IMG/VR virus record: IMGVR_UViG_3300010883_000051
Coordinates: 1 to 49,149 of that record
Length of the DNA stretch: 49,149 nt
Source: a virus
Reading direction: 5' to 3' (one strand)
A model generated the notes under the pieces. It saw nothing but the letters and a program-made list of their open reading frames with translations. It did no database searches and had not been told where the DNA came from. The translations under genes were made by a program, and so were the position numbers. Below, one piece after another: positions 1 through 49,149 of this stretch (its first letter is position 1; each line of letters starts with the position of its first letter).

Positions 1-9
1 AAAAAAATT

Positions 10-222
10 ATGACTAAACAACATTTCGAATTTGTCGCCTCACTAATCGACGCCGCCAACAAAGGCGTTGCACCTCAACACCTCGCCATCATGGCCGCTG
101 CCAAGTTCGCGAAGGATAACCCACGCTTCGACAAGCCGCGTTTTTATAACGCTTGCGGGCTAACCAGTGAAGGCACTCCCAAGGTCGCGAAGATGTACGG
201 ATTGGAAAATCACGCACTATGA
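10..222 (+). CDS. Small hypothetical protein, 70 aa
   Basis: A 70-residue soluble protein with no signal peptide or membrane segment. It is mostly helical in appearance and has a central NPRFDKPRFYNACG segment, a pattern I associate with small orphan proteins of marine phages, but I cannot assign a function. The ATG follows an A-rich stretch, and the window begins only nine bases upstream, so its promoter cannot be seen. Its TGA stop overlaps the ATG of a tiny downstream frame (ATGA), which suggests translational coupling. Confidence 0.6.
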   Translation: MTKQHFEFVASLIDAANKGVAPQHLAIMAAAKFAKDNPRFDKPRFYNACGLTSEGTPKVAKMYGLENHAL

Positions 223-290
223 AAATGAATATCGACAAACAATGCCTTTACGGGATATTTATAACAATCGTTTTGATACTAACCAACTAA
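219..290 (+). CDS. Possible 23-aa hydrophobic micropeptide
   Basis: A 24-codon frame whose ATG overlaps the stop of the preceding gene as ATGA. After a short polar start it is nearly all hydrophobic (GIFITIVLILTN at the end), so it could be a one-pass membrane micropeptide. No separate Shine-Dalgarno site is visible; expression would depend on coupling. It is short enough to be chance. Confidence 0.3.
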   Translation: MKMNIDKQCLYGIFITIVLILTN

Positions 291-297
291 AAAAATT

Positions 298-480
298 ATG
301 AAAAAAAACAACCTGCCGGTTATCGGTAAAATCCAAGACGCCAACGACGAAGCCAACAAACTTTTCAGAGATGAGGTTTTTATGCCGATGGTCAAATTTG
401 CTGTGACAATTATGTTCGTCGCAGTCGTGCTAGACTATGGCTTTCAGCTTATTGACGCAATCGACATTCTGTGCCAGTAA
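298..480 (+). CDS. Small one-pass membrane protein, 60 aa
   Basis: A 60-residue protein with a polar N-terminal half rich in D, N and K and one hydrophobic helix at about residues 33-54 (VKFAVTIMFVAVVLDYGF region), ending shortly after. This suggests one membrane pass with the N-terminus in the cytoplasm. The ATG lies in an A-rich leader without a clear Shine-Dalgarno site. It belongs to the run of small genes that opens the window. I do not recognise the family. Confidence 0.5.
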   Translation: MKKNNLPVIGKIQDANDEANKLFRDEVFMPMVKFAVTIMFVAVVLDYGFQLIDAIDILCQ

Positions 481-519
481 GTTTTACTTGACACCTCAAC
501 CCCAAAAATGGGGCCCCCG

Positions 520-557
520 AAGTTATTCACATGTCAAGCGCTTTTTGTGAATAACTT
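520..557 (+). repeat. Perfect 12-bp inverted repeat, possible operator
   Basis: AAGTTATTCACA at 520-531 is the exact reverse complement of TGTGAATAACTT at 546-557, with a 14-base spacer. It lies 15 bases upstream of a near-consensus sigma70 promoter (572-600) and in the gap between two genes. No T-run follows, so it is not a terminator. A dyad-symmetric repressor site or an mRNA hairpin are the alternatives. A shorter CCCC/GGGG dyad lies just upstream at 500-513. Confidence 0.5.
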
Positions 558-571
558 GAATAAGTTCACCA

Positions 572-600
572 TTGACAAACCGCTCTTTTTGTGTTATATT
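572..600 (+). promoter_or_regulatory. Sigma70-type promoter, leaderless geometry
   Basis: TTGACA at 572-577, a spacer of exactly 17 bases, then TATATT at 595-600. The expected start of transcription (about seven bases after the -10) falls on the ATG at 607, so the mRNA would be leaderless or nearly so. It is the best host-type promoter in the window. Confidence 0.7.
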
Positions 601-606
601 ATAACA

Positions 607-831
607 ATGGAAACGATAATGATTAGCCCGACGAACAAAGCAAGCCAACGCACAAAGAACCGCATCCGTGAGAATGGGCCTGTGTTCAGTATCGACTTGA
701 AGGAGGAAACGCAATGGCTCTTAAGGGCTGGCGTATCATTCAACGGAATCGTCTGGATGGGCTGGCTACCTCGCAAGGAGTTCCACGTTGAATGCGTGGG
801 CAAAAAGTTTATTGAAAAGGTTTTAGGGTAG
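607..831 (+). CDS. Small hypothetical protein, 74 aa
   Basis: A basic 74-residue protein with an N-terminal S/T/K/R-rich segment and a C-terminal half with several tryptophans (WLLRAG, GIVWMGWLPR). No known domain is recognised. I chose the ATG at 607 because a near-perfect sigma70 promoter ends six bases before it. The frame extends further upstream, but that extension would cross the promoter and the inverted repeat. The leaderless geometry and host-type promoter suggest early expression (inference). Confidence 0.55.
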   Translation: METIMISPTNKASQRTKNRIRENGPVFSIDLKEETQWLLRAGVSFNGIVWMGWLPRKEFHVECVGKKFIEKVLG

Positions 832-857
832 GACTGCAGATGTCTCACCCTCTATGC

Positions 858-863
858 TATACT
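858..863 (+). promoter_or_regulatory. Possible -10 box for the 50-aa gene
   Basis: TATACT, six bases before the ATG at 870. No convincing -35 hexamer lies at the right distance. The spacing again predicts a leaderless mRNA, like the neighbouring promoter at 572-600. Confidence 0.35.
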
Positions 864-869
864 TGACGC

Positions 870-1022
870 ATGATGATTAAAGAATCAATATACAAAGTGA
901 CCTTCCAATGGACAGGTCAAAATGAGTTTGTGAAAGCTCGTGACGAAGCCCATGCGCTGCGCATCGCCTCCCGCTGGGGAGCCATTGAATCAGTCGAATT
1001 CGACTGCGAAGAATGTGAATAA
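870..1022 (+). CDS. Small hypothetical protein, 50 aa
   Basis: A 50-codon frame starting MMIKESIYKVTF and ending in an acidic, cysteine-containing tail (DCEECE). The composition is protein-like: alternating beta-type residues, then a KARDEAHALRIASRWG helix. That layout resembles small phage proteins in which a strand precedes a helix, but I cannot name a family. A -10-like TATACT lies six bases upstream. It follows the 74-aa gene by 38 bases. Confidence 0.5.
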   Translation: MMIKESIYKVTFQWTGQNEFVKARDEAHALRIASRWGAIESVEFDCEECE

Positions 1023-1038
1023 GTTTAATTAGATCCGA

Positions 1039-1079
1039 AGGCCCGTGGTGCCGGATAGCACCTTAAATATCGAGGGCCT
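1039..1079 (+). other. Two-tier RNA hairpin after the 50-aa gene
   Basis: An outer stem AGGCCC (1039-1044) with GGGCCT (1074-1079) encloses an inner hairpin GGTGC (1047-1051) with GCACC (1058-1062). There is no T-run, so it is not a classic intrinsic terminator; an mRNA 3'-end stabiliser or processing site is possible. From here to the tmRNA promoter no coding sequence is evident. Confidence 0.4.
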
Positions 1080-1123
1080 CCCTCCCCCACCCCTTAATAC
1101 TCGAAATTGTTAATAAGTTTTTC

Positions 1124-1152
1124 TTGACTGACGTCAGGGCGGGGGGTATCTT
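1124..1152 (+). promoter_or_regulatory. Sigma70-like promoter for an intergenic transcript
   Basis: TTGACT at 1124-1129, 17 bases, then TATCTT at 1147-1152. No start codon follows at a useful distance; the next structure is a terminator-like hairpin at about 1235-1263. It could drive a short non-coding RNA or contribute to tmRNA transcription. Confidence 0.4.
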
Positions 1153-1158
1153 CAGTCT

Positions 1159-1255
1159 CCCCGGGAATCTCCTCGCTGTTAATGTATAATCTATTAATTT
1201 GCAGCAATAATTAATAATAAATAAAAGTCAATTCAAAAAACCCCCGGGGCTTTTT
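1159..1255 (+). ncRNA. Candidate short intergenic RNA
   Basis: This is the stretch between the predicted start of the promoter at 1124-1152 and the GC-rich hairpin with T-run at 1235-1263. It contains no credible reading frame. Its 5' part has CTCCCCGGG, which could pair with the CCCCCGGGG of the terminator. It is inferred purely from promoter plus terminator, so existence as a discrete RNA is unproven. Confidence 0.25.
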
Positions 1256-1263
1256 GTTTTTTT
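1235..1263 (+). terminator. Intrinsic terminator-like hairpin upstream of tmRNA
   Basis: An A-run, CCCCCGGGGC, then TTTTTGTTTTTTT. The A and T tracts can pair around a short GC core, which makes it look bidirectional. The core loop is tight, so strength is uncertain. It would insulate the tmRNA gene from upstream transcription. Confidence 0.45.
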
Positions 1264-1287
1264 CTGGCCTTTTCATTTATAGTGTTG

Positions 1288-1293
1288 TAATAT
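1288..1293 (+). promoter_or_regulatory. -10 element for tmRNA
   Basis: TAATAT lies seven bases before the tmRNA 5' end at 1301, the spacing expected for a -10 box. The context TTGTAAT is one base from the GTGTAAT motif found before many late genes here, so either the host or the phage sigma could use it. No good -35 is visible. Confidence 0.45.
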
Positions 1294-1300
1294 ATAACAA

Positions 1301-1725
1301 GGGGGCGTACTGGTTTCGATTTGAAGCTTTATGCCAGATTGCAAGTAGAGGATGATGGTTGGCCTCTTAAAACATCTATCAAAAACATATATGCCAATGA
1401 TGACATTGACATGGAAGTGGCTCTTTCTGTAGCCGAGGCTGACGAGATTCTCGCCAAGTTCGGTTACGTTGAGGAGGAAGCTCTCCAAATGGCGGTATAA
1501 CCGTCACGTCCTACTCTGGATGCTCGTTAAAGGGCTAGGGCGACGACAGCGAGCAAAAACCTAGTGTTTAGAGTGGTTCGAGCTAGGTTAAAGAAATCGC
1601 ACCACGAACTCGTGTAGGCTGTTTGTCAGTAACCTGCCAAGCGAGTTAAACAATACTGACTAAGCTTGTAGTATATCTGTTTGACGGTTTTAGAGACGTG
1701 GGTTCGACTCCCACCGCCTCCACCA
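1301..1725 (+). ncRNA. ssrA: tmRNA (transfer-messenger RNA)
   Basis: Complete one-piece tmRNA. It rescues stalled ribosomes by acting first as alanyl-tRNA and then as mRNA for a degradation tag. The 5' end GGGGGCG pairs with CGCCTCC at 1715-1721, including the G3-U pair that AlaRS recognises; discriminator A and encoded CCA follow (1722-1725). The T-arm is GTGGG-TTCGACT-CCCAC (1698-1714). GGTTGGCCTC near 1358 and GACTAAGCTTGTAGTA near 1660-1675 match conserved tmRNA blocks. Between the tag stop and the T-arm lie several complementary segments that would form the usual pseudoknots. The tag frame starts at 1393. Phage-borne tmRNA genes are known but uncommon; this one looks intact and is transcribed from its own promoter. 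Confidence 0.95.
1393..1500 (+). CDS. tmRNA proteolysis tag, 35 codons plus stop
   Basis: The resume codon is assigned as GCC at 1393 by alignment with the E. coli tmRNA (conserved GGTTGGCCTC upstream, then A-rich spacer). The tag begins ANDDIDMEVALS, like the bacterial ANDENYALAA type, but continues to 35 residues and ends EEEALQMAV before TAA, rather than with the usual L-A-A or A-A end. The terminal hydrophobic M-A-V could still act as a ClpXP degron (inference). The frame is open upstream of 1393 too, so only the alignment fixes the start. Confidence 0.75.
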   Translation, partial: ANDDIDMEVALSVAEADEILAKFGYVEEEALQMAV

Positions 1726-1732
1726 ATTTAAA

Positions 1733-1802
1733 GGCTGGGTGTAGTGTGAGCTTGCATGCCTTCTGCAGTAGGAGGACCGGATTAGCTAACCGGCACCCGG
1801 CC
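1733..1802 (+). ncRNA. Cloverleaf-like RNA after tmRNA, possibly also its terminator
   Basis: Seventy bases fold by eye into a four-way junction. A 9-bp closing stem GGCTGGGTG (1733-1741) pairs with CACCCGGCC (1794-1802). A 17-base middle arm CCTTC-TGCAGTA-GGAGG spans 1759-1775, and a 17-base arm CCGGA-TTAGCTA-ACCGG spans 1777-1793. The first arm is weak. A TTATTTT tail follows. It is not a normal tRNA: there is no CCA, the third loop is not TTCRANY, position 33 is not U, and the variable region is one base. It may be a decayed tRNA, a tRNA mimic or an elaborate terminator. Confidence 0.45.
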
Positions 1803-1812
1803 TTATTTTAAA

Positions 1813-2031
1813 ATGGAAGATTTGCTCATACTTTTGATTAAGGAATACCAAGAACAGGTAAAAAATAGTCAAGACGAAAGAGAAAAGGAGATCCTGAATG
1901 GTGTAATTAACAAATTGGGATGTTTATTGTATACGTATAGACCTTCTGCAACATTTAAATTGTTTGGAAATCATGAACCACCTATCAATCTCATCACACA
2001 AACAAAAGAAAAAGAAAAAAAAGAAACTTAA
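1813..2031 (+). CDS. Small hypothetical protein, 72 aa
   Basis: A helical, charged 72-residue protein with a leucine/isoleucine-rich N-terminus (MEDLLILLIKEYQEQ) and a Lys/Glu-rich C-terminus. No domain is recognised. It starts ten bases after the tmRNA-linked hairpin and T-rich tail. Its last 59 bases overlap, in another frame, the next small gene, whose N-terminus is a run of lysines. Both could be real or only one; the longer N-terminal part of this one lies in otherwise unclaimed DNA. Confidence 0.45.
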   Translation: MEDLLILLIKEYQEQVKNSQDEREKEILNGVINKLGCLLYTYRPSATFKLFGNHEPPINLITQTKEKEKKET

Positions 2032-2200
2032 CCTACTTGATGACCCAAATTTAGACTCAGATACTAAAATTTTGGTGCTTTTTTACATATTTCTTGTGAC
2101 CCTACCCGAGCTCTACGAAAGAATGCCAAAAAAATGTTTGAAAAATCCTAAAAAAATGATAAAATGGTTAAGGAAAGAATTAAAAAATGGAAACACCTAA
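1973..2200 (+). CDS. Small basic protein with hydrophobic segment, 75 aa
   Basis: I chose the ATG at 1973 over a TTG three codons upstream. The protein opens with a Lys-rich tract (about residues 10-20), then LNLLDDPNLDSDTKI, a hydrophobic stretch ILVLFYIFLVTL and a basic C-terminal helix. It overlaps the previous gene by 59 bases and the next by 14, a compact small-gene operon. The family is not recognised. The hydrophobic stretch is short and flanked by charges, so it may be a buried helix rather than a membrane segment. Confidence 0.4.
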   Translation: MNHLSISSHKQKKKKKKKLNLLDDPNLDSDTKILVLFYIFLVTLPELYERMPKKCLKNPKKMIKWLRKELKNGNT

Positions 2201-2393
2201 AGAAATGTCCAAGCAAGAAGAAAATTGGCTATTAATGACCCTGTTGCAAATCCCTTGGGGCGAAGCAAACAAAATTGATGACCCAGAAGACAGGAAATTC
2301 CTCGTGGGGAAAGCGAGTGAGCTAAGACAGGAGCTGATTCGTCAGCGAGACGCCGCTGAAACTCAATCCCAACTCATAACGCCTCATTTGTAA
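2187..2393 (+). CDS. Small acidic helical protein, 68 aa
   Basis: A 68-residue protein rich in Q, E and R, predicted helical throughout (KQEENWLLMTLLQIPWGEA). It resembles many small phage orphan proteins but has no recognised domain. Its ATG lies within the end of the previous gene, and its stop overlaps the next start as TAATG, so these genes are probably translated as a coupled set. Confidence 0.55.
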   Translation: METPKEMSKQEENWLLMTLLQIPWGEANKIDDPEDRKFLVGKASELRQELIRQRDAAETQSQLITPHL

Positions 2394-2686
2394 TGAGAGA
2401 TTATACATTACATGTGAATGATTCTAAAGAATTGTTCGACAGTCAGGGTGAAAAAGTCTCAGAGCTCGATATTATTCTTCAAGTTTGGCAAGATTTGAAT
2501 CGTCTTGGAGCTTCCGGCTTGCACATAGAAGACGAAACTGTAAAAAATGTATTAGAACAAATTATTATATCAGAATTCAAAGGGCTGCCCGAGGGGTACG
2601 AAACAGTGCAGAAAAAAATAACGCCAGAGCAAGCTAGAGCAATGGGAGTTGAGTTGCCTGACTTTAAAAATCTGCTTTCTGGATAA
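2393..2686 (+). CDS. Hypothetical protein, 97 aa
   Basis: A soluble 97-residue alpha/beta-like protein. Its ATG overlaps the preceding stop (TAATG), so translation is likely coupled. The C-terminal segment KKITPEQARAMGVELPDFKNLL looks like a short helix-turn-helix or docking helix but matches nothing I can name. It is the last gene before the late-type GTGTAAT motif and the PhoH-like gene. Confidence 0.6.
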   Translation: MRDYTLHVNDSKELFDSQGEKVSELDIILQVWQDLNRLGASGLHIEDETVKNVLEQIIISEFKGLPEGYETVQKKITPEQARAMGVELPDFKNLLSG

Positions 2687-2699
2687 ATTCTTTTATTTT

Positions 2700-2706
2700 G
2701 TGTAAT
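2700..2706 (+). promoter_or_regulatory. GTGTAAT motif, candidate phage late promoter
   Basis: GTGTAAT ending ten bases before the ATG at 2717. The short leader TACGAGTAGC has no Shine-Dalgarno site. It is one of eleven similar sites in intergenic positions across the window. Confidence 0.55.
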
Positions 2707-2716
2707 TACGAGTAGC

Positions 2717-3484
2717 ATGCCTCGTAAAAAACCGTATCAAGTCAATGGGGAACAGAAAGGTCAACTAGACGACTCCATGACACCACCCGGTCTTCCGGTA
2801 ATTCGCAACCCGCTAAAATCGCAAATCAAGTTAAAGCAGTTTCCTTGGACAGACAAACAAAAGGAATTCTTTAAAGTCGCACTCAATCCATCTACTAGAA
2901 TAGTATTTGTTGACGGTCCCGCGGGCACAAGTAAAACTTTACTCGCAACTTACTGTGGTCTTCAGCTTCTAAACATGCATGCTGTTTCAGATATTTGCTA
3001 TCTGAGGTCTGCTGTCGAGTCTTCCGATTCTCACCTAGGATTTTTACCGGGATCAGCGGATGATAAATTAAGATTTTATAATTTGCCCTTTATTGACAAG
3101 CTAGACGAGCTTCTAACGGGTACCAAAGCGTCAAAGCTAGAAGAGACTGGGCGGGTTTCTATGTTTCCTATCAATTTTGCTCGCGGACTACACTGGCCAG
3201 ACAAGGTAATCATTATGGATGAGGCTCAAAACTCAACAGAGCAAGAAATAGTGACGGTTTTAACAAGAATGGGCAAGAATTGCCGCTGCTTTGTGTTAGC
3301 CGACCCCATGCAAACAGATTTAAGGCGTTCCACCGGCGGCTTTCAGAAGATGTTTAACATTTTTTCTGATGAAGATAGTAAGGATATGGGTATACATACA
3401 TTTGAATTTACTGAGGATGATATTATGAGATCAGAGTTAGTGAAATACGTAGTAAAAAAACTTAAGAACGTGAACAATGAATAA
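2717..3484 (+). CDS. phoH: PhoH-like ATPase
   Basis: A 255-aa P-loop ATPase of the PhoH family, common in marine phages and of uncertain role (RNA-related ATPase or stress functions have been proposed). Walker A is GPAGTSKT at residues 67-74, Walker B is KVIIMDEAQN near 163-172 with D168/E169, and the family block LGFLPGS lies at about 107-113. The C-terminal part carries LADPMQTD, the sensor-like region. Length fits the family's core. It follows a GTGTAAT motif with no Shine-Dalgarno site, which points to a nearly leaderless mRNA. A 59-base gap separates it from the next small gene. Confidence 0.9.
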   Translation: MPRKKPYQVNGEQKGQLDDSMTPPGLPVIRNPLKSQIKLKQFPWTDKQKEFFKVALNPSTRIVFVDGPAGTSKTLLATYCGLQLLNMHAVSDICYLRSAVESSDSHLGFLPGSADDKLRFYNLPFIDKLDELLTGTKASKLEETGRVSMFPINFARGLHWPDKVIIMDEAQNSTEQEIVTVLTRMGKNCRCFVLADPMQTDLRRSTGGFQKMFNIFSDEDSKDMGIHTFEFTEDDIMRSELVKYVVKKLKNVNNE

Positions 3485-3543
3485 ATTGGTTTTCTCAACT
3501 GAAAGTTGCTCAAGCGGCTTTCTATAATTATGGAGGAATGAGT

Positions 3544-3768
3544 ATGGTTAAAGTAGGATTTAGCTACGGTGACGGAACCAGCGAGAGCCTTATCATGACC
3601 GATGATGAAGCGAGTGATGAACTTCAACATTTCTTGAACAGATACCCCGACGCGGGGAAGAAGCAATGGATGGCCAAGATGAAAGGCAGGGACACTCTTT
3701 GTCCTTGGCAAGATAATCATTATTATGGAATTAATGAAAAGCACCGAGAAGACAATGGCTTAGCGTAG
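3544..3768 (+). CDS. Small hypothetical protein, 74 aa
   Basis: A 74-residue soluble protein with an acidic centre (TDDEASDELQHFLNRY) and a C-terminal segment containing C, W and H residues. I chose the ATG at 3544 because TGGAGG at 3531-3536 is then seven bases upstream; the ATG at 3538 is only one base from it. A TATAAT at 3523-3528 could serve as its -10. The function is not recognised. Confidence 0.55.
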   Translation: MVKVGFSYGDGTSESLIMTDDEASDELQHFLNRYPDAGKKQWMAKMKGRDTLCPWQDNHYYGINEKHREDNGLA

Positions 3769-3778
3769 TGAAAGTTAG

Positions 3779-3875
3779 CCTTCGTGAGAAGGTTGGTTGT
3801 AGTAATCGTGATCCACTTGGTTTGTTAATCAATATTTCCTAACCGGATTAGTTTTGGCATTGATCCGCTACAACC
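3779..3875 (+). ncRNA. Candidate structured intergenic RNA
   Basis: The gap contains a hairpin CCTTC-GTGA-GAAGG (3779-3792) closed by a GNRA tetraloop, and a long-range pair GGTTGTAG (3795-3802) with CTACAACC (3868-3875). No reading frame of note is present. It could be a 3' UTR structure, a small RNA or a cis-regulator of the zinc-ribbon/sigma operon downstream. Confidence 0.3.
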
Positions 3876-3898
3876 CTTCGCCATTACTTACACCTCTT

Positions 3899-3942
3899 AA
3901 AAACCCATGGTTTTTATATTTTGTAAATTTTATGGGGTTTTT
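3899..3942 (+). terminator. Possible terminator before the sigma operon
   Basis: AAAAACCC at 3899-3906 can pair with GGGGTTTTT at 3934-3942 around an A/T-rich loop, leaving a T-rich 3' side. The stem is AT-heavy and the loop long, so efficiency is uncertain. Confidence 0.35.
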
Positions 3943-3958
3943 CGGTCTAGCTAATTAT

Positions 3959-3964
3959 TATAAT
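3959..3964 (+). promoter_or_regulatory. Consensus TATAAT -10 before the zinc-ribbon gene
   Basis: TATAAT ends ten bases before the ATG at 3975; no -35 consensus is evident. The geometry resembles the GTGTAA sites and would give a very short leader. Confidence 0.4.
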
Positions 3965-3974
3965 TTGAATAGTT

Positions 3975-4349
3975 ATGAAGATTTACTGCGCTAAATGCGG
4001 AAACGGGGTTGCATACACCTCAGAGAAGCCGAACTTCTGCGTGAAGTGCGGCACTCCTTTTGCGGGTTCTGTCGCTCAAGCATCAGAGTTTGAGGGCGAC
4101 GCCTCAGAGGGCGATGAGCCCTCTGGGGCACCCCTCCCTAAAATTAATAAATTAGATTTTGAAATTATTGATGATGTAAAGTCGCCGAAGATCACCTTCG
4201 GTTCGATTCTCGAAGATGCTAAAAGGCAGGACGCCCCGCCGCAAGATGACCCAAGTTATCAAGCACCCGAAATGAGCACGGAAGAAGCCATGGAGGAGTT
4301 CAAGCGTGAGGCGGGCACGCTAAGACCAAACCACACCAAGGATGGCTAA
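3975..4349 (+). CDS. Zinc-ribbon protein, 124 aa
   Basis: The N-terminal 30 residues form a zinc ribbon with two CxxC knuckles (C5/C8 and C22/C25; CAKCGN and CVKCGT). The rest is acidic and Gly/Pro/Glu-rich with a KLDFEIIDD segment, probably disordered, ending in a short basic tail. Zinc ribbons of this sort occur in nucleic-acid- or polymerase-binding adaptors. The stop overlaps the sigma-factor start by 8 bases, so the two are co-translated; a partner role for the sigma factor or RNA polymerase is inference from that coupling. Confidence 0.6.
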   Translation: MKIYCAKCGNGVAYTSEKPNFCVKCGTPFAGSVAQASEFEGDASEGDEPSGAPLPKINKLDFEIIDDVKSPKITFGSILEDAKRQDAPPQDDPSYQAPEMSTEEAMEEFKREAGTLRPNHTKDG

Positions 4350-5043
4350 TTCGAAAAAAACGAAAGCGAAGCGTCCCCGTTTTGAGGACGTAATCTCAGA
4401 CATCAACACCGAAATCCAAAAAAGGAAGGGTAAGTGGAATCTTACCATTCTAAGTTGGATGGATTTTGATGATGTTTCTCAAATAATAAGAATCCATATA
4501 TATAAAAAATGGCACCTATATGATCCGGAAAAACCTCTCGGCCCTTGGCTAAATAGGATAATCTCCAACCAAATAAAAAACCTAATAAGAAACAACTATG
4601 GAAATTTCTCCAGACCATGCCTAAGGTGCGCCGCTGCAGAGGGTGAGGATCTATGTACCATATACCAGAAACAATGCAATACGTGCCCGCTATACGCCAA
4701 CTGGGAAAAAAGTAAAAAAAGAGCACACGACACAAAGCTACCGGTATCATTAGAAAATCACCATCAAGAAGTATACAGTATGTCTTCTCAATTTGTAGAT
4801 ATCGAAAAGTCTGCAGAAAAACTTCATAGAAAAATGAAAAAAATATTAAAGCCATCCGAGTGGGCTGTCTATGAAAAATTATACGTAGAAAATATGGACG
4901 AAGAAAAAGTCGCAAAGATAATGGGATATAAAACGTCTGAGAAAAATAGGTCCCCGGGGTACAAGCAACTTAAAAACATAAAAAAATCTATACTGAAAAA
5001 AGCGAAAGGACTGATATACGAAGGAGACGTAGATATACTATGA
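4342..5043 (+). CDS. Phage sigma factor with cysteine-rich insert
   Basis: A 233-aa protein with sigma70-family layout. A region-2-like helix set spans about residues 38-85 (DDVSQIIRIHIYKKWHLYDPEK, then PWLNRIISNQIKNLIRNNYG). A region-4-like helix-turn-helix spans about 168-220 (LKPSEWAVYEKLY, then DEEKVAKIMGYK, then QLKNIKKSILKKAK). Between them lies an insert with cysteines 93, 96, 105, 112 and 115 (CLRC, CNTC), probably metal-binding. It would direct RNA polymerase to phage late promoters, in the manner of T4 gp55. It overlaps the zinc-ribbon gene upstream and the methyltransferase downstream. The recurrent GTGTAA motif in this window is its best candidate target (inference). Confidence 0.75.
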   Translation: MANSKKTKAKRPRFEDVISDINTEIQKRKGKWNLTILSWMDFDDVSQIIRIHIYKKWHLYDPEKPLGPWLNRIISNQIKNLIRNNYGNFSRPCLRCAAAEGEDLCTIYQKQCNTCPLYANWEKSKKRAHDTKLPVSLENHHQEVYSMSSQFVDIEKSAEKLHRKMKKILKPSEWAVYEKLYVENMDEEKVAKIMGYKTSEKNRSPGYKQLKNIKKSILKKAKGLIYEGDVDIL

Positions 5044-5774
5044 GCTTCAAGACCACGGGAGATAAAAAGGAAGAGCCTATGAGCAAGACAAAAGAAAACA
5101 GCACGCACCTCAAAACGAGACTACCCCATGAAGAAGGGGCTTCTGAGGGTATCAAGCTTCTCCAGATAGGGACAAACGACGGTGATGATCCAGTTTTTAC
5201 CTTCATAGAGGAAAACGCTTCAGATATTGATTCATGCATGCTCGTAGACGCGAACCCGTGGGCGTTAGAAAAGGCGAGAGAAAAATATAAGGATTTTTCA
5301 TTTTGTGACTTTAAATTCACCGCGGTCATTCCAATAGAAATTGGCGGTAAGCAGATCTCATTCCATGTCCCCAACAACGACAGGGATTCTCCATTCTCAT
5401 CAATTGATCCAGACTTCACGGCAGCACACGCGCAGGTAGGAGAATTGTTTCAATATGAGGTGGATGCAATTTCTTTAGAGAAATTAATGAGAGAAGTGCC
5501 AGACATAACTCATTTAATCATAGATACGGAGGGGTACGATATGTTGAACCTGTTTAGCATTGATTTATTACGATATCCTTCTCTCAAGCAGGTTTGTTTT
5601 GAGCATCTTCATGCGGATGGAATGCTTACCCAAGGAAACAGGCTAAGAAGTCTTATCGGCTATTTCAATAGCTGCGGATACTACGTTCTCTACGACAACG
5701 GAAGCGACTGCAATTTAATCGCAGAGAAACAACCCCCAGAGAAACCAGAGAAACCCGAGGAATCTGATGAGTAG
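5040..5774 (+). CDS. FkbM-family SAM-dependent methyltransferase
   Basis: A 244-aa Rossmann-type methyltransferase. The SAM-binding loop is LLQIGTNDGDDP (about residues 40-51), followed by an acidic residue at the end of strand 2 (LVDANPWALEKA). The FkbM-type catalytic-core block is LIIDTEGYDM at about 159-168. The family usually O-methylates sugars or small molecules. The first 30 residues are a charged tail outside the fold, and an internal Met at residue 14 could be the true start. The ATG overlaps the sigma stop (ATGA). Its place between a sigma factor and DNA-packaging genes is odd; the substrate is unknown. Confidence 0.75.
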   Translation: MSFKTTGDKKEEPMSKTKENSTHLKTRLPHEEGASEGIKLLQIGTNDGDDPVFTFIEENASDIDSCMLVDANPWALEKAREKYKDFSFCDFKFTAVIPIEIGGKQISFHVPNNDRDSPFSSIDPDFTAAHAQVGELFQYEVDAISLEKLMREVPDITHLIIDTEGYDMLNLFSIDLLRYPSLKQVCFEHLHADGMLTQGNRLRSLIGYFNSCGYYVLYDNGSDCNLIAEKQPPEKPEKPEESDE

Positions 5775-6855
5775 CGAAATCCAACTTACCCCAAAGCAAG
5801 GACAGGATATTCTGGAGGCATGGAATAGCAGGCCGGATAGCCCGCCGTCGCTAATGGAATTGACGACGATAGCGTTCCCAGACGTGGAAAATGCAGATGG
5901 TAGGAGTAAAGAGGGAAGGGCCGTAAAAGCGTTTCTAGCGAGCCGAGAACTAACGGCAAGGGGAGCACACCAATATAAGGCAAAAGGGCTTCTAGAGCTA
6001 ACTAAGGACCGAAAAGAGTACATTGAGAACAACGCCTCATTACTTAAGCCTCTAGAACTCACAAAGAATGTTTTTGGTAATGACAATTTAACAACATTGA
6101 GTCAAGAGTTCAGAACCGTAACTGAATTTTTAAAGACCGCAGATGTAAAGGTATATTCTGAGCCCGATAGGGATTTTACCATAGAGCGGTATAAACCCCC
6201 TAAAACTTTTTACGCGACACTGTTAATAGTAAACAGATACATACACGTAAAGATAGACAAAGATAAGGTTACCCATCAACAGACAAAAGAAATAGACTCC
6301 CTTATTGGATATATGAATACATATAGATTTGGTCATCAAATCAACACATATCAATCCGATCAAGACAGAGAATTATTCGAGAGTAGTTTCGTAAGGTATA
6401 CTAATGACAAGGCGGACCTAACCCAAGAAGAGGTAGATCAATATATTGTCCTATGTACCGAGGTCGTGATATCGTCCACCATCCAAGAAACCATTCAGAT
6501 GCTTCAAATGCAAATCGACCTAGAAGTAACAAACGGGGGGAAAGTTCCCATGTCCTTAGTGGAGGCAAGTAATACGGCCCGCTCTGAGTACAACCAATGC
6601 GTTACGAGGCAGCAAAAACTATTAAACGATTTAAAGGTTAAAAGAAGCGACAGGCTAAGTAAGCTCGTCAAGCAGAACGCCAGCATCTTAAATTTGGTAC
6701 AAATGTGGAAAGAGGAAGAGAGTAGGGAAAAGCTCATCCTCCTAGCGGAGAAAAGGAAAAAGGTCATAAAAAAAGAAATCGAAAAGCTGTCATCCATAGA
6801 TGAGGTCAAGGCTAGAATAATGGGAATTACGGAGGACGAAATACTCAATGGTTAA
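5767..6855 (+). CDS. Hypothetical protein, possible small terminase subunit
   Basis: A 362-aa protein just before nuclease and large-terminase genes. The N-terminal 60 residues look like a helix-turn-helix (SLMELTTIAFPDV, then DGRSKEGRAVKAFLASREL). The middle is mixed; the C-terminal third (about 240-345) is a long charged coiled coil. A DNA-binding N-terminus plus an oligomerising coiled coil directly upstream of TerL fits a small terminase, but it is longer than usual and no signature proves it. It overlaps the methyltransferase by 8 bases and the next gene by 8. GAGG lies at suitable distance before the ATG. Confidence 0.5.
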   Translation: MSSEIQLTPKQGQDILEAWNSRPDSPPSLMELTTIAFPDVENADGRSKEGRAVKAFLASRELTARGAHQYKAKGLLELTKDRKEYIENNASLLKPLELTKNVFGNDNLTTLSQEFRTVTEFLKTADVKVYSEPDRDFTIERYKPPKTFYATLLIVNRYIHVKIDKDKVTHQQTKEIDSLIGYMNTYRFGHQINTYQSDQDRELFESSFVRYTNDKADLTQEEVDQYIVLCTEVVISSTIQETIQMLQMQIDLEVTNGGKVPMSLVEASNTARSEYNQCVTRQQKLLNDLKVKRSDRLSKLVKQNASILNLVQMWKEEESREKLILLAEKRKKVIKKEIEKLSSIDEVKARIMGITEDEILNG

Positions 6856-7780
6856 CTGCAAGGTCTGTGAAAAAGAATTCGAAAACGACAGGCAATTACA
6901 TGGACACCTAAAGGCTCATGGATTGCGTATGGTAGAGTATTACCAAAAGTACTCCCCCCGTTATGATAAGCACGACGGCAAAATAATAAAATTCAAAAAC
7001 AAAGAGCAATACCTCACCACTGAATTCAATACCCGAACCAACCTCAGAATGTGGCTTAAGAGTATAAGCGAAAACGAAGCGAAAGAATACTGTAAAAACG
7101 TACTTACAAAAAGAAAAGAAAAGCGAAACCTTATATATACCCCGTCTCAAGTGGAGCTTAGGACCGTAATAAGCCCACCCATGCAATACTATAATGAATT
7201 ATTCGAGGATTACTATAGGCTGTGCTCCAACCTAGGGTTTGAGAATAAGTATGGCCGCTTTAGCGACATAGTAAGTGGTTGCGAGTACAACAAACCAGAA
7301 TATAAAATATTCGTAGATACCCGTGAACGCATACCACTTAAATTTGAGAGAGGTATCGAAGTGAGAAAATTGGATTTCGGAGACTACGCGTTCAGCAGCA
7401 AAATAGCGACATGCAATTGTTGTATAGAAAGAAAAATGCTATCTGACTTTATAGGGACCATGAGCGGGGGGTATGAAAGATTCATAAAGGAAATAGAAAG
7501 GGCGCAAGATGCAGATGCGTATCTTGTGGTTCTAGTGGAAGACAGCTTAACTCATGCTATGAGTTTTCCATACTTACCACATATATCAAAAAAAATAAAA
7601 GCAACCCCCGAGTTCATATTCCATAGAGTAAGGAATTTAATACAGAAATATCCGCATATCCAATTTTTATTTGTAAATGGAAGAGTAGAGGCTTCCAGAG
7701 TTATAGAAAGAATTTTTACATGTGGATGTGCTTATAAGAAAGTCGATTTGCAATACGCTTACGACTTAAAGATATTATAA
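6848..7780 (+). CDS. C2H2 zinc finger plus ERCC4-type nuclease
   Basis: A 310-aa two-domain protein. Residues 4-24 form a C2H2 finger (CKVCEKEF then HGHLKAHG). The C-terminal half is an ERCC4/XPF nuclease: VDTRER at 156-161, GDY with D179, and the catalytic IERK at 193-196 followed by SDFIGTMSGGYERF. XPF nucleases cut DNA at branch points, so resolving branched DNA before packaging is plausible (inference). It sits directly upstream of TerL, and its TAA overlaps the TerL ATG. The middle region is basic and unassigned. Key catalytic residues are all present. Confidence 0.85.
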   Translation: MVNCKVCEKEFENDRQLHGHLKAHGLRMVEYYQKYSPRYDKHDGKIIKFKNKEQYLTTEFNTRTNLRMWLKSISENEAKEYCKNVLTKRKEKRNLIYTPSQVELRTVISPPMQYYNELFEDYYRLCSNLGFENKYGRFSDIVSGCEYNKPEYKIFVDTRERIPLKFERGIEVRKLDFGDYAFSSKIATCNCCIERKMLSDFIGTMSGGYERFIKEIERAQDADAYLVVLVEDSLTHAMSFPYLPHISKKIKATPEFIFHRVRNLIQKYPHIQFLFVNGRVEASRVIERIFTCGCAYKKVDLQYAYDLKIL

Positions 7781-9615
7781 TGTGGTACGCGCCAGAAAAA
7801 TATAACGAAACGCCGCTGGAAGACGTCAACGCCGAATTCCTTAAGCTGAAAGGTGGACTAGACGACAGGGAGGCAAAAATTACCCTAGCTAAGTTCCTAA
7901 GGAGTAACCTAGGCCTTACAACGGAACTTATTTCGGGTATAAAGCTAGCACCCTATCAGGAGGTGACCTTAAAGGCCTTGATGAATAGGAACTTTTCTAT
8001 GTGTGTATGGGGTCGCGGTTGTGGTAAGACTTTTATTGCGAGTGTATTTTGTTTCTTACAGTGCATCTTCGAACCAAGGACAAAAATTTTAATAGCTGGG
8101 CCGACCTTTAGAACCGCTAGGTTTATATTTAATAATCTGGAAACCATAGTGGAATCAGAGGGTGCCGAACTCTTAGCTCAAGCCTTTGGCGCGAAGATCA
8201 AAAGAAACGACCAGTATGAATGGAAGATAAACGGAGGGACCATAACGGCCATCCCACTCAACGGAGAAAAGATTCGTGGTTTCAGGGCAAACGTCCTAGT
8301 GTTAGACGAGTACCTTCTCATTCCAGAAGATATCATATCTAATGTCCTTATGCCGTTCTTGGTCGCGCCACAAAATATTAAAGAGCGACTAGAGATCAGG
8401 GAAATGGAAGACAATCTAATTAAGAAGGGAGCCATGAAAGAAGAAGAAAGAATGGCTTTTGAAAACACATCTAAGATGATTGCCCTTTCCTCAGCTAGTT
8501 ATACATTTGAAAATCTATATAAAACATACAAAGACTGGATGGAGAAAATAACCACGGAAGAAAAGGTCGGGGAAGCAAAATATTTTATTTCCCAAATGGG
8601 ATACGAATCTCTCCCGGAAGAAATGATCGACCCAATTATTATTGAGGAAGCTCAAGGCGGAGGACAGAGCCATAGTTCTTTCTTGCGTGAGTATTGCGCT
8701 ACGTTTACCGACGGAAGCGATAGTTATTTTAGTGCCAGAAAAATGCACGAATGTACAATTCCAGATGGGGAGGAGCCAACCACGCAACTATTTGGAACCA
8801 AGGGGTCAAAATACATATTGGGCATCGATCCGAGTTTTAGTAACAGTCCGTCGTCTGACTTTTTTGCGATGTCTGTGTTAGAGCTAGACGATAAAACCCA
8901 GCAGGGCACACTGGTTCATACCTACGCTGTAGCTGGCGGGAATTTGACGGACCATATAAAATACCTTCATTACATTTTAACTCATTTTAATATAGAGATG
9001 GTTATCATTGATAACGCAGGAGCAGAATTTATAGATAGCGCCAATGCATCCGCCATGTTTAAGGAAAGCAGAATTAAGATAAATTTTTTCGAATTCAATA
9101 GCGCCAAAGACGGAGAAGACTACAGAAAAGAAATAGCAAGAGCGGGCAGAGCGTATAATAAGACCGCCAATTATATATGCTTCAAACAGGTGTTTACTTC
9201 TGACTTCATAAGAAAAGCGAATGAGCATCTCCAAACATGCATAGACCATAAGAAGGTATGGTTTGCGTCAAGAGCAGCAGCATGCGACCCAGCGTTCAAC
9301 AGGAACATATCTAAGAAGCTCCCCTTAAAGGACGTTAATGAACCAAGCGTATTAGAGTTTGTGGAAACCCAAGACGCCCTAGTATATCAAACAAAAAAAC
9401 AATGCGCCCTTGTGGAGGTGAAAAGCACAGCGAAGGGAACCCAAACATTTGATTTACCTCTTCACCTTAAGAAAAGTACATCCGCACATAAAGCTAGAAA
9501 AGATAACTATACCACTTTAATGCTTGGATGCTGGGGCATTAAGTGCTATTATGATATACAAAACGCTAAAATGATTGGAGTCGAGGATACCTTTACTCCA
9601 TACATGATACAATAA
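7780..9615 (+). CDS. terL: Terminase large subunit
   Basis: A 611-aa packaging motor with both domains. The N-terminal ATPase has Walker A GRGCGKTF (78-85) and Walker B VLVLDEY with D176/E177, then a coupling-type segment IALSSASY. The C-terminal RNase H-like nuclease starts with GIDPSFSNS (D350) and continues with VIIDNAG (D411). It converts ATP hydrolysis into DNA translocation into the prohead and cuts the concatemer. Length is typical. It is translationally coupled to the ERCC4 nuclease upstream and followed by a 41-base gap with a GTGTAAA motif, then the portal. Confidence 0.95.
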   Translation: MWYAPEKYNETPLEDVNAEFLKLKGGLDDREAKITLAKFLRSNLGLTTELISGIKLAPYQEVTLKALMNRNFSMCVWGRGCGKTFIASVFCFLQCIFEPRTKILIAGPTFRTARFIFNNLETIVESEGAELLAQAFGAKIKRNDQYEWKINGGTITAIPLNGEKIRGFRANVLVLDEYLLIPEDIISNVLMPFLVAPQNIKERLEIREMEDNLIKKGAMKEEERMAFENTSKMIALSSASYTFENLYKTYKDWMEKITTEEKVGEAKYFISQMGYESLPEEMIDPIIIEEAQGGGQSHSSFLREYCATFTDGSDSYFSARKMHECTIPDGEEPTTQLFGTKGSKYILGIDPSFSNSPSSDFFAMSVLELDDKTQQGTLVHTYAVAGGNLTDHIKYLHYILTHFNIEMVIIDNAGAEFIDSANASAMFKESRIKINFFEFNSAKDGEDYRKEIARAGRAYNKTANYICFKQVFTSDFIRKANEHLQTCIDHKKVWFASRAAACDPAFNRNISKKLPLKDVNEPSVLEFVETQDALVYQTKKQCALVEVKSTAKGTQTFDLPLHLKKSTSAHKARKDNYTTLMLGCWGIKCYYDIQNAKMIGVEDTFTPYMIQ

Positions 9616-9638
9616 TCCAAAAAAAACCGAGAAAAACC

Positions 9639-9645
9639 GTGTAAA
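9639..9645 (+). promoter_or_regulatory. GTGTAAA motif before portal gene
   Basis: GTGTAAA ending eleven bases before the portal ATG at 9657; the intervening TTCCTTTTGAT has no Shine-Dalgarno site. Confidence 0.55.
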
Positions 9646-9656
9646 TTCCTTTTGAT

Positions 9657-11708
9657 ATGCCAAGACCAAAGAAAACCGTAGAAGTCGAACCTCTAATGGC
9701 CGGAATGGAAGAGTCTCGGGCTTATGTAAACGCCGAGAAAAAAACCAGATCCCGTCGTAACATCGCCGGAACCATAGAAAGGACCAACAGGTTCACCAAC
9801 ATAGAGAATGGGCTGGTTCCGTTCAATTATTCCAAGGGGACAGCAAAATACACCAATATGGACGTGAGGGAAGCGTGCATCCTCTGTCAAAAAGCATACT
9901 GGAATTTCGCGGTGTTCCGTAACACCATTGACCTGATGACCGAATTCTCCATTGAGAATATCTATTTTACGGGAGGGTCAAAAAAGTCCAAACAATTCTT
10001 CGAAGCGCTTTTAGAAAAGATTAACATATGGGCGTTACAGGATAAATTTTTCAGAGAATATTTTAGATCTGGTAACGTATTTATACATAGGTTCGACGGG
10101 AAGATACCGATAAACGAAGTGAACAAACTCACGAGAGTTTTCAAAACTAAAATCCTCTCAAGCAAAGCCGAAAATCTTCTGTTGCCAATAAGGTACGTTA
10201 TACTTAATCCAGTAAGTATTGAATCAGGCGGAAACGTTTCATTCGTAAGGAATGATTATTACAAACTTCTTTCTGATTACGAAATAGAAAGGTTAAGGTC
10301 TCCCAGATCAGAGGAAGATAAGGAGCTTTACAAGGCGCTTCCACCAGACATAAAAAAACAAATTAATAAACCCGGGAACCATGCGATAAGGCTCCCCTTA
10401 GATAAAGACAAGACTCTAGCTATTTTTTACAAGAAACAAGATTACGAGCCCTTGGCAATCCCAATGGGTTGGCCTGTTCTCGAAGCGATAAACTGCAAAG
10501 CTGAAATGAGAAAAATGGACATGGCAATTACCAGAACCATGCAGCAAGCTATACTTTTAATTACGATGGGAACGGAGCCAGACAAAGGCGGAGTTAACCA
10601 AAAAAATCTTGAGCGCATGCAGTCTCTTTTCATCAACGAGTCAGTAGGGAGAGTTTTAGTTTCGGATTATACTACGAAAGCTGAATTTGTCATCCCACAA
10701 ATTGGAACTTTGCTTTCCCCGGAAAAATACGAAGTAGTGGAAAGAGATATAAATATCGGACTAAATAATATTTTAGTGGGTGGAGAAAAGTACGCCAATC
10801 AGCAAACCAAGACCGAAGTTTTTATGGCAAGGCTAAAACAGGCTAGACAATCTTTTAGGAAAGACTTCTTGATGCCCGAAATTAAAAGGATATCAAAACT
10901 TATGGGCTTTAAAAAGTTTCCACAAGCTCATTTCGAAGACACGCCGCTCAAACAGGACTACAACATGCAAAGAATATACAGCAGACTAATTGAGCTTGGC
11001 GTGCTTACCCCAGAGGAAGGTATGTTGGCTATTTCGGATAATAGACTACCCGATTCCGATTCGTCTGTAGAGTCCCAAATGGAATACAAAAAGCTCAGAG
11101 ATAAGGGCTTATACGAGCCGTTGTTGGGAGGACCAGAGACCCAAAAAGAAATGGCAGACAAAACCCAAAAGGGAGCAATGGAGCTTGCTGATAAAAACAT
11201 TAAGTCTCAAGAAAAAATAGGCAAAGAGAAAGCGAAAGAGGCCGCGAAGGCTCCAAAACTTGCGGTGCCACCTCCCACTGGAGGAGAGCCAGTGGGTAGA
11301 CCTGCTGGAGTTAGCACCCCGCAACCAAGCGATAGAAAGCCCGGAAAAATTGGAGAGAAACAATCGAAAGCACTCTTCAGTATAGATAAAATAAAAGACA
11401 ATATGCTTCTCGCAAATAAGCTAGAGGAAAAAATAAAAATAGAACTGAAAAAGAAATTCAAGCTTGAGGAATTGGATACCCCGCAAATGGAGGTGGTCGA
11501 AAGCATAGCACAGCTAGTGATTGCAAATGAAAATTCTAAGAATTGGAACAAGGTAACTTATATAAGAAAATATATAAAAAACCCCAAGGACACGAATAAA
11601 GAAGCGGTGAACTCTATTAACGAAATAGCATGCGAACATCAAGTTGACTTATATCTGGCAGGAATATTACACGCAAGCAGATCGGAAGTTGACCCATGCC
11701 AAGAGTAA
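9657..11708 (+). CDS. Portal protein
   Basis: A 683-aa protein in the position and with the look of a phage portal: a polar N-terminus, then FRNTIDLMTEFSIENIYF, a long alpha/beta body, and a helical stem region (MQQAILLITMGTEPD onward) typical of portals. After about residue 480 there is a charged helix (AMELADKNIKSQEKIGKEKAKEAAK segments), a Pro/Gly linker at about 530-560, and a C-terminal helical domain. It forms the dodecameric ring for DNA entry. There is no fused head-maturation gene. It overlaps the next gene by 13 bases. No recognisable Shine-Dalgarno site is present; a GTGTAAA motif precedes it. Confidence 0.85.
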   Translation: MPRPKKTVEVEPLMAGMEESRAYVNAEKKTRSRRNIAGTIERTNRFTNIENGLVPFNYSKGTAKYTNMDVREACILCQKAYWNFAVFRNTIDLMTEFSIENIYFTGGSKKSKQFFEALLEKINIWALQDKFFREYFRSGNVFIHRFDGKIPINEVNKLTRVFKTKILSSKAENLLLPIRYVILNPVSIESGGNVSFVRNDYYKLLSDYEIERLRSPRSEEDKELYKALPPDIKKQINKPGNHAIRLPLDKDKTLAIFYKKQDYEPLAIPMGWPVLEAINCKAEMRKMDMAITRTMQQAILLITMGTEPDKGGVNQKNLERMQSLFINESVGRVLVSDYTTKAEFVIPQIGTLLSPEKYEVVERDINIGLNNILVGGEKYANQQTKTEVFMARLKQARQSFRKDFLMPEIKRISKLMGFKKFPQAHFEDTPLKQDYNMQRIYSRLIELGVLTPEEGMLAISDNRLPDSDSSVESQMEYKKLRDKGLYEPLLGGPETQKEMADKTQKGAMELADKNIKSQEKIGKEKAKEAAKAPKLAVPPPTGGEPVGRPAGVSTPQPSDRKPGKIGEKQSKALFSIDKIKDNMLLANKLEEKIKIELKKKFKLEELDTPQMEVVESIAQLVIANENSKNWNKVTYIRKYIKNPKDTNKEAVNSINEIACEHQVDLYLAGILHASRSEVDPCQE

Positions 11709-13006
11709 GGATAACTTCACAATCTCAGGCTCTGTATGTGGGTCCTGCGCCGTCAACCGGTTATCATTTTATAGATTCCGACGGTAACCCTACCTCTGAT
11801 CTAGATGCTACTAATTTGCTTAAGCAACTCAACGGCCTTCAATCTTTAGACTATGATATAGTCAATAATAGAATTCCGATAAGCGAACTTGGAACAAGGC
11901 AAACCGTAAAAAGAGCTATCATTACGCCTCCCGCTGTTAATGTAAATTTTTCGTACATTGCTTCTGATTTAAAAAATGAAATCAGGATGGGGTTCGATGT
12001 CAATTTCCACACTGGATACTCTTGGACAGATCCATTTTACGCAAACAATACTGGGATATTTTGCTTATCCGGAATGCTCAGTAGGGAAAGTTATCCGGTA
12101 TACAGCGGGTTTAATACCGTGGACGATGGGGTGTTTACATCTGCTTGGCCATATTCGGATAGGGATAAAAGAAATTTGTTTTTAGGCATAGCTCCCGAAG
12201 GGGCAGACATGAAAGATATTCCAGACGAGGAATACGAGAAAATACATTGCGTGTCTTTCGGTGACTGCCACTTATCTAGATATGATGTAGAATTTAGTCT
12301 CAATAGCCCTATAGTCGTCAACACGTCATATCAGTGTGCGAACATACAGTATCATTCGAGTGGGTCAGGATTTATCCCCGCAATGAATACTACGGATTTT
12401 ACTCCTGTGAACAATAACATTTTCAAGATTCCAAAGCTTAGGGGTGAAGTGAGCGGCAATGTATCAGGAGTAGCTGAGCCGCTAAGAATAGGAGACATGA
12501 ACCTCAGAATAACCGCGCCCCAATATGGAACAGAAAAACAAGACATACTAGACGCCGGTATAAATTATAGAGATCTCAGCATCCAGAACGCATCCATCTC
12601 AATCGAAATAAATAGATACGCATGGAAAGGACTGGGTCATAAGCTACCTATAGACCGACCCGTAAAATACCCGATTACCGTAACCACTAAAATAAAGGGA
12701 CTGGTGGGGGAAACCCAAACAGGCGATTTATATAATTTTATATCAAAAGATTACCCATATGATTTAATATTTGAATGTAAGGCTCCTACGATGTGGTGTC
12801 CGGGTTTTGAACAAGACGTAAGGGTCAGGTATGATGTTATCGGGTCGAATTTAGATAATTTTTCTTTTACAAACCAAGTGAATCAAGGGAGAGAGGTAGA
12901 GCTAAATTATGTAACTGATGTAGCAGAAGGAGTCGGAGGTAAAGGTATTTTCATGAGCGGTATGGTGTTCGAAACGGGATTTGCCTTCTCTGGTTTTAAC
13001 TTTTAG
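11696..13006 (+). CDS. Tail-tube-like protein, copy 1
   Basis: A 436-aa beta-rich protein that is clearly paralogous to the 435-aa tail-tube protein at 39815-41122. Both start with a [R/N]-x-x-x-Q-S-x-A-L-Y-V pattern, share an NFSYIA/DFSYIL block near residue 85-105, and end with GIFMSG/GLFMSG. The body carries NISLD/SISIEINR-type strands and YPITVTTKI, usual for tube subunits. It lies between portal and the FtsZ-like gene instead of beside the tape measure. It could be a second tube subunit, a tube-tip or neck ring, or a diverged spare copy. It overlaps the portal end by 13 bases. Confidence 0.65.
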   Translation: MPRVRITSQSQALYVGPAPSTGYHFIDSDGNPTSDLDATNLLKQLNGLQSLDYDIVNNRIPISELGTRQTVKRAIITPPAVNVNFSYIASDLKNEIRMGFDVNFHTGYSWTDPFYANNTGIFCLSGMLSRESYPVYSGFNTVDDGVFTSAWPYSDRDKRNLFLGIAPEGADMKDIPDEEYEKIHCVSFGDCHLSRYDVEFSLNSPIVVNTSYQCANIQYHSSGSGFIPAMNTTDFTPVNNNIFKIPKLRGEVSGNVSGVAEPLRIGDMNLRITAPQYGTEKQDILDAGINYRDLSIQNASISIEINRYAWKGLGHKLPIDRPVKYPITVTTKIKGLVGETQTGDLYNFISKDYPYDLIFECKAPTMWCPGFEQDVRVRYDVIGSNLDNFSFTNQVNQGREVELNYVTDVAEGVGGKGIFMSGMVFETGFAFSGFNF

Positions 13007-13007
13007 G

Positions 13008-13014
13008 GTGTAAT
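13008..13014 (+). promoter_or_regulatory. GTGTAAT motif before the membrane/FtsZ-like pair
   Basis: GTGTAAT, nine bases before the ATG at 13024; the spacer AAGGGAAGC might act as a weak Shine-Dalgarno site. Confidence 0.5.
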
Positions 13015-13023
13015 AAGGGAAGC

Positions 13024-13185
13024 ATGCTAGAACTGTTAATTTTAAGTCTTTTGGTGAATGCTAGTCTAGGTTTTTGGGTCTTAAGGCTCAGAAACCTCGT
13101 AGACAGAGTACACCCTCGCTTTCTTCAAGCCGCCGAAAGACGAAATACAAGAGGGGTGACGTTTAGGAAAAAGGCTAAAAAATAA
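13024..13185 (+). CDS. Small membrane protein with basic tail, 53 aa
   Basis: A 53-residue protein: hydrophobic helix at about 2-20 (LELLILSLLVNASLGFWV), then an Arg/Lys-rich cytoplasmic tail ending GVTFRKKAKK. A GTGTAAT motif lies nine bases before the ATG. It ends nine bases before the FtsZ/tubulin-like gene, so the pair is probably one transcript. A membrane anchor for the filament-forming GTPase is an attractive guess based only on adjacency and topology. Confidence 0.6.
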   Translation: MLELLILSLLVNASLGFWVLRLRNLVDRVHPRFLQAAERRNTRGVTFRKKAKK

Positions 13186-13194
13186 AGGTTAATC

Positions 13195-14379
13195 ATGGAA
13201 GAACAAAACGATAATTCTATAAAAATAGACGTACCCCTAGAGGGTCAAGCCGGACAAGGGGTAGTCGGCTACAATAACCCATCTGGACCAGATCTATCCC
13301 TGCCAGACATTCCCATGCCTGTTCCACAGTCGGAGCAGACAGTTGAAGTGAAGGACGAGATTGATGTGGCATTCAAGTTCGCATTTATTGGCTCTGGACA
13401 AGGGGGGTCAAGAATAGCTGAGACTTTTCACGGTTTGGGTTATAGAAAAATTGCGGTTCTAAACACTGCCGAGCAGGATTTGAATACGGTTAATTTGAAC
13501 AATAAACTTTGCATTGGCGAAGGGGGCGCGGGGAAAGATCCCGAAGTGGCCAAAAAGGTATTCGCAGAAAGAAAAGAAGATGTAATAGATTTCATGAGAT
13601 ATTCTTTCGGCGAAGAGCTCGATAGAATTATGGTTTGTGCAGGCGCTGGTGGCGGAACCGGAGGTGGCACTGTGGTGCCATTGGTTCGCGCTGCTAAAGA
13701 ACTACAAGAGACACTTGGATGCTCCACTTCTAAAGTAGGAGTGATCTTAGCTTTGCCGAAAGCTTCAGAAGGCAAGAAGGTCAACGCTAATGCTCATGAT
13801 TGCCTAAAAGAAGTCTACGCGTTAGTTAAGGAGGGCGTGGTTTCTCCTTTGGTGGTTATCGACAACGAAAGGATAGGAAAAGTATACCCGAACCTTGTGG
13901 TGTCAAATTTTTGGCAAACCGCTAATATGAGTATGGCTGGACTTTTCCATCTATTTAATTTGACTGCGGCTAGAGACAGCTCTTATACCGCATTTGACGC
14001 GAATGATTATAAGAACGTCCTAGACTCAGGGCTCATGGTTTTTGGAGCAGCGCCAGTTTCTGATTGGGAAAATCCCGTCAGTATTTCTAGGGCCGTAAGA
14101 GACAATTTCAATAGTGGAGTGCTGTCTGGAGGAATAGACTTGTCTACTGGCAATTGCGCTGGAGCAATTGTCGTTGGGGGGCAGAGACAATTAGATAATA
14201 TACCTCAAGCTAACCTAGACCAAGCCTTTGACCAGCTGTGTCGGATGCTTTCCGCTGGAAACGTTGTGCACAGGGGGATTTACTCCGGGGATAAAGATAG
14301 CCTCACCGTATTTACAACAATTGGTGGCTTAGCAAGCCCTGACGAAAAACTTAAGGAGCTTAAGAAGCTCGGAGTATAA
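13195..14379 (+). CDS. FtsZ/tubulin-family GTPase
   Basis: A 394-aa member of the tubulin/FtsZ superfamily. After a 60-residue polar N-terminal extension comes the first glycine loop GSGQGGSRIAE (66-76). The tubulin signature is AGAGGGTGGGT (149-159), and the T7-loop acidic pair is D268 and D271 in AFDANDYK, matching the DxxD of FtsZ that completes the neighbouring active site. So polymerisation-coupled GTP hydrolysis should be intact. The C-terminus is short (LKELKKLGV) and lacks an FtsZ-type FtsA/ZipA-binding tail. Phage tubulins (PhuZ, TubZ) position DNA or capsids; this one lies inside the structural operon, next to a small membrane protein. Confidence 0.85.
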   Translation: MEEQNDNSIKIDVPLEGQAGQGVVGYNNPSGPDLSLPDIPMPVPQSEQTVEVKDEIDVAFKFAFIGSGQGGSRIAETFHGLGYRKIAVLNTAEQDLNTVNLNNKLCIGEGGAGKDPEVAKKVFAERKEDVIDFMRYSFGEELDRIMVCAGAGGGTGGGTVVPLVRAAKELQETLGCSTSKVGVILALPKASEGKKVNANAHDCLKEVYALVKEGVVSPLVVIDNERIGKVYPNLVVSNFWQTANMSMAGLFHLFNLTAARDSSYTAFDANDYKNVLDSGLMVFGAAPVSDWENPVSISRAVRDNFNSGVLSGGIDLSTGNCAGAIVVGGQRQLDNIPQANLDQAFDQLCRMLSAGNVVHRGIYSGDKDSLTVFTTIGGLASPDEKLKELKKLGV

Positions 14380-14434
14380 ATTTGGTATTTTTCACAATTA
14401 CCATTTATAATTAAACAGATAAAGGAACAATATT

Positions 14435-14644
14435 ATGGCAGTAAAAAAGAACGATGTGAAGCCGGGTTGGAAAACTACGGAATTTTGGATTACAGTGGTA
14501 GTGGCCTTGGGGTCATTGCTCTGGGGAGCAGGGGTGCTGGATCCCTCAGGTACTGGAAATGTAAATCACGCCTTCGGGCTTGTGGTCTCTGGGCTTAGCG
14601 CTCTTGGATACACAGTGTCTAGAGGTCTCGCCAAGAAGGGTTAA
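14435..14644 (+). CDS. Holin-like membrane protein, 69 aa
   Basis: A 69-residue protein with two hydrophobic segments, about 15-31 (FWITVVVALGSLLWGAG) and 43-60 (HAFGLVVSGLSALGYTV), short loops, and charged ends (MAVKKNDVKPGWKTTE, SRGLAKKG). The PGWKTTEFW start and YTVSRGLAKK end are familiar from small phage holin-type proteins. It would form inner-membrane lesions that time lysis. An AAAGGA site lies before the ATG. It heads a compact lysis-like cassette. Confidence 0.65.
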   Translation: MAVKKNDVKPGWKTTEFWITVVVALGSLLWGAGVLDPSGTGNVNHAFGLVVSGLSALGYTVSRGLAKKG

Positions 14645-14650
14645 TCCACA

Positions 14651-14845
14651 ATGACTTGGCTGACGGCACTAATAAAAGCTGTCTTAGAATGGCTGACGGC
14701 GGAAGTGAAGAAGGACACTAAAGCTTCAGACGCGGATGATATACCTCAGTCACTGAAGAATAAGTGGCGGCAAAGGATTCAAGACCAGCTTGACAAACAA
14801 AAGAAAAATGATGAAAAGTCTACTGAAAAACCTAACGATTCTTAG
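14651..14845 (+). CDS. Small lysis-cassette protein, 64 aa
   Basis: A 64-residue protein with an amphipathic or weakly hydrophobic N-terminal helix (MTWLTALIKAVLEWLTAEVKK) and a highly charged tail ending EKSTEKPNDS. It is six bases after the holin-like gene, and its end overlaps the lipoprotein gene. Position suggests a holin partner or antiholin, but there is no motif to prove it. Confidence 0.5.
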   Translation: MTWLTALIKAVLEWLTAEVKKDTKASDADDIPQSLKNKWRQRIQDQLDKQKKNDEKSTEKPNDS

Positions 14846-15038
14846 CTTCGCATTACTCCTCATGGGGTGCGGAAGCACTCGCGTCGTGTTCGTAGATACG
14901 CAGGCAGATTTAGTCAGGATTGGCCCTGACTTTCCGGCAGGAAAAGTATATGTTCTCAAAAATGGAGAATGGGTACTTAGTAAGAATAAAGTTAAGCTGC
15001 CAGAAGGTTGGTATGCAGGGGGTATACCCAAGGACTAA
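14808..15038 (+). CDS. Lipoprotein, spanin-like, 76 aa
   Basis: I start at the ATG at 14808 (the next codon is also ATG). A signal peptide KSLLKNLTILSFALLLMGC ends in a lipobox L-M-G-C, so the mature protein is a lipid-anchored 50-residue domain with TRVVFVDTQADLVRIG and KLPEGWYAGGIPKD. Small lipoproteins ending in a LPEGWY block are frequent beside holins in marine phages and may act as outer spanins. It overlaps the upstream gene by 38 bases in another frame. A strong terminator follows. Confidence 0.65.
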   Translation: MMKSLLKNLTILSFALLLMGCGSTRVVFVDTQADLVRIGPDFPAGKVYVLKNGEWVLSKNKVKLPEGWYAGGIPKD

Positions 15039-15069
15039 TCCCACGTAAAAAGCTTTTAAGGCTGCGCGA

Positions 15070-15108
15070 GGCTATGCGGGTGTAAACACTTGCGTAGCCT
15101 TTTTTTTT
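15070..15108 (+). terminator. Strong intrinsic terminator
   Basis: A perfectly paired 13-bp stem (15070-15082 with 15087-15099, a few G-T pairs) with a TAAA loop, followed by a run of nine T residues. It ends the holin/lipoprotein transcript. Confidence 0.9.
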
Positions 15109-15131
15109 AAGGTCACTTGGAGAAACACATT

Positions 15132-15875
15132 ATGAGTGAAGAAAAAAGAACAAAAGAAGAAGTCAAAGCCGACCTTAAAATTAAAGAGGTGGAGGTGTTA
15201 AAAGCTGAATCTGAAATAAGAAGGCAGGACGCGGAAACAAGAAAACTCCTTTCCGAAGCGGGAAAATGCGAGATCGAGTATCAAAAGGCCTATGTTTCAA
15301 GACAAAAAGAACTAACAACCGACGAGGAGAATCATCTTTATAGATTCAATAAAGACGTTAACTCTAACTCTGTACAGTCGTGCATGGGCAAGCTTACGCA
15401 ATGGCACCGCCTAGATCCAAAATGTGATATGGAGATTATTTTTTCCTCCCCCGGGGGCAGTATTATCGATGGTTTTGAATTATTTGATTTTCTTCAAGAA
15501 ATGAGATCCCAAGGACACAAAGTTATAACTGGCTCTTTGGGAATGGCCGCGTCTATGGCTGGTATCCTTCTACAAGCTGGGGATGTCAGATGGATAGGTC
15601 ACCAAGCATGGATGATGATTCACAGAGCGGCTTTCGGGGCAATCGGTAAAACCTACGAAGTAGAGGACGAGGTGAAACTGGTTAAAAGAATTGAAGAGCG
15701 TTGCCTCGATATTTTCGTTTCCAGATCTAAGCTAAGTAAGCAAAAAATCAAAAGAAACTGGGATCGCAAAGACTGGTGGATAGACGCAGACGAATGCCTA
15801 GACTCAGGGCTAGTCGATGAAATCAAAGCCATGATGCCTGAACACATAACCAGCAAAAAGAAAAAGAAAAAGTGA
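15132..15875 (+). CDS. ClpP-like serine protease
   Basis: I chose the ATG at 15132 because GGAG lies eleven bases upstream; a TTG five codons earlier is unlikely. The first 60 residues are a charged coiled coil (KADLKIKEVEVLKAESEIRRQ). The ClpP/SDH fold follows: SSPGGSIIDG, nucleophile S141 in GMAASMAG, H164 in MMIHRAAFG, and D214 in DRKDWWIDADE, before LDSGLVDEI. Spacings match the ClpP Ser-His-Asp triad. In other phages such proteins mature the prohead, but a separate protease-scaffold gene is present here, so its target is open. Its stop overlaps the next start (GTGA). Confidence 0.85.
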   Translation: MSEEKRTKEEVKADLKIKEVEVLKAESEIRRQDAETRKLLSEAGKCEIEYQKAYVSRQKELTTDEENHLYRFNKDVNSNSVQSCMGKLTQWHRLDPKCDMEIIFSSPGGSIIDGFELFDFLQEMRSQGHKVITGSLGMAASMAGILLQAGDVRWIGHQAWMMIHRAAFGAIGKTYEVEDEVKLVKRIEERCLDIFVSRSKLSKQKIKRNWDRKDWWIDADECLDSGLVDEIKAMMPEHITSKKKKKK

Positions 15876-16078
15876 AAAAAAGCTCTTTCAAAAAAAAGCC
15901 GCGTAAGAAAAAAGACGGCAGCTGGGACACCACCGACCTTTACAAGAACTCCGATAGGTACCCTTTCGATGTAGAGTGGGTAAAAATCTTCAACCCAGTA
16001 GAGGGTAGGGATCAAATCGTATTTCTTTATGCTGATAAGAAAACGAAAAAAATTGTAAAGCACAGAATACTTAGGTAA
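15872..16078 (+). CDS. Small basic protein, 68 aa
   Basis: A GTG-start frame overlapping the ClpP-like stop (GTGA). The N-terminal 15 residues are nearly all Lys/Arg/Ser, then WDTTDLYKNSDRYPFDVEWVKIF and a C-terminal strand region (DQIVFLYADKKTKKIVKHRILR). A basic tail plus small beta domain could bind nucleic acid. The family is not recognised. Confidence 0.5.
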   Translation: MKKSSFKKKPRKKKDGSWDTTDLYKNSDRYPFDVEWVKIFNPVEGRDQIVFLYADKKTKKIVKHRILR

Positions 16079-16085
16079 TAAAATC

Positions 16086-16092
16086 GTGTAAG
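16086..16092 (+). promoter_or_regulatory. GTGTAAG motif
   Basis: GTGTAAG, eight bases before the ATG at 16101, with GTTACAGC between them and no Shine-Dalgarno site. Confidence 0.45.
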
Positions 16093-16100
16093 GTTACAGC

Positions 16101-16304
16101 ATGCCAAAGCCACATGGTTGTAGCTGGAGGAGATACCCTCCGGAAGATAGGACCCCGCAATTTTTCATTGTGGTATTTATACTTTGTGTATTTATTCTCA
16201 TTTTTGGGTTTATTTGTGTAAATACAAAAGATGAAAGCCCTGAAAATCATAAGGGAGAAAACTGGAAATCTCCTGAAACGGACATCAAACCTCCTAAACG
16301 ATAA
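16101..16304 (+). CDS. Small membrane protein, 67 aa
   Basis: One strong membrane helix at about residues 21-40 (FFIVVFILCVFILIFGFICV) after a basic N-terminus (KPHGCSWRRYPPEDR) and before a polar, Pro/Lys-rich tail. A GTGTAAG motif lies eight bases upstream. Its last 74 bases overlap, in another frame, the next membrane protein gene, and that gene's own GTGTAAA motif lies inside this one. Such nested arrangements recall spanin pairs. Function is inferred only from layout. Confidence 0.5.
   Translation: MPKPHGCSWRRYPPEDRTPQFFIVVFILCVFILIFGFICVNTKDESPENHKGENWKSPETDIKPPKR
16216..16222 (+). promoter_or_regulatory. GTGTAAA motif inside the upstream small gene
   Basis: GTGTAAA, eight bases before the ATG at 16231 (TACAAAAG between). 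It lies within the coding part of the 67-aa membrane protein. Confidence 0.4.
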
Positions 16305-16701
16305 CATAAAATCTATATATGCAGTGCTAGTTACTGTGGTCCTTTTTGTGGGGATAGGATTAAAATATCAGACCGACTACACAATTAACCTTTTAAAAAT
16401 CCAGAAAGACGTCGTCGGTATTCAGGGGAGGCTCAATTCAGCTAAACAAATTAATAAAGAACAATCAGATTTTATTGATCTCCAAAGCGAAATGAATTAC
16501 AGCCTAAGAAAATCAAATTCTAATCAGCAAGACGCCTTACAACAAGCTAGCGAGGGTATTTACGAACTTTCTGTCGAACTCACCTATCAAAAAGCAATGG
16601 TTCAAAAGCTAGTAGAATATTTAAAAAGCATGAAAGAATGGCCGCCTAAAATAGCGCCTCCTGCTCGGCCTCAACCAATCGACCCGGACAAAGCGACATA
16701 G
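16231..16701 (+). CDS. Membrane-anchored coiled-coil protein, inner-spanin-like
   Basis: A 156-aa protein with a basic N-terminus, one membrane helix at about 29-45 (IYAVLVTVVLFVGIGLKY), a periplasmic coiled coil at about 50-130 (LKIQKDVVGIQGRLNSAK onward) and a proline-rich end (PPKIAPPARPQP). This N-in anchor plus coiled coil plus Pro-rich tip is the usual layout of inner spanins, which join the outer lipoprotein partner to fuse membranes at lysis. The lipoprotein at 14808 would be a candidate partner. Start supported by a GTGTAAA motif; the leader has no strong Shine-Dalgarno site. Confidence 0.55.
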   Translation: MKALKIIREKTGNLLKRTSNLLNDNIKSIYAVLVTVVLFVGIGLKYQTDYTINLLKIQKDVVGIQGRLNSAKQINKEQSDFIDLQSEMNYSLRKSNSNQQDALQQASEGIYELSVELTYQKAMVQKLVEYLKSMKEWPPKIAPPARPQPIDPDKAT

Positions 16702-16711
16702 GAAAACCGCA

Positions 16712-16966
16712 ATGAAAAAACTTGCGATCCTCGACGAGTCACGGTCTTACAGGTGGTGGGACAAAGAAAAAACCACCCACGCTTTCCAAACTAAAAATGG
16801 GGACTGGTGGATTACGCGCCCAGAGAAGGAGCCTTCTCAAAAGAAAAAGCTCGTTACAAAGAAAAAAAGTGAACCTACAGTTTGTGACAGCAGAATCACG
16901 CTAGCGCTCATGGGTTTTGTACTCGGAGCGAGCCTTGCTTTAAATTTAATTTTTTTATTATGGTAA
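16712..16966 (+). CDS. Tail-anchored small membrane protein, 84 aa
   Basis: A soluble W-rich N-terminal half (RSYRWWDKEKTTHAFQTKNGDWWIT) looks like a small beta domain. A Lys-rich linker follows, and a C-terminal hydrophobic helix at about 63-84 (ITLALMGFVLGASLALNLIFLLW) ends the protein. It lies eleven bases after the spanin-like gene and overlaps the next start by 7 bases. The role is unknown; it probably belongs to the envelope/lysis cassette. Confidence 0.5.
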   Translation: MKKLAILDESRSYRWWDKEKTTHAFQTKNGDWWITRPEKEPSQKKKLVTKKKSEPTVCDSRITLALMGFVLGASLALNLIFLLW

Positions 16967-17463
16967 GACTAAGGAGAGTTATACTTTGGTTAATAGCAAT
17001 ATGCTTGTTAAATACAAGTTGTATTGTTTTTCATCCCGAACAGTTCGAAAGAGACGAGCTAGGATACTACATCAATCACTATAGAGCCTGTGGCCCAGTT
17101 GCTTTAGAGAAGGCATTCGAAGCGTTGGGGGACGACAGCGCAAGCAGGGTTAGCCTTAGCAGAGAAATCCAAGAGGACGGAAACGCCTTAAGGCATTTCC
17201 TTTCCCTACTCCATTATGACGGGCTATTAATAAGCTTACCAAACGAATTAAAAACTATATGTGAAAAACACGGCTACAAAGTAACAGAAATTGATAGTCT
17301 AGACAAACTCAGCCTAGAAGAAGATATAGCGCTTGTTTTGGTCTGGGGAAAGATATTGAAAAGAGAAGCTCATTGGCTGGTGTTCCCAATAGACACGAAG
17401 ATAAAAGATTGGTATGGAGGCTACACCCGAATAGGAAAAATACTGCTCTTAAAGAAAATATAA
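16960..17463 (+). CDS. C39-like cysteine peptidase, putative lipoprotein
   Basis: A 167-aa protein with an N-terminal signal-like helix (RRVILWLIAICLLNTSC) ending at C21, a weak lipobox. The body fits a papain-like or C39-like peptidase: nucleophile C44 in RACGPVALEKAF, H138 in AHWLVFP, and an Asp near D150 (KIKDWYGG). Family peptidases cleave double-glycine leaders or cell-wall or peptide substrates. Next to holin- and spanin-like genes, a role in envelope attack is plausible. No conventional endolysin is visible in the window, so this is one candidate for that job (inference). Confidence 0.55.
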   Translation: MVRLRRVILWLIAICLLNTSCIVFHPEQFERDELGYYINHYRACGPVALEKAFEALGDDSASRVSLSREIQEDGNALRHFLSLLHYDGLLISLPNELKTICEKHGYKVTEIDSLDKLSLEEDIALVLVWGKILKREAHWLVFPIDTKIKDWYGGYTRIGKILLLKKI

Positions 17464-17484
17464 TTTTGCATTCTGATCATTTTT

Positions 17485-17491
17485 GTGTAAT
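17485..17491 (+). promoter_or_regulatory. GTGTAAT motif before a GTG-start gene
   Basis: GTGTAAT, eight bases before the GTG at 17500 (ATGAATTA between, no Shine-Dalgarno site). Confidence 0.5.
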
Positions 17492-17499
17492 ATGAATTA

Positions 17500-18066
17500 G
17501 TGGCTAAATTCTTCATAACTAAAAAACAAAAAGAAACTTACTCCAAGCTTTGGGAAAAGGTTAACGGGCCTACCGTTGCGGAAGCTAACAAAAAGGCCGG
17601 CTACCCTCCTAAAGATAAAAAGGACAGCAAGAAAGGAGATAAGAAGGAAGATAAGAAGGAAGATAAAAAAGAAAAAGGCAAAGACGGCAAGAAGCTCCCG
17701 CCATGGCTAAACAAAAAGAAAGCCCACTCCACTCTGTCTCAACAAGAGGCGATAGATTATTCTTCTAAAATAATTGGGACCTTAAGGCGAAAACAAAAAG
17801 ATCACAATTCCGAATTTAACACAAAAGCTCAATTTTCGAAAATAAAAGAAGCATACAGGCGGGGTGCCAATTTGCGCCCAAAAGGCTCAAAAAAAACATG
17901 CAACCAATGGGGGATGGCTAATGTTAATGCTTTTTTAGATAAAGCGGATGAACTAAATTTCGAAAAAGCCGACCAAGACATCGAGAAATACAACATGAGG
18001 GTGCGCTTTAATAACCTAGAAGATCTGTATTTAGAAGAGTATTCCCCAATCAATAAGGTGTATTAA
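17500..18066 (+). CDS. Lysine-rich hypothetical protein, 188 aa
   Basis: A GTG-start protein. Residues 1-40 are a helical basic segment, about 40-70 is a Lys/Asp/Glu low-complexity tract (repeats of KKEDK), and the C-terminal half is helical with ANLRPKGSKKTCNQWGMANVNAFL. A GTGTAAT motif eight bases upstream and the lack of any Shine-Dalgarno site support this start. It opens the capsid module, so a virion-internal or assembly role is possible. No domain is recognised. Confidence 0.55.
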   Translation: MAKFFITKKQKETYSKLWEKVNGPTVAEANKKAGYPPKDKKDSKKGDKKEDKKEDKKEKGKDGKKLPPWLNKKKAHSTLSQQEAIDYSSKIIGTLRRKQKDHNSEFNTKAQFSKIKEAYRRGANLRPKGSKKTCNQWGMANVNAFLDKADELNFEKADQDIEKYNMRVRFNNLEDLYLEEYSPINKVY

Positions 18067-18084
18067 TAAGAAGAGGATTCAATT

Positions 18085-18435
18085 ATGGCAAGAAAAGAAA
18101 GCGACTTTAAGCATGACGGCATTGCAGCTGGGCTGAGTTATGCATATAAGAAGGGGACAGACATTAGCACCGCAGCAGATGTAGTTGCCGCCCCTTCAGT
18201 AAGCACCGATTCAATTGTAGTGACAGATATCGTTGTGAGCAAGGGCACTGCTGGAACAGTAACCGTTCAGGATGGAGCAACAGAGGTTGCAGATTTATAT
18301 GTGGCTGCAGCTGCGGTTAACTCGGTAAACCTATCTGGCCCACTTAAGTTAACCGCTGGAAACGCATTAAAAATGAAATTAAATAATACGAACACCAATT
18401 ACTCTATTTTAGTAACTTATTATTTACAATCATAA
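18085..18435 (+). CDS. Small beta-sandwich virion protein, 116 aa
   Basis: A 116-residue protein with Ala/Val/Thr-rich beta strands (DSIVVTDIVVSKGTAGTVTVQDG) and a final strand YSILVTYYLQS. It looks like small head or tail decoration proteins with an Ig-like or jelly-roll sandwich. It has a good Shine-Dalgarno site (AAGAGGA) and lies just before the protease-scaffold gene. A virion role is inferred from position and composition. Confidence 0.5.
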   Translation: MARKESDFKHDGIAAGLSYAYKKGTDISTAADVVAAPSVSTDSIVVTDIVVSKGTAGTVTVQDGATEVADLYVAAAAVNSVNLSGPLKLTAGNALKMKLNNTNTNYSILVTYYLQS

Positions 18436-18439
18436 GCCA

Positions 18440-19969
18440 ATGAAAAAATTAAAACACACTACAATATTTAGCTCGGTCATAAGGCCCTTAGTGTCAGAGG
18501 AGAAGGATAAGTACCTCGCCATGGCAAGCGCGTTAGACGTGTCAAATTTCATCCCGGAAATTGACACCGCCAAGAACATCGACCTCCTTCCCATTGCTTT
18601 CAACGCTTGTGTAGCTAATAGGGTTAATAGAAATGGGGACGTCATTGACACAAAAACGGCTGTAGAAATTTTTGAATCGTTCATTAATAAACCTATAAAT
18701 ATTGAACACAACAGACAAAGAGTAATAGGCACCATCCTTACCGCTGGGTTCAGTGAGTTCGGAACGGATACCCCAGTAGATAAGGACAGGGTGGCAAACG
18801 GAAACGAGCCATTTAACATTACCCTCGGCGGAATAGTGTGGAAAGTGGTAAATAATGACTTGTCTGACATGATAGAAGAATCAAACGACCCCACAAGTGA
18901 ACACTTCATGAAAATTTCAGCGAGTTGGGAGCTAGGTTTCACGGACTACAACTTATTGGTTCTAGCAGGAGAAGAGAAGAATATCGAAAACGCGATTGTC
19001 ATTGACGACCCGGAACAGATAGAATCATTGAAAGAAAATTTAAAAATTTTTGGCGGATCAGGAGAGCTTGATGATGGTAAATTTATTTACCGCAAAGTAA
19101 TCAACACGGTCATTCCCCTTGGGATAGGGCTTACGGAAACTCCGGCAGCGGATGTGAAAGGTGTCTTTGTCAAAAAAGAAGAAGTAAGAGAAAATCTTGC
19201 CGAAAATAGGGAGATTAACTCGGAAACCAAAAATAAAGAAAATATTTCACAAACCAATATAAACAATGTAATCAAAGAAAAGAGACTAGCTATGAAAATT
19301 AACAGTTTGAAAGATATCACTGATGAGAATCTGAAGGAAGTTTCCGCTTCTGCTATTACCGATTTTATCAACGATGAACTTCAACAGTCTGTAGACAAGT
19401 ACGAGTCCGATAAAAAGGAACTTAAGGAGTCATTGCAGGCCGCGAAGGAAGTCAACGAGAAAATCGAGAAACAAGAAGGGGACACCCGAAAGGAGCTCAC
19501 TAACCTCAAGGAAGACATCGCCAAGCTCGTTGACGAGAAAGAAGCGAAGGAAGCTGAAGAGAAGTTTAACCAACGTATGGCCCACATGGACGACGTCTAT
19601 GAGCTCAACGATGAAGATCGTGAAGTTATCGCGTCTGACGTAAAGGATTTGGATGATGACGGGTTTGAGACATACCAGAAGAAGATGTCCACCCTTATTC
19701 GTCACAAAAATAAAGAGTTGCTGGCTGAAGAAGTCGAAGCGCAAGAAGTTGCCGTAGCAGCGGAGATCAAAACCCGAAAGGGAGTTGAAACTTCCGAAAC
19801 CAACGCAAAACAGGAGTCCGAGGAAACCGAGGAAGCTGTTGCTGAGGCTTTGGAAAATGCTGAAGCGGAAGCGTCTACGGTTCCAGTTTCTACACCAGCC
19901 GAAGAACCCACTGTACACGACAAGTTCAGAAGAGCTTTCGACGTAGACCAATGGGAATTGAAAGAGTAA
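18440..19969 (+). CDS. Prohead protease fused to scaffold
   Basis: A 509-aa protein of two halves. Residues 1-265 look like a herpes/HK97-type maturation protease: INIEHNRQRVIGTI with H90, and MKISASWELGF with candidate nucleophiles S160 or S162. Residues 290-470 are a long Glu/Lys coiled coil typical of scaffolds (ELTNLKEDIAKLVDEKEAKEA region), ending in a Pro/Thr/Glu linker and KFRRAFDVDQWELKE, probably a capsid-binding tail. An in-frame ATG at 19292 (residue 285, after a Ser/Asn/Lys linker) could give a free scaffold, as in lambda C/Nu3. It sits four bases after the decoration-like gene and upstream of the capsid genes. Confidence 0.75.
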   Translation: MKKLKHTTIFSSVIRPLVSEEKDKYLAMASALDVSNFIPEIDTAKNIDLLPIAFNACVANRVNRNGDVIDTKTAVEIFESFINKPINIEHNRQRVIGTILTAGFSEFGTDTPVDKDRVANGNEPFNITLGGIVWKVVNNDLSDMIEESNDPTSEHFMKISASWELGFTDYNLLVLAGEEKNIENAIVIDDPEQIESLKENLKIFGGSGELDDGKFIYRKVINTVIPLGIGLTETPAADVKGVFVKKEEVRENLAENREINSETKNKENISQTNINNVIKEKRLAMKINSLKDITDENLKEVSASAITDFINDELQQSVDKYESDKKELKESLQAAKEVNEKIEKQEGDTRKELTNLKEDIAKLVDEKEAKEAEEKFNQRMAHMDDVYELNDEDREVIASDVKDLDDDGFETYQKKMSTLIRHKNKELLAEEVEAQEVAVAAEIKTRKGVETSETNAKQESEETEEAVAEALENAEAEASTVPVSTPAEEPTVHDKFRRAFDVDQWELKE

Positions 19970-20007
19970 TTAAATTTTACATTAAGAAAAAAAAAGGAGA
20001 ATAAATT

Positions 20008-20571
20008 ATGGCTATTAATCTAAAACCATTTAGAATTTACGATGAGCATGATGTTATCAACCTTTATGCCTATAGCGGTGCTATTGGCGTAAGTGCGGGT
20101 GACAAAATCCCTCGTGGATCAATTGTTAAAGTAGTACAGGGGTGGGATAATACATCCGAACCTGTCGAAATGCTTGGAAGCCCCGGGGCTTCCTACGACG
20201 GCACTGTTTCGCAGAGATACGGAACAGTAGCGAAGGTCGCCCTTGCGTCAAGCGGTAACGTTGCCCTAGGCATGATGCTGCACGACATCCAAGAGGTCGA
20301 TGAAAACGGAGAATTACTGAAGTTCAACCCCCGGAAGGCGGCTGAAATGGAAGTGGTGCTCAGCGGACAAAGTGTTCCCGTGGTAACCAGAGGAGTATTC
20401 CTATATACTGGAGACACAATCGGAACAGTTGAATACGCTAACACCAAGCTCTATACTGCTGACAGCGGCGAAATCACGACGCTAAATCAGGACAGCGCTA
20501 ACCATTTGGTTGGTAAATCACTCGGGGTCAGTGACGTCGATGGTTACCTTCTAATTAAACTGGAACTTTAA
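20008..20571 (+). CDS. Capsid decoration or stabilisation protein, 187 aa
   Basis: A 187-aa beta-rich protein immediately before the major capsid gene. It has repeated Gly turns (GAIGVSAGDKIPRGSIVKVV) and VALGMMLHDIQEVDENGE, a layout usual for head-fibre or decoration proteins. A strong Shine-Dalgarno site (AAAGGAG) precedes the ATG. It is 25 bases before the capsid gene, so both are made at high level from one transcript (inference). Role assigned by position and fold impression. Confidence 0.6.
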   Translation: MAINLKPFRIYDEHDVINLYAYSGAIGVSAGDKIPRGSIVKVVQGWDNTSEPVEMLGSPGASYDGTVSQRYGTVAKVALASSGNVALGMMLHDIQEVDENGELLKFNPRKAAEMEVVLSGQSVPVVTRGVFLYTGDTIGTVEYANTKLYTADSGEITTLNQDSANHLVGKSLGVSDVDGYLLIKLEL

Positions 20572-20596
20572 TATTAAATAAGAGAGGAAATTTACT

Positions 20597-21775
20597 ATGA
20601 AGCTTAAATTAAAAGAAACACCGGAACAAGTAGAGCTCGTAAGAGCCCTTGGCTCTAGAAATCCTGCGATTTCTCAAGAAGCCAACGAGGCTTTTGCTGC
20701 GTTTATCGGCCCCGTCGTGAGTAAGGTCCTGAATGAAGCTGGAACTTCCAGCGCCATTTATACCGACACCGTATTCGACGAAGACGATCACCCGAGCTAC
20801 CCGCTTGACCTATATTATAACACGGACAAGGGCTTTATCAGCGTTTGGTCCCAAGACGTTGCTGGCGGTCTTCCGTCATCCAACGCGATGGTTCCGATCC
20901 AAGAGTTGAAGCTCATGACTTACCGTCTTGACAGTGCCGTTCACCTTCACAAACGTTATGCGCGCAAAGCGCGTTTGGACGTTGTGGCGAAGGCTATTGA
21001 GCGCATGGCGCAAGAGGTACTCATTAAGCAAGAGCGCAATGCATGGTCAGTGATCATGAAGGCCCTCGCAGAGGGAGCCACGAAGAATGGCCGCTCTTGT
21101 GCTGCTGGAACAGGAGGATCTCTTCGTCACTTGTTGACTTCGAGAAACACCGGCGCAACCGCTGAGTTCAGACTATCTGACCTTAACGACTTGCTTACCA
21201 GAGTTAAGAGAATCAATGTCGGTTTTGCTGGCGGTACCCCCGCTGGTTTGGTTGGCAGAGGTCTTACTGACCTTTGGATGAGTCCTGAAGTCATGGCCCA
21301 AGTTCGCGCCTTTGCGTTTAACGCAATTCGTACTGACTCTGGCGCAACCGCCACGAATGCTCAGAATATGCCGGATGCGGCACGGATGGGAGTCTGGAAC
21401 TCCGCCGGAATGTCTGAGATCTATGGCGTGGCATTGCATGAGCTCATCGAGCTTGGCATTAGCGAAAGATACAACGCGCTATTCGAGACGTTCTTCGATT
21501 CTGTTGGCTCTGCTGCTACGAACCTTGACGGTTCCACGAACAGCATTTCCAACTTCGCGACAGCCTCCCATCAAGTTCTTGTTGGGTTGGATCTGAGCCG
21601 CGAGTCGTTTGTTCGTCCTGTTGCTCGTCAAGCTGAGAGTGGTGGAACGTTTGCCGCATTGCCGGATGACCAATTCTACGCTACTCGCGCTGACAAAACA
21701 GGCTGGTATGGCTTCCTTGAGGAAGGCAGAGTCTGCTTGGATGGACGCGCAGTCGTTGGACTGATTCTGGGCTAA
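20597..21775 (+). CDS. Major capsid protein
   Basis: A 392-aa protein in the canonical place after protease/scaffold and decoration genes and before a strong terminator. It has an N-terminal helix, then IYTDTVFDEDDHPSYPLDL, a long spine-like helix region (RKARLDVVAKAIERMAQEVLIKQERNAWSV segments), and a C-terminal beta domain ending VCLDGRAVVGLILG. This fits an HK97-fold shell protein. Codon use in this gene looks richer in GC-ending codons than in its neighbours, as often seen for highly expressed phage genes. Shine-Dalgarno GAGAGGA lies upstream. Confidence 0.85.
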   Translation: MKLKLKETPEQVELVRALGSRNPAISQEANEAFAAFIGPVVSKVLNEAGTSSAIYTDTVFDEDDHPSYPLDLYYNTDKGFISVWSQDVAGGLPSSNAMVPIQELKLMTYRLDSAVHLHKRYARKARLDVVAKAIERMAQEVLIKQERNAWSVIMKALAEGATKNGRSCAAGTGGSLRHLLTSRNTGATAEFRLSDLNDLLTRVKRINVGFAGGTPAGLVGRGLTDLWMSPEVMAQVRAFAFNAIRTDSGATATNAQNMPDAARMGVWNSAGMSEIYGVALHELIELGISERYNALFETFFDSVGSAATNLDGSTNSISNFATASHQVLVGLDLSRESFVRPVARQAESGGTFAALPDDQFYATRADKTGWYGFLEEGRVCLDGRAVVGLILG

Positions 21776-21792
21776 TTGTTCGGAATAGATTT

Positions 21793-21825
21793 AAGGCCCG
21801 GGGGATTCCCTCCGGGCCTTTTTTC
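21793..21825 (+). terminator. Strong terminator after major capsid gene
   Basis: AAGGCCCGGGGG, a short ATTCC loop, CTCCGGGCCTT, then a T-run. A GTGTAAC motif follows at once, so transcription probably restarts here. Confidence 0.9.
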
Positions 21826-21832
21826 GTGTAAC
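21826..21832 (+). promoter_or_regulatory. GTGTAAC motif with a normal leader
   Basis: GTGTAAC directly after the capsid terminator and 19 bases before the ATG at 21852; the leader contains AAGGAAAAAGG, a usable Shine-Dalgarno site. Confidence 0.5.
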
Positions 21833-21851
21833 CCTAGGTAAGGAAAAAGGT

Positions 21852-22274
21852 ATGAAAAGGAAAAAAAATAGCACGGAAAAACCTAAGGCTTCTAAGGCAA
21901 AAACGCAAAAAAACCCCCGTAAAACTTCTGAATTATCCCAAACCCACGGGAAGACAGAAGAGCAAGAATTCCAACCCACGACGCTAGATCAAATTTGGGG
22001 GGATACGGGGAATGATAAATACGGTACGCTAGACGAAGAGGAATATCAAAGAGAATTAGACGAATTTGCTCTCACAGACCTCCACGCACACGCAGCAGAA
22101 GTGGGCATAATTCCCATCGATAGCAGGGATATGCTGGAGAGAAGACTTGTGAAAGAATTCAATAGACATGTAAACGTCTACAGAAAGCCAAATGTCGGAC
22201 CTTCTCAAACCAAGGAAGAAGAAATGAATAAAATTCCCAAGAAAGTATGGGATATTTTAAAAGAAGGTAGATAA
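21852..22274 (+). CDS. Hypothetical protein with SAP/Rho-N-like motif, 140 aa
   Basis: The first 50 residues are Lys/Ser/Thr-rich and likely disordered. Residues about 73-103 (FALTDLHAHAAEVGIIPIDSRDMLERRLVKEF) resemble a SAP/HeH/Rho-N helix-extended-helix, a small nucleic-acid-binding unit often found in head-completion or packaging-linked phage proteins. It follows the capsid gene and its terminator. Possibly a head-completion protein; the domain match is by eye. Confidence 0.5.
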   Translation: MKRKKNSTEKPKASKAKTQKNPRKTSELSQTHGKTEEQEFQPTTLDQIWGDTGNDKYGTLDEEEYQRELDEFALTDLHAHAAEVGIIPIDSRDMLERRLVKEFNRHVNVYRKPNVGPSQTKEEEMNKIPKKVWDILKEGR

Positions 22275-22304
22275 TCTTTTGGATAAGGCTCTGATTTTTT
22301 CTAT

Positions 22305-22311
22305 TATAAAT
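22305..22311 (+). promoter_or_regulatory. TATAAAT -10-like box
   Basis: TATAAAT (the T4-late-promoter type sequence) 14 bases before the ATG at 22326, in a 51-base gap. No -35 hexamer is clear. Confidence 0.35.
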
Positions 22312-22325
22312 AATAGTGACGGACC

Positions 22326-22712
22326 ATGGCTACTACTTATGACATTACCCTCGTGCAGGGAGACACCTTAGATCTTCGATTTAAGGTTACAGATTCTGAT
22401 TCAAATCCAGTAAATTTAAGTGGATATTCAGCGAGGGGTGTTGCCCGAATGGGGTATGGAAGCACTGGCATATTGTTAAATCTAAATCCGAAGGTAATTT
22501 CTGGAAATGACTCAGATGCCACCCTTGGCGCAAGTGGATTTATTGACGTTTATATTAGACCAACAGACACTTCTGGCGTGCCAGTAGTGCAGGGAGTATA
22601 TGACGTCGAGAAACATCTAACTGTCCCTATTGCGTCTGGAGATTGGGAAGCTGAGAAGGTGGTGAAAGGGTATTTCAATGTCGTTCCAGAAGTGACAATA
22701 TCACTACAGTAG
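22326..22712 (+). CDS. Tail/baseplate beta-sandwich protein, 128 aa
   Basis: A 128-aa protein opening with a pattern frequent in phage baseplate or receptor-binding N-terminal domains (TLVQGDTLDLRFKVTDSDSNPV, NLSGYSARGVAR). This suggests a small beta-sandwich that anchors fibres. It lies ten bases upstream of the giant collagen-like fibre gene and is probably its attachment partner (inference). Confidence 0.55.
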   Translation: MATTYDITLVQGDTLDLRFKVTDSDSNPVNLSGYSARGVARMGYGSTGILLNLNPKVISGNDSDATLGASGFIDVYIRPTDTSGVPVVQGVYDVEKHLTVPIASGDWEAEKVVKGYFNVVPEVTISLQ

Positions 22713-22722
22713 GGAACGATAA

Positions 22723-25700
22723 ATGGCTCAAAAGGAAGTATCTGTACAGCTTACCCAGTCGAGTGCAACTGTAGAAGCTGCAACTTCTGCTGGTGCAAAC
22801 GTTGCGCAGTCTACTTCCAGCGCTATAGTAACTAGCGCCAAATCAGCAGGAGCACAGACTATCATGGCTGGGCCTCAGGGGCCAGCAGGGCCATCTGGTA
22901 TATCTGGCATGCAAGGCGTATCCGGTATGTCTGGCACAGGTCCGATAGGACCAAGTGGAGCTACTGGAACCTCTGGCATTTCTGGAAGGCAAGGAGAACA
23001 AGGTTCTCAGGGCGACCAAGGCGGCCAAGGGATTCAGGGTCCAAGCGGAGCCACAGGAGTCTCGGGTATTTCTGGAACGCAGGGCATCCAAGGCCCTTCT
23101 GGAGCTACTGGCATTTCGGGTATTTCTGGAATGCAAGGAGGACAGGGTATTCAAGGCATCCAAGGCGACCAAGGCGACCAAGGCGATCAAGGAATTCTGG
23201 GGCCAAGCGGGGCTACGGGAATTATAGGAGCCACGGGCAGCCAAGGCCCTATAGGACCGCATATCACAGGAATTAGTGGTAGTGGGACAGGGGTAAGCTT
23301 CTTTGTCTCTGGAGGAGGCATCCTCGGGCCAATAAACATACAAGGACCAAGCGGTGCGACAGGCACTAGTGGAATATCAGGGTTAAAAGGAGACTCGGGA
23401 CCTCAAGGAGATGTCGGAAGTGCTGGACCAACGGGCCCTCAGGGCTCGCAAGGGGATCAAGGCCTCGTTGGTGGAGATACTTTCAACTTCTATTTTGGTA
23501 CAGACACCACAGACACAGACCCTACAAATGGATATTTAAAATTTGGCAACTCAACCTATCCGAGCATAACCGAAATATATGTCGATGATATGGAAAAGGG
23601 TGGAGACTCCATAACTAACTGGGTCGATGCCCTAGATGACGTTTATCAATCAAGAATAAAAGTTTTTTCGGCTAGTGACGCAGAAAAGTGGGCGGTCTTC
23701 AAAGTAGTTTCGGACAACACCGCAAAGGTCGGCTATACCCAAATCAATGTTAATTATATAGCTCATAGCGATTTATTCGTGGTAGACGAAGAGGTAGCAA
23801 TGACTTTTGCGCCAGCCGCACAAGGCCCGAAGGGGGATACTGGACCGACGGGGCCGGGAGGCGCTCAAGGCGATCAGGGGGATCAAGGGGTTGCTGGAAC
23901 TAGCGGCATTGGAATCACTGGTATAAGTGGGAGCGGAACAGGGGTAAGCTTTTTATTATCTGGCGGCGGAACTCTTGGTCCAATAAATATACAGGGCCCA
24001 TCTGGTTTATCTGGTTTATCTGGAATATCAGGAACGCCGGGAGGTCTAGGAAGCGCAGGCCCTCAAGGAGCTCAAGGTGACAAAGGCGACCAAGGCGACC
24101 AAGGCGACCAAGGAATTCAGGGAATCCAAGGACCAAGCGGGGCCACAGGAGCCATAGGAGCCGTGGGGGCGCACATTACAGGCGTAAGTGGTAGTGGGAC
24201 AGAGGTAAGCTTTTTACTCTCTGGAGGAGACGTTCTGAAGCCAGTAAATATACAAGGGCCCTCTGGGCTTACAGGAATCTCCGGAATGCCGGGAGGGCTA
24301 GGAAGCGCGGGTCCCCAAGGCGATCAAGGAATCCAAGGGTCGCAAGGCATACAAGGAACCCAAGGAAACCAAGGTCTTGTTGGCGGAGATAGCTTCGATT
24401 TTTATTGGACTACTGATACGGTAGTTTCTGACCCCGGAAATGGATACATAAAGTTTGATAATTCAACTTATCCAAATGTACAAAAAGTTTTAGTTGATGA
24501 CCTAGAAAAAGGAGGGGATTCAATAATCGATTGGGTTAATTCTTTGGATCACGTAACCGGCTCTAGAATAAAAATATTCGACTCGGCCACTGCCGAAAAA
24601 TGGGCCGTATTTAGGATAGGAAAAGATAATACTGCTGGAGCAGGATACACCCAGCTTAATGTTAATTATATAGCTCATAGTGACTCTTTCACGTTAAACG
24701 AGGCAGTCACATTAACCTATGCACCAGCGGCCAGTGGAGCACCGGGGGGTGCCGGACCAGCAGGGCCTTCGGGAGCTACAGGCGCGCTGGGCGCACAGGG
24801 GCCAGCCGGCGCAGATAGTACCGTAGCGGGGCCCGCAGGAGCTACAGGAGCTACAGGAGCTACAGGCGCGGCAGGACAGGGAACAGGGGACTTCGGTGGA
24901 GACAGTTTCAGTTTCTATTATAACAGCGGGCACACAGCGGCTCATTGGGCCGATGGACCGGGAGACAGCGGATTTAAGTTCTTCGCCTCAGCTGTTCCAT
25001 CCGACACGACAGGCATAGATATATCTTATTTTAATCATCGCGGAGGTGCCGTTTCTGGCTGGCTTCTAGATTTTGGAAATTATGGTGACGAAACAAATAG
25101 AGGTATATTAAAAATATTTACAAGAGATAAAGTAAATGAAAATTGGTCGTCATTTAAGATTACTGGCAATCCCGCATTCCGCGTTACAATACCCAAAACG
25201 TCAGCACCTTGGGTAAACCTAGGAGCTTCATGGAGAACCTCTTCGGAGCAGCAGATTCCCGGTTCGGAGGAGAACTTCCCGTTTACTCATTCCGGGGAAA
25301 CCGTGATCTCTTTTGTTCCTGCTGGCCCCACCGGGCAGGTAGGGGGCATTGGTGCTGCAGGGGTCACGGGGGCCACGGGGGCGGGATTATCGGGGGCAAC
25401 TGGAGATTTCGGGGGCGATAGTTTCAGTTTCATTTTTAATACTGGCTGGGCAGCAGGAAATCCCGCCGTGGGGGGAGTTCATCCCGGCGACTTTAACGTA
25501 AGACTAATGGGCCCGCTCCCTGATCCCACACATGAGGACATCACAGGAATGTCCATATCGGAGAAGAATTACAATGATGTCTTTGTCCAAGATTGGATCA
25601 CCGATTGGTATAATCATGGCTCATCAACCGGAGCAGGGCACGGTAGAATAAAAATATTTCCAAGAGGACAAGTCAATGATACCTTTGCTGGCTACACAAT

Positions 25701-26946
25701 TACCGGGGACAAGGTCTACAGCAGCGATACCCCGGCGTATTTTACTGTAGGGTTGAAATATGTGTATGGAACAAACGACCTCATCGGTCAGAATCATGGT
25801 GGAGAAACCGTGGTTACTTTTGTTGGCGCGGGAGCTTCTGGCGCAGCAGGCGCTTCTGGCGCAGCAGGCGCTGCTGGAGGAGGCGGCGGTGGCGCAGGAG
25901 CTCCGGCCACAGGATATACTGGCGCATTTCAACTGCACGCCGCAAACCTGAAGCCCCAACATCCCGGTGAATCATTGATCCCGGGAACACTAACTGGTTC
26001 AAATGTGCTATTCGAAGGATGGATACATGACGCATCGACCAACAGCACCTTAATGATTCCGTCAAATCAAGTCGGAATAGGCGTGACATTTGGAACAGAG
26101 GGAGGCGCTTTGGGCAATATAGCCAAGGTGGGTGCAGATTATTTTGACAACTACGCCAATACCGGTTACGAATACCCCAGCATGTCAGGGGCGCTTGATG
26201 TAAGGGGAGATGTCTGGACTAGTGGCCATATCATTCCCCACGCAAGCGGAGGCTATAACCTAGGAAGAGGCGACGGAGTGCCACGAGTCGGCGGCGCGGC
26301 GGCGGGACTGTGGTGGAACAACGTATACGCAAATAGCGGGGTATTTTTAGGCGTAGGTTGCTCGTCAATTGATGTTACAGGGCCCGGCGCAAGGGTTTCT
26401 GTAAGTAATCAGTCGACGCTTTCGTACCTAAAAATCGAAAGCCCTTCAGGGATTTTTCAATCGGGTATAACCTTAAAAAGCGATACTGCTGGCACATATT
26501 TTGACGTACATGATGATGGTAGCCTAGGAGGCGCAGGAGACATGACATTCTGTGGTCAAGTTAATCAATGCGTAGAAGACTTGGGGGATTTTACCACAAC
26601 CGGATGGACACCGGACCCATATGGTATAGGCATGGGTGGTACTGGATTCAGCATAAATATGGCTGGCAGCAACATGAAGAAATTCAACTTACGCAATCAT
26701 GCTCGCGGGCTTAATTTGACGAACATAAAGGCTGGGCGTTCAGTGACAATCCAGATCACAGCAGGCCTCGACGGGGTGGGCGGCGATAGTTATTACAGAT
26801 TTTTAAGCGGCAACAACCTCAATTTTGTGGGAATTGAGCCGCATACCCTAAAGAAGGGAAAAGTGGGGCTACTGACAATAACCGCATACGGCACAGGCGC
26901 TAGCTCTTGCGTTTGTCACTGGGCTGAATCGGATTACACGGTTTAA
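22723..26946 (+). CDS. Collagen-like tail fibre, 1407 aa
   Basis: A giant fibre. The N-terminal 47 residues are Ala/Ser/Thr-rich. From residue 48 Gly-X-Y tracts (GPQGPAGPSG, GIQGPSGATG types) form collagen-like stalks. They are interrupted by four related beta modules that begin GGD[ST]F at residues 250, 554, 725 and 897; the first two are close copies. A linker HITGISGSGTG...GPINIQGPSG occurs three times (from about residue 180). After a Gly/Ala tract near 1045-1065 a 340-residue head follows, with YNLGRGDG and NNVYANSGVFLG, typical of fibre tips. It likely mediates host or surface binding. Internal duplication is evident. Confidence 0.85.
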   Translation: MAQKEVSVQLTQSSATVEAATSAGANVAQSTSSAIVTSAKSAGAQTIMAGPQGPAGPSGISGMQGVSGMSGTGPIGPSGATGTSGISGRQGEQGSQGDQGGQGIQGPSGATGVSGISGTQGIQGPSGATGISGISGMQGGQGIQGIQGDQGDQGDQGILGPSGATGIIGATGSQGPIGPHITGISGSGTGVSFFVSGGGILGPINIQGPSGATGTSGISGLKGDSGPQGDVGSAGPTGPQGSQGDQGLVGGDTFNFYFGTDTTDTDPTNGYLKFGNSTYPSITEIYVDDMEKGGDSITNWVDALDDVYQSRIKVFSASDAEKWAVFKVVSDNTAKVGYTQINVNYIAHSDLFVVDEEVAMTFAPAAQGPKGDTGPTGPGGAQGDQGDQGVAGTSGIGITGISGSGTGVSFLLSGGGTLGPINIQGPSGLSGLSGISGTPGGLGSAGPQGAQGDKGDQGDQGDQGIQGIQGPSGATGAIGAVGAHITGVSGSGTEVSFLLSGGDVLKPVNIQGPSGLTGISGMPGGLGSAGPQGDQGIQGSQGIQGTQGNQGLVGGDSFDFYWTTDTVVSDPGNGYIKFDNSTYPNVQKVLVDDLEKGGDSIIDWVNSLDHVTGSRIKIFDSATAEKWAVFRIGKDNTAGAGYTQLNVNYIAHSDSFTLNEAVTLTYAPAASGAPGGAGPAGPSGATGALGAQGPAGADSTVAGPAGATGATGATGAAGQGTGDFGGDSFSFYYNSGHTAAHWADGPGDSGFKFFASAVPSDTTGIDISYFNHRGGAVSGWLLDFGNYGDETNRGILKIFTRDKVNENWSSFKITGNPAFRVTIPKTSAPWVNLGASWRTSSEQQIPGSEENFPFTHSGETVISFVPAGPTGQVGGIGAAGVTGATGAGLSGATGDFGGDSFSFIFNTGWAAGNPAVGGVHPGDFNVRLMGPLPDPTHEDITGMSISEKNYNDVFVQDWITDWYNHGSSTGAGHGRIKIFPRGQVNDTFAGYTITGDKVYSSDTPAYFTVGLKYVYGTNDLIGQNHGGETVVTFVGAGASGAAGASGAAGAAGGGGGGAGAPATGYTGAFQLHAANLKPQHPGESLIPGTLTGSNVLFEGWIHDASTNSTLMIPSNQVGIGVTFGTEGGALGNIAKVGADYFDNYANTGYEYPSMSGALDVRGDVWTSGHIIPHASGGYNLGRGDGVPRVGGAAAGLWWNNVYANSGVFLGVGCSSIDVTGPGARVSVSNQSTLSYLKIESPSGIFQSGITLKSDTAGTYFDVHDDGSLGGAGDMTFCGQVNQCVEDLGDFTTTGWTPDPYGIGMGGTGFSINMAGSNMKKFNLRNHARGLNLTNIKAGRSVTIQITAGLDGVGGDSYYRFLSGNNLNFVGIEPHTLKKGKVGLLTITAYGTGASSCVCHWAESDYTV

Positions 26947-26948
26947 CA

Positions 26949-28019
26949 ATGTTCATTACACAGCCACGGAATTGCGCTCTTATTGGGAGCATACCATCAG
27001 GGATATTTGAAGGTGACGGTTCGGTTCTTCCGAAGACAAGCGGGCACTCGGCTTCCGATTACGGCGGAACAAAGCTGGTCGGGCACTTTAACCCAAATGA
27101 TACAGGTAACGTGTCGGGCTCGACATACAACAACCTAGCTAGTGGTGAAATGGACTTGGCCATTTACAATGGGATGTCTTATACCACGGGATTTGTCAAT
27201 GGAGCGGGTTTCCACAGCGAGACAAGCGGCGTTATTCTCGATGGTAAACCCATCTTCGCGGAAGATTATAGGCTTGTGCGTTATTTTGAGAGCGATGGAA
27301 CGGATGATTTTTTAGGACCTATGTTGTCATTTTTCGAAGCCTATGACGACGTCCCCGACATCCAAGAAACGGGTCTTTATTTAAATGCTGGGGAAGGGCC
27401 CAACAGTGACGGCCTCGGCGGTTATCAAGATGACGGTTGGGCGATGTGTATGTGGGTAAATTTTCCTCAGCAAGCTTGGTCAGGAGCTGGTAGTGTTTTG
27501 TTTAGCTGTGGAGCCGAAGAGACTATAGATGATAGATCGACCCGAGCACATGCTCATCAGACGGGGTTTGCATATGATTTTGGTCAGGGGGCAACAAGTG
27601 CCGGAACCAGAACATTTATTAAACCAATAGAAGCCGATAGATGGTATTTTGTTGCGTATCAAAACCAAGGCCATCGTAATTTGACTTACACTGATGAGGG
27701 AATCACCATTGCCGTTGACGGCAAGGTCCTTCCTCTCAAACACGAACTGGACTCATCGCTTTATAAAAGGGGGGAAGCTAATCCAATATACATAGGGGCG
27801 AAATACGAGGAACAGCAAGTTGGCAGTGATGTATTCGCAAGGTCATATGTGTCGTCTCAATTAGGAACAAAATTCGGAATGATGTTCCTATACAGCGGCG
27901 AAATAGGAATCAATAGAATTATACAAAATTATGTAGCAACAAGAGAAAATTACAATAGACACAGCGGAGAAAAAAATGCATACTTTGCAGAAGATCCAAC
28001 CGATACATATCAATATTAA
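26949..28019 (+). CDS. LamG-like adhesin, copy 1
   Basis: A 356-aa concanavalin/LamG-type protein. The first 60 residues are an attachment region, then LVGHFNPNDTGN and a jelly roll with DGWAMCMWVNFP, then DRWYFVAYQNQGHRN and ITIAVDGKVLPL, a strand series typical of LamG laminin-type domains that bind glycans. It is paralogous to the 336-aa protein at 29018-30028 (LIGHFDPNN, SNKWYMFSLVKE, ITLYLNGVYQ). The ATG is two bases after the fibre stop. Probably a receptor-binding tail adhesin. Confidence 0.75.
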   Translation: MFITQPRNCALIGSIPSGIFEGDGSVLPKTSGHSASDYGGTKLVGHFNPNDTGNVSGSTYNNLASGEMDLAIYNGMSYTTGFVNGAGFHSETSGVILDGKPIFAEDYRLVRYFESDGTDDFLGPMLSFFEAYDDVPDIQETGLYLNAGEGPNSDGLGGYQDDGWAMCMWVNFPQQAWSGAGSVLFSCGAEETIDDRSTRAHAHQTGFAYDFGQGATSAGTRTFIKPIEADRWYFVAYQNQGHRNLTYTDEGITIAVDGKVLPLKHELDSSLYKRGEANPIYIGAKYEEQQVGSDVFARSYVSSQLGTKFGMMFLYSGEIGINRIIQNYVATRENYNRHSGEKNAYFAEDPTDTYQY

Positions 28020-28067
28020 AAATAATTAGCAAGAACACGATCTGAACCCTAAAATAGAAAGAAGAAG

Positions 28068-29015
28068 ATGGATCTAGGAAAGAAAAATAAACAAATATTT
28101 GTAAAACAAATAAGCACATCAGGATGGGAGCAAGGCGGAGCCCATACTGATTATGAGAATGTTTTCAAAATAGGAAATCCGGGTGACGGAATATTCGTTT
28201 CTTCAGAGGGAGATAGGTTTATGATTAGCGGCGGCATTGCCTCTACAAGCCAGCTGGCTGAGGCGGTGAATGTTGAGATAACTGGAGTGGGCATCACTGG
28301 GTCGGGGCTATTCATAGAGAAAGACCAGAATGTTTTTCTTTTTAGATCAGTGGTGGGCGGTAGTGGTATACAGCTCACAGGTTACACGGGAGACTTAGTT
28401 ATAGACTTCACGGGCAAGCCTAGTCCAGAAGGGCAAAACATAGGTACTGATTCATCGGCTACTGGTTTAAGTGGGCTATTTAGAGGGGTAGACCAAGCGG
28501 CAGATGGAACTAATATTTTCCAATTCAGGAGCTTAAGTGGTGCCGGAAATATTATTATCACAGGTGACACGGGTAGATTAATTATAAGCGGAAATAATAG
28601 CGCCAGCGCTGGAGGTGGCGGAGGTGGCGGGGGTGGCTATACGGGTCATCATATTTATAGTGGAGGAACAAGCCCGGAAGATAGCGGAATTGGGATGATT
28701 GAGCAGAGCGGATTTACGGGAAGCTTTGCGCAGTCATTTTCGCAAATGATGGTAACCGGAGATATAACTGGATTTAGTATGTCCGGAATGACAACTGGCG
28801 CAGCAGCCACAATAATGATAACCTGCCCAACCGGAAACAACGTAACCTTCATGAATGAATTCACATTCATAGGAGAAAAGCCCGTAGCTTTTCACTCTGG
28901 AAAAACAGGCATAATGGTTTTCACTTCGTTTGGCACGGGAGGCCCCGGAATTGACCCACACCAACATAATACGGTTCCAAGTGGCGTGCTCGTGGCGTAT
29001 GGGGTACAGGATTAA
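28068..29015 (+). CDS. Fibre-like structural protein with polyglycine linker
   Basis: A 315-aa Gly/Ser/Thr/Ile-rich beta protein with short repeats of the type I-x-x-G-G-S-G and G-x-G-I-x-[L/I]-T-G, a nine-glycine tract at about residue 185, and a C-terminal beta region ending SGVLVAYGVQD. It lies between the two LamG proteins and follows a Shine-Dalgarno-like AAGAAGAAG. Likely a short fibre or connector between adhesins. No family is recognised. Confidence 0.6.
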   Translation: MDLGKKNKQIFVKQISTSGWEQGGAHTDYENVFKIGNPGDGIFVSSEGDRFMISGGIASTSQLAEAVNVEITGVGITGSGLFIEKDQNVFLFRSVVGGSGIQLTGYTGDLVIDFTGKPSPEGQNIGTDSSATGLSGLFRGVDQAADGTNIFQFRSLSGAGNIIITGDTGRLIISGNNSASAGGGGGGGGGYTGHHIYSGGTSPEDSGIGMIEQSGFTGSFAQSFSQMMVTGDITGFSMSGMTTGAAATIMITCPTGNNVTFMNEFTFIGEKPVAFHSGKTGIMVFTSFGTGGPGIDPHQHNTVPSGVLVAYGVQD

Positions 29016-29017
29016 GG

Positions 29018-30028
29018 ATGCATATAACAGACTGGAAAAGCACTGCTTGGCTACGAGCATTGGGACAGAAGTCTAGTTCAATCGTCGATGACGTTGAATT
29101 CAGGCCCGGAAAAGTTATATCCAAAAATCTTATTGGTCACTTTGATCCGAATAATATTTCTTGTTATAACGGCGCTGTGGGAGGGGATACATACAGCAAT
29201 TTGGTGGCCGGTCAGGGAGATTTATGTCTTAAGAATATGGATACGGTGCCAGCTGACGGCACAACGCCTGATTTTGAATCACCGACAAGTACTTCAGTGG
29301 GCTATTTTCCGGGGGATGGATCAGACAACTATATGCGCGAATGCGGGGGGTATGCCGACTCTTTCGACCTTAATGCATCAAACGATTTTACCCTGAATGT
29401 CTGGGTTCAAGTGCCTACGACTGAGCTTGGAAAAAATGTAAAAGGAGGCGCGGGGTGTCCAAGATATGGAGGCTATATTGGGGTCGGCGCTATGAACGAC
29501 AAGACTAACGGCGGGTGTGCGGTTGGAGTTATAGGAGACGATGCTGGGCTGCCTGCGCCGCTAAGCGGCAGGATTGCCTTATTCGCGCCGGCGGCGGGTG
29601 GCCCGGCGGCGCATAGTGATCGCCGCTCAATCGGGTCGAAGATTGAGTCAAATAAATGGTATATGTTTTCACTAGTAAAAGAAACGGGTGTGCCGTTACT
29701 CGGTGGCGGCGAGTATTATGATAGAATTACTTTGTATTTAAATGGGGTTTACCAAAGGTTAATTCCGGGGGAGGATTGTCTAACCAGCACAGTACAACAC
29801 AGAGGAGAACTGATTCCGTCTGGCTATATTGGTGGAAACCAACAGATAGTTGTTATGGCTCTATGGCAAGAAAATGCCGGCATGGGTTCGCCTTCCCCCG
29901 CGTCGAGTGCTAATTTTGGCCACATTTTGGTATACAACAGGGCATTAAAACACTCAGAATTAAGACAAAACTATTTAGCACTAAATCAACTTTATTACCC
30001 ATTTAGAGAAGGAGCAGTAATACAATGA
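29018..30028 (+). CDS. LamG-like adhesin, copy 2
   Basis: A 336-aa paralogue of the protein at 26949-28019: LIGHFDPNN near residue 37, FDLNASNDFTLNVWVQVP, SNKWYMFSLVKE and ITLYLNGVYQRL mark the LamG-type jelly roll, followed by a helical C-terminal segment (LKHSELRQNYLALNQLYYP) also present in copy 1. The loops differ strongly, as expected for binding sites under selection. It starts two bases after the previous stop. Confidence 0.75.
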   Translation: MHITDWKSTAWLRALGQKSSSIVDDVEFRPGKVISKNLIGHFDPNNISCYNGAVGGDTYSNLVAGQGDLCLKNMDTVPADGTTPDFESPTSTSVGYFPGDGSDNYMRECGGYADSFDLNASNDFTLNVWVQVPTTELGKNVKGGAGCPRYGGYIGVGAMNDKTNGGCAVGVIGDDAGLPAPLSGRIALFAPAAGGPAAHSDRRSIGSKIESNKWYMFSLVKETGVPLLGGGEYYDRITLYLNGVYQRLIPGEDCLTSTVQHRGELIPSGYIGGNQQIVVMALWQENAGMGSPSPASSANFGHILVYNRALKHSELRQNYLALNQLYYPFREGAVIQ

Positions 30029-30270
30029 GAGAAGACCTAAAATTTGTTATATTAAACGAAGATGAAGTGAACTGTGTTGACTTCACGGAAGTTCAACAAA
30101 CTAGCCCAGCGTCAATGAGATATTCTTTAGATAGAAGCAAAACATTTGTAAAATATAAAGGGGAGCAGCCCGAGTTTATATTTGAAATTACAAACGATCT
30201 AGTGGGAAGAAAAGAATACTCACACCAAGAGTTTTTGGAAATACTTAGCACAGAAGAATGGAGTCGATAA
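30025..30270 (+). CDS. Small fibre-associated protein, 81 aa
   Basis: An 81-aa acidic protein starting MREDLKFVILNEDEV with a central SLDRSKTFVKYKGEQP and a C-terminal SHQEFLEILSTEEWSR. Similar small proteins lie after tail-fibre genes in many marine phages, where a fibre-assembly or chaperone role is suspected. The ATG overlaps the adhesin stop (ATGA), and its end overlaps the glycosyltransferase start by 13 bases. Confidence 0.55.
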   Translation: MREDLKFVILNEDEVNCVDFTEVQQTSPASMRYSLDRSKTFVKYKGEQPEFIFEITNDLVGRKEYSHQEFLEILSTEEWSR

Positions 30271-32549
30271 AAGAACCACCCGAACAGTATACGCTGGCTC
30301 TGGGAGACGTGATAGTTGGCTTACGCAAACTAGACGACGGAACATTTGCGCCCAAAAATTCCAAAATTTTCAACTCCGTTCTAATCAAAAATGAAAAATC
30401 ATACCTAACGGATAGGTTCAGAGTTTGCCTATCTACAGCAAACCGAGAAGAGGATATTCTAAATATACTGAACGATATAGAAGAAAAAATGGAAGGTAAA
30501 AAATGGATTTTCTTCGCTGCCGATTATTCGAAGGGCGATGAGGCTTTCGAAAAAATAAAGCAACACACAACCTCTGCGGGTTCATTTTTCCCGATAAAGC
30601 TTAAACACTGTAAGGACGAGTTGTCCGCCGAAAAGGCTATAGGTAAAATATCTGACATCTACGAAGAAGAGTATCCATATAAGTTAAATTTTAGAAAAGA
30701 AAACTCCTCAAAAATTGACCACAAAATACAAAGCTTTTGCTTCGTAGCTACAAAAGAAGTAAAAGAAGAGGCAGCAATTCTGATTAAAAGCCTCAGGGGA
30801 TTTCATTCTGAGCCAATATATATTGTTTGCGACAAGGAAACTGAACATTTCTTATCATGCATGAACGCGGACTTGAGTGATGTTTTCTTCAGGCTCGAAA
30901 TGGAACAGAAGGTTTTAGACGCTATAGACAAAAAATATAATTTTGAAAGAAAAAATAATTATCACCGGCCAGAATGCATCATAAAAAAAATGGACTGCAT
31001 GAGTTACGCCTTGGAAAACCACGACAACGTGTTCTTTTTGGATAGCGACATGATTGTGTTAGATTCTCTTCAGGAGAAGTTCGACAAAGACATTTTCCTG
31101 TCTCCCCACTATCACAAGACGGGCACACCCGACTCGAACAATTCTATTGATTATGGGTTCTTTAATGCAGGGTACGTGTTTTGTGCGAATTCAGATTTGC
31201 CAAATTTCTGGAAGGACACTTATATAAATGATTCTGATTTTTTTGAACAAGAATGCATGAACCAAATATGTGAGAAATTTGATGTCGGATTTTTTAGTAA
31301 CCGTCACAACGTAGGGTTTTGGAGAAAAAACTTTAATGCAAAAATTGAACCAAAAAGTATACATGTCCACGCGGTAGATAACAAAAATTTACAAAGGAAC
31401 GCTAGACTCAAATCAGAAAACAATAAATTAAAATCAAAAACAATTAAACTGCTGCGGTCTAGCGAAAACGAAAACCATCACGAGATATTAGAATTTATAA
31501 ATAAAATAGATAGCGGGTGGGGAGGGAAGCAAGAGAATTTTAAGTTCCAAGCATCGAACCCTGAAGGAAAAATAAACTTAGGCTTACAAACCGTTTTCGA
31601 TTCACATAGGAGCGGCTGGAAATATGCTGTGAGCGCACTGGCTCCTTTGCACAACAACAATGGAGTTTTGCTAGACGGATTCTTAGAGAATAATTTCGCT
31701 TGGCATTTAGAAGAGTACAGGAGAGAAAAAAAAGTTATACCTTACAAAACCCCTTGGGTTGGGTTTTTCCATAACCCACAGAACATGCCGCCTTGGTTTT
31801 TCAACAAGTATTCCTTACAGAACATTATCGCAGGAGGTGAGTTCCAAGAAAGCCTCGAGCATTGCGTGGGGCTATTCACGTTATCGGAATATCATGCAGA
31901 ATACCTAAGGGAAACAACCGGCAAGACGGTATGCTCCCTTATTCATCCAACAGAAATACCTGAAACTCTTTTCGACTATGATAAATTTTTAAAAAATAAA
32001 AACAAACAAATAGTGAACATCGGTTATTGGCTAAGAAAATTGAATTCGATCTACTCAATTCCCATCGCCTCAGGAAACGAATACACCAAACTTAGGCTGA
32101 TTCCCTATTCTTCCGCTACGCCGTTGGAAGTAATAAGCGAGATGCTGGAAAAGGAAAAGGTTATATACGATATACAAATAGAACAAAAATACATAGATAA
32201 TACGACAACAAAAAGCTCCCTCTCCAACGAGGACTACGATGCGCTTCTTTCTGAAAATATAGTCTTCCTTGACCTTTATGATTCTAGCGCAAATAATGCA
32301 GTAATAGAGTGCATTGCGCGGGCAACGCCGCTCCTTGTTAATCCATTACCTGCGGTGACGGAATACTTAGGCGAGGATTATCCACTTTATTATAATTCAT
32401 TAGAGGAATGCGCGGAAAAAGCGGAGGACCTAGGTCTCATTAAAGAAGCTCATGGATACCTTAAAGATTGCGAAATCAGAAAAAAATTATCTCAAGAGCA
32501 TTTTAGAAAGTCGTTTGAAAAAAGCGAAGTATACGATCTATTAAAATGA
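30258..32549 (+). CDS. Two-part glycosyltransferase, 763 aa
   Basis: Residues 1-150 are unassigned. About 155-400 resembles a GT8-type nucleotide-diphospho-sugar transferase: IQSFCFVATKEVKEEAAILIKSL, and the DxD motif FLDSDMIVL (D262/D264) with FFNAGYVFC downstream. The remainder, from about residue 430, resembles a GT4/GT-B enzyme: PWVGFFHNPQNMP, CVGLFTLSEYHAEYL and the C-terminal donor-binding pattern NNAVIECIARATPLLVNPLPAVTEYLG. So two sugar transfers may be combined in one chain. It opens the modification island; targets could be fibres, host glycans or a small peptide (unknown). Confidence 0.7.
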   Translation: MESIKEPPEQYTLALGDVIVGLRKLDDGTFAPKNSKIFNSVLIKNEKSYLTDRFRVCLSTANREEDILNILNDIEEKMEGKKWIFFAADYSKGDEAFEKIKQHTTSAGSFFPIKLKHCKDELSAEKAIGKISDIYEEEYPYKLNFRKENSSKIDHKIQSFCFVATKEVKEEAAILIKSLRGFHSEPIYIVCDKETEHFLSCMNADLSDVFFRLEMEQKVLDAIDKKYNFERKNNYHRPECIIKKMDCMSYALENHDNVFFLDSDMIVLDSLQEKFDKDIFLSPHYHKTGTPDSNNSIDYGFFNAGYVFCANSDLPNFWKDTYINDSDFFEQECMNQICEKFDVGFFSNRHNVGFWRKNFNAKIEPKSIHVHAVDNKNLQRNARLKSENNKLKSKTIKLLRSSENENHHEILEFINKIDSGWGGKQENFKFQASNPEGKINLGLQTVFDSHRSGWKYAVSALAPLHNNNGVLLDGFLENNFAWHLEEYRREKKVIPYKTPWVGFFHNPQNMPPWFFNKYSLQNIIAGGEFQESLEHCVGLFTLSEYHAEYLRETTGKTVCSLIHPTEIPETLFDYDKFLKNKNKQIVNIGYWLRKLNSIYSIPIASGNEYTKLRLIPYSSATPLEVISEMLEKEKVIYDIQIEQKYIDNTTTKSSLSNEDYDALLSENIVFLDLYDSSANNAVIECIARATPLLVNPLPAVTEYLGEDYPLYYNSLEECAEKAEDLGLIKEAHGYLKDCEIRKKLSQEHFRKSFEKSEVYDLLK

Positions 32550-33682
32550 ACGGGGATAAAAGACATGAAATGGGTGTGCGTAAAAGGCTCAGGAAAGATA
32601 AATTCCTAGAGTCCGAAGGGATAGTTAATACCCCCAGAAAGTCAGAAGGAAAATTTTGCAAGAATCCATTCGACCAGTTTGAAATTCATCCTGATGGCGC
32701 AGTGTCTGTTTGCTGCATGAGTTGGCTTCCTGAAAAAATAGGAAACGCAAAAGAAAAAGAGATTGGGAAAATTTTTAATTCGGAAAAAGCACAAGACATA
32801 AGAAAAAGCATACTAGACGGTTCTTTCAAATATTGCGATCACAAACTATGCCCATACATACAGAACGGATCTTTGCCGAACAAGGAGGAGGTTACTGATC
32901 CTCGTCATAAATCAATTATAAAAAACAACCAAACAAAAGACCTTGAGCCGACGTTTTATAATCTTTGCTATGATGAGTCCTGTAATTTAAGCTGCCCAAG
33001 CTGTAGAAAAAATAAGATTCTTTATTACGAGGGCAAAGTTTATGAGGAAAAGAAAAAAATACAAGATAATATAATAAAACATATCTTCGGAAAGCCTCAC
33101 GACAATTACTGCCTTATTAACGTAACTGGCTCGGGAGACCCATTCGGATCGAAGCTTTTTAGGGAACTGTTGTTTAGCATAGATGGGGAAAAATTTCCTA
33201 GGGTATTTTTTAATCTACAGACAAACGGGGTAATGTTCACTCCCAAATATTGGGAGAAGATGAAAAAGATACAAAAGAACATTAATACAGTAATGGTTTC
33301 GTATGACGCAGGTACACCGGAAACATATAATGTTACTCGTAGAGGTGGAGACTGGAACAGGCTTCAAGAAAATATGAAATTTCTAAGTTCTTTAAGACAA
33401 GGAAATCTTATTAATGAATTGAGAATTGATTGTGTCGTTCAACAAAAAAATTATAAAGAGCTATACAAATTAATAAAAATCGGTATAGATTTAAAAGTAG
33501 ATAAAGTGTATTTTTCTCTATTGGTTGATTGGGGTACGTGGCCGGTCCAAGTATACGAACAAAATTGTATTTGGAAAGATACACATCCAGAGTTCAAAGA
33601 ATTTATAAAAATTTTAGAGAATCCAATTTTTGATAACCCTATAGTAGAGCTTGGAAACCTAACAGGATATCGAAATGATTAA
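32546..33682 (+). CDS. Radical SAM enzyme with N-terminal SPASM-like domain, copy 1
   Basis: A 378-aa enzyme. The radical SAM signature CNLSCPSC holds C146, C150 and C153. It is followed by VTGSGDPFG, LQTNGVMF and VSYDAGTPETYNVTRRGGDW, the usual order of the partial TIM barrel. Before it lies a cysteine region C38, C56-C57, C97 and C102 with IHPDGAVSVCC and KYCDHKLCP, which looks like a SPASM/auxiliary-cluster unit placed N-terminally rather than C-terminally. It would use SAM and FeS clusters to modify a peptide or sugar. The ATG overlaps the transferase stop (ATGA). A paralogue lies at 34994-36346. Confidence 0.75.
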   Translation: MNGDKRHEMGVRKRLRKDKFLESEGIVNTPRKSEGKFCKNPFDQFEIHPDGAVSVCCMSWLPEKIGNAKEKEIGKIFNSEKAQDIRKSILDGSFKYCDHKLCPYIQNGSLPNKEEVTDPRHKSIIKNNQTKDLEPTFYNLCYDESCNLSCPSCRKNKILYYEGKVYEEKKKIQDNIIKHIFGKPHDNYCLINVTGSGDPFGSKLFRELLFSIDGEKFPRVFFNLQTNGVMFTPKYWEKMKKIQKNINTVMVSYDAGTPETYNVTRRGGDWNRLQENMKFLSSLRQGNLINELRIDCVVQQKNYKELYKLIKIGIDLKVDKVYFSLLVDWGTWPVQVYEQNCIWKDTHPEFKEFIKILENPIFDNPIVELGNLTGYRND

Positions 33683-34316
33683 TAAAGAAGATATACCATA
33701 TAAATATAGAGCTTATAAGGATAGGCAGCAGATGATTGATAATGCACATAGAGATGTTGATAACTATGTCAACAATCAAATACCGGGTCACATAAACCGA
33801 ATTGGCCCCAGTGATACCGATATTTTATTAGATATTGGATCCGGTCCAGGTCTCTTAGCTAAAGCAGTGTCACCTTTAGTGCAAAAAGTGTATTGTTGTG
33901 ATATTAATAATCAATATCTTTCCTTTGCAAAGGAAACTTGTGACGGGTTAAATAATATGTCGTTTCACTTGGTTGAAGATTTGAAGTTACCCTTATCATT
34001 TCTCCCTAACAATACTATAACCAAGGCATATGCAACCAGCGTTTTTATTCATAATTGCACTGAAATGATAATTAATTACCTCCACGAACTTAATAGGGTA
34101 TTAAAACCTGGCGGTACATTCTTTACTAGATATTGTACTAAAAATACAAACAGAGACAAGTACCCGGATTGGATTGACAGTGATAAAAAGGCTATTGACT
34201 CGACTATTAAATCTTTAGGTTTTCGAGAAATAGTAAATAACGAGTTTGTAGAAAAACATTGGCTATCTAATGTTGTAGTAAAACTGAAAATTGAAAAAGA
34301 TGCTAGTATTTCCTAA
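33675..34316 (+). CDS. Class I SAM-dependent methyltransferase
   Basis: A 213-aa Rossmann methyltransferase: LLDIGSGPGLLA (motif I, about 51-62), VYCCDINNQYL (motif II), then NTITKAYATSVFIHN and LNRVLKPGGTFFTRY (post-motif III), the classic UbiE/type-11 layout. It overlaps the first radical SAM gene by 8 bases and the sulfotransferase that follows by 17. Its base composition is visibly AT-richer than the structural genes, which hints at recent acquisition. The substrate is unknown. Confidence 0.75.
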   Translation: MINKEDIPYKYRAYKDRQQMIDNAHRDVDNYVNNQIPGHINRIGPSDTDILLDIGSGPGLLAKAVSPLVQKVYCCDINNQYLSFAKETCDGLNNMSFHLVEDLKLPLSFLPNNTITKAYATSVFIHNCTEMIINYLHELNRVLKPGGTFFTRYCTKNTNRDKYPDWIDSDKKAIDSTIKSLGFREIVNNEFVEKHWLSNVVVKLKIEKDASIS

Positions 34317-35007
34317 AATCAAATGTTTGTACATGCCTGTGTGCAAAGTCGCAACAAATAGTTTCATTGAATACTTTGGTGATGTTATGTATGGGCCAGA
34401 TTGCTCGTACCCGAAGGCAAAGCCCCTCCAAAGACGAAAAAGAATTCATCATGATTTTAACATCGAATGGAGCTCTGAATTTATAACAACAGAAGAATAC
34501 AAAAACTACTATAAAATTGCTTTTGTAAGGAATCCGTGGACCAGAGTCGTTGCGGCTTTTAGAGAGCTTATGAGACGTAGGCCATTTGGCCACACGGGAC
34601 TAGATGAACAACGAAGTCTTTCGTATCAAAAGATATACGACCTAATGGAAGGATATGTTTCATTTGAAAATTTTATTAATTTTATTGTTAATATAGAAGG
34701 AAATCACACAAATAGGTTCAATTCCCCACAACCCAACGCTCATTGGAGACCGCAGGTTGACGTTCTCCACATAAAGAACAAAGGGTTGGTTCCTTTGAAA
34801 TACGACTTTATCGGAAAGATAGAAAACATAAATGAAGATTTTAATTTCGCACAGGAACGCCTTGGTTTAGAAAAAACAAAGCTATGCGAAAGACACGTAA
34901 CGTCAAAGTATAATTATAAATTATATTACCAAGATCCCAAGATAATTGATTTAGTTGGGGAATATTATAAAGAAGATATAGAAACATTTGGATATGAGTT
35001 CGAATAA
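34300..35007 (+). CDS. Sulfotransferase, copy 1
   Basis: I start at the ATG at 34300 (235 aa) instead of a TTG three codons earlier. The PAPS-binding 5' loop appears as MPVCKVATNSFI, and the 3'-phosphate motif as AFVRNPWTRVVAAF (R77 onward). The membrane-free length fits carbohydrate (HNK-1/Sulfotransfer_2-type) enzymes. ESTFGYEFE-like ends (ETFGYEFE) are shared with copy 2. It would move sulfate from PAPS to a sugar or tyrosine-like acceptor. It is enclosed between the methyltransferase and the second radical SAM gene, with overlaps on both sides. Confidence 0.75.
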   Translation: MLVFPKIKCLYMPVCKVATNSFIEYFGDVMYGPDCSYPKAKPLQRRKRIHHDFNIEWSSEFITTEEYKNYYKIAFVRNPWTRVVAAFRELMRRRPFGHTGLDEQRSLSYQKIYDLMEGYVSFENFINFIVNIEGNHTNRFNSPQPNAHWRPQVDVLHIKNKGLVPLKYDFIGKIENINEDFNFAQERLGLEKTKLCERHVTSKYNYKLYYQDPKIIDLVGEYYKEDIETFGYEFE

Positions 35008-36346
35008 AATTTATTGCACCAGAGCTTTTGATCATGTTCAATTATTGGACAATGGAGAAATGACACCATGTTGTCCTCCGTGGGTTGATCATTATTCTAT
35101 AGGCAATATAAATGAACAATCATATGAGGAAATTTGGAATGGCGAAAAAGCTCAAAAATTTAGGGAGTCCATATTAGACGGCTCTTTTCGATATTGTAAC
35201 GCTAAGTCTTGCCCGCACTTAGAGTCCAGAACTAGTTATGTAGGGACACTGGCGCAACTAAAGAAACGCGAAGTAAGTGACTCTACATTATACGATATAC
35301 AATCTCAAAGCGTGATCTTAGATCATGGCCCCCGTGAAATACAATTCTGCTATGACAGGTCATGCAACCTATCTTGCCCGTCATGCAGAAGAGAAATAAT
35401 AATGGTTGCTGGTGAAAAAAAGCAGAAGCTGTTAGACATGCAAAGTAAGCTGCAAATGAATTTCTTGAAAGACGCGGATCGGCTTGTTGTTACCGGGTCT
35501 GGAGATGCGTTTGCCAGCCCTATCTTTCGAAAATTTCTACAAACATTCACAAAAGAACAAGCGCCCAAGCTGCGGCATATAAATATATTAACAAACGGCT
35601 TACTCATTAAGAAGTACTGGGCAACGCTTAGTGAGTATACCAAGGAAAAAATTCAATACATTAGCGTATCTATAGACGCAGCAACGCCAGAAACATACGC
35701 TATAAACAGGAGGGGTGGAGACTGGAATCTGCTACATGAAAATTTAAAATTTGTTGAAAACCTAAGAGCCACTAATAAAATTAAAGCATTTCAGGTTAGC
35801 ATGGTGGTGCAGGATAATAATTTTCGTGAGCTATTAGATTTTATCTTAATGTGTGAAAAATATAAAGTGGACTCTGTTCAATTACAAATTATTGAACCAG
35901 ACTTCATACGAGATTTGGGATACGGTGATTATCTTAAAGAATGGGTTCAAAAAGCGGTCCATGAAAAAAATCACCCTAATCATAACGAATTGTTGAATAT
36001 ACTTAAAGATGATTTTTTCAATATTTACATAGATAGAAGCAACGGTAAAGCTCCGGCTGGAACAGCGGTTATAATGGGGCAGCTATTTGATTTAAGAAAT
36101 GGTAATGATATTTCTCAATATGACCAACTGCTTGTAGAAGAAAAAGAGCTAAAAAGAATTAAAGACGGGTTAGCGCTAGCTGAGAAAGGTTTATTAAAAG
36201 ATATTTGGTTTGAGGGTGAGGCTTATTTTATCGCCTTAGATGCCGTGAAAAAAATAAACGGAACCGACGTGGCCGAGCTACCAACTGGAGAAACGGTCAT
36301 CTGGGACGAAGATAAAGAGAAGTGGGCAAAATACCATGCCTATTAA
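34994..36346 (+). CDS. Radical SAM enzyme with N-terminal SPASM-like domain, copy 2
   Basis: A 450-aa paralogue of the enzyme at 32546. I start at the ATG at 34994, inside the end of the sulfotransferase gene. N-terminal cysteines C8, C26-C27, C68 and C73 (LDNGEMTPCCPPW, RYCNAKSCP) match the first copy. The radical SAM site CNLSCPSC has C124, C128 and C131. VTGSGDAFA, ILTNGLLI and VSIDAATPETYAINRRGGDW follow. A C-terminal extension of about 95 residues (QLFDLRNGNDISQYDQLL onward) is absent from copy 1 and may recognise the substrate. Confidence 0.75.
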   Translation: MSSNKIYCTRAFDHVQLLDNGEMTPCCPPWVDHYSIGNINEQSYEEIWNGEKAQKFRESILDGSFRYCNAKSCPHLESRTSYVGTLAQLKKREVSDSTLYDIQSQSVILDHGPREIQFCYDRSCNLSCPSCRREIIMVAGEKKQKLLDMQSKLQMNFLKDADRLVVTGSGDAFASPIFRKFLQTFTKEQAPKLRHINILTNGLLIKKYWATLSEYTKEKIQYISVSIDAATPETYAINRRGGDWNLLHENLKFVENLRATNKIKAFQVSMVVQDNNFRELLDFILMCEKYKVDSVQLQIIEPDFIRDLGYGDYLKEWVQKAVHEKNHPNHNELLNILKDDFFNIYIDRSNGKAPAGTAVIMGQLFDLRNGNDISQYDQLLVEEKELKRIKDGLALAEKGLLKDIWFEGEAYFIALDAVKKINGTDVAELPTGETVIWDEDKEKWAKYHAY

Positions 36347-37007
36347 CAGAAAAAGCGAGTTGCTCTTCATTCACATCCCCAAAACAGGCGGAACAAAAAT
36401 AGAAGAAATACTAGATATGAAATTCGCGGGGGATGACCCTAAGGTTTCAAGCGAAAAACTATATGGGTTTGTAAGAATATACGACGAGCTCCATGAACTA
36501 CAGCACTTAACATACAAACAAACATTAGATTTTGGGCTGGTCGACAAAAGCCTGTTCGATAAATGCTATAAATTCGCATTCGTCAGAAATCCGCTTGACA
36601 GGGTCGTGTCTGAATATTTTTGGTTAGGATACAAATACTTTTCTAAGTTCGAGGACTTCGTTGAGTTTTTACATAAGAGAAAAGGAGAACCGGATGTTCG
36701 CGGTACTGTAGAAAATTACATGTCTCTCGACTGGCTTTTAAATTCCCCCTTCTATGCGCCCCAACATAAATTCATTTGCGACAGAAGAGGTAAATTAATG
36801 GTTGATTTTTTAGGCAGATTTGAAAACTTCCCTAAAGATTTAGCTACCCTATTGGACAATCTAGGGGTGGAATACGACGAAGAATTTTTATTTAAAAAAG
36901 TAAACGCTACTAAACACGAAAAATACGACACTTACTACAACAAAAAAACAAGAGATATGGTTAAATCCATATATAAGAGAGATTTCGAAATATTTGGTTA
37001 CGAATAA
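36336..37007 (+). CDS. Sulfotransferase, copy 2
   Basis: A 223-aa sulfotransferase with textbook motifs: HIPKTGGTKIEEIL (5'-phosphosulfate loop, residues 13-26) and FVRNPLDRVVSEYF (3'-phosphate motif, 82-95), and a C-terminal YKRDFEIFGYE block also found in copy 1. It overlaps the second radical SAM gene by 11 bases, so the four genes behave as a tight unit. A GTGTAAA motif starts directly at its stop codon and serves the next module. Confidence 0.8.
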   Translation: MPINRKSELLFIHIPKTGGTKIEEILDMKFAGDDPKVSSEKLYGFVRIYDELHELQHLTYKQTLDFGLVDKSLFDKCYKFAFVRNPLDRVVSEYFWLGYKYFSKFEDFVEFLHKRKGEPDVRGTVENYMSLDWLLNSPFYAPQHKFICDRRGKLMVDFLGRFENFPKDLATLLDNLGVEYDEEFLFKKVNATKHEKYDTYYNKKTRDMVKSIYKRDFEIFGYE

Positions 37008-37014
37008 GTGTAAA
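37008..37014 (+). promoter_or_regulatory. GTGTAAA motif after the modification island
   Basis: GTGTAAA directly after the sulfotransferase stop and seven bases before the ATG at 37022 (TATCAGT between, no Shine-Dalgarno site). Confidence 0.55.
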
Positions 37015-37021
37015 TATCAGT

Positions 37022-37273
37022 ATGCCTTACTATGACAGCGTAAACCTACTCAAAACTAACTGTACAGTGGAATGGGATGGTGACCCCGGCAAAAAGATCT
37101 GCTCTGCTCGCGGAGGAGAGTTAATACATCCCGGGTGGCCCCTGCAGAGAGATGTCAGGGCCAGAACAAGAAGATTAGACATAGACAGACTAGGGTCAAT
37201 AAGGTACGACCAGCCCGGGAGAAGGGTTTCTGACGGTAAGTTTCCGCGTTTTACAGAACAATGGATTAGTTAA
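37022..37273 (+). CDS. Small basic protein, 83 aa
   Basis: An Arg/Asp/Gly-rich 83-aa protein with SVNLLKTNCTVEWDGDPGKK and RARTRRLDIDRLGSIRYDQPG. It is the first gene after the modification island, under its own GTGTAAA motif, and lies just before a head-tail connector. A virion or neck role is possible from position only. Confidence 0.45.
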   Translation: MPYYDSVNLLKTNCTVEWDGDPGKKICSARGGELIHPGWPLQRDVRARTRRLDIDRLGSIRYDQPGRRVSDGKFPRFTEQWIS

Positions 37274-37283
37274 GCTCTTTCCC

Positions 37284-37290
37284 GTGTAAT
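37284..37290 (+). promoter_or_regulatory. GTGTAAT motif before the connector genes
   Basis: GTGTAAT, nine bases before the ATG at 37300 (CTTAATTGT between, no Shine-Dalgarno site). Confidence 0.55.
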
Positions 37291-37299
37291 CTTAATTGT

Positions 37300-37809
37300 A
37301 TGAAAGCCGTCGATATTGCAGACCAAATCCACAGAGAATTAGGAAGCCCGACAGACCTAGGCATAGCCGCTATAGCGTTTTGGGTACGCACAAACATTGG
37401 CACGCTGAATAACTATCTGAATACTAGCTATGCAATTAATCAATCCTCGTATGAAATAGAGAGGGATATCAATGGTACAGCAACCGCAATAGGTATTAAT
37501 GAGGGGGGTATACTCAAAAAAATGTATACAATACACTATTACGACAACAAACTGAGGACCGTATTATCCGCAGCCACCACAGATGCGGTTATCGCTTTGT
37601 CTTCAGACGGGTCATCAATTAAAAAGATTAACAAAAACGAACAAGCAAAGCTCTATGCAGGCATACGTGGCTCAAGCCAATCAGAATTGGAGCGCATGGT
37701 GGGGCAATACAAGCTAAACGACGTGCAACCATTACAGGTGGCGGGAGACGATGATCAGTCATCGCATGTACTTCCGAATAGAGAATATATAAGAATTAGG
37801 AAATACTAA
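37300..37809 (+). CDS. Head-tail connector-like protein, 169 aa
   Basis: A 169-aa helical protein: DIADQIHRELGSPTDLGIAAIAFWVRTNIGTLNNYL, the type of opening seen in gp6-like adaptor or head-tail connector proteins, which join the portal to the neck. The C-terminal part has a helical repeat region and a flexible acidic stretch (AGDDDQSSHVLPN). It is followed two bases later by the next neck protein. A GTGTAAT motif nine bases upstream supports the start. Confidence 0.6.
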   Translation: MKAVDIADQIHRELGSPTDLGIAAIAFWVRTNIGTLNNYLNTSYAINQSSYEIERDINGTATAIGINEGGILKKMYTIHYYDNKLRTVLSAATTDAVIALSSDGSSIKKINKNEQAKLYAGIRGSSQSELERMVGQYKLNDVQPLQVAGDDDQSSHVLPNREYIRIRKY

Positions 37810-37811
37810 TT

Positions 37812-38252
37812 ATGGCGAGCCTAGTTTCATCCACAGAGATTTCCTCGTTCACCGGCGATTTCCAGAACCTGTTTGATACTTTCAAAAGGACCGTCACCGT
37901 GCACAAGACTCCTAAAAGGATAATAAAACAAATCAACACTGATTTTCTACATGGCTACGGTGAGCCAGCTGATCAGGTTAATTATACATATGCTCCAGTG
38001 TCTCAAGATTTTGATTGCATGGTGCTATACAAAGACAGACAGGACGCAGACGAAATGGAAAACGTTAACTTGACCTATTTCGCTGGAGACTTAAGAATAA
38101 AAGTCGACGAAGAAACAAATAACTACATTAAAAATGGGAAAACAGAAAAGGTTACGGTAGACGGAAAAGACTTTCAGATTATGAGTGAAGAATCTGTGAA
38201 GTATTTTTTCGGAATAAAGCTCTATGTTTTCCATCTACAATTTACCAAGTAA
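37812..38252 (+). CDS. Neck/head-closure-like protein, 146 aa
   Basis: A 146-aa beta-rich protein (RTVTVHKTPKRIIKQ, QDFDCMVLYKDRQDA, GDLRIKVDEETNNYI, FGIKLYVFHLQFTK). Placement between a connector and a tail-completion-like protein, and length, fit a head-closure (stopper) protein. No diagnostic motif is visible. Its stop overlaps the next ATG (TAATG). Confidence 0.55.
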   Translation: MASLVSSTEISSFTGDFQNLFDTFKRTVTVHKTPKRIIKQINTDFLHGYGEPADQVNYTYAPVSQDFDCMVLYKDRQDADEMENVNLTYFAGDLRIKVDEETNNYIKNGKTEKVTVDGKDFQIMSEESVKYFFGIKLYVFHLQFTK

Positions 38253-38839
38253 TGAGAATAAACCCAATAAAAGTTAAAAGAAAGATAGTAAGGAACATGA
38301 AAAGAATTCCTGAAAGGGTTAAAAGGGAGGCTCAAAGAAAGTTTAACCGATCAAAGCAGGAAATGATAACTGAATTTGAAAGCCACTCGATCACTCAAGA
38401 GTTAGAGGGCGGTGCGGGGGGAGGGAATATCTCCGGCACGCTTGGAGGAGTAGGAAATCTATTTAGTTTCATAGGCTTTCAAGAAGGAACAAATCCAATG
38501 GCCGTGCTAAGAGAGATGCTAAATAGTTACCGAATCAATATCATGTCGCCAAAGATAATTAAAAGGAACGTCGGGGTAGACTTTCAATTTAGGGTAACTG
38601 GCCCAACTATCGAAGAAATTGAAGCGGCGACGTATCTAAGTTGGCTTGGGAAAAGTTGGGTAAGAGGCATAGAAAGAGGAATGAGCGGGTTGGGAAATTA
38701 TTTAGCACTGATGGGAGCAATCGGAAGTAGGTCAGGAGGAGGTTTGCAAGCAAAAACGTCGTACAGGGGAGGAGCCTATAGGCCCACTAAATACGTAAGT
38801 TCGTTATTGAGAACGTTCTTCTTAAATTTTAGAAGATAA
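38252..38839 (+). CDS. Tail-completion-like protein, 195 aa
   Basis: A basic 195-aa protein with an N-terminal Arg/Lys helix (KVKRKIVRNMKRIPERVKREAQRKF), a Gly-rich turn (GGAGGGNISGTLGG) and a helical middle (EEIEAATYLSWLGKSWV). The layout resembles gp10-type (HK97 family) or Neck1 tail-completion proteins by position and charge. It overlaps the preceding stop and abuts the following gene. Confidence 0.5.
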   Translation: MRINPIKVKRKIVRNMKRIPERVKREAQRKFNRSKQEMITEFESHSITQELEGGAGGGNISGTLGGVGNLFSFIGFQEGTNPMAVLREMLNSYRINIMSPKIIKRNVGVDFQFRVTGPTIEEIEAATYLSWLGKSWVRGIERGMSGLGNYLALMGAIGSRSGGGLQAKTSYRGGAYRPTKYVSSLLRTFFLNFRR

Positions 38840-39754
38840 ATGAAAGCACAATTTGACAATAGAGTGATGTCCAGCTTCCTGCTGTGGTTTGACCACACGT
38901 TGCTTAGAGAGGGCGAAGCATTTACGGATGCCTCCAGTTGGTTTTACCCCGTGGAGAGCCTGCATAATAACCTGTATACGTATGGTGCTCCGTTCAAACA
39001 GTTCGTAAGCGATTTTTCTATAACAGGAACCGGCGCGGCATTCGCCAACACGACAGTGCAGATTCCTACAGGAATCTATCTAGATGGTTCTCTCATAGGA
39101 ACAGGAACAAATAATTTTAGCGGCATAAATTATGAGCAGGGGCAAGTTTATTTTGGCACACAAATAACAACCCCCGAGACGAGGCTGAGTGGTGATTATG
39201 CCATAAAAGATTTTAATGTATATCTAACTAACGAGCCAGAAGAAAAATTACTTTTCGAGACGAAGTTCAGCCTAAGGCCTAAAACCGCCGAAACACAAAC
39301 GGGCTTGGCTTCTAACGCGATAACCTATCCAGCTATTTTCTTAAGATATAACGGTTCCCACAGCGAGCCATTAGCGTTTGGTGGGTACGACATGACGACC
39401 ATAAATCTGAGGGCGGTAGTCTTGGCGGATAATCAATTTAATTTAGATGCTGTTTGTTCCATAATGAGGGACAAAGTAAGAACATTTTTTACGTTGTTCG
39501 GTACAGGGGACATGCCTTACAACACTCTTGGCGACTATAAGAACGGCGTGCCTTGGAGCTATACCGGGAAGAAAGCGAGCTATGAAGAAAACAGTTATAT
39601 TTTTATAGAAAACGTAGGAATTTCCAAGTTTTCCAGAGATGTGAACGTTAAGGTAAATAATTTAAACCCGGATGTCTTTAATGGTGTAATTGACTTTGAG
39701 GTTACAAAACCTAGGTACCCTCGAAAAGCTAATAGAAATCAGGATCTACAATAA
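38840..39754 (+). CDS. Tail protein upstream of the tube gene, 304 aa
   Basis: A 304-aa protein with beta-strand character (QFVSDFSITGTGAAFANTTVQIPTG, YAIKDFNVYLTNE, NSYIFIENVGISKF). It begins directly after the previous stop and is followed by the tail-tube gene after a 60-base gap. A tail-terminator-plus-tube-adaptor role is possible, but it is larger than typical terminators. Position-based call only. Confidence 0.5.
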   Translation: MKAQFDNRVMSSFLLWFDHTLLREGEAFTDASSWFYPVESLHNNLYTYGAPFKQFVSDFSITGTGAAFANTTVQIPTGIYLDGSLIGTGTNNFSGINYEQGQVYFGTQITTPETRLSGDYAIKDFNVYLTNEPEEKLLFETKFSLRPKTAETQTGLASNAITYPAIFLRYNGSHSEPLAFGGYDMTTINLRAVVLADNQFNLDAVCSIMRDKVRTFFTLFGTGDMPYNTLGDYKNGVPWSYTGKKASYEENSYIFIENVGISKFSRDVNVKVNNLNPDVFNGVIDFEVTKPRYPRKANRNQDLQ

Positions 39755-39778
39755 CAAAAAAAAGTTTTCCCTATAAAC

Positions 39779-39785
39779 TAAAAAA
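39779..39785 (+). promoter_or_regulatory. ATGTAAT, weak variant of the GTGTAA motif
   Basis: ATGTAAT in the 60-base gap before the tail-tube gene, about 29 bases before its ATG; the leader contains AAAGGA. One mismatch to the GTGTAAT consensus. Confidence 0.3.
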
Positions 39786-39814
39786 TATGTAATAAAAAGA
39801 AAGGATTATAAATC

Positions 39815-41122
39815 ATGGCAAGAAACAGAGTTATTTATCAAAGTGAGGCTCTTTATGTGAGTCAATCACCCGCGACTAGCGGTTTTTTTACTGACAAGTC
39901 TGCTGTTGGTGCAGAAGGATATATCAGCGCTCCGCTGCATCCGTCTGGCAACCAAGTAAGGCAGCTTCACAGAATTCAAACCGCTAACTATTCGTTTAAT
40001 ATACCACGCACAGACATTAACCAGTTTGGCGAGTTGGCTGCTATCGACAGAGTTGTAATGGACACTCCTACGGTAGCATTGGACTTCAGTTACATTCTAG
40101 CGACCATGGAAAACGAAACGAATCTTGGATTCGTTACGGATGGACATGCTAGCTGCATTTCTGGGATTCTTAACAAGACCAATGACGAGAAAAACTACTT
40201 CATCAAGACTGTTGGTGAGGGAGTTGACGCCGTCGGAGATCTTGGACCCGAAAAAGATGCTATCGCAGCCGAAGGCGACTACGAGTTTGTAATTGGAATT
40301 GGCAATGGATTCATTACCTCATACACGACAGAGTGTTCAGTGGGTAATTTCCCAACCGTTACAGTAAATGTTGAGGGTCTTAACATGACTTTCGAGAGCG
40401 GCGTGAGTGGCGCAAGCCCCGCGGTGAAGCCCGAAAGTGGAACAAGACTTGAGCATTTCAAGTACATTCTTCCGACAACCACAGGTAGCGCCAACACCGG
40501 CATTATGGCAACAAGCGCCCTGCGCCCCGGAGACATTACCTTCGCCTTCGCGAAAGCCGATAGAGAATCAGTGCAATTATCTGGTACGCTCTTCGATTCG
40601 GTTACCGACGACGAGGATACGTATGATGCTCCCGGTGCACACCTCGGAAACATGGATTCCAAGGCTCATGCTAAGATTCAGAGCTACAACATCAGTCTAG
40701 ATATGGCAAGAGAGCCAATCAACAGACTCGGAAGTCGGTTTGCGTTCTCTCGTGAGATCACATTCCCGATGTCCGTGACCTGCTCGATTGACGCTCTGGT
40801 GGCCGATCTGACCACTGGTAGTTTGTCGGATATCATCAATTGTGATGATTCTTACGATATTGTAGTTAACCTTCTGCGTCCAACAAGCTGCCCCGGCACG
40901 CTTACTGATGGAACCGCAAAGGACATCTTCGCCCAGTATTGGTTGAAGAACTGCAAAGTGAATAGCCAAGCGTTTAGCTCGGATATCGGCAGCAACAAGA
41001 GTGTGACTCTCGAGTTCGCAACTCAGGTTGGTGGGCCGAACCAGAAAAACCAAGGTCTGTTCATGAGTGGTATCTCTACTGGATATCTCGCGATACAGAG
41101 AGATGCGAGTGCTGATTCCTAA
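39815..41122 (+). CDS. Tail-tube protein, copy 2
   Basis: A 435-aa protein in the canonical tube position before a terminator, chaperone-like genes and the tape measure. It shares the QSEALYVSQSPAT start, DFSYILATMENETNLGF and GLFMSG end with the copy at 11696. GSNKSVTLEFATQVG and SREITFPMSVTCSID are typical of tube subunits. A good AAAGGA precedes the ATG, and codon use is GC-richer than in neighbours, as for the capsid gene, consistent with high expression. This is the more likely main tube subunit of the pair. Confidence 0.75.
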   Translation: MARNRVIYQSEALYVSQSPATSGFFTDKSAVGAEGYISAPLHPSGNQVRQLHRIQTANYSFNIPRTDINQFGELAAIDRVVMDTPTVALDFSYILATMENETNLGFVTDGHASCISGILNKTNDEKNYFIKTVGEGVDAVGDLGPEKDAIAAEGDYEFVIGIGNGFITSYTTECSVGNFPTVTVNVEGLNMTFESGVSGASPAVKPESGTRLEHFKYILPTTTGSANTGIMATSALRPGDITFAFAKADRESVQLSGTLFDSVTDDEDTYDAPGAHLGNMDSKAHAKIQSYNISLDMAREPINRLGSRFAFSREITFPMSVTCSIDALVADLTTGSLSDIINCDDSYDIVVNLLRPTSCPGTLTDGTAKDIFAQYWLKNCKVNSQAFSSDIGSNKSVTLEFATQVGGPNQKNQGLFMSGISTGYLAIQRDASADS

Positions 41123-41151
41123 GCCGAATTAAGCGACTAAACCTTAACCAG

Positions 41152-41178
41152 CCCCCGGTGCAAACCGGGGGTTTTTTT
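41152..41178 (+). terminator. Strong terminator after the tail-tube gene
   Basis: CCCCCGGT, loop GCAA, ACCGGGGG, then seven T residues. A GTGTAAA motif restarts transcription about 24 bases later. Confidence 0.9.
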
Positions 41179-41201
41179 ATTTTACAGGTTGCGGTTAAAA
41201 T

Positions 41202-41208
41202 GTGTAAA
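41202..41208 (+). promoter_or_regulatory. GTGTAAA motif with a normal leader
   Basis: GTGTAAA, 26 bases before the ATG at 41235; the leader includes AGGAAAAAGG as a Shine-Dalgarno site, unlike the short-leader sites. Confidence 0.5.
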
Positions 41209-41234
41209 TCTTTGCAGGAAAAAGGCTGAAAGGA

Positions 41235-41480
41235 ATGCGTGGAGACATGAACAAAGGGGATGAAAAATCCAAGGACTTCTTAGTATTTCAACTACGCCGC
41301 AAGATAGTCAATCTTTATAAAAATTATCTTTTTATTTTGGAAGATTTAGAAAAGACCGGCTATGATATTCCAGAGGAAGAGTTCCAAAGAATAAGAAAAA
41401 GAATTCTTGACTACGGGAACGACACCATAAGGGAAATTGAGGAAAATTTAGAAAAATTTGATATTGAGCTAAAGTTATGA
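41235..41480 (+). CDS. Small tail-module protein, 81 aa
   Basis: A charged, mostly helical 81-aa protein (FLVFQLRRKIVNLYKNYLFILEDLEKTGYD, EEFQRIRKRILDYG). It begins after the tail-tube terminator and a GTGTAAA motif, and overlaps the next gene by 4 bases (ATGA). It is likely a tail-assembly helper. No family is recognised. Confidence 0.5.
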   Translation: MRGDMNKGDEKSKDFLVFQLRRKIVNLYKNYLFILEDLEKTGYDIPEEEFQRIRKRILDYGNDTIREIEENLEKFDIELKL

Positions 41481-42430
41481 AAAAACTATATGAATTTGCG
41501 ATAACTAAAGTAGAACCCGTCGTAAAGAGGGACACCACTACTAACGAAAAGGGCGAGAAGGTAACCACGGAAAAAAGTGTGGATTCGAAGGTCAAACATC
41601 AATTTTTTCTCAGAAAACCCACTAGGTCCCTTTATGACGAAGCTGAATTATTTTACGGTATAGAACTTTCCAAGGGCATTAAGGCCGGACTACTCACAAA
41701 GGCCCTTCTAGCCAAAAGGTACGAAAACGACGGCGGCTCTTTAAGTGACGGAGAAATAGAAAGATATGGCAACTTATACCTAGACTTCTACAGAAGAACA
41801 GACGAATATCAAAAACTATTAATAAAAGACGAAGAAAATTTAACTGAAGAAGACCGGGCCGATATGGAGCGACTGGAAAGGGAATTGACAGAGTCACGAA
41901 GCACCCTTACTCAATTTGAGATGGAACAGCAGAGCTTGTACGAACAGACAGCAGAAGTTAGAGCCAGAAATAAAACCATCTTATGGTGGATTTTACAACT
42001 GTCATATGGGGCTGATAATAATGCATATTTTCCCGGCAAAACATTTGAAGAGAGACTTTCGGTATATGACGAATTAAGTGAAGAGGAAGACATTTTCACA
42101 AATACCGTGATTCAAAGACTTACATACTTTGTAAGTTTTTGGTTTGTGGGTAGGGCATCCACGCAAGAAGAGTTCGACGCGATGCTTAGGGAACAAGGCC
42201 TAGAAGAACAAGACCTTGATGCAGAAGAAGAACTCCCAGCCATGGAAGCAGCGGAAGAGATACGAGATATAGTCCTTGAGAGTGTAGTGAGCGAAGAGAA
42301 GCCAAAGGAAGAAGAGCCCGAGGTTAAGCCTAAAAAAAGTAAAAAAACGAAGAAGAAAGCTCCCGTAAAAAAAGAACCCAAGAGTGATGATAATCCTGAA
42401 GAACCTGCGGAGAAGCAAGAGACAGAATAA
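41477..42430 (+). CDS. Putative tail-assembly protein, 317 aa
   Basis: A 317-aa helical protein: KKLYEFAITKVEPVVKRD, a central coiled coil around residues 95-155, RNKTILWWILQLSYGADN and a long acidic then Lys/Pro-rich tail (KPKKSKKTKKKAPVKKEPK). It lies two genes before the tape measure, the usual place of tail chaperones (gpG/GT type), and the tail would suit a flexible partner-binding end. There is no slippery-frameshift fusion with the next gene, because a terminator and an in-frame stop separate them. Role inferred from place. Confidence 0.5.
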   Translation: MKKLYEFAITKVEPVVKRDTTTNEKGEKVTTEKSVDSKVKHQFFLRKPTRSLYDEAELFYGIELSKGIKAGLLTKALLAKRYENDGGSLSDGEIERYGNLYLDFYRRTDEYQKLLIKDEENLTEEDRADMERLERELTESRSTLTQFEMEQQSLYEQTAEVRARNKTILWWILQLSYGADNNAYFPGKTFEERLSVYDELSEEEDIFTNTVIQRLTYFVSFWFVGRASTQEEFDAMLREQGLEEQDLDAEEELPAMEAAEEIRDIVLESVVSEEKPKEEEPEVKPKKSKKTKKKAPVKKEPKSDDNPEEPAEKQETE

Positions 42431-42452
42431 TAATGGAAAACTAACCTGAACT

Positions 42453-42478
42453 CCCCCGCCTAAGGTGGGGGTTTTTTT
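42453..42478 (+). terminator. Terminator between the two chaperone-position genes
   Basis: CCCCCGCC, loop TAA, GGTGGGGG, then TTTTTTT. It lies seven bases before the next possible ATG, so the downstream start may be at 42506. Confidence 0.85.
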
Positions 42479-42484
42479 ATACAT

Positions 42485-43507
42485 ATGGATAAAGAGGAGG
42501 AAAGATTGAATAGCGCCTCGCTGAGGCTTCTTTACGCTGATATAATAAACGGCTATTCTAAGACCGAGGATCAGAGATACAAAACCGCACACATCAAACA
42601 CCTCGGTACTATTGACGCTGCCGGGATGGACGAAATAAAAAATAAGTATTACGAAGAGGCGAAAAAAGAAGGGCTACCAACAGAAAAAGATAAACTTGAG
42701 TATCTCAATAAAGAAGGGGACTGGACTAAACAACAAGACGATGAGCTGGATGGATTAAGAAGCTGGATTAAGCAACTGAAAGTAAACAAATCCAAACTTT
42801 TCCTAGAGAAAGACAAGAACCAACTAACCAACCAAATAAGAGAAACAGAAGGCGAAATACAAATAAAAGAAAATAAAAGGTTAGAGTTTATCGGTATGAC
42901 TTGCAACTCTTATAGCTCAAAAAAATCAAACGAACACTATATATTTCAATCATTATTTAAAGACCCCGAATGTTCTGAGCATTTGCTCTCTGAGGAAGAA
43001 TTCGACGAGTTAAGTACTCAGGACATTTTTTATTTAGTTACTCTTTACAATAATAAAATGGAGCCATTTTTCCCAAGAAACCTAAAAAAGATATCTTTAT
43101 CGGGCTTTTTTCTTAATTTCTTTTATTTGTGTGATGATAACCCGATGACATTCTTCGGTAAAGCGGCGGTAAGCTTAACCTTTTATCAGGCTGAACTTTT
43201 TGGTCATGCAAAATATTTCAAATCGATACTCCAAGATTCAAAAAACAAACCCCCACATGACATAATGGATGACCCAGATGCCATTATAGACTGGTATGAG
43301 TCCAGCAAGGCGTCTCAAGCTGCGTTTGATAAGGTCAAGGATTCCGGCAATGTGGGCGGAAGTTCAATAGTGGGCGCATCTAAGGAGGAAATGAATAAAC
43401 TTGGAGCCATAGATGAAGGTGAAAAATTTATTGACTTGGCTCAAGAGGCTATGAAAAAGGGTGGGTCGCTTAATATGGAGGAACTTATAAAGTTACATGG
43501 GCACTGA
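42485..43507 (+). CDS. Putative tail-assembly protein, 340 aa
   Basis: A 340-aa helical protein immediately upstream of the tape measure. It has a coiled-coil region (KQQDDELDGLRSWIKQLKVNKSKLF) and aromatic-rich helices (SLSGFFLNFFYLC, ALSLTFYQAELFGHAKYF-like). The ATG at 42485 lies only seven bases after the terminator T-run and has no Shine-Dalgarno site. TTG at 42506 (codon 8) is five bases after AGAGGAGG and is a better start, giving 333 aa. The position suits a tail chaperone or tape-measure partner. Confidence 0.55.
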   Translation: MDKEEERLNSASLRLLYADIINGYSKTEDQRYKTAHIKHLGTIDAAGMDEIKNKYYEEAKKEGLPTEKDKLEYLNKEGDWTKQQDDELDGLRSWIKQLKVNKSKLFLEKDKNQLTNQIRETEGEIQIKENKRLEFIGMTCNSYSSKKSNEHYIFQSLFKDPECSEHLLSEEEFDELSTQDIFYLVTLYNNKMEPFFPRNLKKISLSGFFLNFFYLCDDNPMTFFGKAAVSLTFYQAELFGHAKYFKSILQDSKNKPPHDIMDDPDAIIDWYESSKASQAAFDKVKDSGNVGGSSIVGASKEEMNKLGAIDEGEKFIDLAQEAMKKGGSLNMEELIKLHGH

Positions 43508-43514
43508 TTTTTTA

Positions 43515-43521
43515 GTGTAAT
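43515..43521 (+). promoter_or_regulatory. GTGTAAT motif before the tape-measure gene
   Basis: GTGTAAT, 20 bases before the ATG at 43542; the leader is A-rich with a weak AGAAAAAG instead of a strong Shine-Dalgarno site. Confidence 0.55.
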
Positions 43522-43541
43522 TAATAAAAACAGAAAAAGCC

Positions 43542-46500
43542 ATGGCGGATAGTTTTATCACACTAGGAACAAGGTTAGATAGCGCGTCACTACAAGCTAC
43601 TTTAAGGCAAATAAACGGCGCTATTACCCGGGTAGAAAGGCGAGGGGTTAACGTTAGCGTTGACTCCGGGAAATTTACTAGGCCCCTTGGGAAAATCACT
43701 GGTGCCACAAATGAATTCACAAGATCACTCGAAGCATCAAATGCACGTGTTTTAGCGTTTGGAGCTTCTGCTGGGGCGATTTTTCAAGTTCAAAGGGCAT
43801 TTGAATTTTTACTTAAAAGTACTATTGAAGTCGAGAAAAGACTTCAGGATGTCAATGTAATTTTAGCACAAACAGATCGAGGTCTCGCAAAATTCGGGAA
43901 CAGCCTTTTCGCAATAGCGCAAAAAACGGCACAGAGTTTCGATACTGTCGCTGAAGCAGCGACAGAATTAGCTAGGCAAGGCTTGTCAACTGAAGAGACT
44001 CTTCAGAGAACAAGCGACGCTCTCATCCTTACGAGACTTTCCGGTATGGATGCGGCAGCATCAGTTTCTTCCTTAACGGCGGCATTAAATACATTCAATA
44101 GGGAGGCGTTAAGTTCTACTCAGGTAATTAATAAGCTTGCTAATGTAGATGCGGCGTTTGCGGTAAGCACAGATGATTTAGCTCAATCCATGAGACGCGT
44201 GGGAAGTACTGCTCAGGACGTTGGCGTATCCTTCGACCAACTTCTTGCAATTACAGCTTCTGTTCAGCAAACAACGGCCCGTGGTGGTCCCGTGATTGGT
44301 AACGCGTTAAAAAGTATATTTACAAGAATCCAAAGAAAAGACACCCTTAATCTCTTGGAGGAGTTAGGGGTAAAGGTGAGGGACTTAGAGGGGCAAATGA
44401 TGCCCGCAATGAATGTCCTTGGCAATTTGGCCAAAAAGTTTCCTACGCTATCTAAGGCTCAACAAGCTCATACTGCTGAGGTGACCGCTGGCGTATTCCA
44501 AATGAATAACTTAAGAGCGATACTCGCTGATCTTGGGCAAGAATATTCAATTTACGATAAGGCCGTGAAGGTATCGACAGGGTCGACAAACGAAGCAATA
44601 TTAAGAAATGAGCTACTCAACAAAACCCTCGACGCTCAAGTAAAGAAGACGATGGCTCTAGCCACGCAGGCAGCAAAGAAAATAGGAGACCTAACCTTGA
44701 GACCTGTCACAGAGAGAGTGGTTGGGATCATGCAGAAAGTTTTGGGCGACATTAATGAGAAAGATACGAGTGACATAGGCGGAAAGATAGCGCAAGGAAT
44801 GATGTCCGGAATTGGAAATTTTTTACAAGGCCCGGGGCTGCTTTTGATAACTGGATTCCTTGGAAAACTCGGAATGAATTTAGCAAAATTCGTCAAGGAA
44901 TCAGGAGCCCAATTCATGGGGTTGAACACCGCTGCTGTGCAACAAAAAAGCTTACAAGAAGGGATCGCAAGGATATTAGAAGCGCAGCCGGGGCTCATCA
45001 AACAAGCGGCTTCGTCGACACAAGGGAGGGTCAATGCAGAAAGAGAAGTCGTCGGAATACTCGAGCAAGAGACTCTTATGATGCAAAACATGGAGAAGGT
45101 TGCCTCAAGAATGGCTGGCATGATGGTGAGGGGTGGGGTAACCGTAAGTGGCGGAGGACAAGTACAAGCACCGACGCATATGAGGCCTAGGGGTGCAGCG
45201 CAGGGGCATATACCGAATTTTAATAAGAGACAAAGTGCTGTAAGCGAAATAATAAGCGCAGCAGAAGGCGGGTATAGAGCAGGAGCTATAAAACAGATGA
45301 AAATGCCCGGGCTCGGGACAATGACCTATAACTCAAGAGAACAGGTCAAACATGTCGCCGGCTTTGCTCAGCCATTCATTAATCCACCACAGCACTCGAA
45401 GGCCGGTAGGAAACATAAAGAAAAAGCAATGGCTAAAACCGGTGTCGATCCTTATGCGGTTCCAAATTTTGCCAACCCAGCTTACCTAAATTTATATGGT
45501 CGGGGTAAGATGGGGCTGGGCACCGTAAGTCTACCCGGCAAAGGAGCCGCTGCTTCCTTAGAGAACTTTGGGGTAGGAAGATTTTATAAATCCGGACCAA
45601 AAGTCCCCAAAGGTCAAAAAAATATATTAAGGACCGCTTATGATCACGCGTTAGCGGGCCATGGTGTATCAGGCGTAAAGGGAAAAATAGCGCTAGGAGA
45701 AATAGGAGAAGTAGCAGTTGCAAGAGCTACAATGCCAACTGATGTTGCAAAACGATTTTATAATGATCTATTGTCTCCGGCGGTTAGCGGAGCGATAGGC
45801 CGCCGCAGCTTTACTGATGCACTTGGGGGGAAAGACAACGCGTCGCGTATAGCGCAAGATATAGTATACCATCCAAGCGGAACAGCGCGGTCATTCATAG
45901 GATCAAGAGAAAGGGCGATGGATTTGCTTGCGTCAAATCCCTCCGCTAAAGGTTCATTTTTCGCAAAGGCAGAAATAACTCATTCTACTTTATTAGAAAA
46001 AGCCCTTATGGAACGCGGTGGCGGTCATCAATTTATGCCATTCAGCAAGGTGAAGATGGGGCAAGGAGAGACAATTCTAGACGCGGTAAGTATAAAAGGA
46101 GGAAAAATAATTGGACCCGCTGAATTCAAACCAAGTTTTCACGCGGGAATGCCCGGCAGAGATGCTAGAGGAAGCCTTTCGTACAAGTCGTTATTCTCTT
46201 CTGACTCGGGCAAAGAGGGCGGACTATTACATTTTTTACGGTCAGGAATGGAAAAGAATATTGCCCGCGGTGGCTACAAAGATAAATCTGGTCAATTCCA
46301 TAGCCCAGAGAAGTTGAAGGGCGATATAACAAAATTAGATAATTATGTAGATACCGCAAAAACGGCAGACTTCCAAAGAATGCAAAAAGTTTCCCAAGGG
46401 GAAATTTCGCTTGAGGGAGCTAAATCCGCAACAGCAGTAAAAGATATTTTTGGCAAGGACGTAATGAAGCTCCTTCAGGGGACCCCGTCTGCATCAAATT

Positions 46501-49149
46501 ATGATAAATTAATGATGCATTTTGGTGCGGCCCAAGGTTTCATTCCTAATTTCCCACGGGGAGGACCAATCATGGGGGGCCGTGGAAAAGGAAACATTTT
46601 CGATTTTGATGGGACGTTGGGAGTACCCCCAAAAGGGATGGTTACCACCCCAACAGGCAAGAGAAAAATGCGAGAAGGGGATACGTGGCATGGTTGGTCT
46701 GTCGGTCATATGGAACCAACTAAATTAGCGAATGCAGCCTCAAAAAATAAAGAGCCAATAACAGTTTTAACCGCAAGAGGGCAAGATTCAGTTCCATATA
46801 TCCAGAGTTGGTTAAAGGCCCAAAAAATTCCATACAGTGAAGTAATAGCTACTGGAAGCAGGAAATACCCCAAAGGGATAGAGAAAACCCACCAGAAGAA
46901 GGCCTATGAAATTTTTGAACGCCCACATTTACAAAACGCAAAGTTCTATGAAGATTCACGGGCAAACGCATATTACGCGGCACTAAGAGGTGCAAGCAAA
47001 GATATGAATATACAGCCCCGAATAGTAGATTTTGGCAGCCGTTGGGGGCAGGTTAATCCAGCTGGCCAAGGGTTCCTTCCGAATTTCAGTAAAGGTTCAC
47101 CACTAGCGGATGCGTTTAGAAGGGAAAAGAAAGCTTCTGGGTTACCTGAGAGTCAACTTTATGCAGCTTCTGTAGACACCCCAGAATACAAAGGTTTAGC
47201 GGTAGGAAATAAGAGAGATGAGCGGACAAAGGGAGATCTAGTTAGAGCCGTCAAGTCTCACCCGAACCCAGCAAAAGCAGGCATGAAGGCAAGCGGGGGT
47301 TATATACCTAACTATGCCGCAGATAGCGTTGACTACATGGCTATGACGTCAGGAATGATGATGGCGGGAATGATGATGAACATGGGTGGGTCCTCCGCTG
47401 AAGAAAAAAGTATGCTGCGAGATCAAAAGGCGGGCTTCGAAAAAGAAAAAGATATACAGAGAAAAGCAAAAGCAGCTGCTAAAAATCAAGAGAAAGAGCA
47501 AAAAAACCAAGAACGAGAAAAAACTAGATTACAAAAGGAGGTCAAGACTGCTGATCGCGATGTTCAGAAGGCGACCAAGAGCCGAATGGAGGCCAAATTC
47601 GGAACGAGAACCACTCCGGGGGGGGAGAGAACGGGAGGCATAAAGCAAGCTGAAGCGGCGCAGCAAAAAGCAGCAGATAGAGTAGTCCGAAGAGAAGTAA
47701 ACAGGGCAATAATGCACGGTGGCACGCCAAGGACTCTGCGCGGGGGTGCCCCAATTCCCACTGGCGCTACACCCGCAAGAATTGCGGGACTGGGAATGAC
47801 TGGGTTACGCGCAGAGCGAGGCACCGTTGGTGGCGTTCCCGGAATAAATCCTTCTACTGGTCGTCCACACACTGGCTCATACAACGCGAAAATCGAAGCG
47901 CTAAGAGGGGTTGGGCATGCAAGAGCGCAACAAATAATTTCACAATCCGTAGATACTTCAGGAAGAACCCCAAGGGGATCCGTCGGCGAACATTCCGGCG
48001 ATAAAGCAGCCAAGGACCTAACCAAAAAAACCTTACTTCTTCAAAAGGCGAGAGAGGCTGAAGCCCGCGCTACTGATCGAGTAAATGCAGCACAGAGCAA
48101 AAAGGCCGCCGCTCAGGCAAAGATTTGGGCGCAAGATAAAGAAATAGCAAAGACCTCAAGGAAAGTAGCCAACGCAAAGAATGCAGAAGCAAAAGCTGCA
48201 GGAAAGGTTGCAGCACTAAAACCGGACACAAAAGGTGCCGTCAGTAAGTGGGTCAAAGGAAAAGGCTTTGGACTGGGAATAGGTATCCAAATGATGGCTG
48301 GAGTGGCCGAACAATTTGTGGGGGGCAAGGGCGAGACCCCAGAAGAAAGAGCAGAAAAAGCAAAAGTTAGAGGGGTTGGCACCGCGGCGGGAATGGCCGG
48401 AACTGGCGCAATGATTGGCGGTCCTTGGGGCGCGGCCATTGGCTTAGCTATTGGTTCGGGGCTGGCGCTCATGGACCATCAAAAAGCCAGCAAGAAAACA
48501 GCAGAAGACTACGCAAAAGCTATTCAAAAAGAGACGGAGTCGAGAAAGAAAGCCTTACTCGGCGCGGAGGCTTATATTAAAATGCAGGGGAGATTAACCG
48601 GCATGTTTAATAGGGGCGCTGGTCCCGCCGAAACGGGGATGATGCGCAGACAAATGAGAGAACAACTCATGGAAATCGAGAATCCGGAACTAAGGAGAGA
48701 GCTAATTGGTGCGGCTGGTGATGAAAGCAAAATGCGAGAAGCCATGGCTAAAGTGCAGGAAACTATTAGCATGGAGGAAAAGAAAGCTTCGGTGGGCATA
48801 TTATCGGCAAAAGCAGGGGAAGGCGGCGCAGCGCAAAAAGGAGTAATGAAGGACTTGGCGAAAACCTTATCTGCTGCATTCGAATTAAAAGGAATTAAGA
48901 GTTGGGAACTCATGGGTAAATCCGGTGCTGATCTAACGGCAAAACTTGAAGAAATGGGCGTTGGCGCTAAAGAAGCTGCAGACATGATAGAAGCGCTTGG
49001 AGAAGAAAATCGAGGTCTTGTACCTCAAATACTAGCTCAAGCCCGAGGATATGAAGAGCTCGAAGCAGAAACTTCAAAATCTGTAGAATCGATAGAAAGG
49101 ATGGCGCTAGCTACGGCTGATCTAAACTATAGGTTATCACAAATATCAA
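43542..49149 (+). CDS. Tape-measure protein with embedded enzyme-like domains, partial
   Basis: An open frame of at least 1869 codons that runs off the window. Residues 1-450 match the phage tape-measure core (VAEAATELARQGLS, LAQSMRRVGSTAQDVGVSFDQLLAI, GGPVIGNALKSIFTRI). Residues 555-1260 carry five G-[FYH]-[ILV]-P-N-[FY] type motifs (at about 555, 638, 999, 1177, 1253) that flank a PD-(D/E)XK-like nuclease region and a HAD-like region. Then come a charged coiled coil and glycine-rich hydrophobic stretches (about 1590-1645: GIGIQMMAGVAEQFVGG, GTGAMIGGPWGAAIGLAIGSG) that could insert into a membrane. It sets tail length and is likely ejected with the DNA. The C-terminus is missing. Confidence 0.85.
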   Translation, partial: MADSFITLGTRLDSASLQATLRQINGAITRVERRGVNVSVDSGKFTRPLGKITGATNEFTRSLEASNARVLAFGASAGAIFQVQRAFEFLLKSTIEVEKRLQDVNVILAQTDRGLAKFGNSLFAIAQKTAQSFDTVAEAATELARQGLSTEETLQRTSDALILTRLSGMDAAASVSSLTAALNTFNREALSSTQVINKLANVDAAFAVSTDDLAQSMRRVGSTAQDVGVSFDQLLAITASVQQTTARGGPVIGNALKSIFTRIQRKDTLNLLEELGVKVRDLEGQMMPAMNVLGNLAKKFPTLSKAQQAHTAEVTAGVFQMNNLRAILADLGQEYSIYDKAVKVSTGSTNEAILRNELLNKTLDAQVKKTMALATQAAKKIGDLTLRPVTERVVGIMQKVLGDINEKDTSDIGGKIAQGMMSGIGNFLQGPGLLLITGFLGKLGMNLAKFVKESGAQFMGLNTAAVQQKSLQEGIARILEAQPGLIKQAASSTQGRVNAEREVVGILEQETLMMQNMEKVASRMAGMMVRGGVTVSGGGQVQAPTHMRPRGAAQGHIPNFNKRQSAVSEIISAAEGGYRAGAIKQMKMPGLGTMTYNSREQVKHVAGFAQPFINPPQHSKAGRKHKEKAMAKTGVDPYAVPNFANPAYLNLYGRGKMGLGTVSLPGKGAAASLENFGVGRFYKSGPKVPKGQKNILRTAYDHALAGHGVSGVKGKIALGEIGEVAVARATMPTDVAKRFYNDLLSPAVSGAIGRRSFTDALGGKDNASRIAQDIVYHPSGTARSFIGSRERAMDLLASNPSAKGSFFAKAEITHSTLLEKALMERGGGHQFMPFSKVKMGQGETILDAVSIKGGKIIGPAEFKPSFHAGMPGRDARGSLSYKSLFSSDSGKEGGLLHFLRSGMEKNIARGGYKDKSGQFHSPEKLKGDITKLDNYVDTAKTADFQRMQKVSQGEISLEGAKSATAVKDIFGKDVMKLLQGTPSASNYDKLMMHFGAAQGFIPNFPRGGPIMGGRGKGNIFDFDGTLGVPPKGMVTTPTGKRKMREGDTWHGWSVGHMEPTKLANAASKNKEPITVLTARGQDSVPYIQSWLKAQKIPYSEVIATGSRKYPKGIEKTHQKKAYEIFERPHLQNAKFYEDSRANAYYAALRGASKDMNIQPRIVDFGSRWGQVNPAGQGFLPNFSKGSPLADAFRREKKASGLPESQLYAASVDTPEYKGLAVGNKRDERTKGDLVRAVKSHPNPAKAGMKASGGYIPNYAADSVDYMAMTSGMMMAGMMMNMGGSSAEEKSMLRDQKAGFEKEKDIQRKAKAAAKNQEKEQKNQEREKTRLQKEVKTADRDVQKATKSRMEAKFGTRTTPGGERTGGIKQAEAAQQKAADRVVRREVNRAIMHGGTPRTLRGGAPIPTGATPARIAGLGMTGLRAERGTVGGVPGINPSTGRPHTGSYNAKIEALRGVGHARAQQIISQSVDTSGRTPRGSVGEHSGDKAAKDLTKKTLLLQKAREAEARATDRVNAAQSKKAAAQAKIWAQDKEIAKTSRKVANAKNAEAKAAGKVAALKPDTKGAVSKWVKGKGFGLGIGIQMMAGVAEQFVGGKGETPEERAEKAKVRGVGTAAGMAGTGAMIGGPWGAAIGLAIGSGLALMDHQKASKKTAEDYAKAIQKETESRKKALLGAEAYIKMQGRLTGMFNRGAGPAETGMMRRQMREQLMEIENPELRRELIGAAGDESKMREAMAKVQETISMEEKKASVGILSAKAGEGGAAQKGVMKDLAKTLSAAFELKGIKSWELMGKSGADLTAKLEEMGVGAKEAADMIEALGEENRGLVPQILAQARGYEELEAETSKSVESIERMALATADLNYRLSQIS
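45690..46140 (+). other. PD-(D/E)XK nuclease-like domain in the tape measure
   Basis: Between the second and third PNF motifs: a helix LGEIGEVAVA (E720/E723), then, after a mixed region, ETILDAVSIKGGK with D847 and, 14 residues on, AEFKPS with E861 and K863. A helix glutamate, then D and E-x-K across a beta hairpin is the classic arrangement of this nuclease fold. The extent of the domain is approximate, and activity is not proven. Confidence 0.5.
46590..47040 (+). other. HAD-like phosphatase domain in the tape measure
   Basis: Between the third and fourth PNF motifs: motif I FDFDGTL (nucleophile D1021, acid/base D1023), motif II ITVLTARG (T1077), a Lys-rich helix IEKTHQKKAYEI that can supply motif III, and motif IV KFYEDSRAN (D1138). 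The order and spacing match HAD phosphatases, and the short cap recalls polynucleotide 3'-phosphatases or nucleotidases. All four motifs look intact. Confidence 0.7.

What the first reader, a model, noticed from the sequence alone, without database searches (positions are those of the whole stretch)
45204..47318. Tape-measure protein carries nuclease-like and HAD-phosphatase-like domains between repeated PNF motifs
Seen: five G-[FYH]-[ILV]-P-N-[FY] motifs punctuate about 700 residues in the tape-measure frame. The two long intervals contain a D..ExK nuclease-type core (D847, E861, K863) and a HAD core with all four motifs (D1021/D1023, T1077, Lys helix, D1138). Known: tape measures leave the virion with the DNA, and some carry lytic or pore domains. 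Inference: the PNF units may be linkers, folding caps or cleavage sites that let enzymes be packed in the tail tube and delivered to the host at infection. A nuclease plus an end-trimming phosphatase could attack host DNA or process phage DNA ends. A modular tail cargo system of this sort is not one I recognise as described.
Basis: partly seen in the sequence, partly recalled or inferred. Interest (0 to 1): 0.88.

Follow-up and report, generated by a model that had tools for sequence, protein, structure and literature searches.

The report
Phage tape-measure protein with swappable enzyme slots
In many uncultured phages, the protein that sets tail length also carries a row of interchangeable enzyme-like domains separated by one short recurring motif, which suggests the tail doubles as a magazine of effectors delivered into the bacterium with the DNA (delivery is inferred, not shown).

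Summary
The window's tape-measure protein (TMP, 43542-49148) has four exact PNF motifs and one degenerate one, bounding a D..ExK slot and a HAD slot. Motif-based scans gave 278 ORFs with 866 such motifs (0.05 expected). Of 167 whose N-terminal part is held, 154 share this TMP's N-terminal domain. Between motifs lie 401 segments in 115 sequence families: PD-(D/E)XK-like (commonest), HAD, GNAT, SNase, GHKL, P-loop, and, by motif or eye, kinase-like and ADP-ribosyltransferase-like. Phages with 92-97% identical TMP N-termini carry unrelated domains in the same slot. DNA homology breaks at the motif: 63% of 590 homology ends lie within 12 nt of it, against 5.5% by chance. The motif uses 80 synonymous spellings, so it is kept as protein. 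The HAD call is well supported and looks PNKP-like. The window's nuclease call rests on motif alone because its structure prediction failed. Packaging, delivery, activity and the motif's role are inferred. The literature searched holds related ideas (polyvalent proteins, lytic TMP domains, TMP-derived effectors of contractile injection systems) but not this arrangement; a 2023 survey could not confirm recent TMP mosaicism. New variant of a known kind; high interest.

The parts
43542..49148 (+). Tape-measure protein ORF, 1869 aa seen, runs off the record end; more than 3700 aa in two close relatives
43917..44477 (+). PhageMin_Tail domain (residues 126-312), conserved TMP N-terminal part
   Evidence: PF10145 E=1.1e-32; TMP N-terminal homology shared by 154 of 167 PNF ORFs whose N-part is held
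45204..45221 (+). PNF motif 1, GHIPNF (555-560)
45222..45452 (+). First spacer module (M1), about 77 aa, family seen in 20 PNF TMPs of the first sample
45453..45470 (+). PNF motif 2, degenerate YAVPNF (638-643)
45471..46535 (+). Slot 1: predicted PD-(D/E)XK-type nuclease (D847, E861, K863; GE at 719-720)
   Evidence: motif only; 82-83% identity to L001/L002 with the residues kept; AF2 failed
46536..46553 (+). PNF motif 3, GFIPNF (999-1004)
46554..47069 (+). Slot 2: HAD phosphatase-like domain (D1021/D1023, T1077, K1115, D1138), PNKP 3'-phosphatase-like
47070..47087 (+). PNF motif 4, GFLPNF (1177-1182)
47088..47297 (+). Closing CAP module, about 70 aa, shared by 47 PNF TMPs of the first sample; predicted alpha-beta-beta-alpha core
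47298..47315 (+). PNF motif 5, GYIPNY (1253-1258)

Best explanation
This tape-measure protein carries a cargo bay. Between its conserved N-terminal TMP domain and its long remaining part, a series of enzyme-like domains is inserted, each bounded by the recurring motif A-[AS]-x-G-[FY]-[IV]-P-N-F-A, and the series is closed by a conserved ~70-residue CAP module. Domains are gained, lost and swapped between related phages as whole cassettes whose edges are the PNF motifs (shown). In this phage the cargo is a predicted PD-(D/E)XK nuclease and a HAD phosphatase of the PNKP-like kind (predicted). The cargo is most likely carried in the virion tail, enters the cell with the TMP at ejection, and acts in the first moments of infection on host or competitor nucleic acids or on defence signals (inferred). 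PNF is most likely a recognition sequence, used to release or position each domain, rather than a passive linker (inferred: it is conserved residue by residue while its codons and neighbours vary).
For: 866 motifs in 278 ORFs against 0.05 expected; 154 of 167 share the TMP N-domain, always upstream of the first PNF. 401 segments in 115 families; 61 cargo combinations in 139 ORFs, 103 of them with a PD-(D/E)XK-like module. Swaps: L020 vs L089 N-part 97% identical, slot 1 unrelated, slot 2 91%, cap 100%; L103 vs L089 95/unrelated/76/97%; L012 vs L089 92/unrelated/64/91%. DNA breakpoints at PNF codons and slot gain/loss between two PNFs; 63% of 590 homology ends within 12 nt of a motif vs 5.5% random. 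80 DNA spellings of GFIPNF at 242 sites. Nuclease families: G-x-x-[FY]-E, D, [DE]-x-K nearly invariant in 100 and 39 sequences. HAD motif in PNF-bounded intervals of 17 TMPs; PNK-like hits. Pfam GNAT, SNase, GHKL hits in slots. Purifying selection on both window slots, dN/dS 0.19-0.43.
Against: No virion proteomics, no isolate and no assay; delivery and activity are inferred. The window's nuclease fold is not confirmed, and no curated family or solved structure names the common nuclease module. Fold matches of the HAD model are weak (best E 0.05 in PDB, 0.002 in BFVD). The breakpoint statistic is inflated where a conserved motif is merely flanked by diverged sequence, and its pairs are not independent. 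Loci were sampled by the motif itself. Whether folded 150-350 aa domains fit a tail tube is unknown.
Confidence: 0.62

Rival explanations
1. PNF sites are proteolytic processing sites: the TMP is a polyprotein whose cargo is cut into separate enzymes, in the producing cell or after ejection, leaving a shorter TMP to measure the tail.
For: Short strict motif with flanking alanines repeated at every domain boundary; a head-maturation-type ClpP protease is encoded in the phage; some slots elsewhere carry HExxH metallopeptidase-like motifs, a theme of polyvalent proteins.
Against: No protease has been linked to the motif; the ClpP-type protease is ordinary in phages; the motif is degenerate at some positions of close relatives (GFIPNL, GLIPSF in L001).
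Confidence: 0.35
2. PNF units are docking or folding elements: each motif binds the tube lumen, a tail chaperone or the neighbouring module so that cargo can be threaded and packed without cutting.
For: Aromatic, hydrophobic motif conserved as protein; the last motif is predicted as a short strand at the end of the CAP module, at low confidence.
Against: The inter-domain motif between HAD and CAP is in a low-confidence stretch of the model; no partner identified.
Confidence: 0.35
3. The slots are only fast-evolving, non-enzymatic TMP sequence, and the apparent enzymes are chance motifs.
For: TMPs diverge fast; most slot families have no named relative.
Against: Nearly invariant catalytic signatures in 139 segments; Pfam hits to GNAT, SNase and GHKL; recurrent HAD cores flush after PNF; whole-cassette swaps between near-identical TMPs.
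Confidence: 0.05
4. PNF codons are primarily a DNA recombination site (a seam for cassette exchange) with no protein role.
For: Homology breaks sit at the motif.
Against: 80 different 18-mers encode GFIPNF at 242 sites, so DNA sequence is not what is conserved.
Confidence: 0.05

Closest known systems
Polyvalent proteins of phages and conjugative elements (Iyer et al. 2017, PMC5512222)
   Same: Long proteins with several enzyme domains (including ART, GNAT, nuclease, metallopeptidase), inferred to be injected with the DNA through the phage tail
   Different: The word 'tape' does not occur in the paper; no recurrent boundary motif or slot exchange within a TMP was found described. Here the cargo sits inside the TMP itself
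TMPs with virion-associated lysin domains (T5 pb2, TM4; reviewed in PMC6116005)
   Same: An enzymatic domain embedded in a tape-measure protein and ejected with it
   Different: Those domains act on peptidoglycan; here the slots hold nuclease-, phosphatase-, acetyltransferase- and kinase-like domains in PNF-bounded cassettes
Sle1-type TMP-derived effectors of actinobacterial contractile injection systems (PMC13277306)
   Same: A TMP-related backbone with exchangeable functional domains, packaged in a tail-like particle
   Different: The replaced functional module of Sle1 is C-terminal and belongs to a contractile injection system; here several internal slots in phage TMPs, with a shared boundary motif
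Polymorphic toxins and modular T6SS effectors (PMC3482391; PoNe DNase, PMC6688995)
   Same: Shared delivery part plus highly variable enzyme domains, often PD-(D/E)XK nucleases
   Different: Multiple internal slots rather than one C-terminal toxin; phage rather than bacterial antagonism; immunity genes not examined
Phage protein mosaicism survey (Smug et al. 2023, PMC10684548)
   Same: Reports a sequence-level mosaic signal in tape-measure proteins
   Different: States that no genuine recent case could be confirmed in TMPs; the swaps here are such cases

Membership tests
Tail tape-measure protein (PhageMin_Tail) | N-terminal PhageMin_Tail / TMP homology | tested here: met
   PF10145 E=1.1e-32; PHROG TMP families to 3.6e-50
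Tail tape-measure protein (PhageMin_Tail) | Very long ORF downstream of tail genes and tail-assembly chaperones | tested here: inconclusive
   Long ORF met (>3700 aa in relatives); the upstream neighbours gave no family hit
PD-(D/E)XK nuclease (window slot 1) | D-x(n)-[DE]-x-K core | tested here: met
   D847, E861, K863; strict pattern in 0.45% of shuffles, loose in 22%
PD-(D/E)XK nuclease (window slot 1) | Restriction-endonuclease-like fold | tested here: inconclusive
   AF2 pLDDT 35; profile comparison with the common nuclease cargo negative
PD-(D/E)XK nuclease (common cargo families 0 and 1) | Conserved helix Glu, Asp, and [DE]-x-K | tested here: met
   E, D and K 97-100% conserved over 100 and 39 sequences; still no curated-family hit
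HAD superfamily phosphatase (window slot 2) | Motifs I (DxD), II (T), III (K), IV (acidic) | tested here: met
   Residues as reported; motifs I-III sit at the expected strand ends and helix in the model, motif IV in a low-confidence part
HAD superfamily phosphatase (window slot 2) | HAD fold | tested here: inconclusive
   Core pLDDT 67-77; top Foldseek hits mostly HAD phosphatases incl. Pnkp but none at E<=0.001
Polynucleotide kinase 3'-phosphatase | Sequence homology to PNKP phosphatase domain | tested here: inconclusive
   Weak hits in two sequence searches: phrog_415 E=0.0036, Aer_P220 E=0.008
Polyvalent proteins | Several effector-type domains in one polypeptide | tested here: met
   1-6 slots per TMP, 61 combinations
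Polyvalent proteins | Injected into the host with the DNA | not testable with these tools
   No virion or infection data
Polymorphic toxin systems | Variable toxin domain at the C-terminus | tested here: not met
   Variable domains are internal; >2400 aa of TMP follow in relatives
Polymorphic toxin systems | Adjacent immunity gene | not tested
   Not examined

The most novel reading that the evidence does not exclude
A large class of uncultured tailed phages uses the tape-measure protein as a cassette-loaded effector magazine: one short peptide motif defines interchangeable slots that accept unrelated enzyme domains, which are carried in the tail and released individually in the host ahead of or with the DNA.
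Probability: 0.5. Interest if true: 0.92.

Novelty: new variant of a known kind. Interest (0 to 1): 0.82.

Why it matters
If true, phage tails of this kind deliver not only DNA but a swappable set of enzymes, present before any phage gene is expressed, when defences strike first. It would give a rule, the PNF boundary, for finding many unnamed effector domains in metagenomes; supply confirmed recent domain mosaicism in TMPs, which an earlier survey looked for and could not confirm; and pose the testable question of how folded enzymes travel through a tail tube.

Tried and rejected
A mixed alignment meant to fold the whole 712-aa region misplaced short fragments and was discarded. Profile comparison of the window's nuclease slot with the other slot families and with the common nuclease core found nothing. 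Searches with HAD and nuclease alignments returned only the two close relatives. Cap-module searches of 50,697 isolate phage records found nothing; in genome contigs only six MAG contigs, too few to name a host. A pure DNA-recombination-site reading was rejected because the codons vary. PADLOC and NCBIfam gave only scattered weak hits. One call failed for a forbidden search term.

Full report
CHECKING THE OBSERVATION. The window is itself a whole IMG/VR virus record of 49,149 bases. The ORF at 43542-49148 runs off its end. It is a tape-measure protein: PhageMin_Tail matches residues 126-312 at E=1.1e-32, and many PHROG tape-measure families match, the best at 3.6e-50. Two relatives (L001, L002) have TMPs of more than 3700 residues, 82-92% identical in the two slots, with all the named residues kept. 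Both slots evolve under purifying selection (dN/dS 0.19-0.43).

IT IS A GENERAL ARCHITECTURE. The fetched stretches hold 278 ORFs with 866 strict motifs, where shuffling the same proteins gives 0.05; 235 of 278 have two or more. Of 167 ORFs whose N-terminal part is held, 154 match an HMM grown from this window's TMP N-terminus, and that match always precedes the first PNF. The motif consensus is A-[AS]-x-G-[FY]-[IV]-P-N-F-A. The usual order is TMP N-domain, often a ~77-residue module (M1), one to six cargo slots, a ~70-residue closing module (CAP or capB), then the rest of the TMP.

SLOTS ARE EXCHANGED AS CASSETTES. 401 inter-motif segments of 90 residues or more fall into 115 sequence families, 71 of them singletons; 139 ORFs show 61 different cargo combinations. 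TMPs nearly identical outside a slot differ wholly inside it: L020 vs L089 are 97% identical in the N-part, unrelated in slot 1, 91% in slot 2 and 100% in the cap; L103 vs L089 are 95%, unrelated, 76% and 97%; L012 vs L089 are 92%, unrelated, 64% and 91%; L095 vs L033 are 91% with an unrelated slot 1. At DNA level the homology of L020 and L089 ends at nt 1512, the last base of the PNF codons, and resumes at 2029, the first base of the next PNF; between L103 and L089 a whole extra slot sits between two PNFs. Over all ORFs, 63% of 590 distinct internal homology ends lie within 12 nt of a motif end, against 5.5% for random positions. Part of this excess could arise where a conserved motif is flanked by diverged sequence, and pairs are not independent; the named swaps do not suffer from this. 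GFIPNF is written by 80 different 18-mers at 242 sites, so selection is on the peptide.

WHAT THE SLOTS HOLD. The commonest cargo (families 0 and 1, 139 of 401 segments; 103 of 139 ORFs) has G-x-x-[FY]-E, D and K among its most conserved positions (97-100% for E, D and K), with [DE] two residues before the K in the aligned core, the signature of PD-(D/E)XK enzymes. No Pfam, PHROG or PDB sequence names it, so this is a motif-level call. Other slots give Pfam hits to GNAT acetyltransferases, SNase, GHKL ATPase, AAA and a cytidyltransferase-associated region; by eye or by simple motif there are P-loop, protein-kinase-like, ADP-ribosyltransferase-like and HExxH segments. A HAD motif I lies in PNF-bounded intervals of 17 TMPs, in 12 of them within 14 residues after a PNF.

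THE WINDOW'S OWN CARGO. Slot 2 is well supported as a HAD phosphatase: the motifs are present; its best sequence matches are polynucleotide kinases (phrog_415 E=0.0036; Aeromonas phage Aer_P220 annotated 3'-phosphatase/5'-kinase, E=0.008); an AF2 model has pLDDT 67-77 in the core with motifs I-III at the right strand ends and helix; and the best fold matches are HAD phosphatases including Pnkp1 in PDB (E 0.05-0.2) and HAD-like or PNKP-phosphatase proteins in the viral library (E 0.002-0.05). These E-values are weak one by one; their agreement is the argument. Slot 1 as a nuclease rests on D847-E861-K863 in a hydrophobic setting (strict pattern in 0.45% of shuffles, loose in 22%) and on the prevalence of PD-(D/E)XK-like cargo in other phages of this kind. 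Its structure prediction failed and its profile does not match the common nuclease core.

MECHANISM. Shown: cassette architecture, peptide-level conservation of PNF, swaps and slot gain/loss at PNF, catalytic signatures under purifying selection. Inferred: that the cargo is carried in the tail, enters the host with the TMP, and acts early. The inference leans on established knowledge that siphophage TMPs are ejected into the envelope and some carry peptidoglycan-cleaving domains (PMC6116005), that the lambda TMP is at the inner membrane during injection, where a host nuclease exploits it (PMC13190303), and that multi-enzyme phage proteins are thought to be injected (PMC5512222). A motif kept residue by residue at every domain boundary, with no common fold next to it, fits a recognition sequence, for cleavage or for docking; I cannot decide between them. 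A nuclease with a PNKP-like phosphatase could attack host or rival DNA and trim its ends, but joint action is speculation.

NOVELTY. Full-text searches of open papers found no description of this motif or arrangement; subscription papers and preprints were mostly not searched. The nearest published systems are polyvalent proteins, lytic TMP domains and Sle1-type TMP-derived effectors. Smug et al. 2023 saw a sequence-mosaic signal in TMPs but could not confirm any recent case. Two cap-module queries found no PNF TMP among 50,697 isolate phage records, and genome contigs gave only six MAG contigs, so hosts are unknown. I rate it a new variant of a known kind (injected multi-enzyme phage proteins) with an unusual, well-marked design.

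Noticed in passing
window 13195-14379 +: Tubulin/FtsZ-family GTPase (PF00091 E=2e-10) encoded close to the terminase gene; phage tubulins are best known from jumbo phages.
   Followed up: no
window 22723-26946 +: 1407-aa protein with six collagen triple-helix repeat stretches (PF01391), presumably a virion fibre.
   Followed up: no
window 32546-33682 + and 36336-37007 +: Radical SAM/SPASM protein, and a protein of the galactose-3-O-sulfotransferase family (phrog_3347); unusual modification enzymes in a virion-gene region.
   Followed up: no
L001 6330-17480 (far part of the TMP): A LysM-like stretch (HTILGGDTANAIAQTYGVSLDNLKGANPQI) in the later part of the relatives' TMP, beyond the window's end; seen by eye only.
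   Followed up: no
BFVD hits A0A6J5R419, A0A6J5NSI2, A0A6J5NAI8: Proteins of uncultured phages annotated prohead protease or XkdF match the HAD model in the fold search; HAD domains may be packaged there too.
   Followed up: no
L007, L065, L022, L063, L092 and others: A recurrent MYDWDGTI-type HAD cargo; in L007 and L065 it follows an HExxH metallopeptidase-like segment, a possible peptidase-phosphatase pair.
   Followed up: partly
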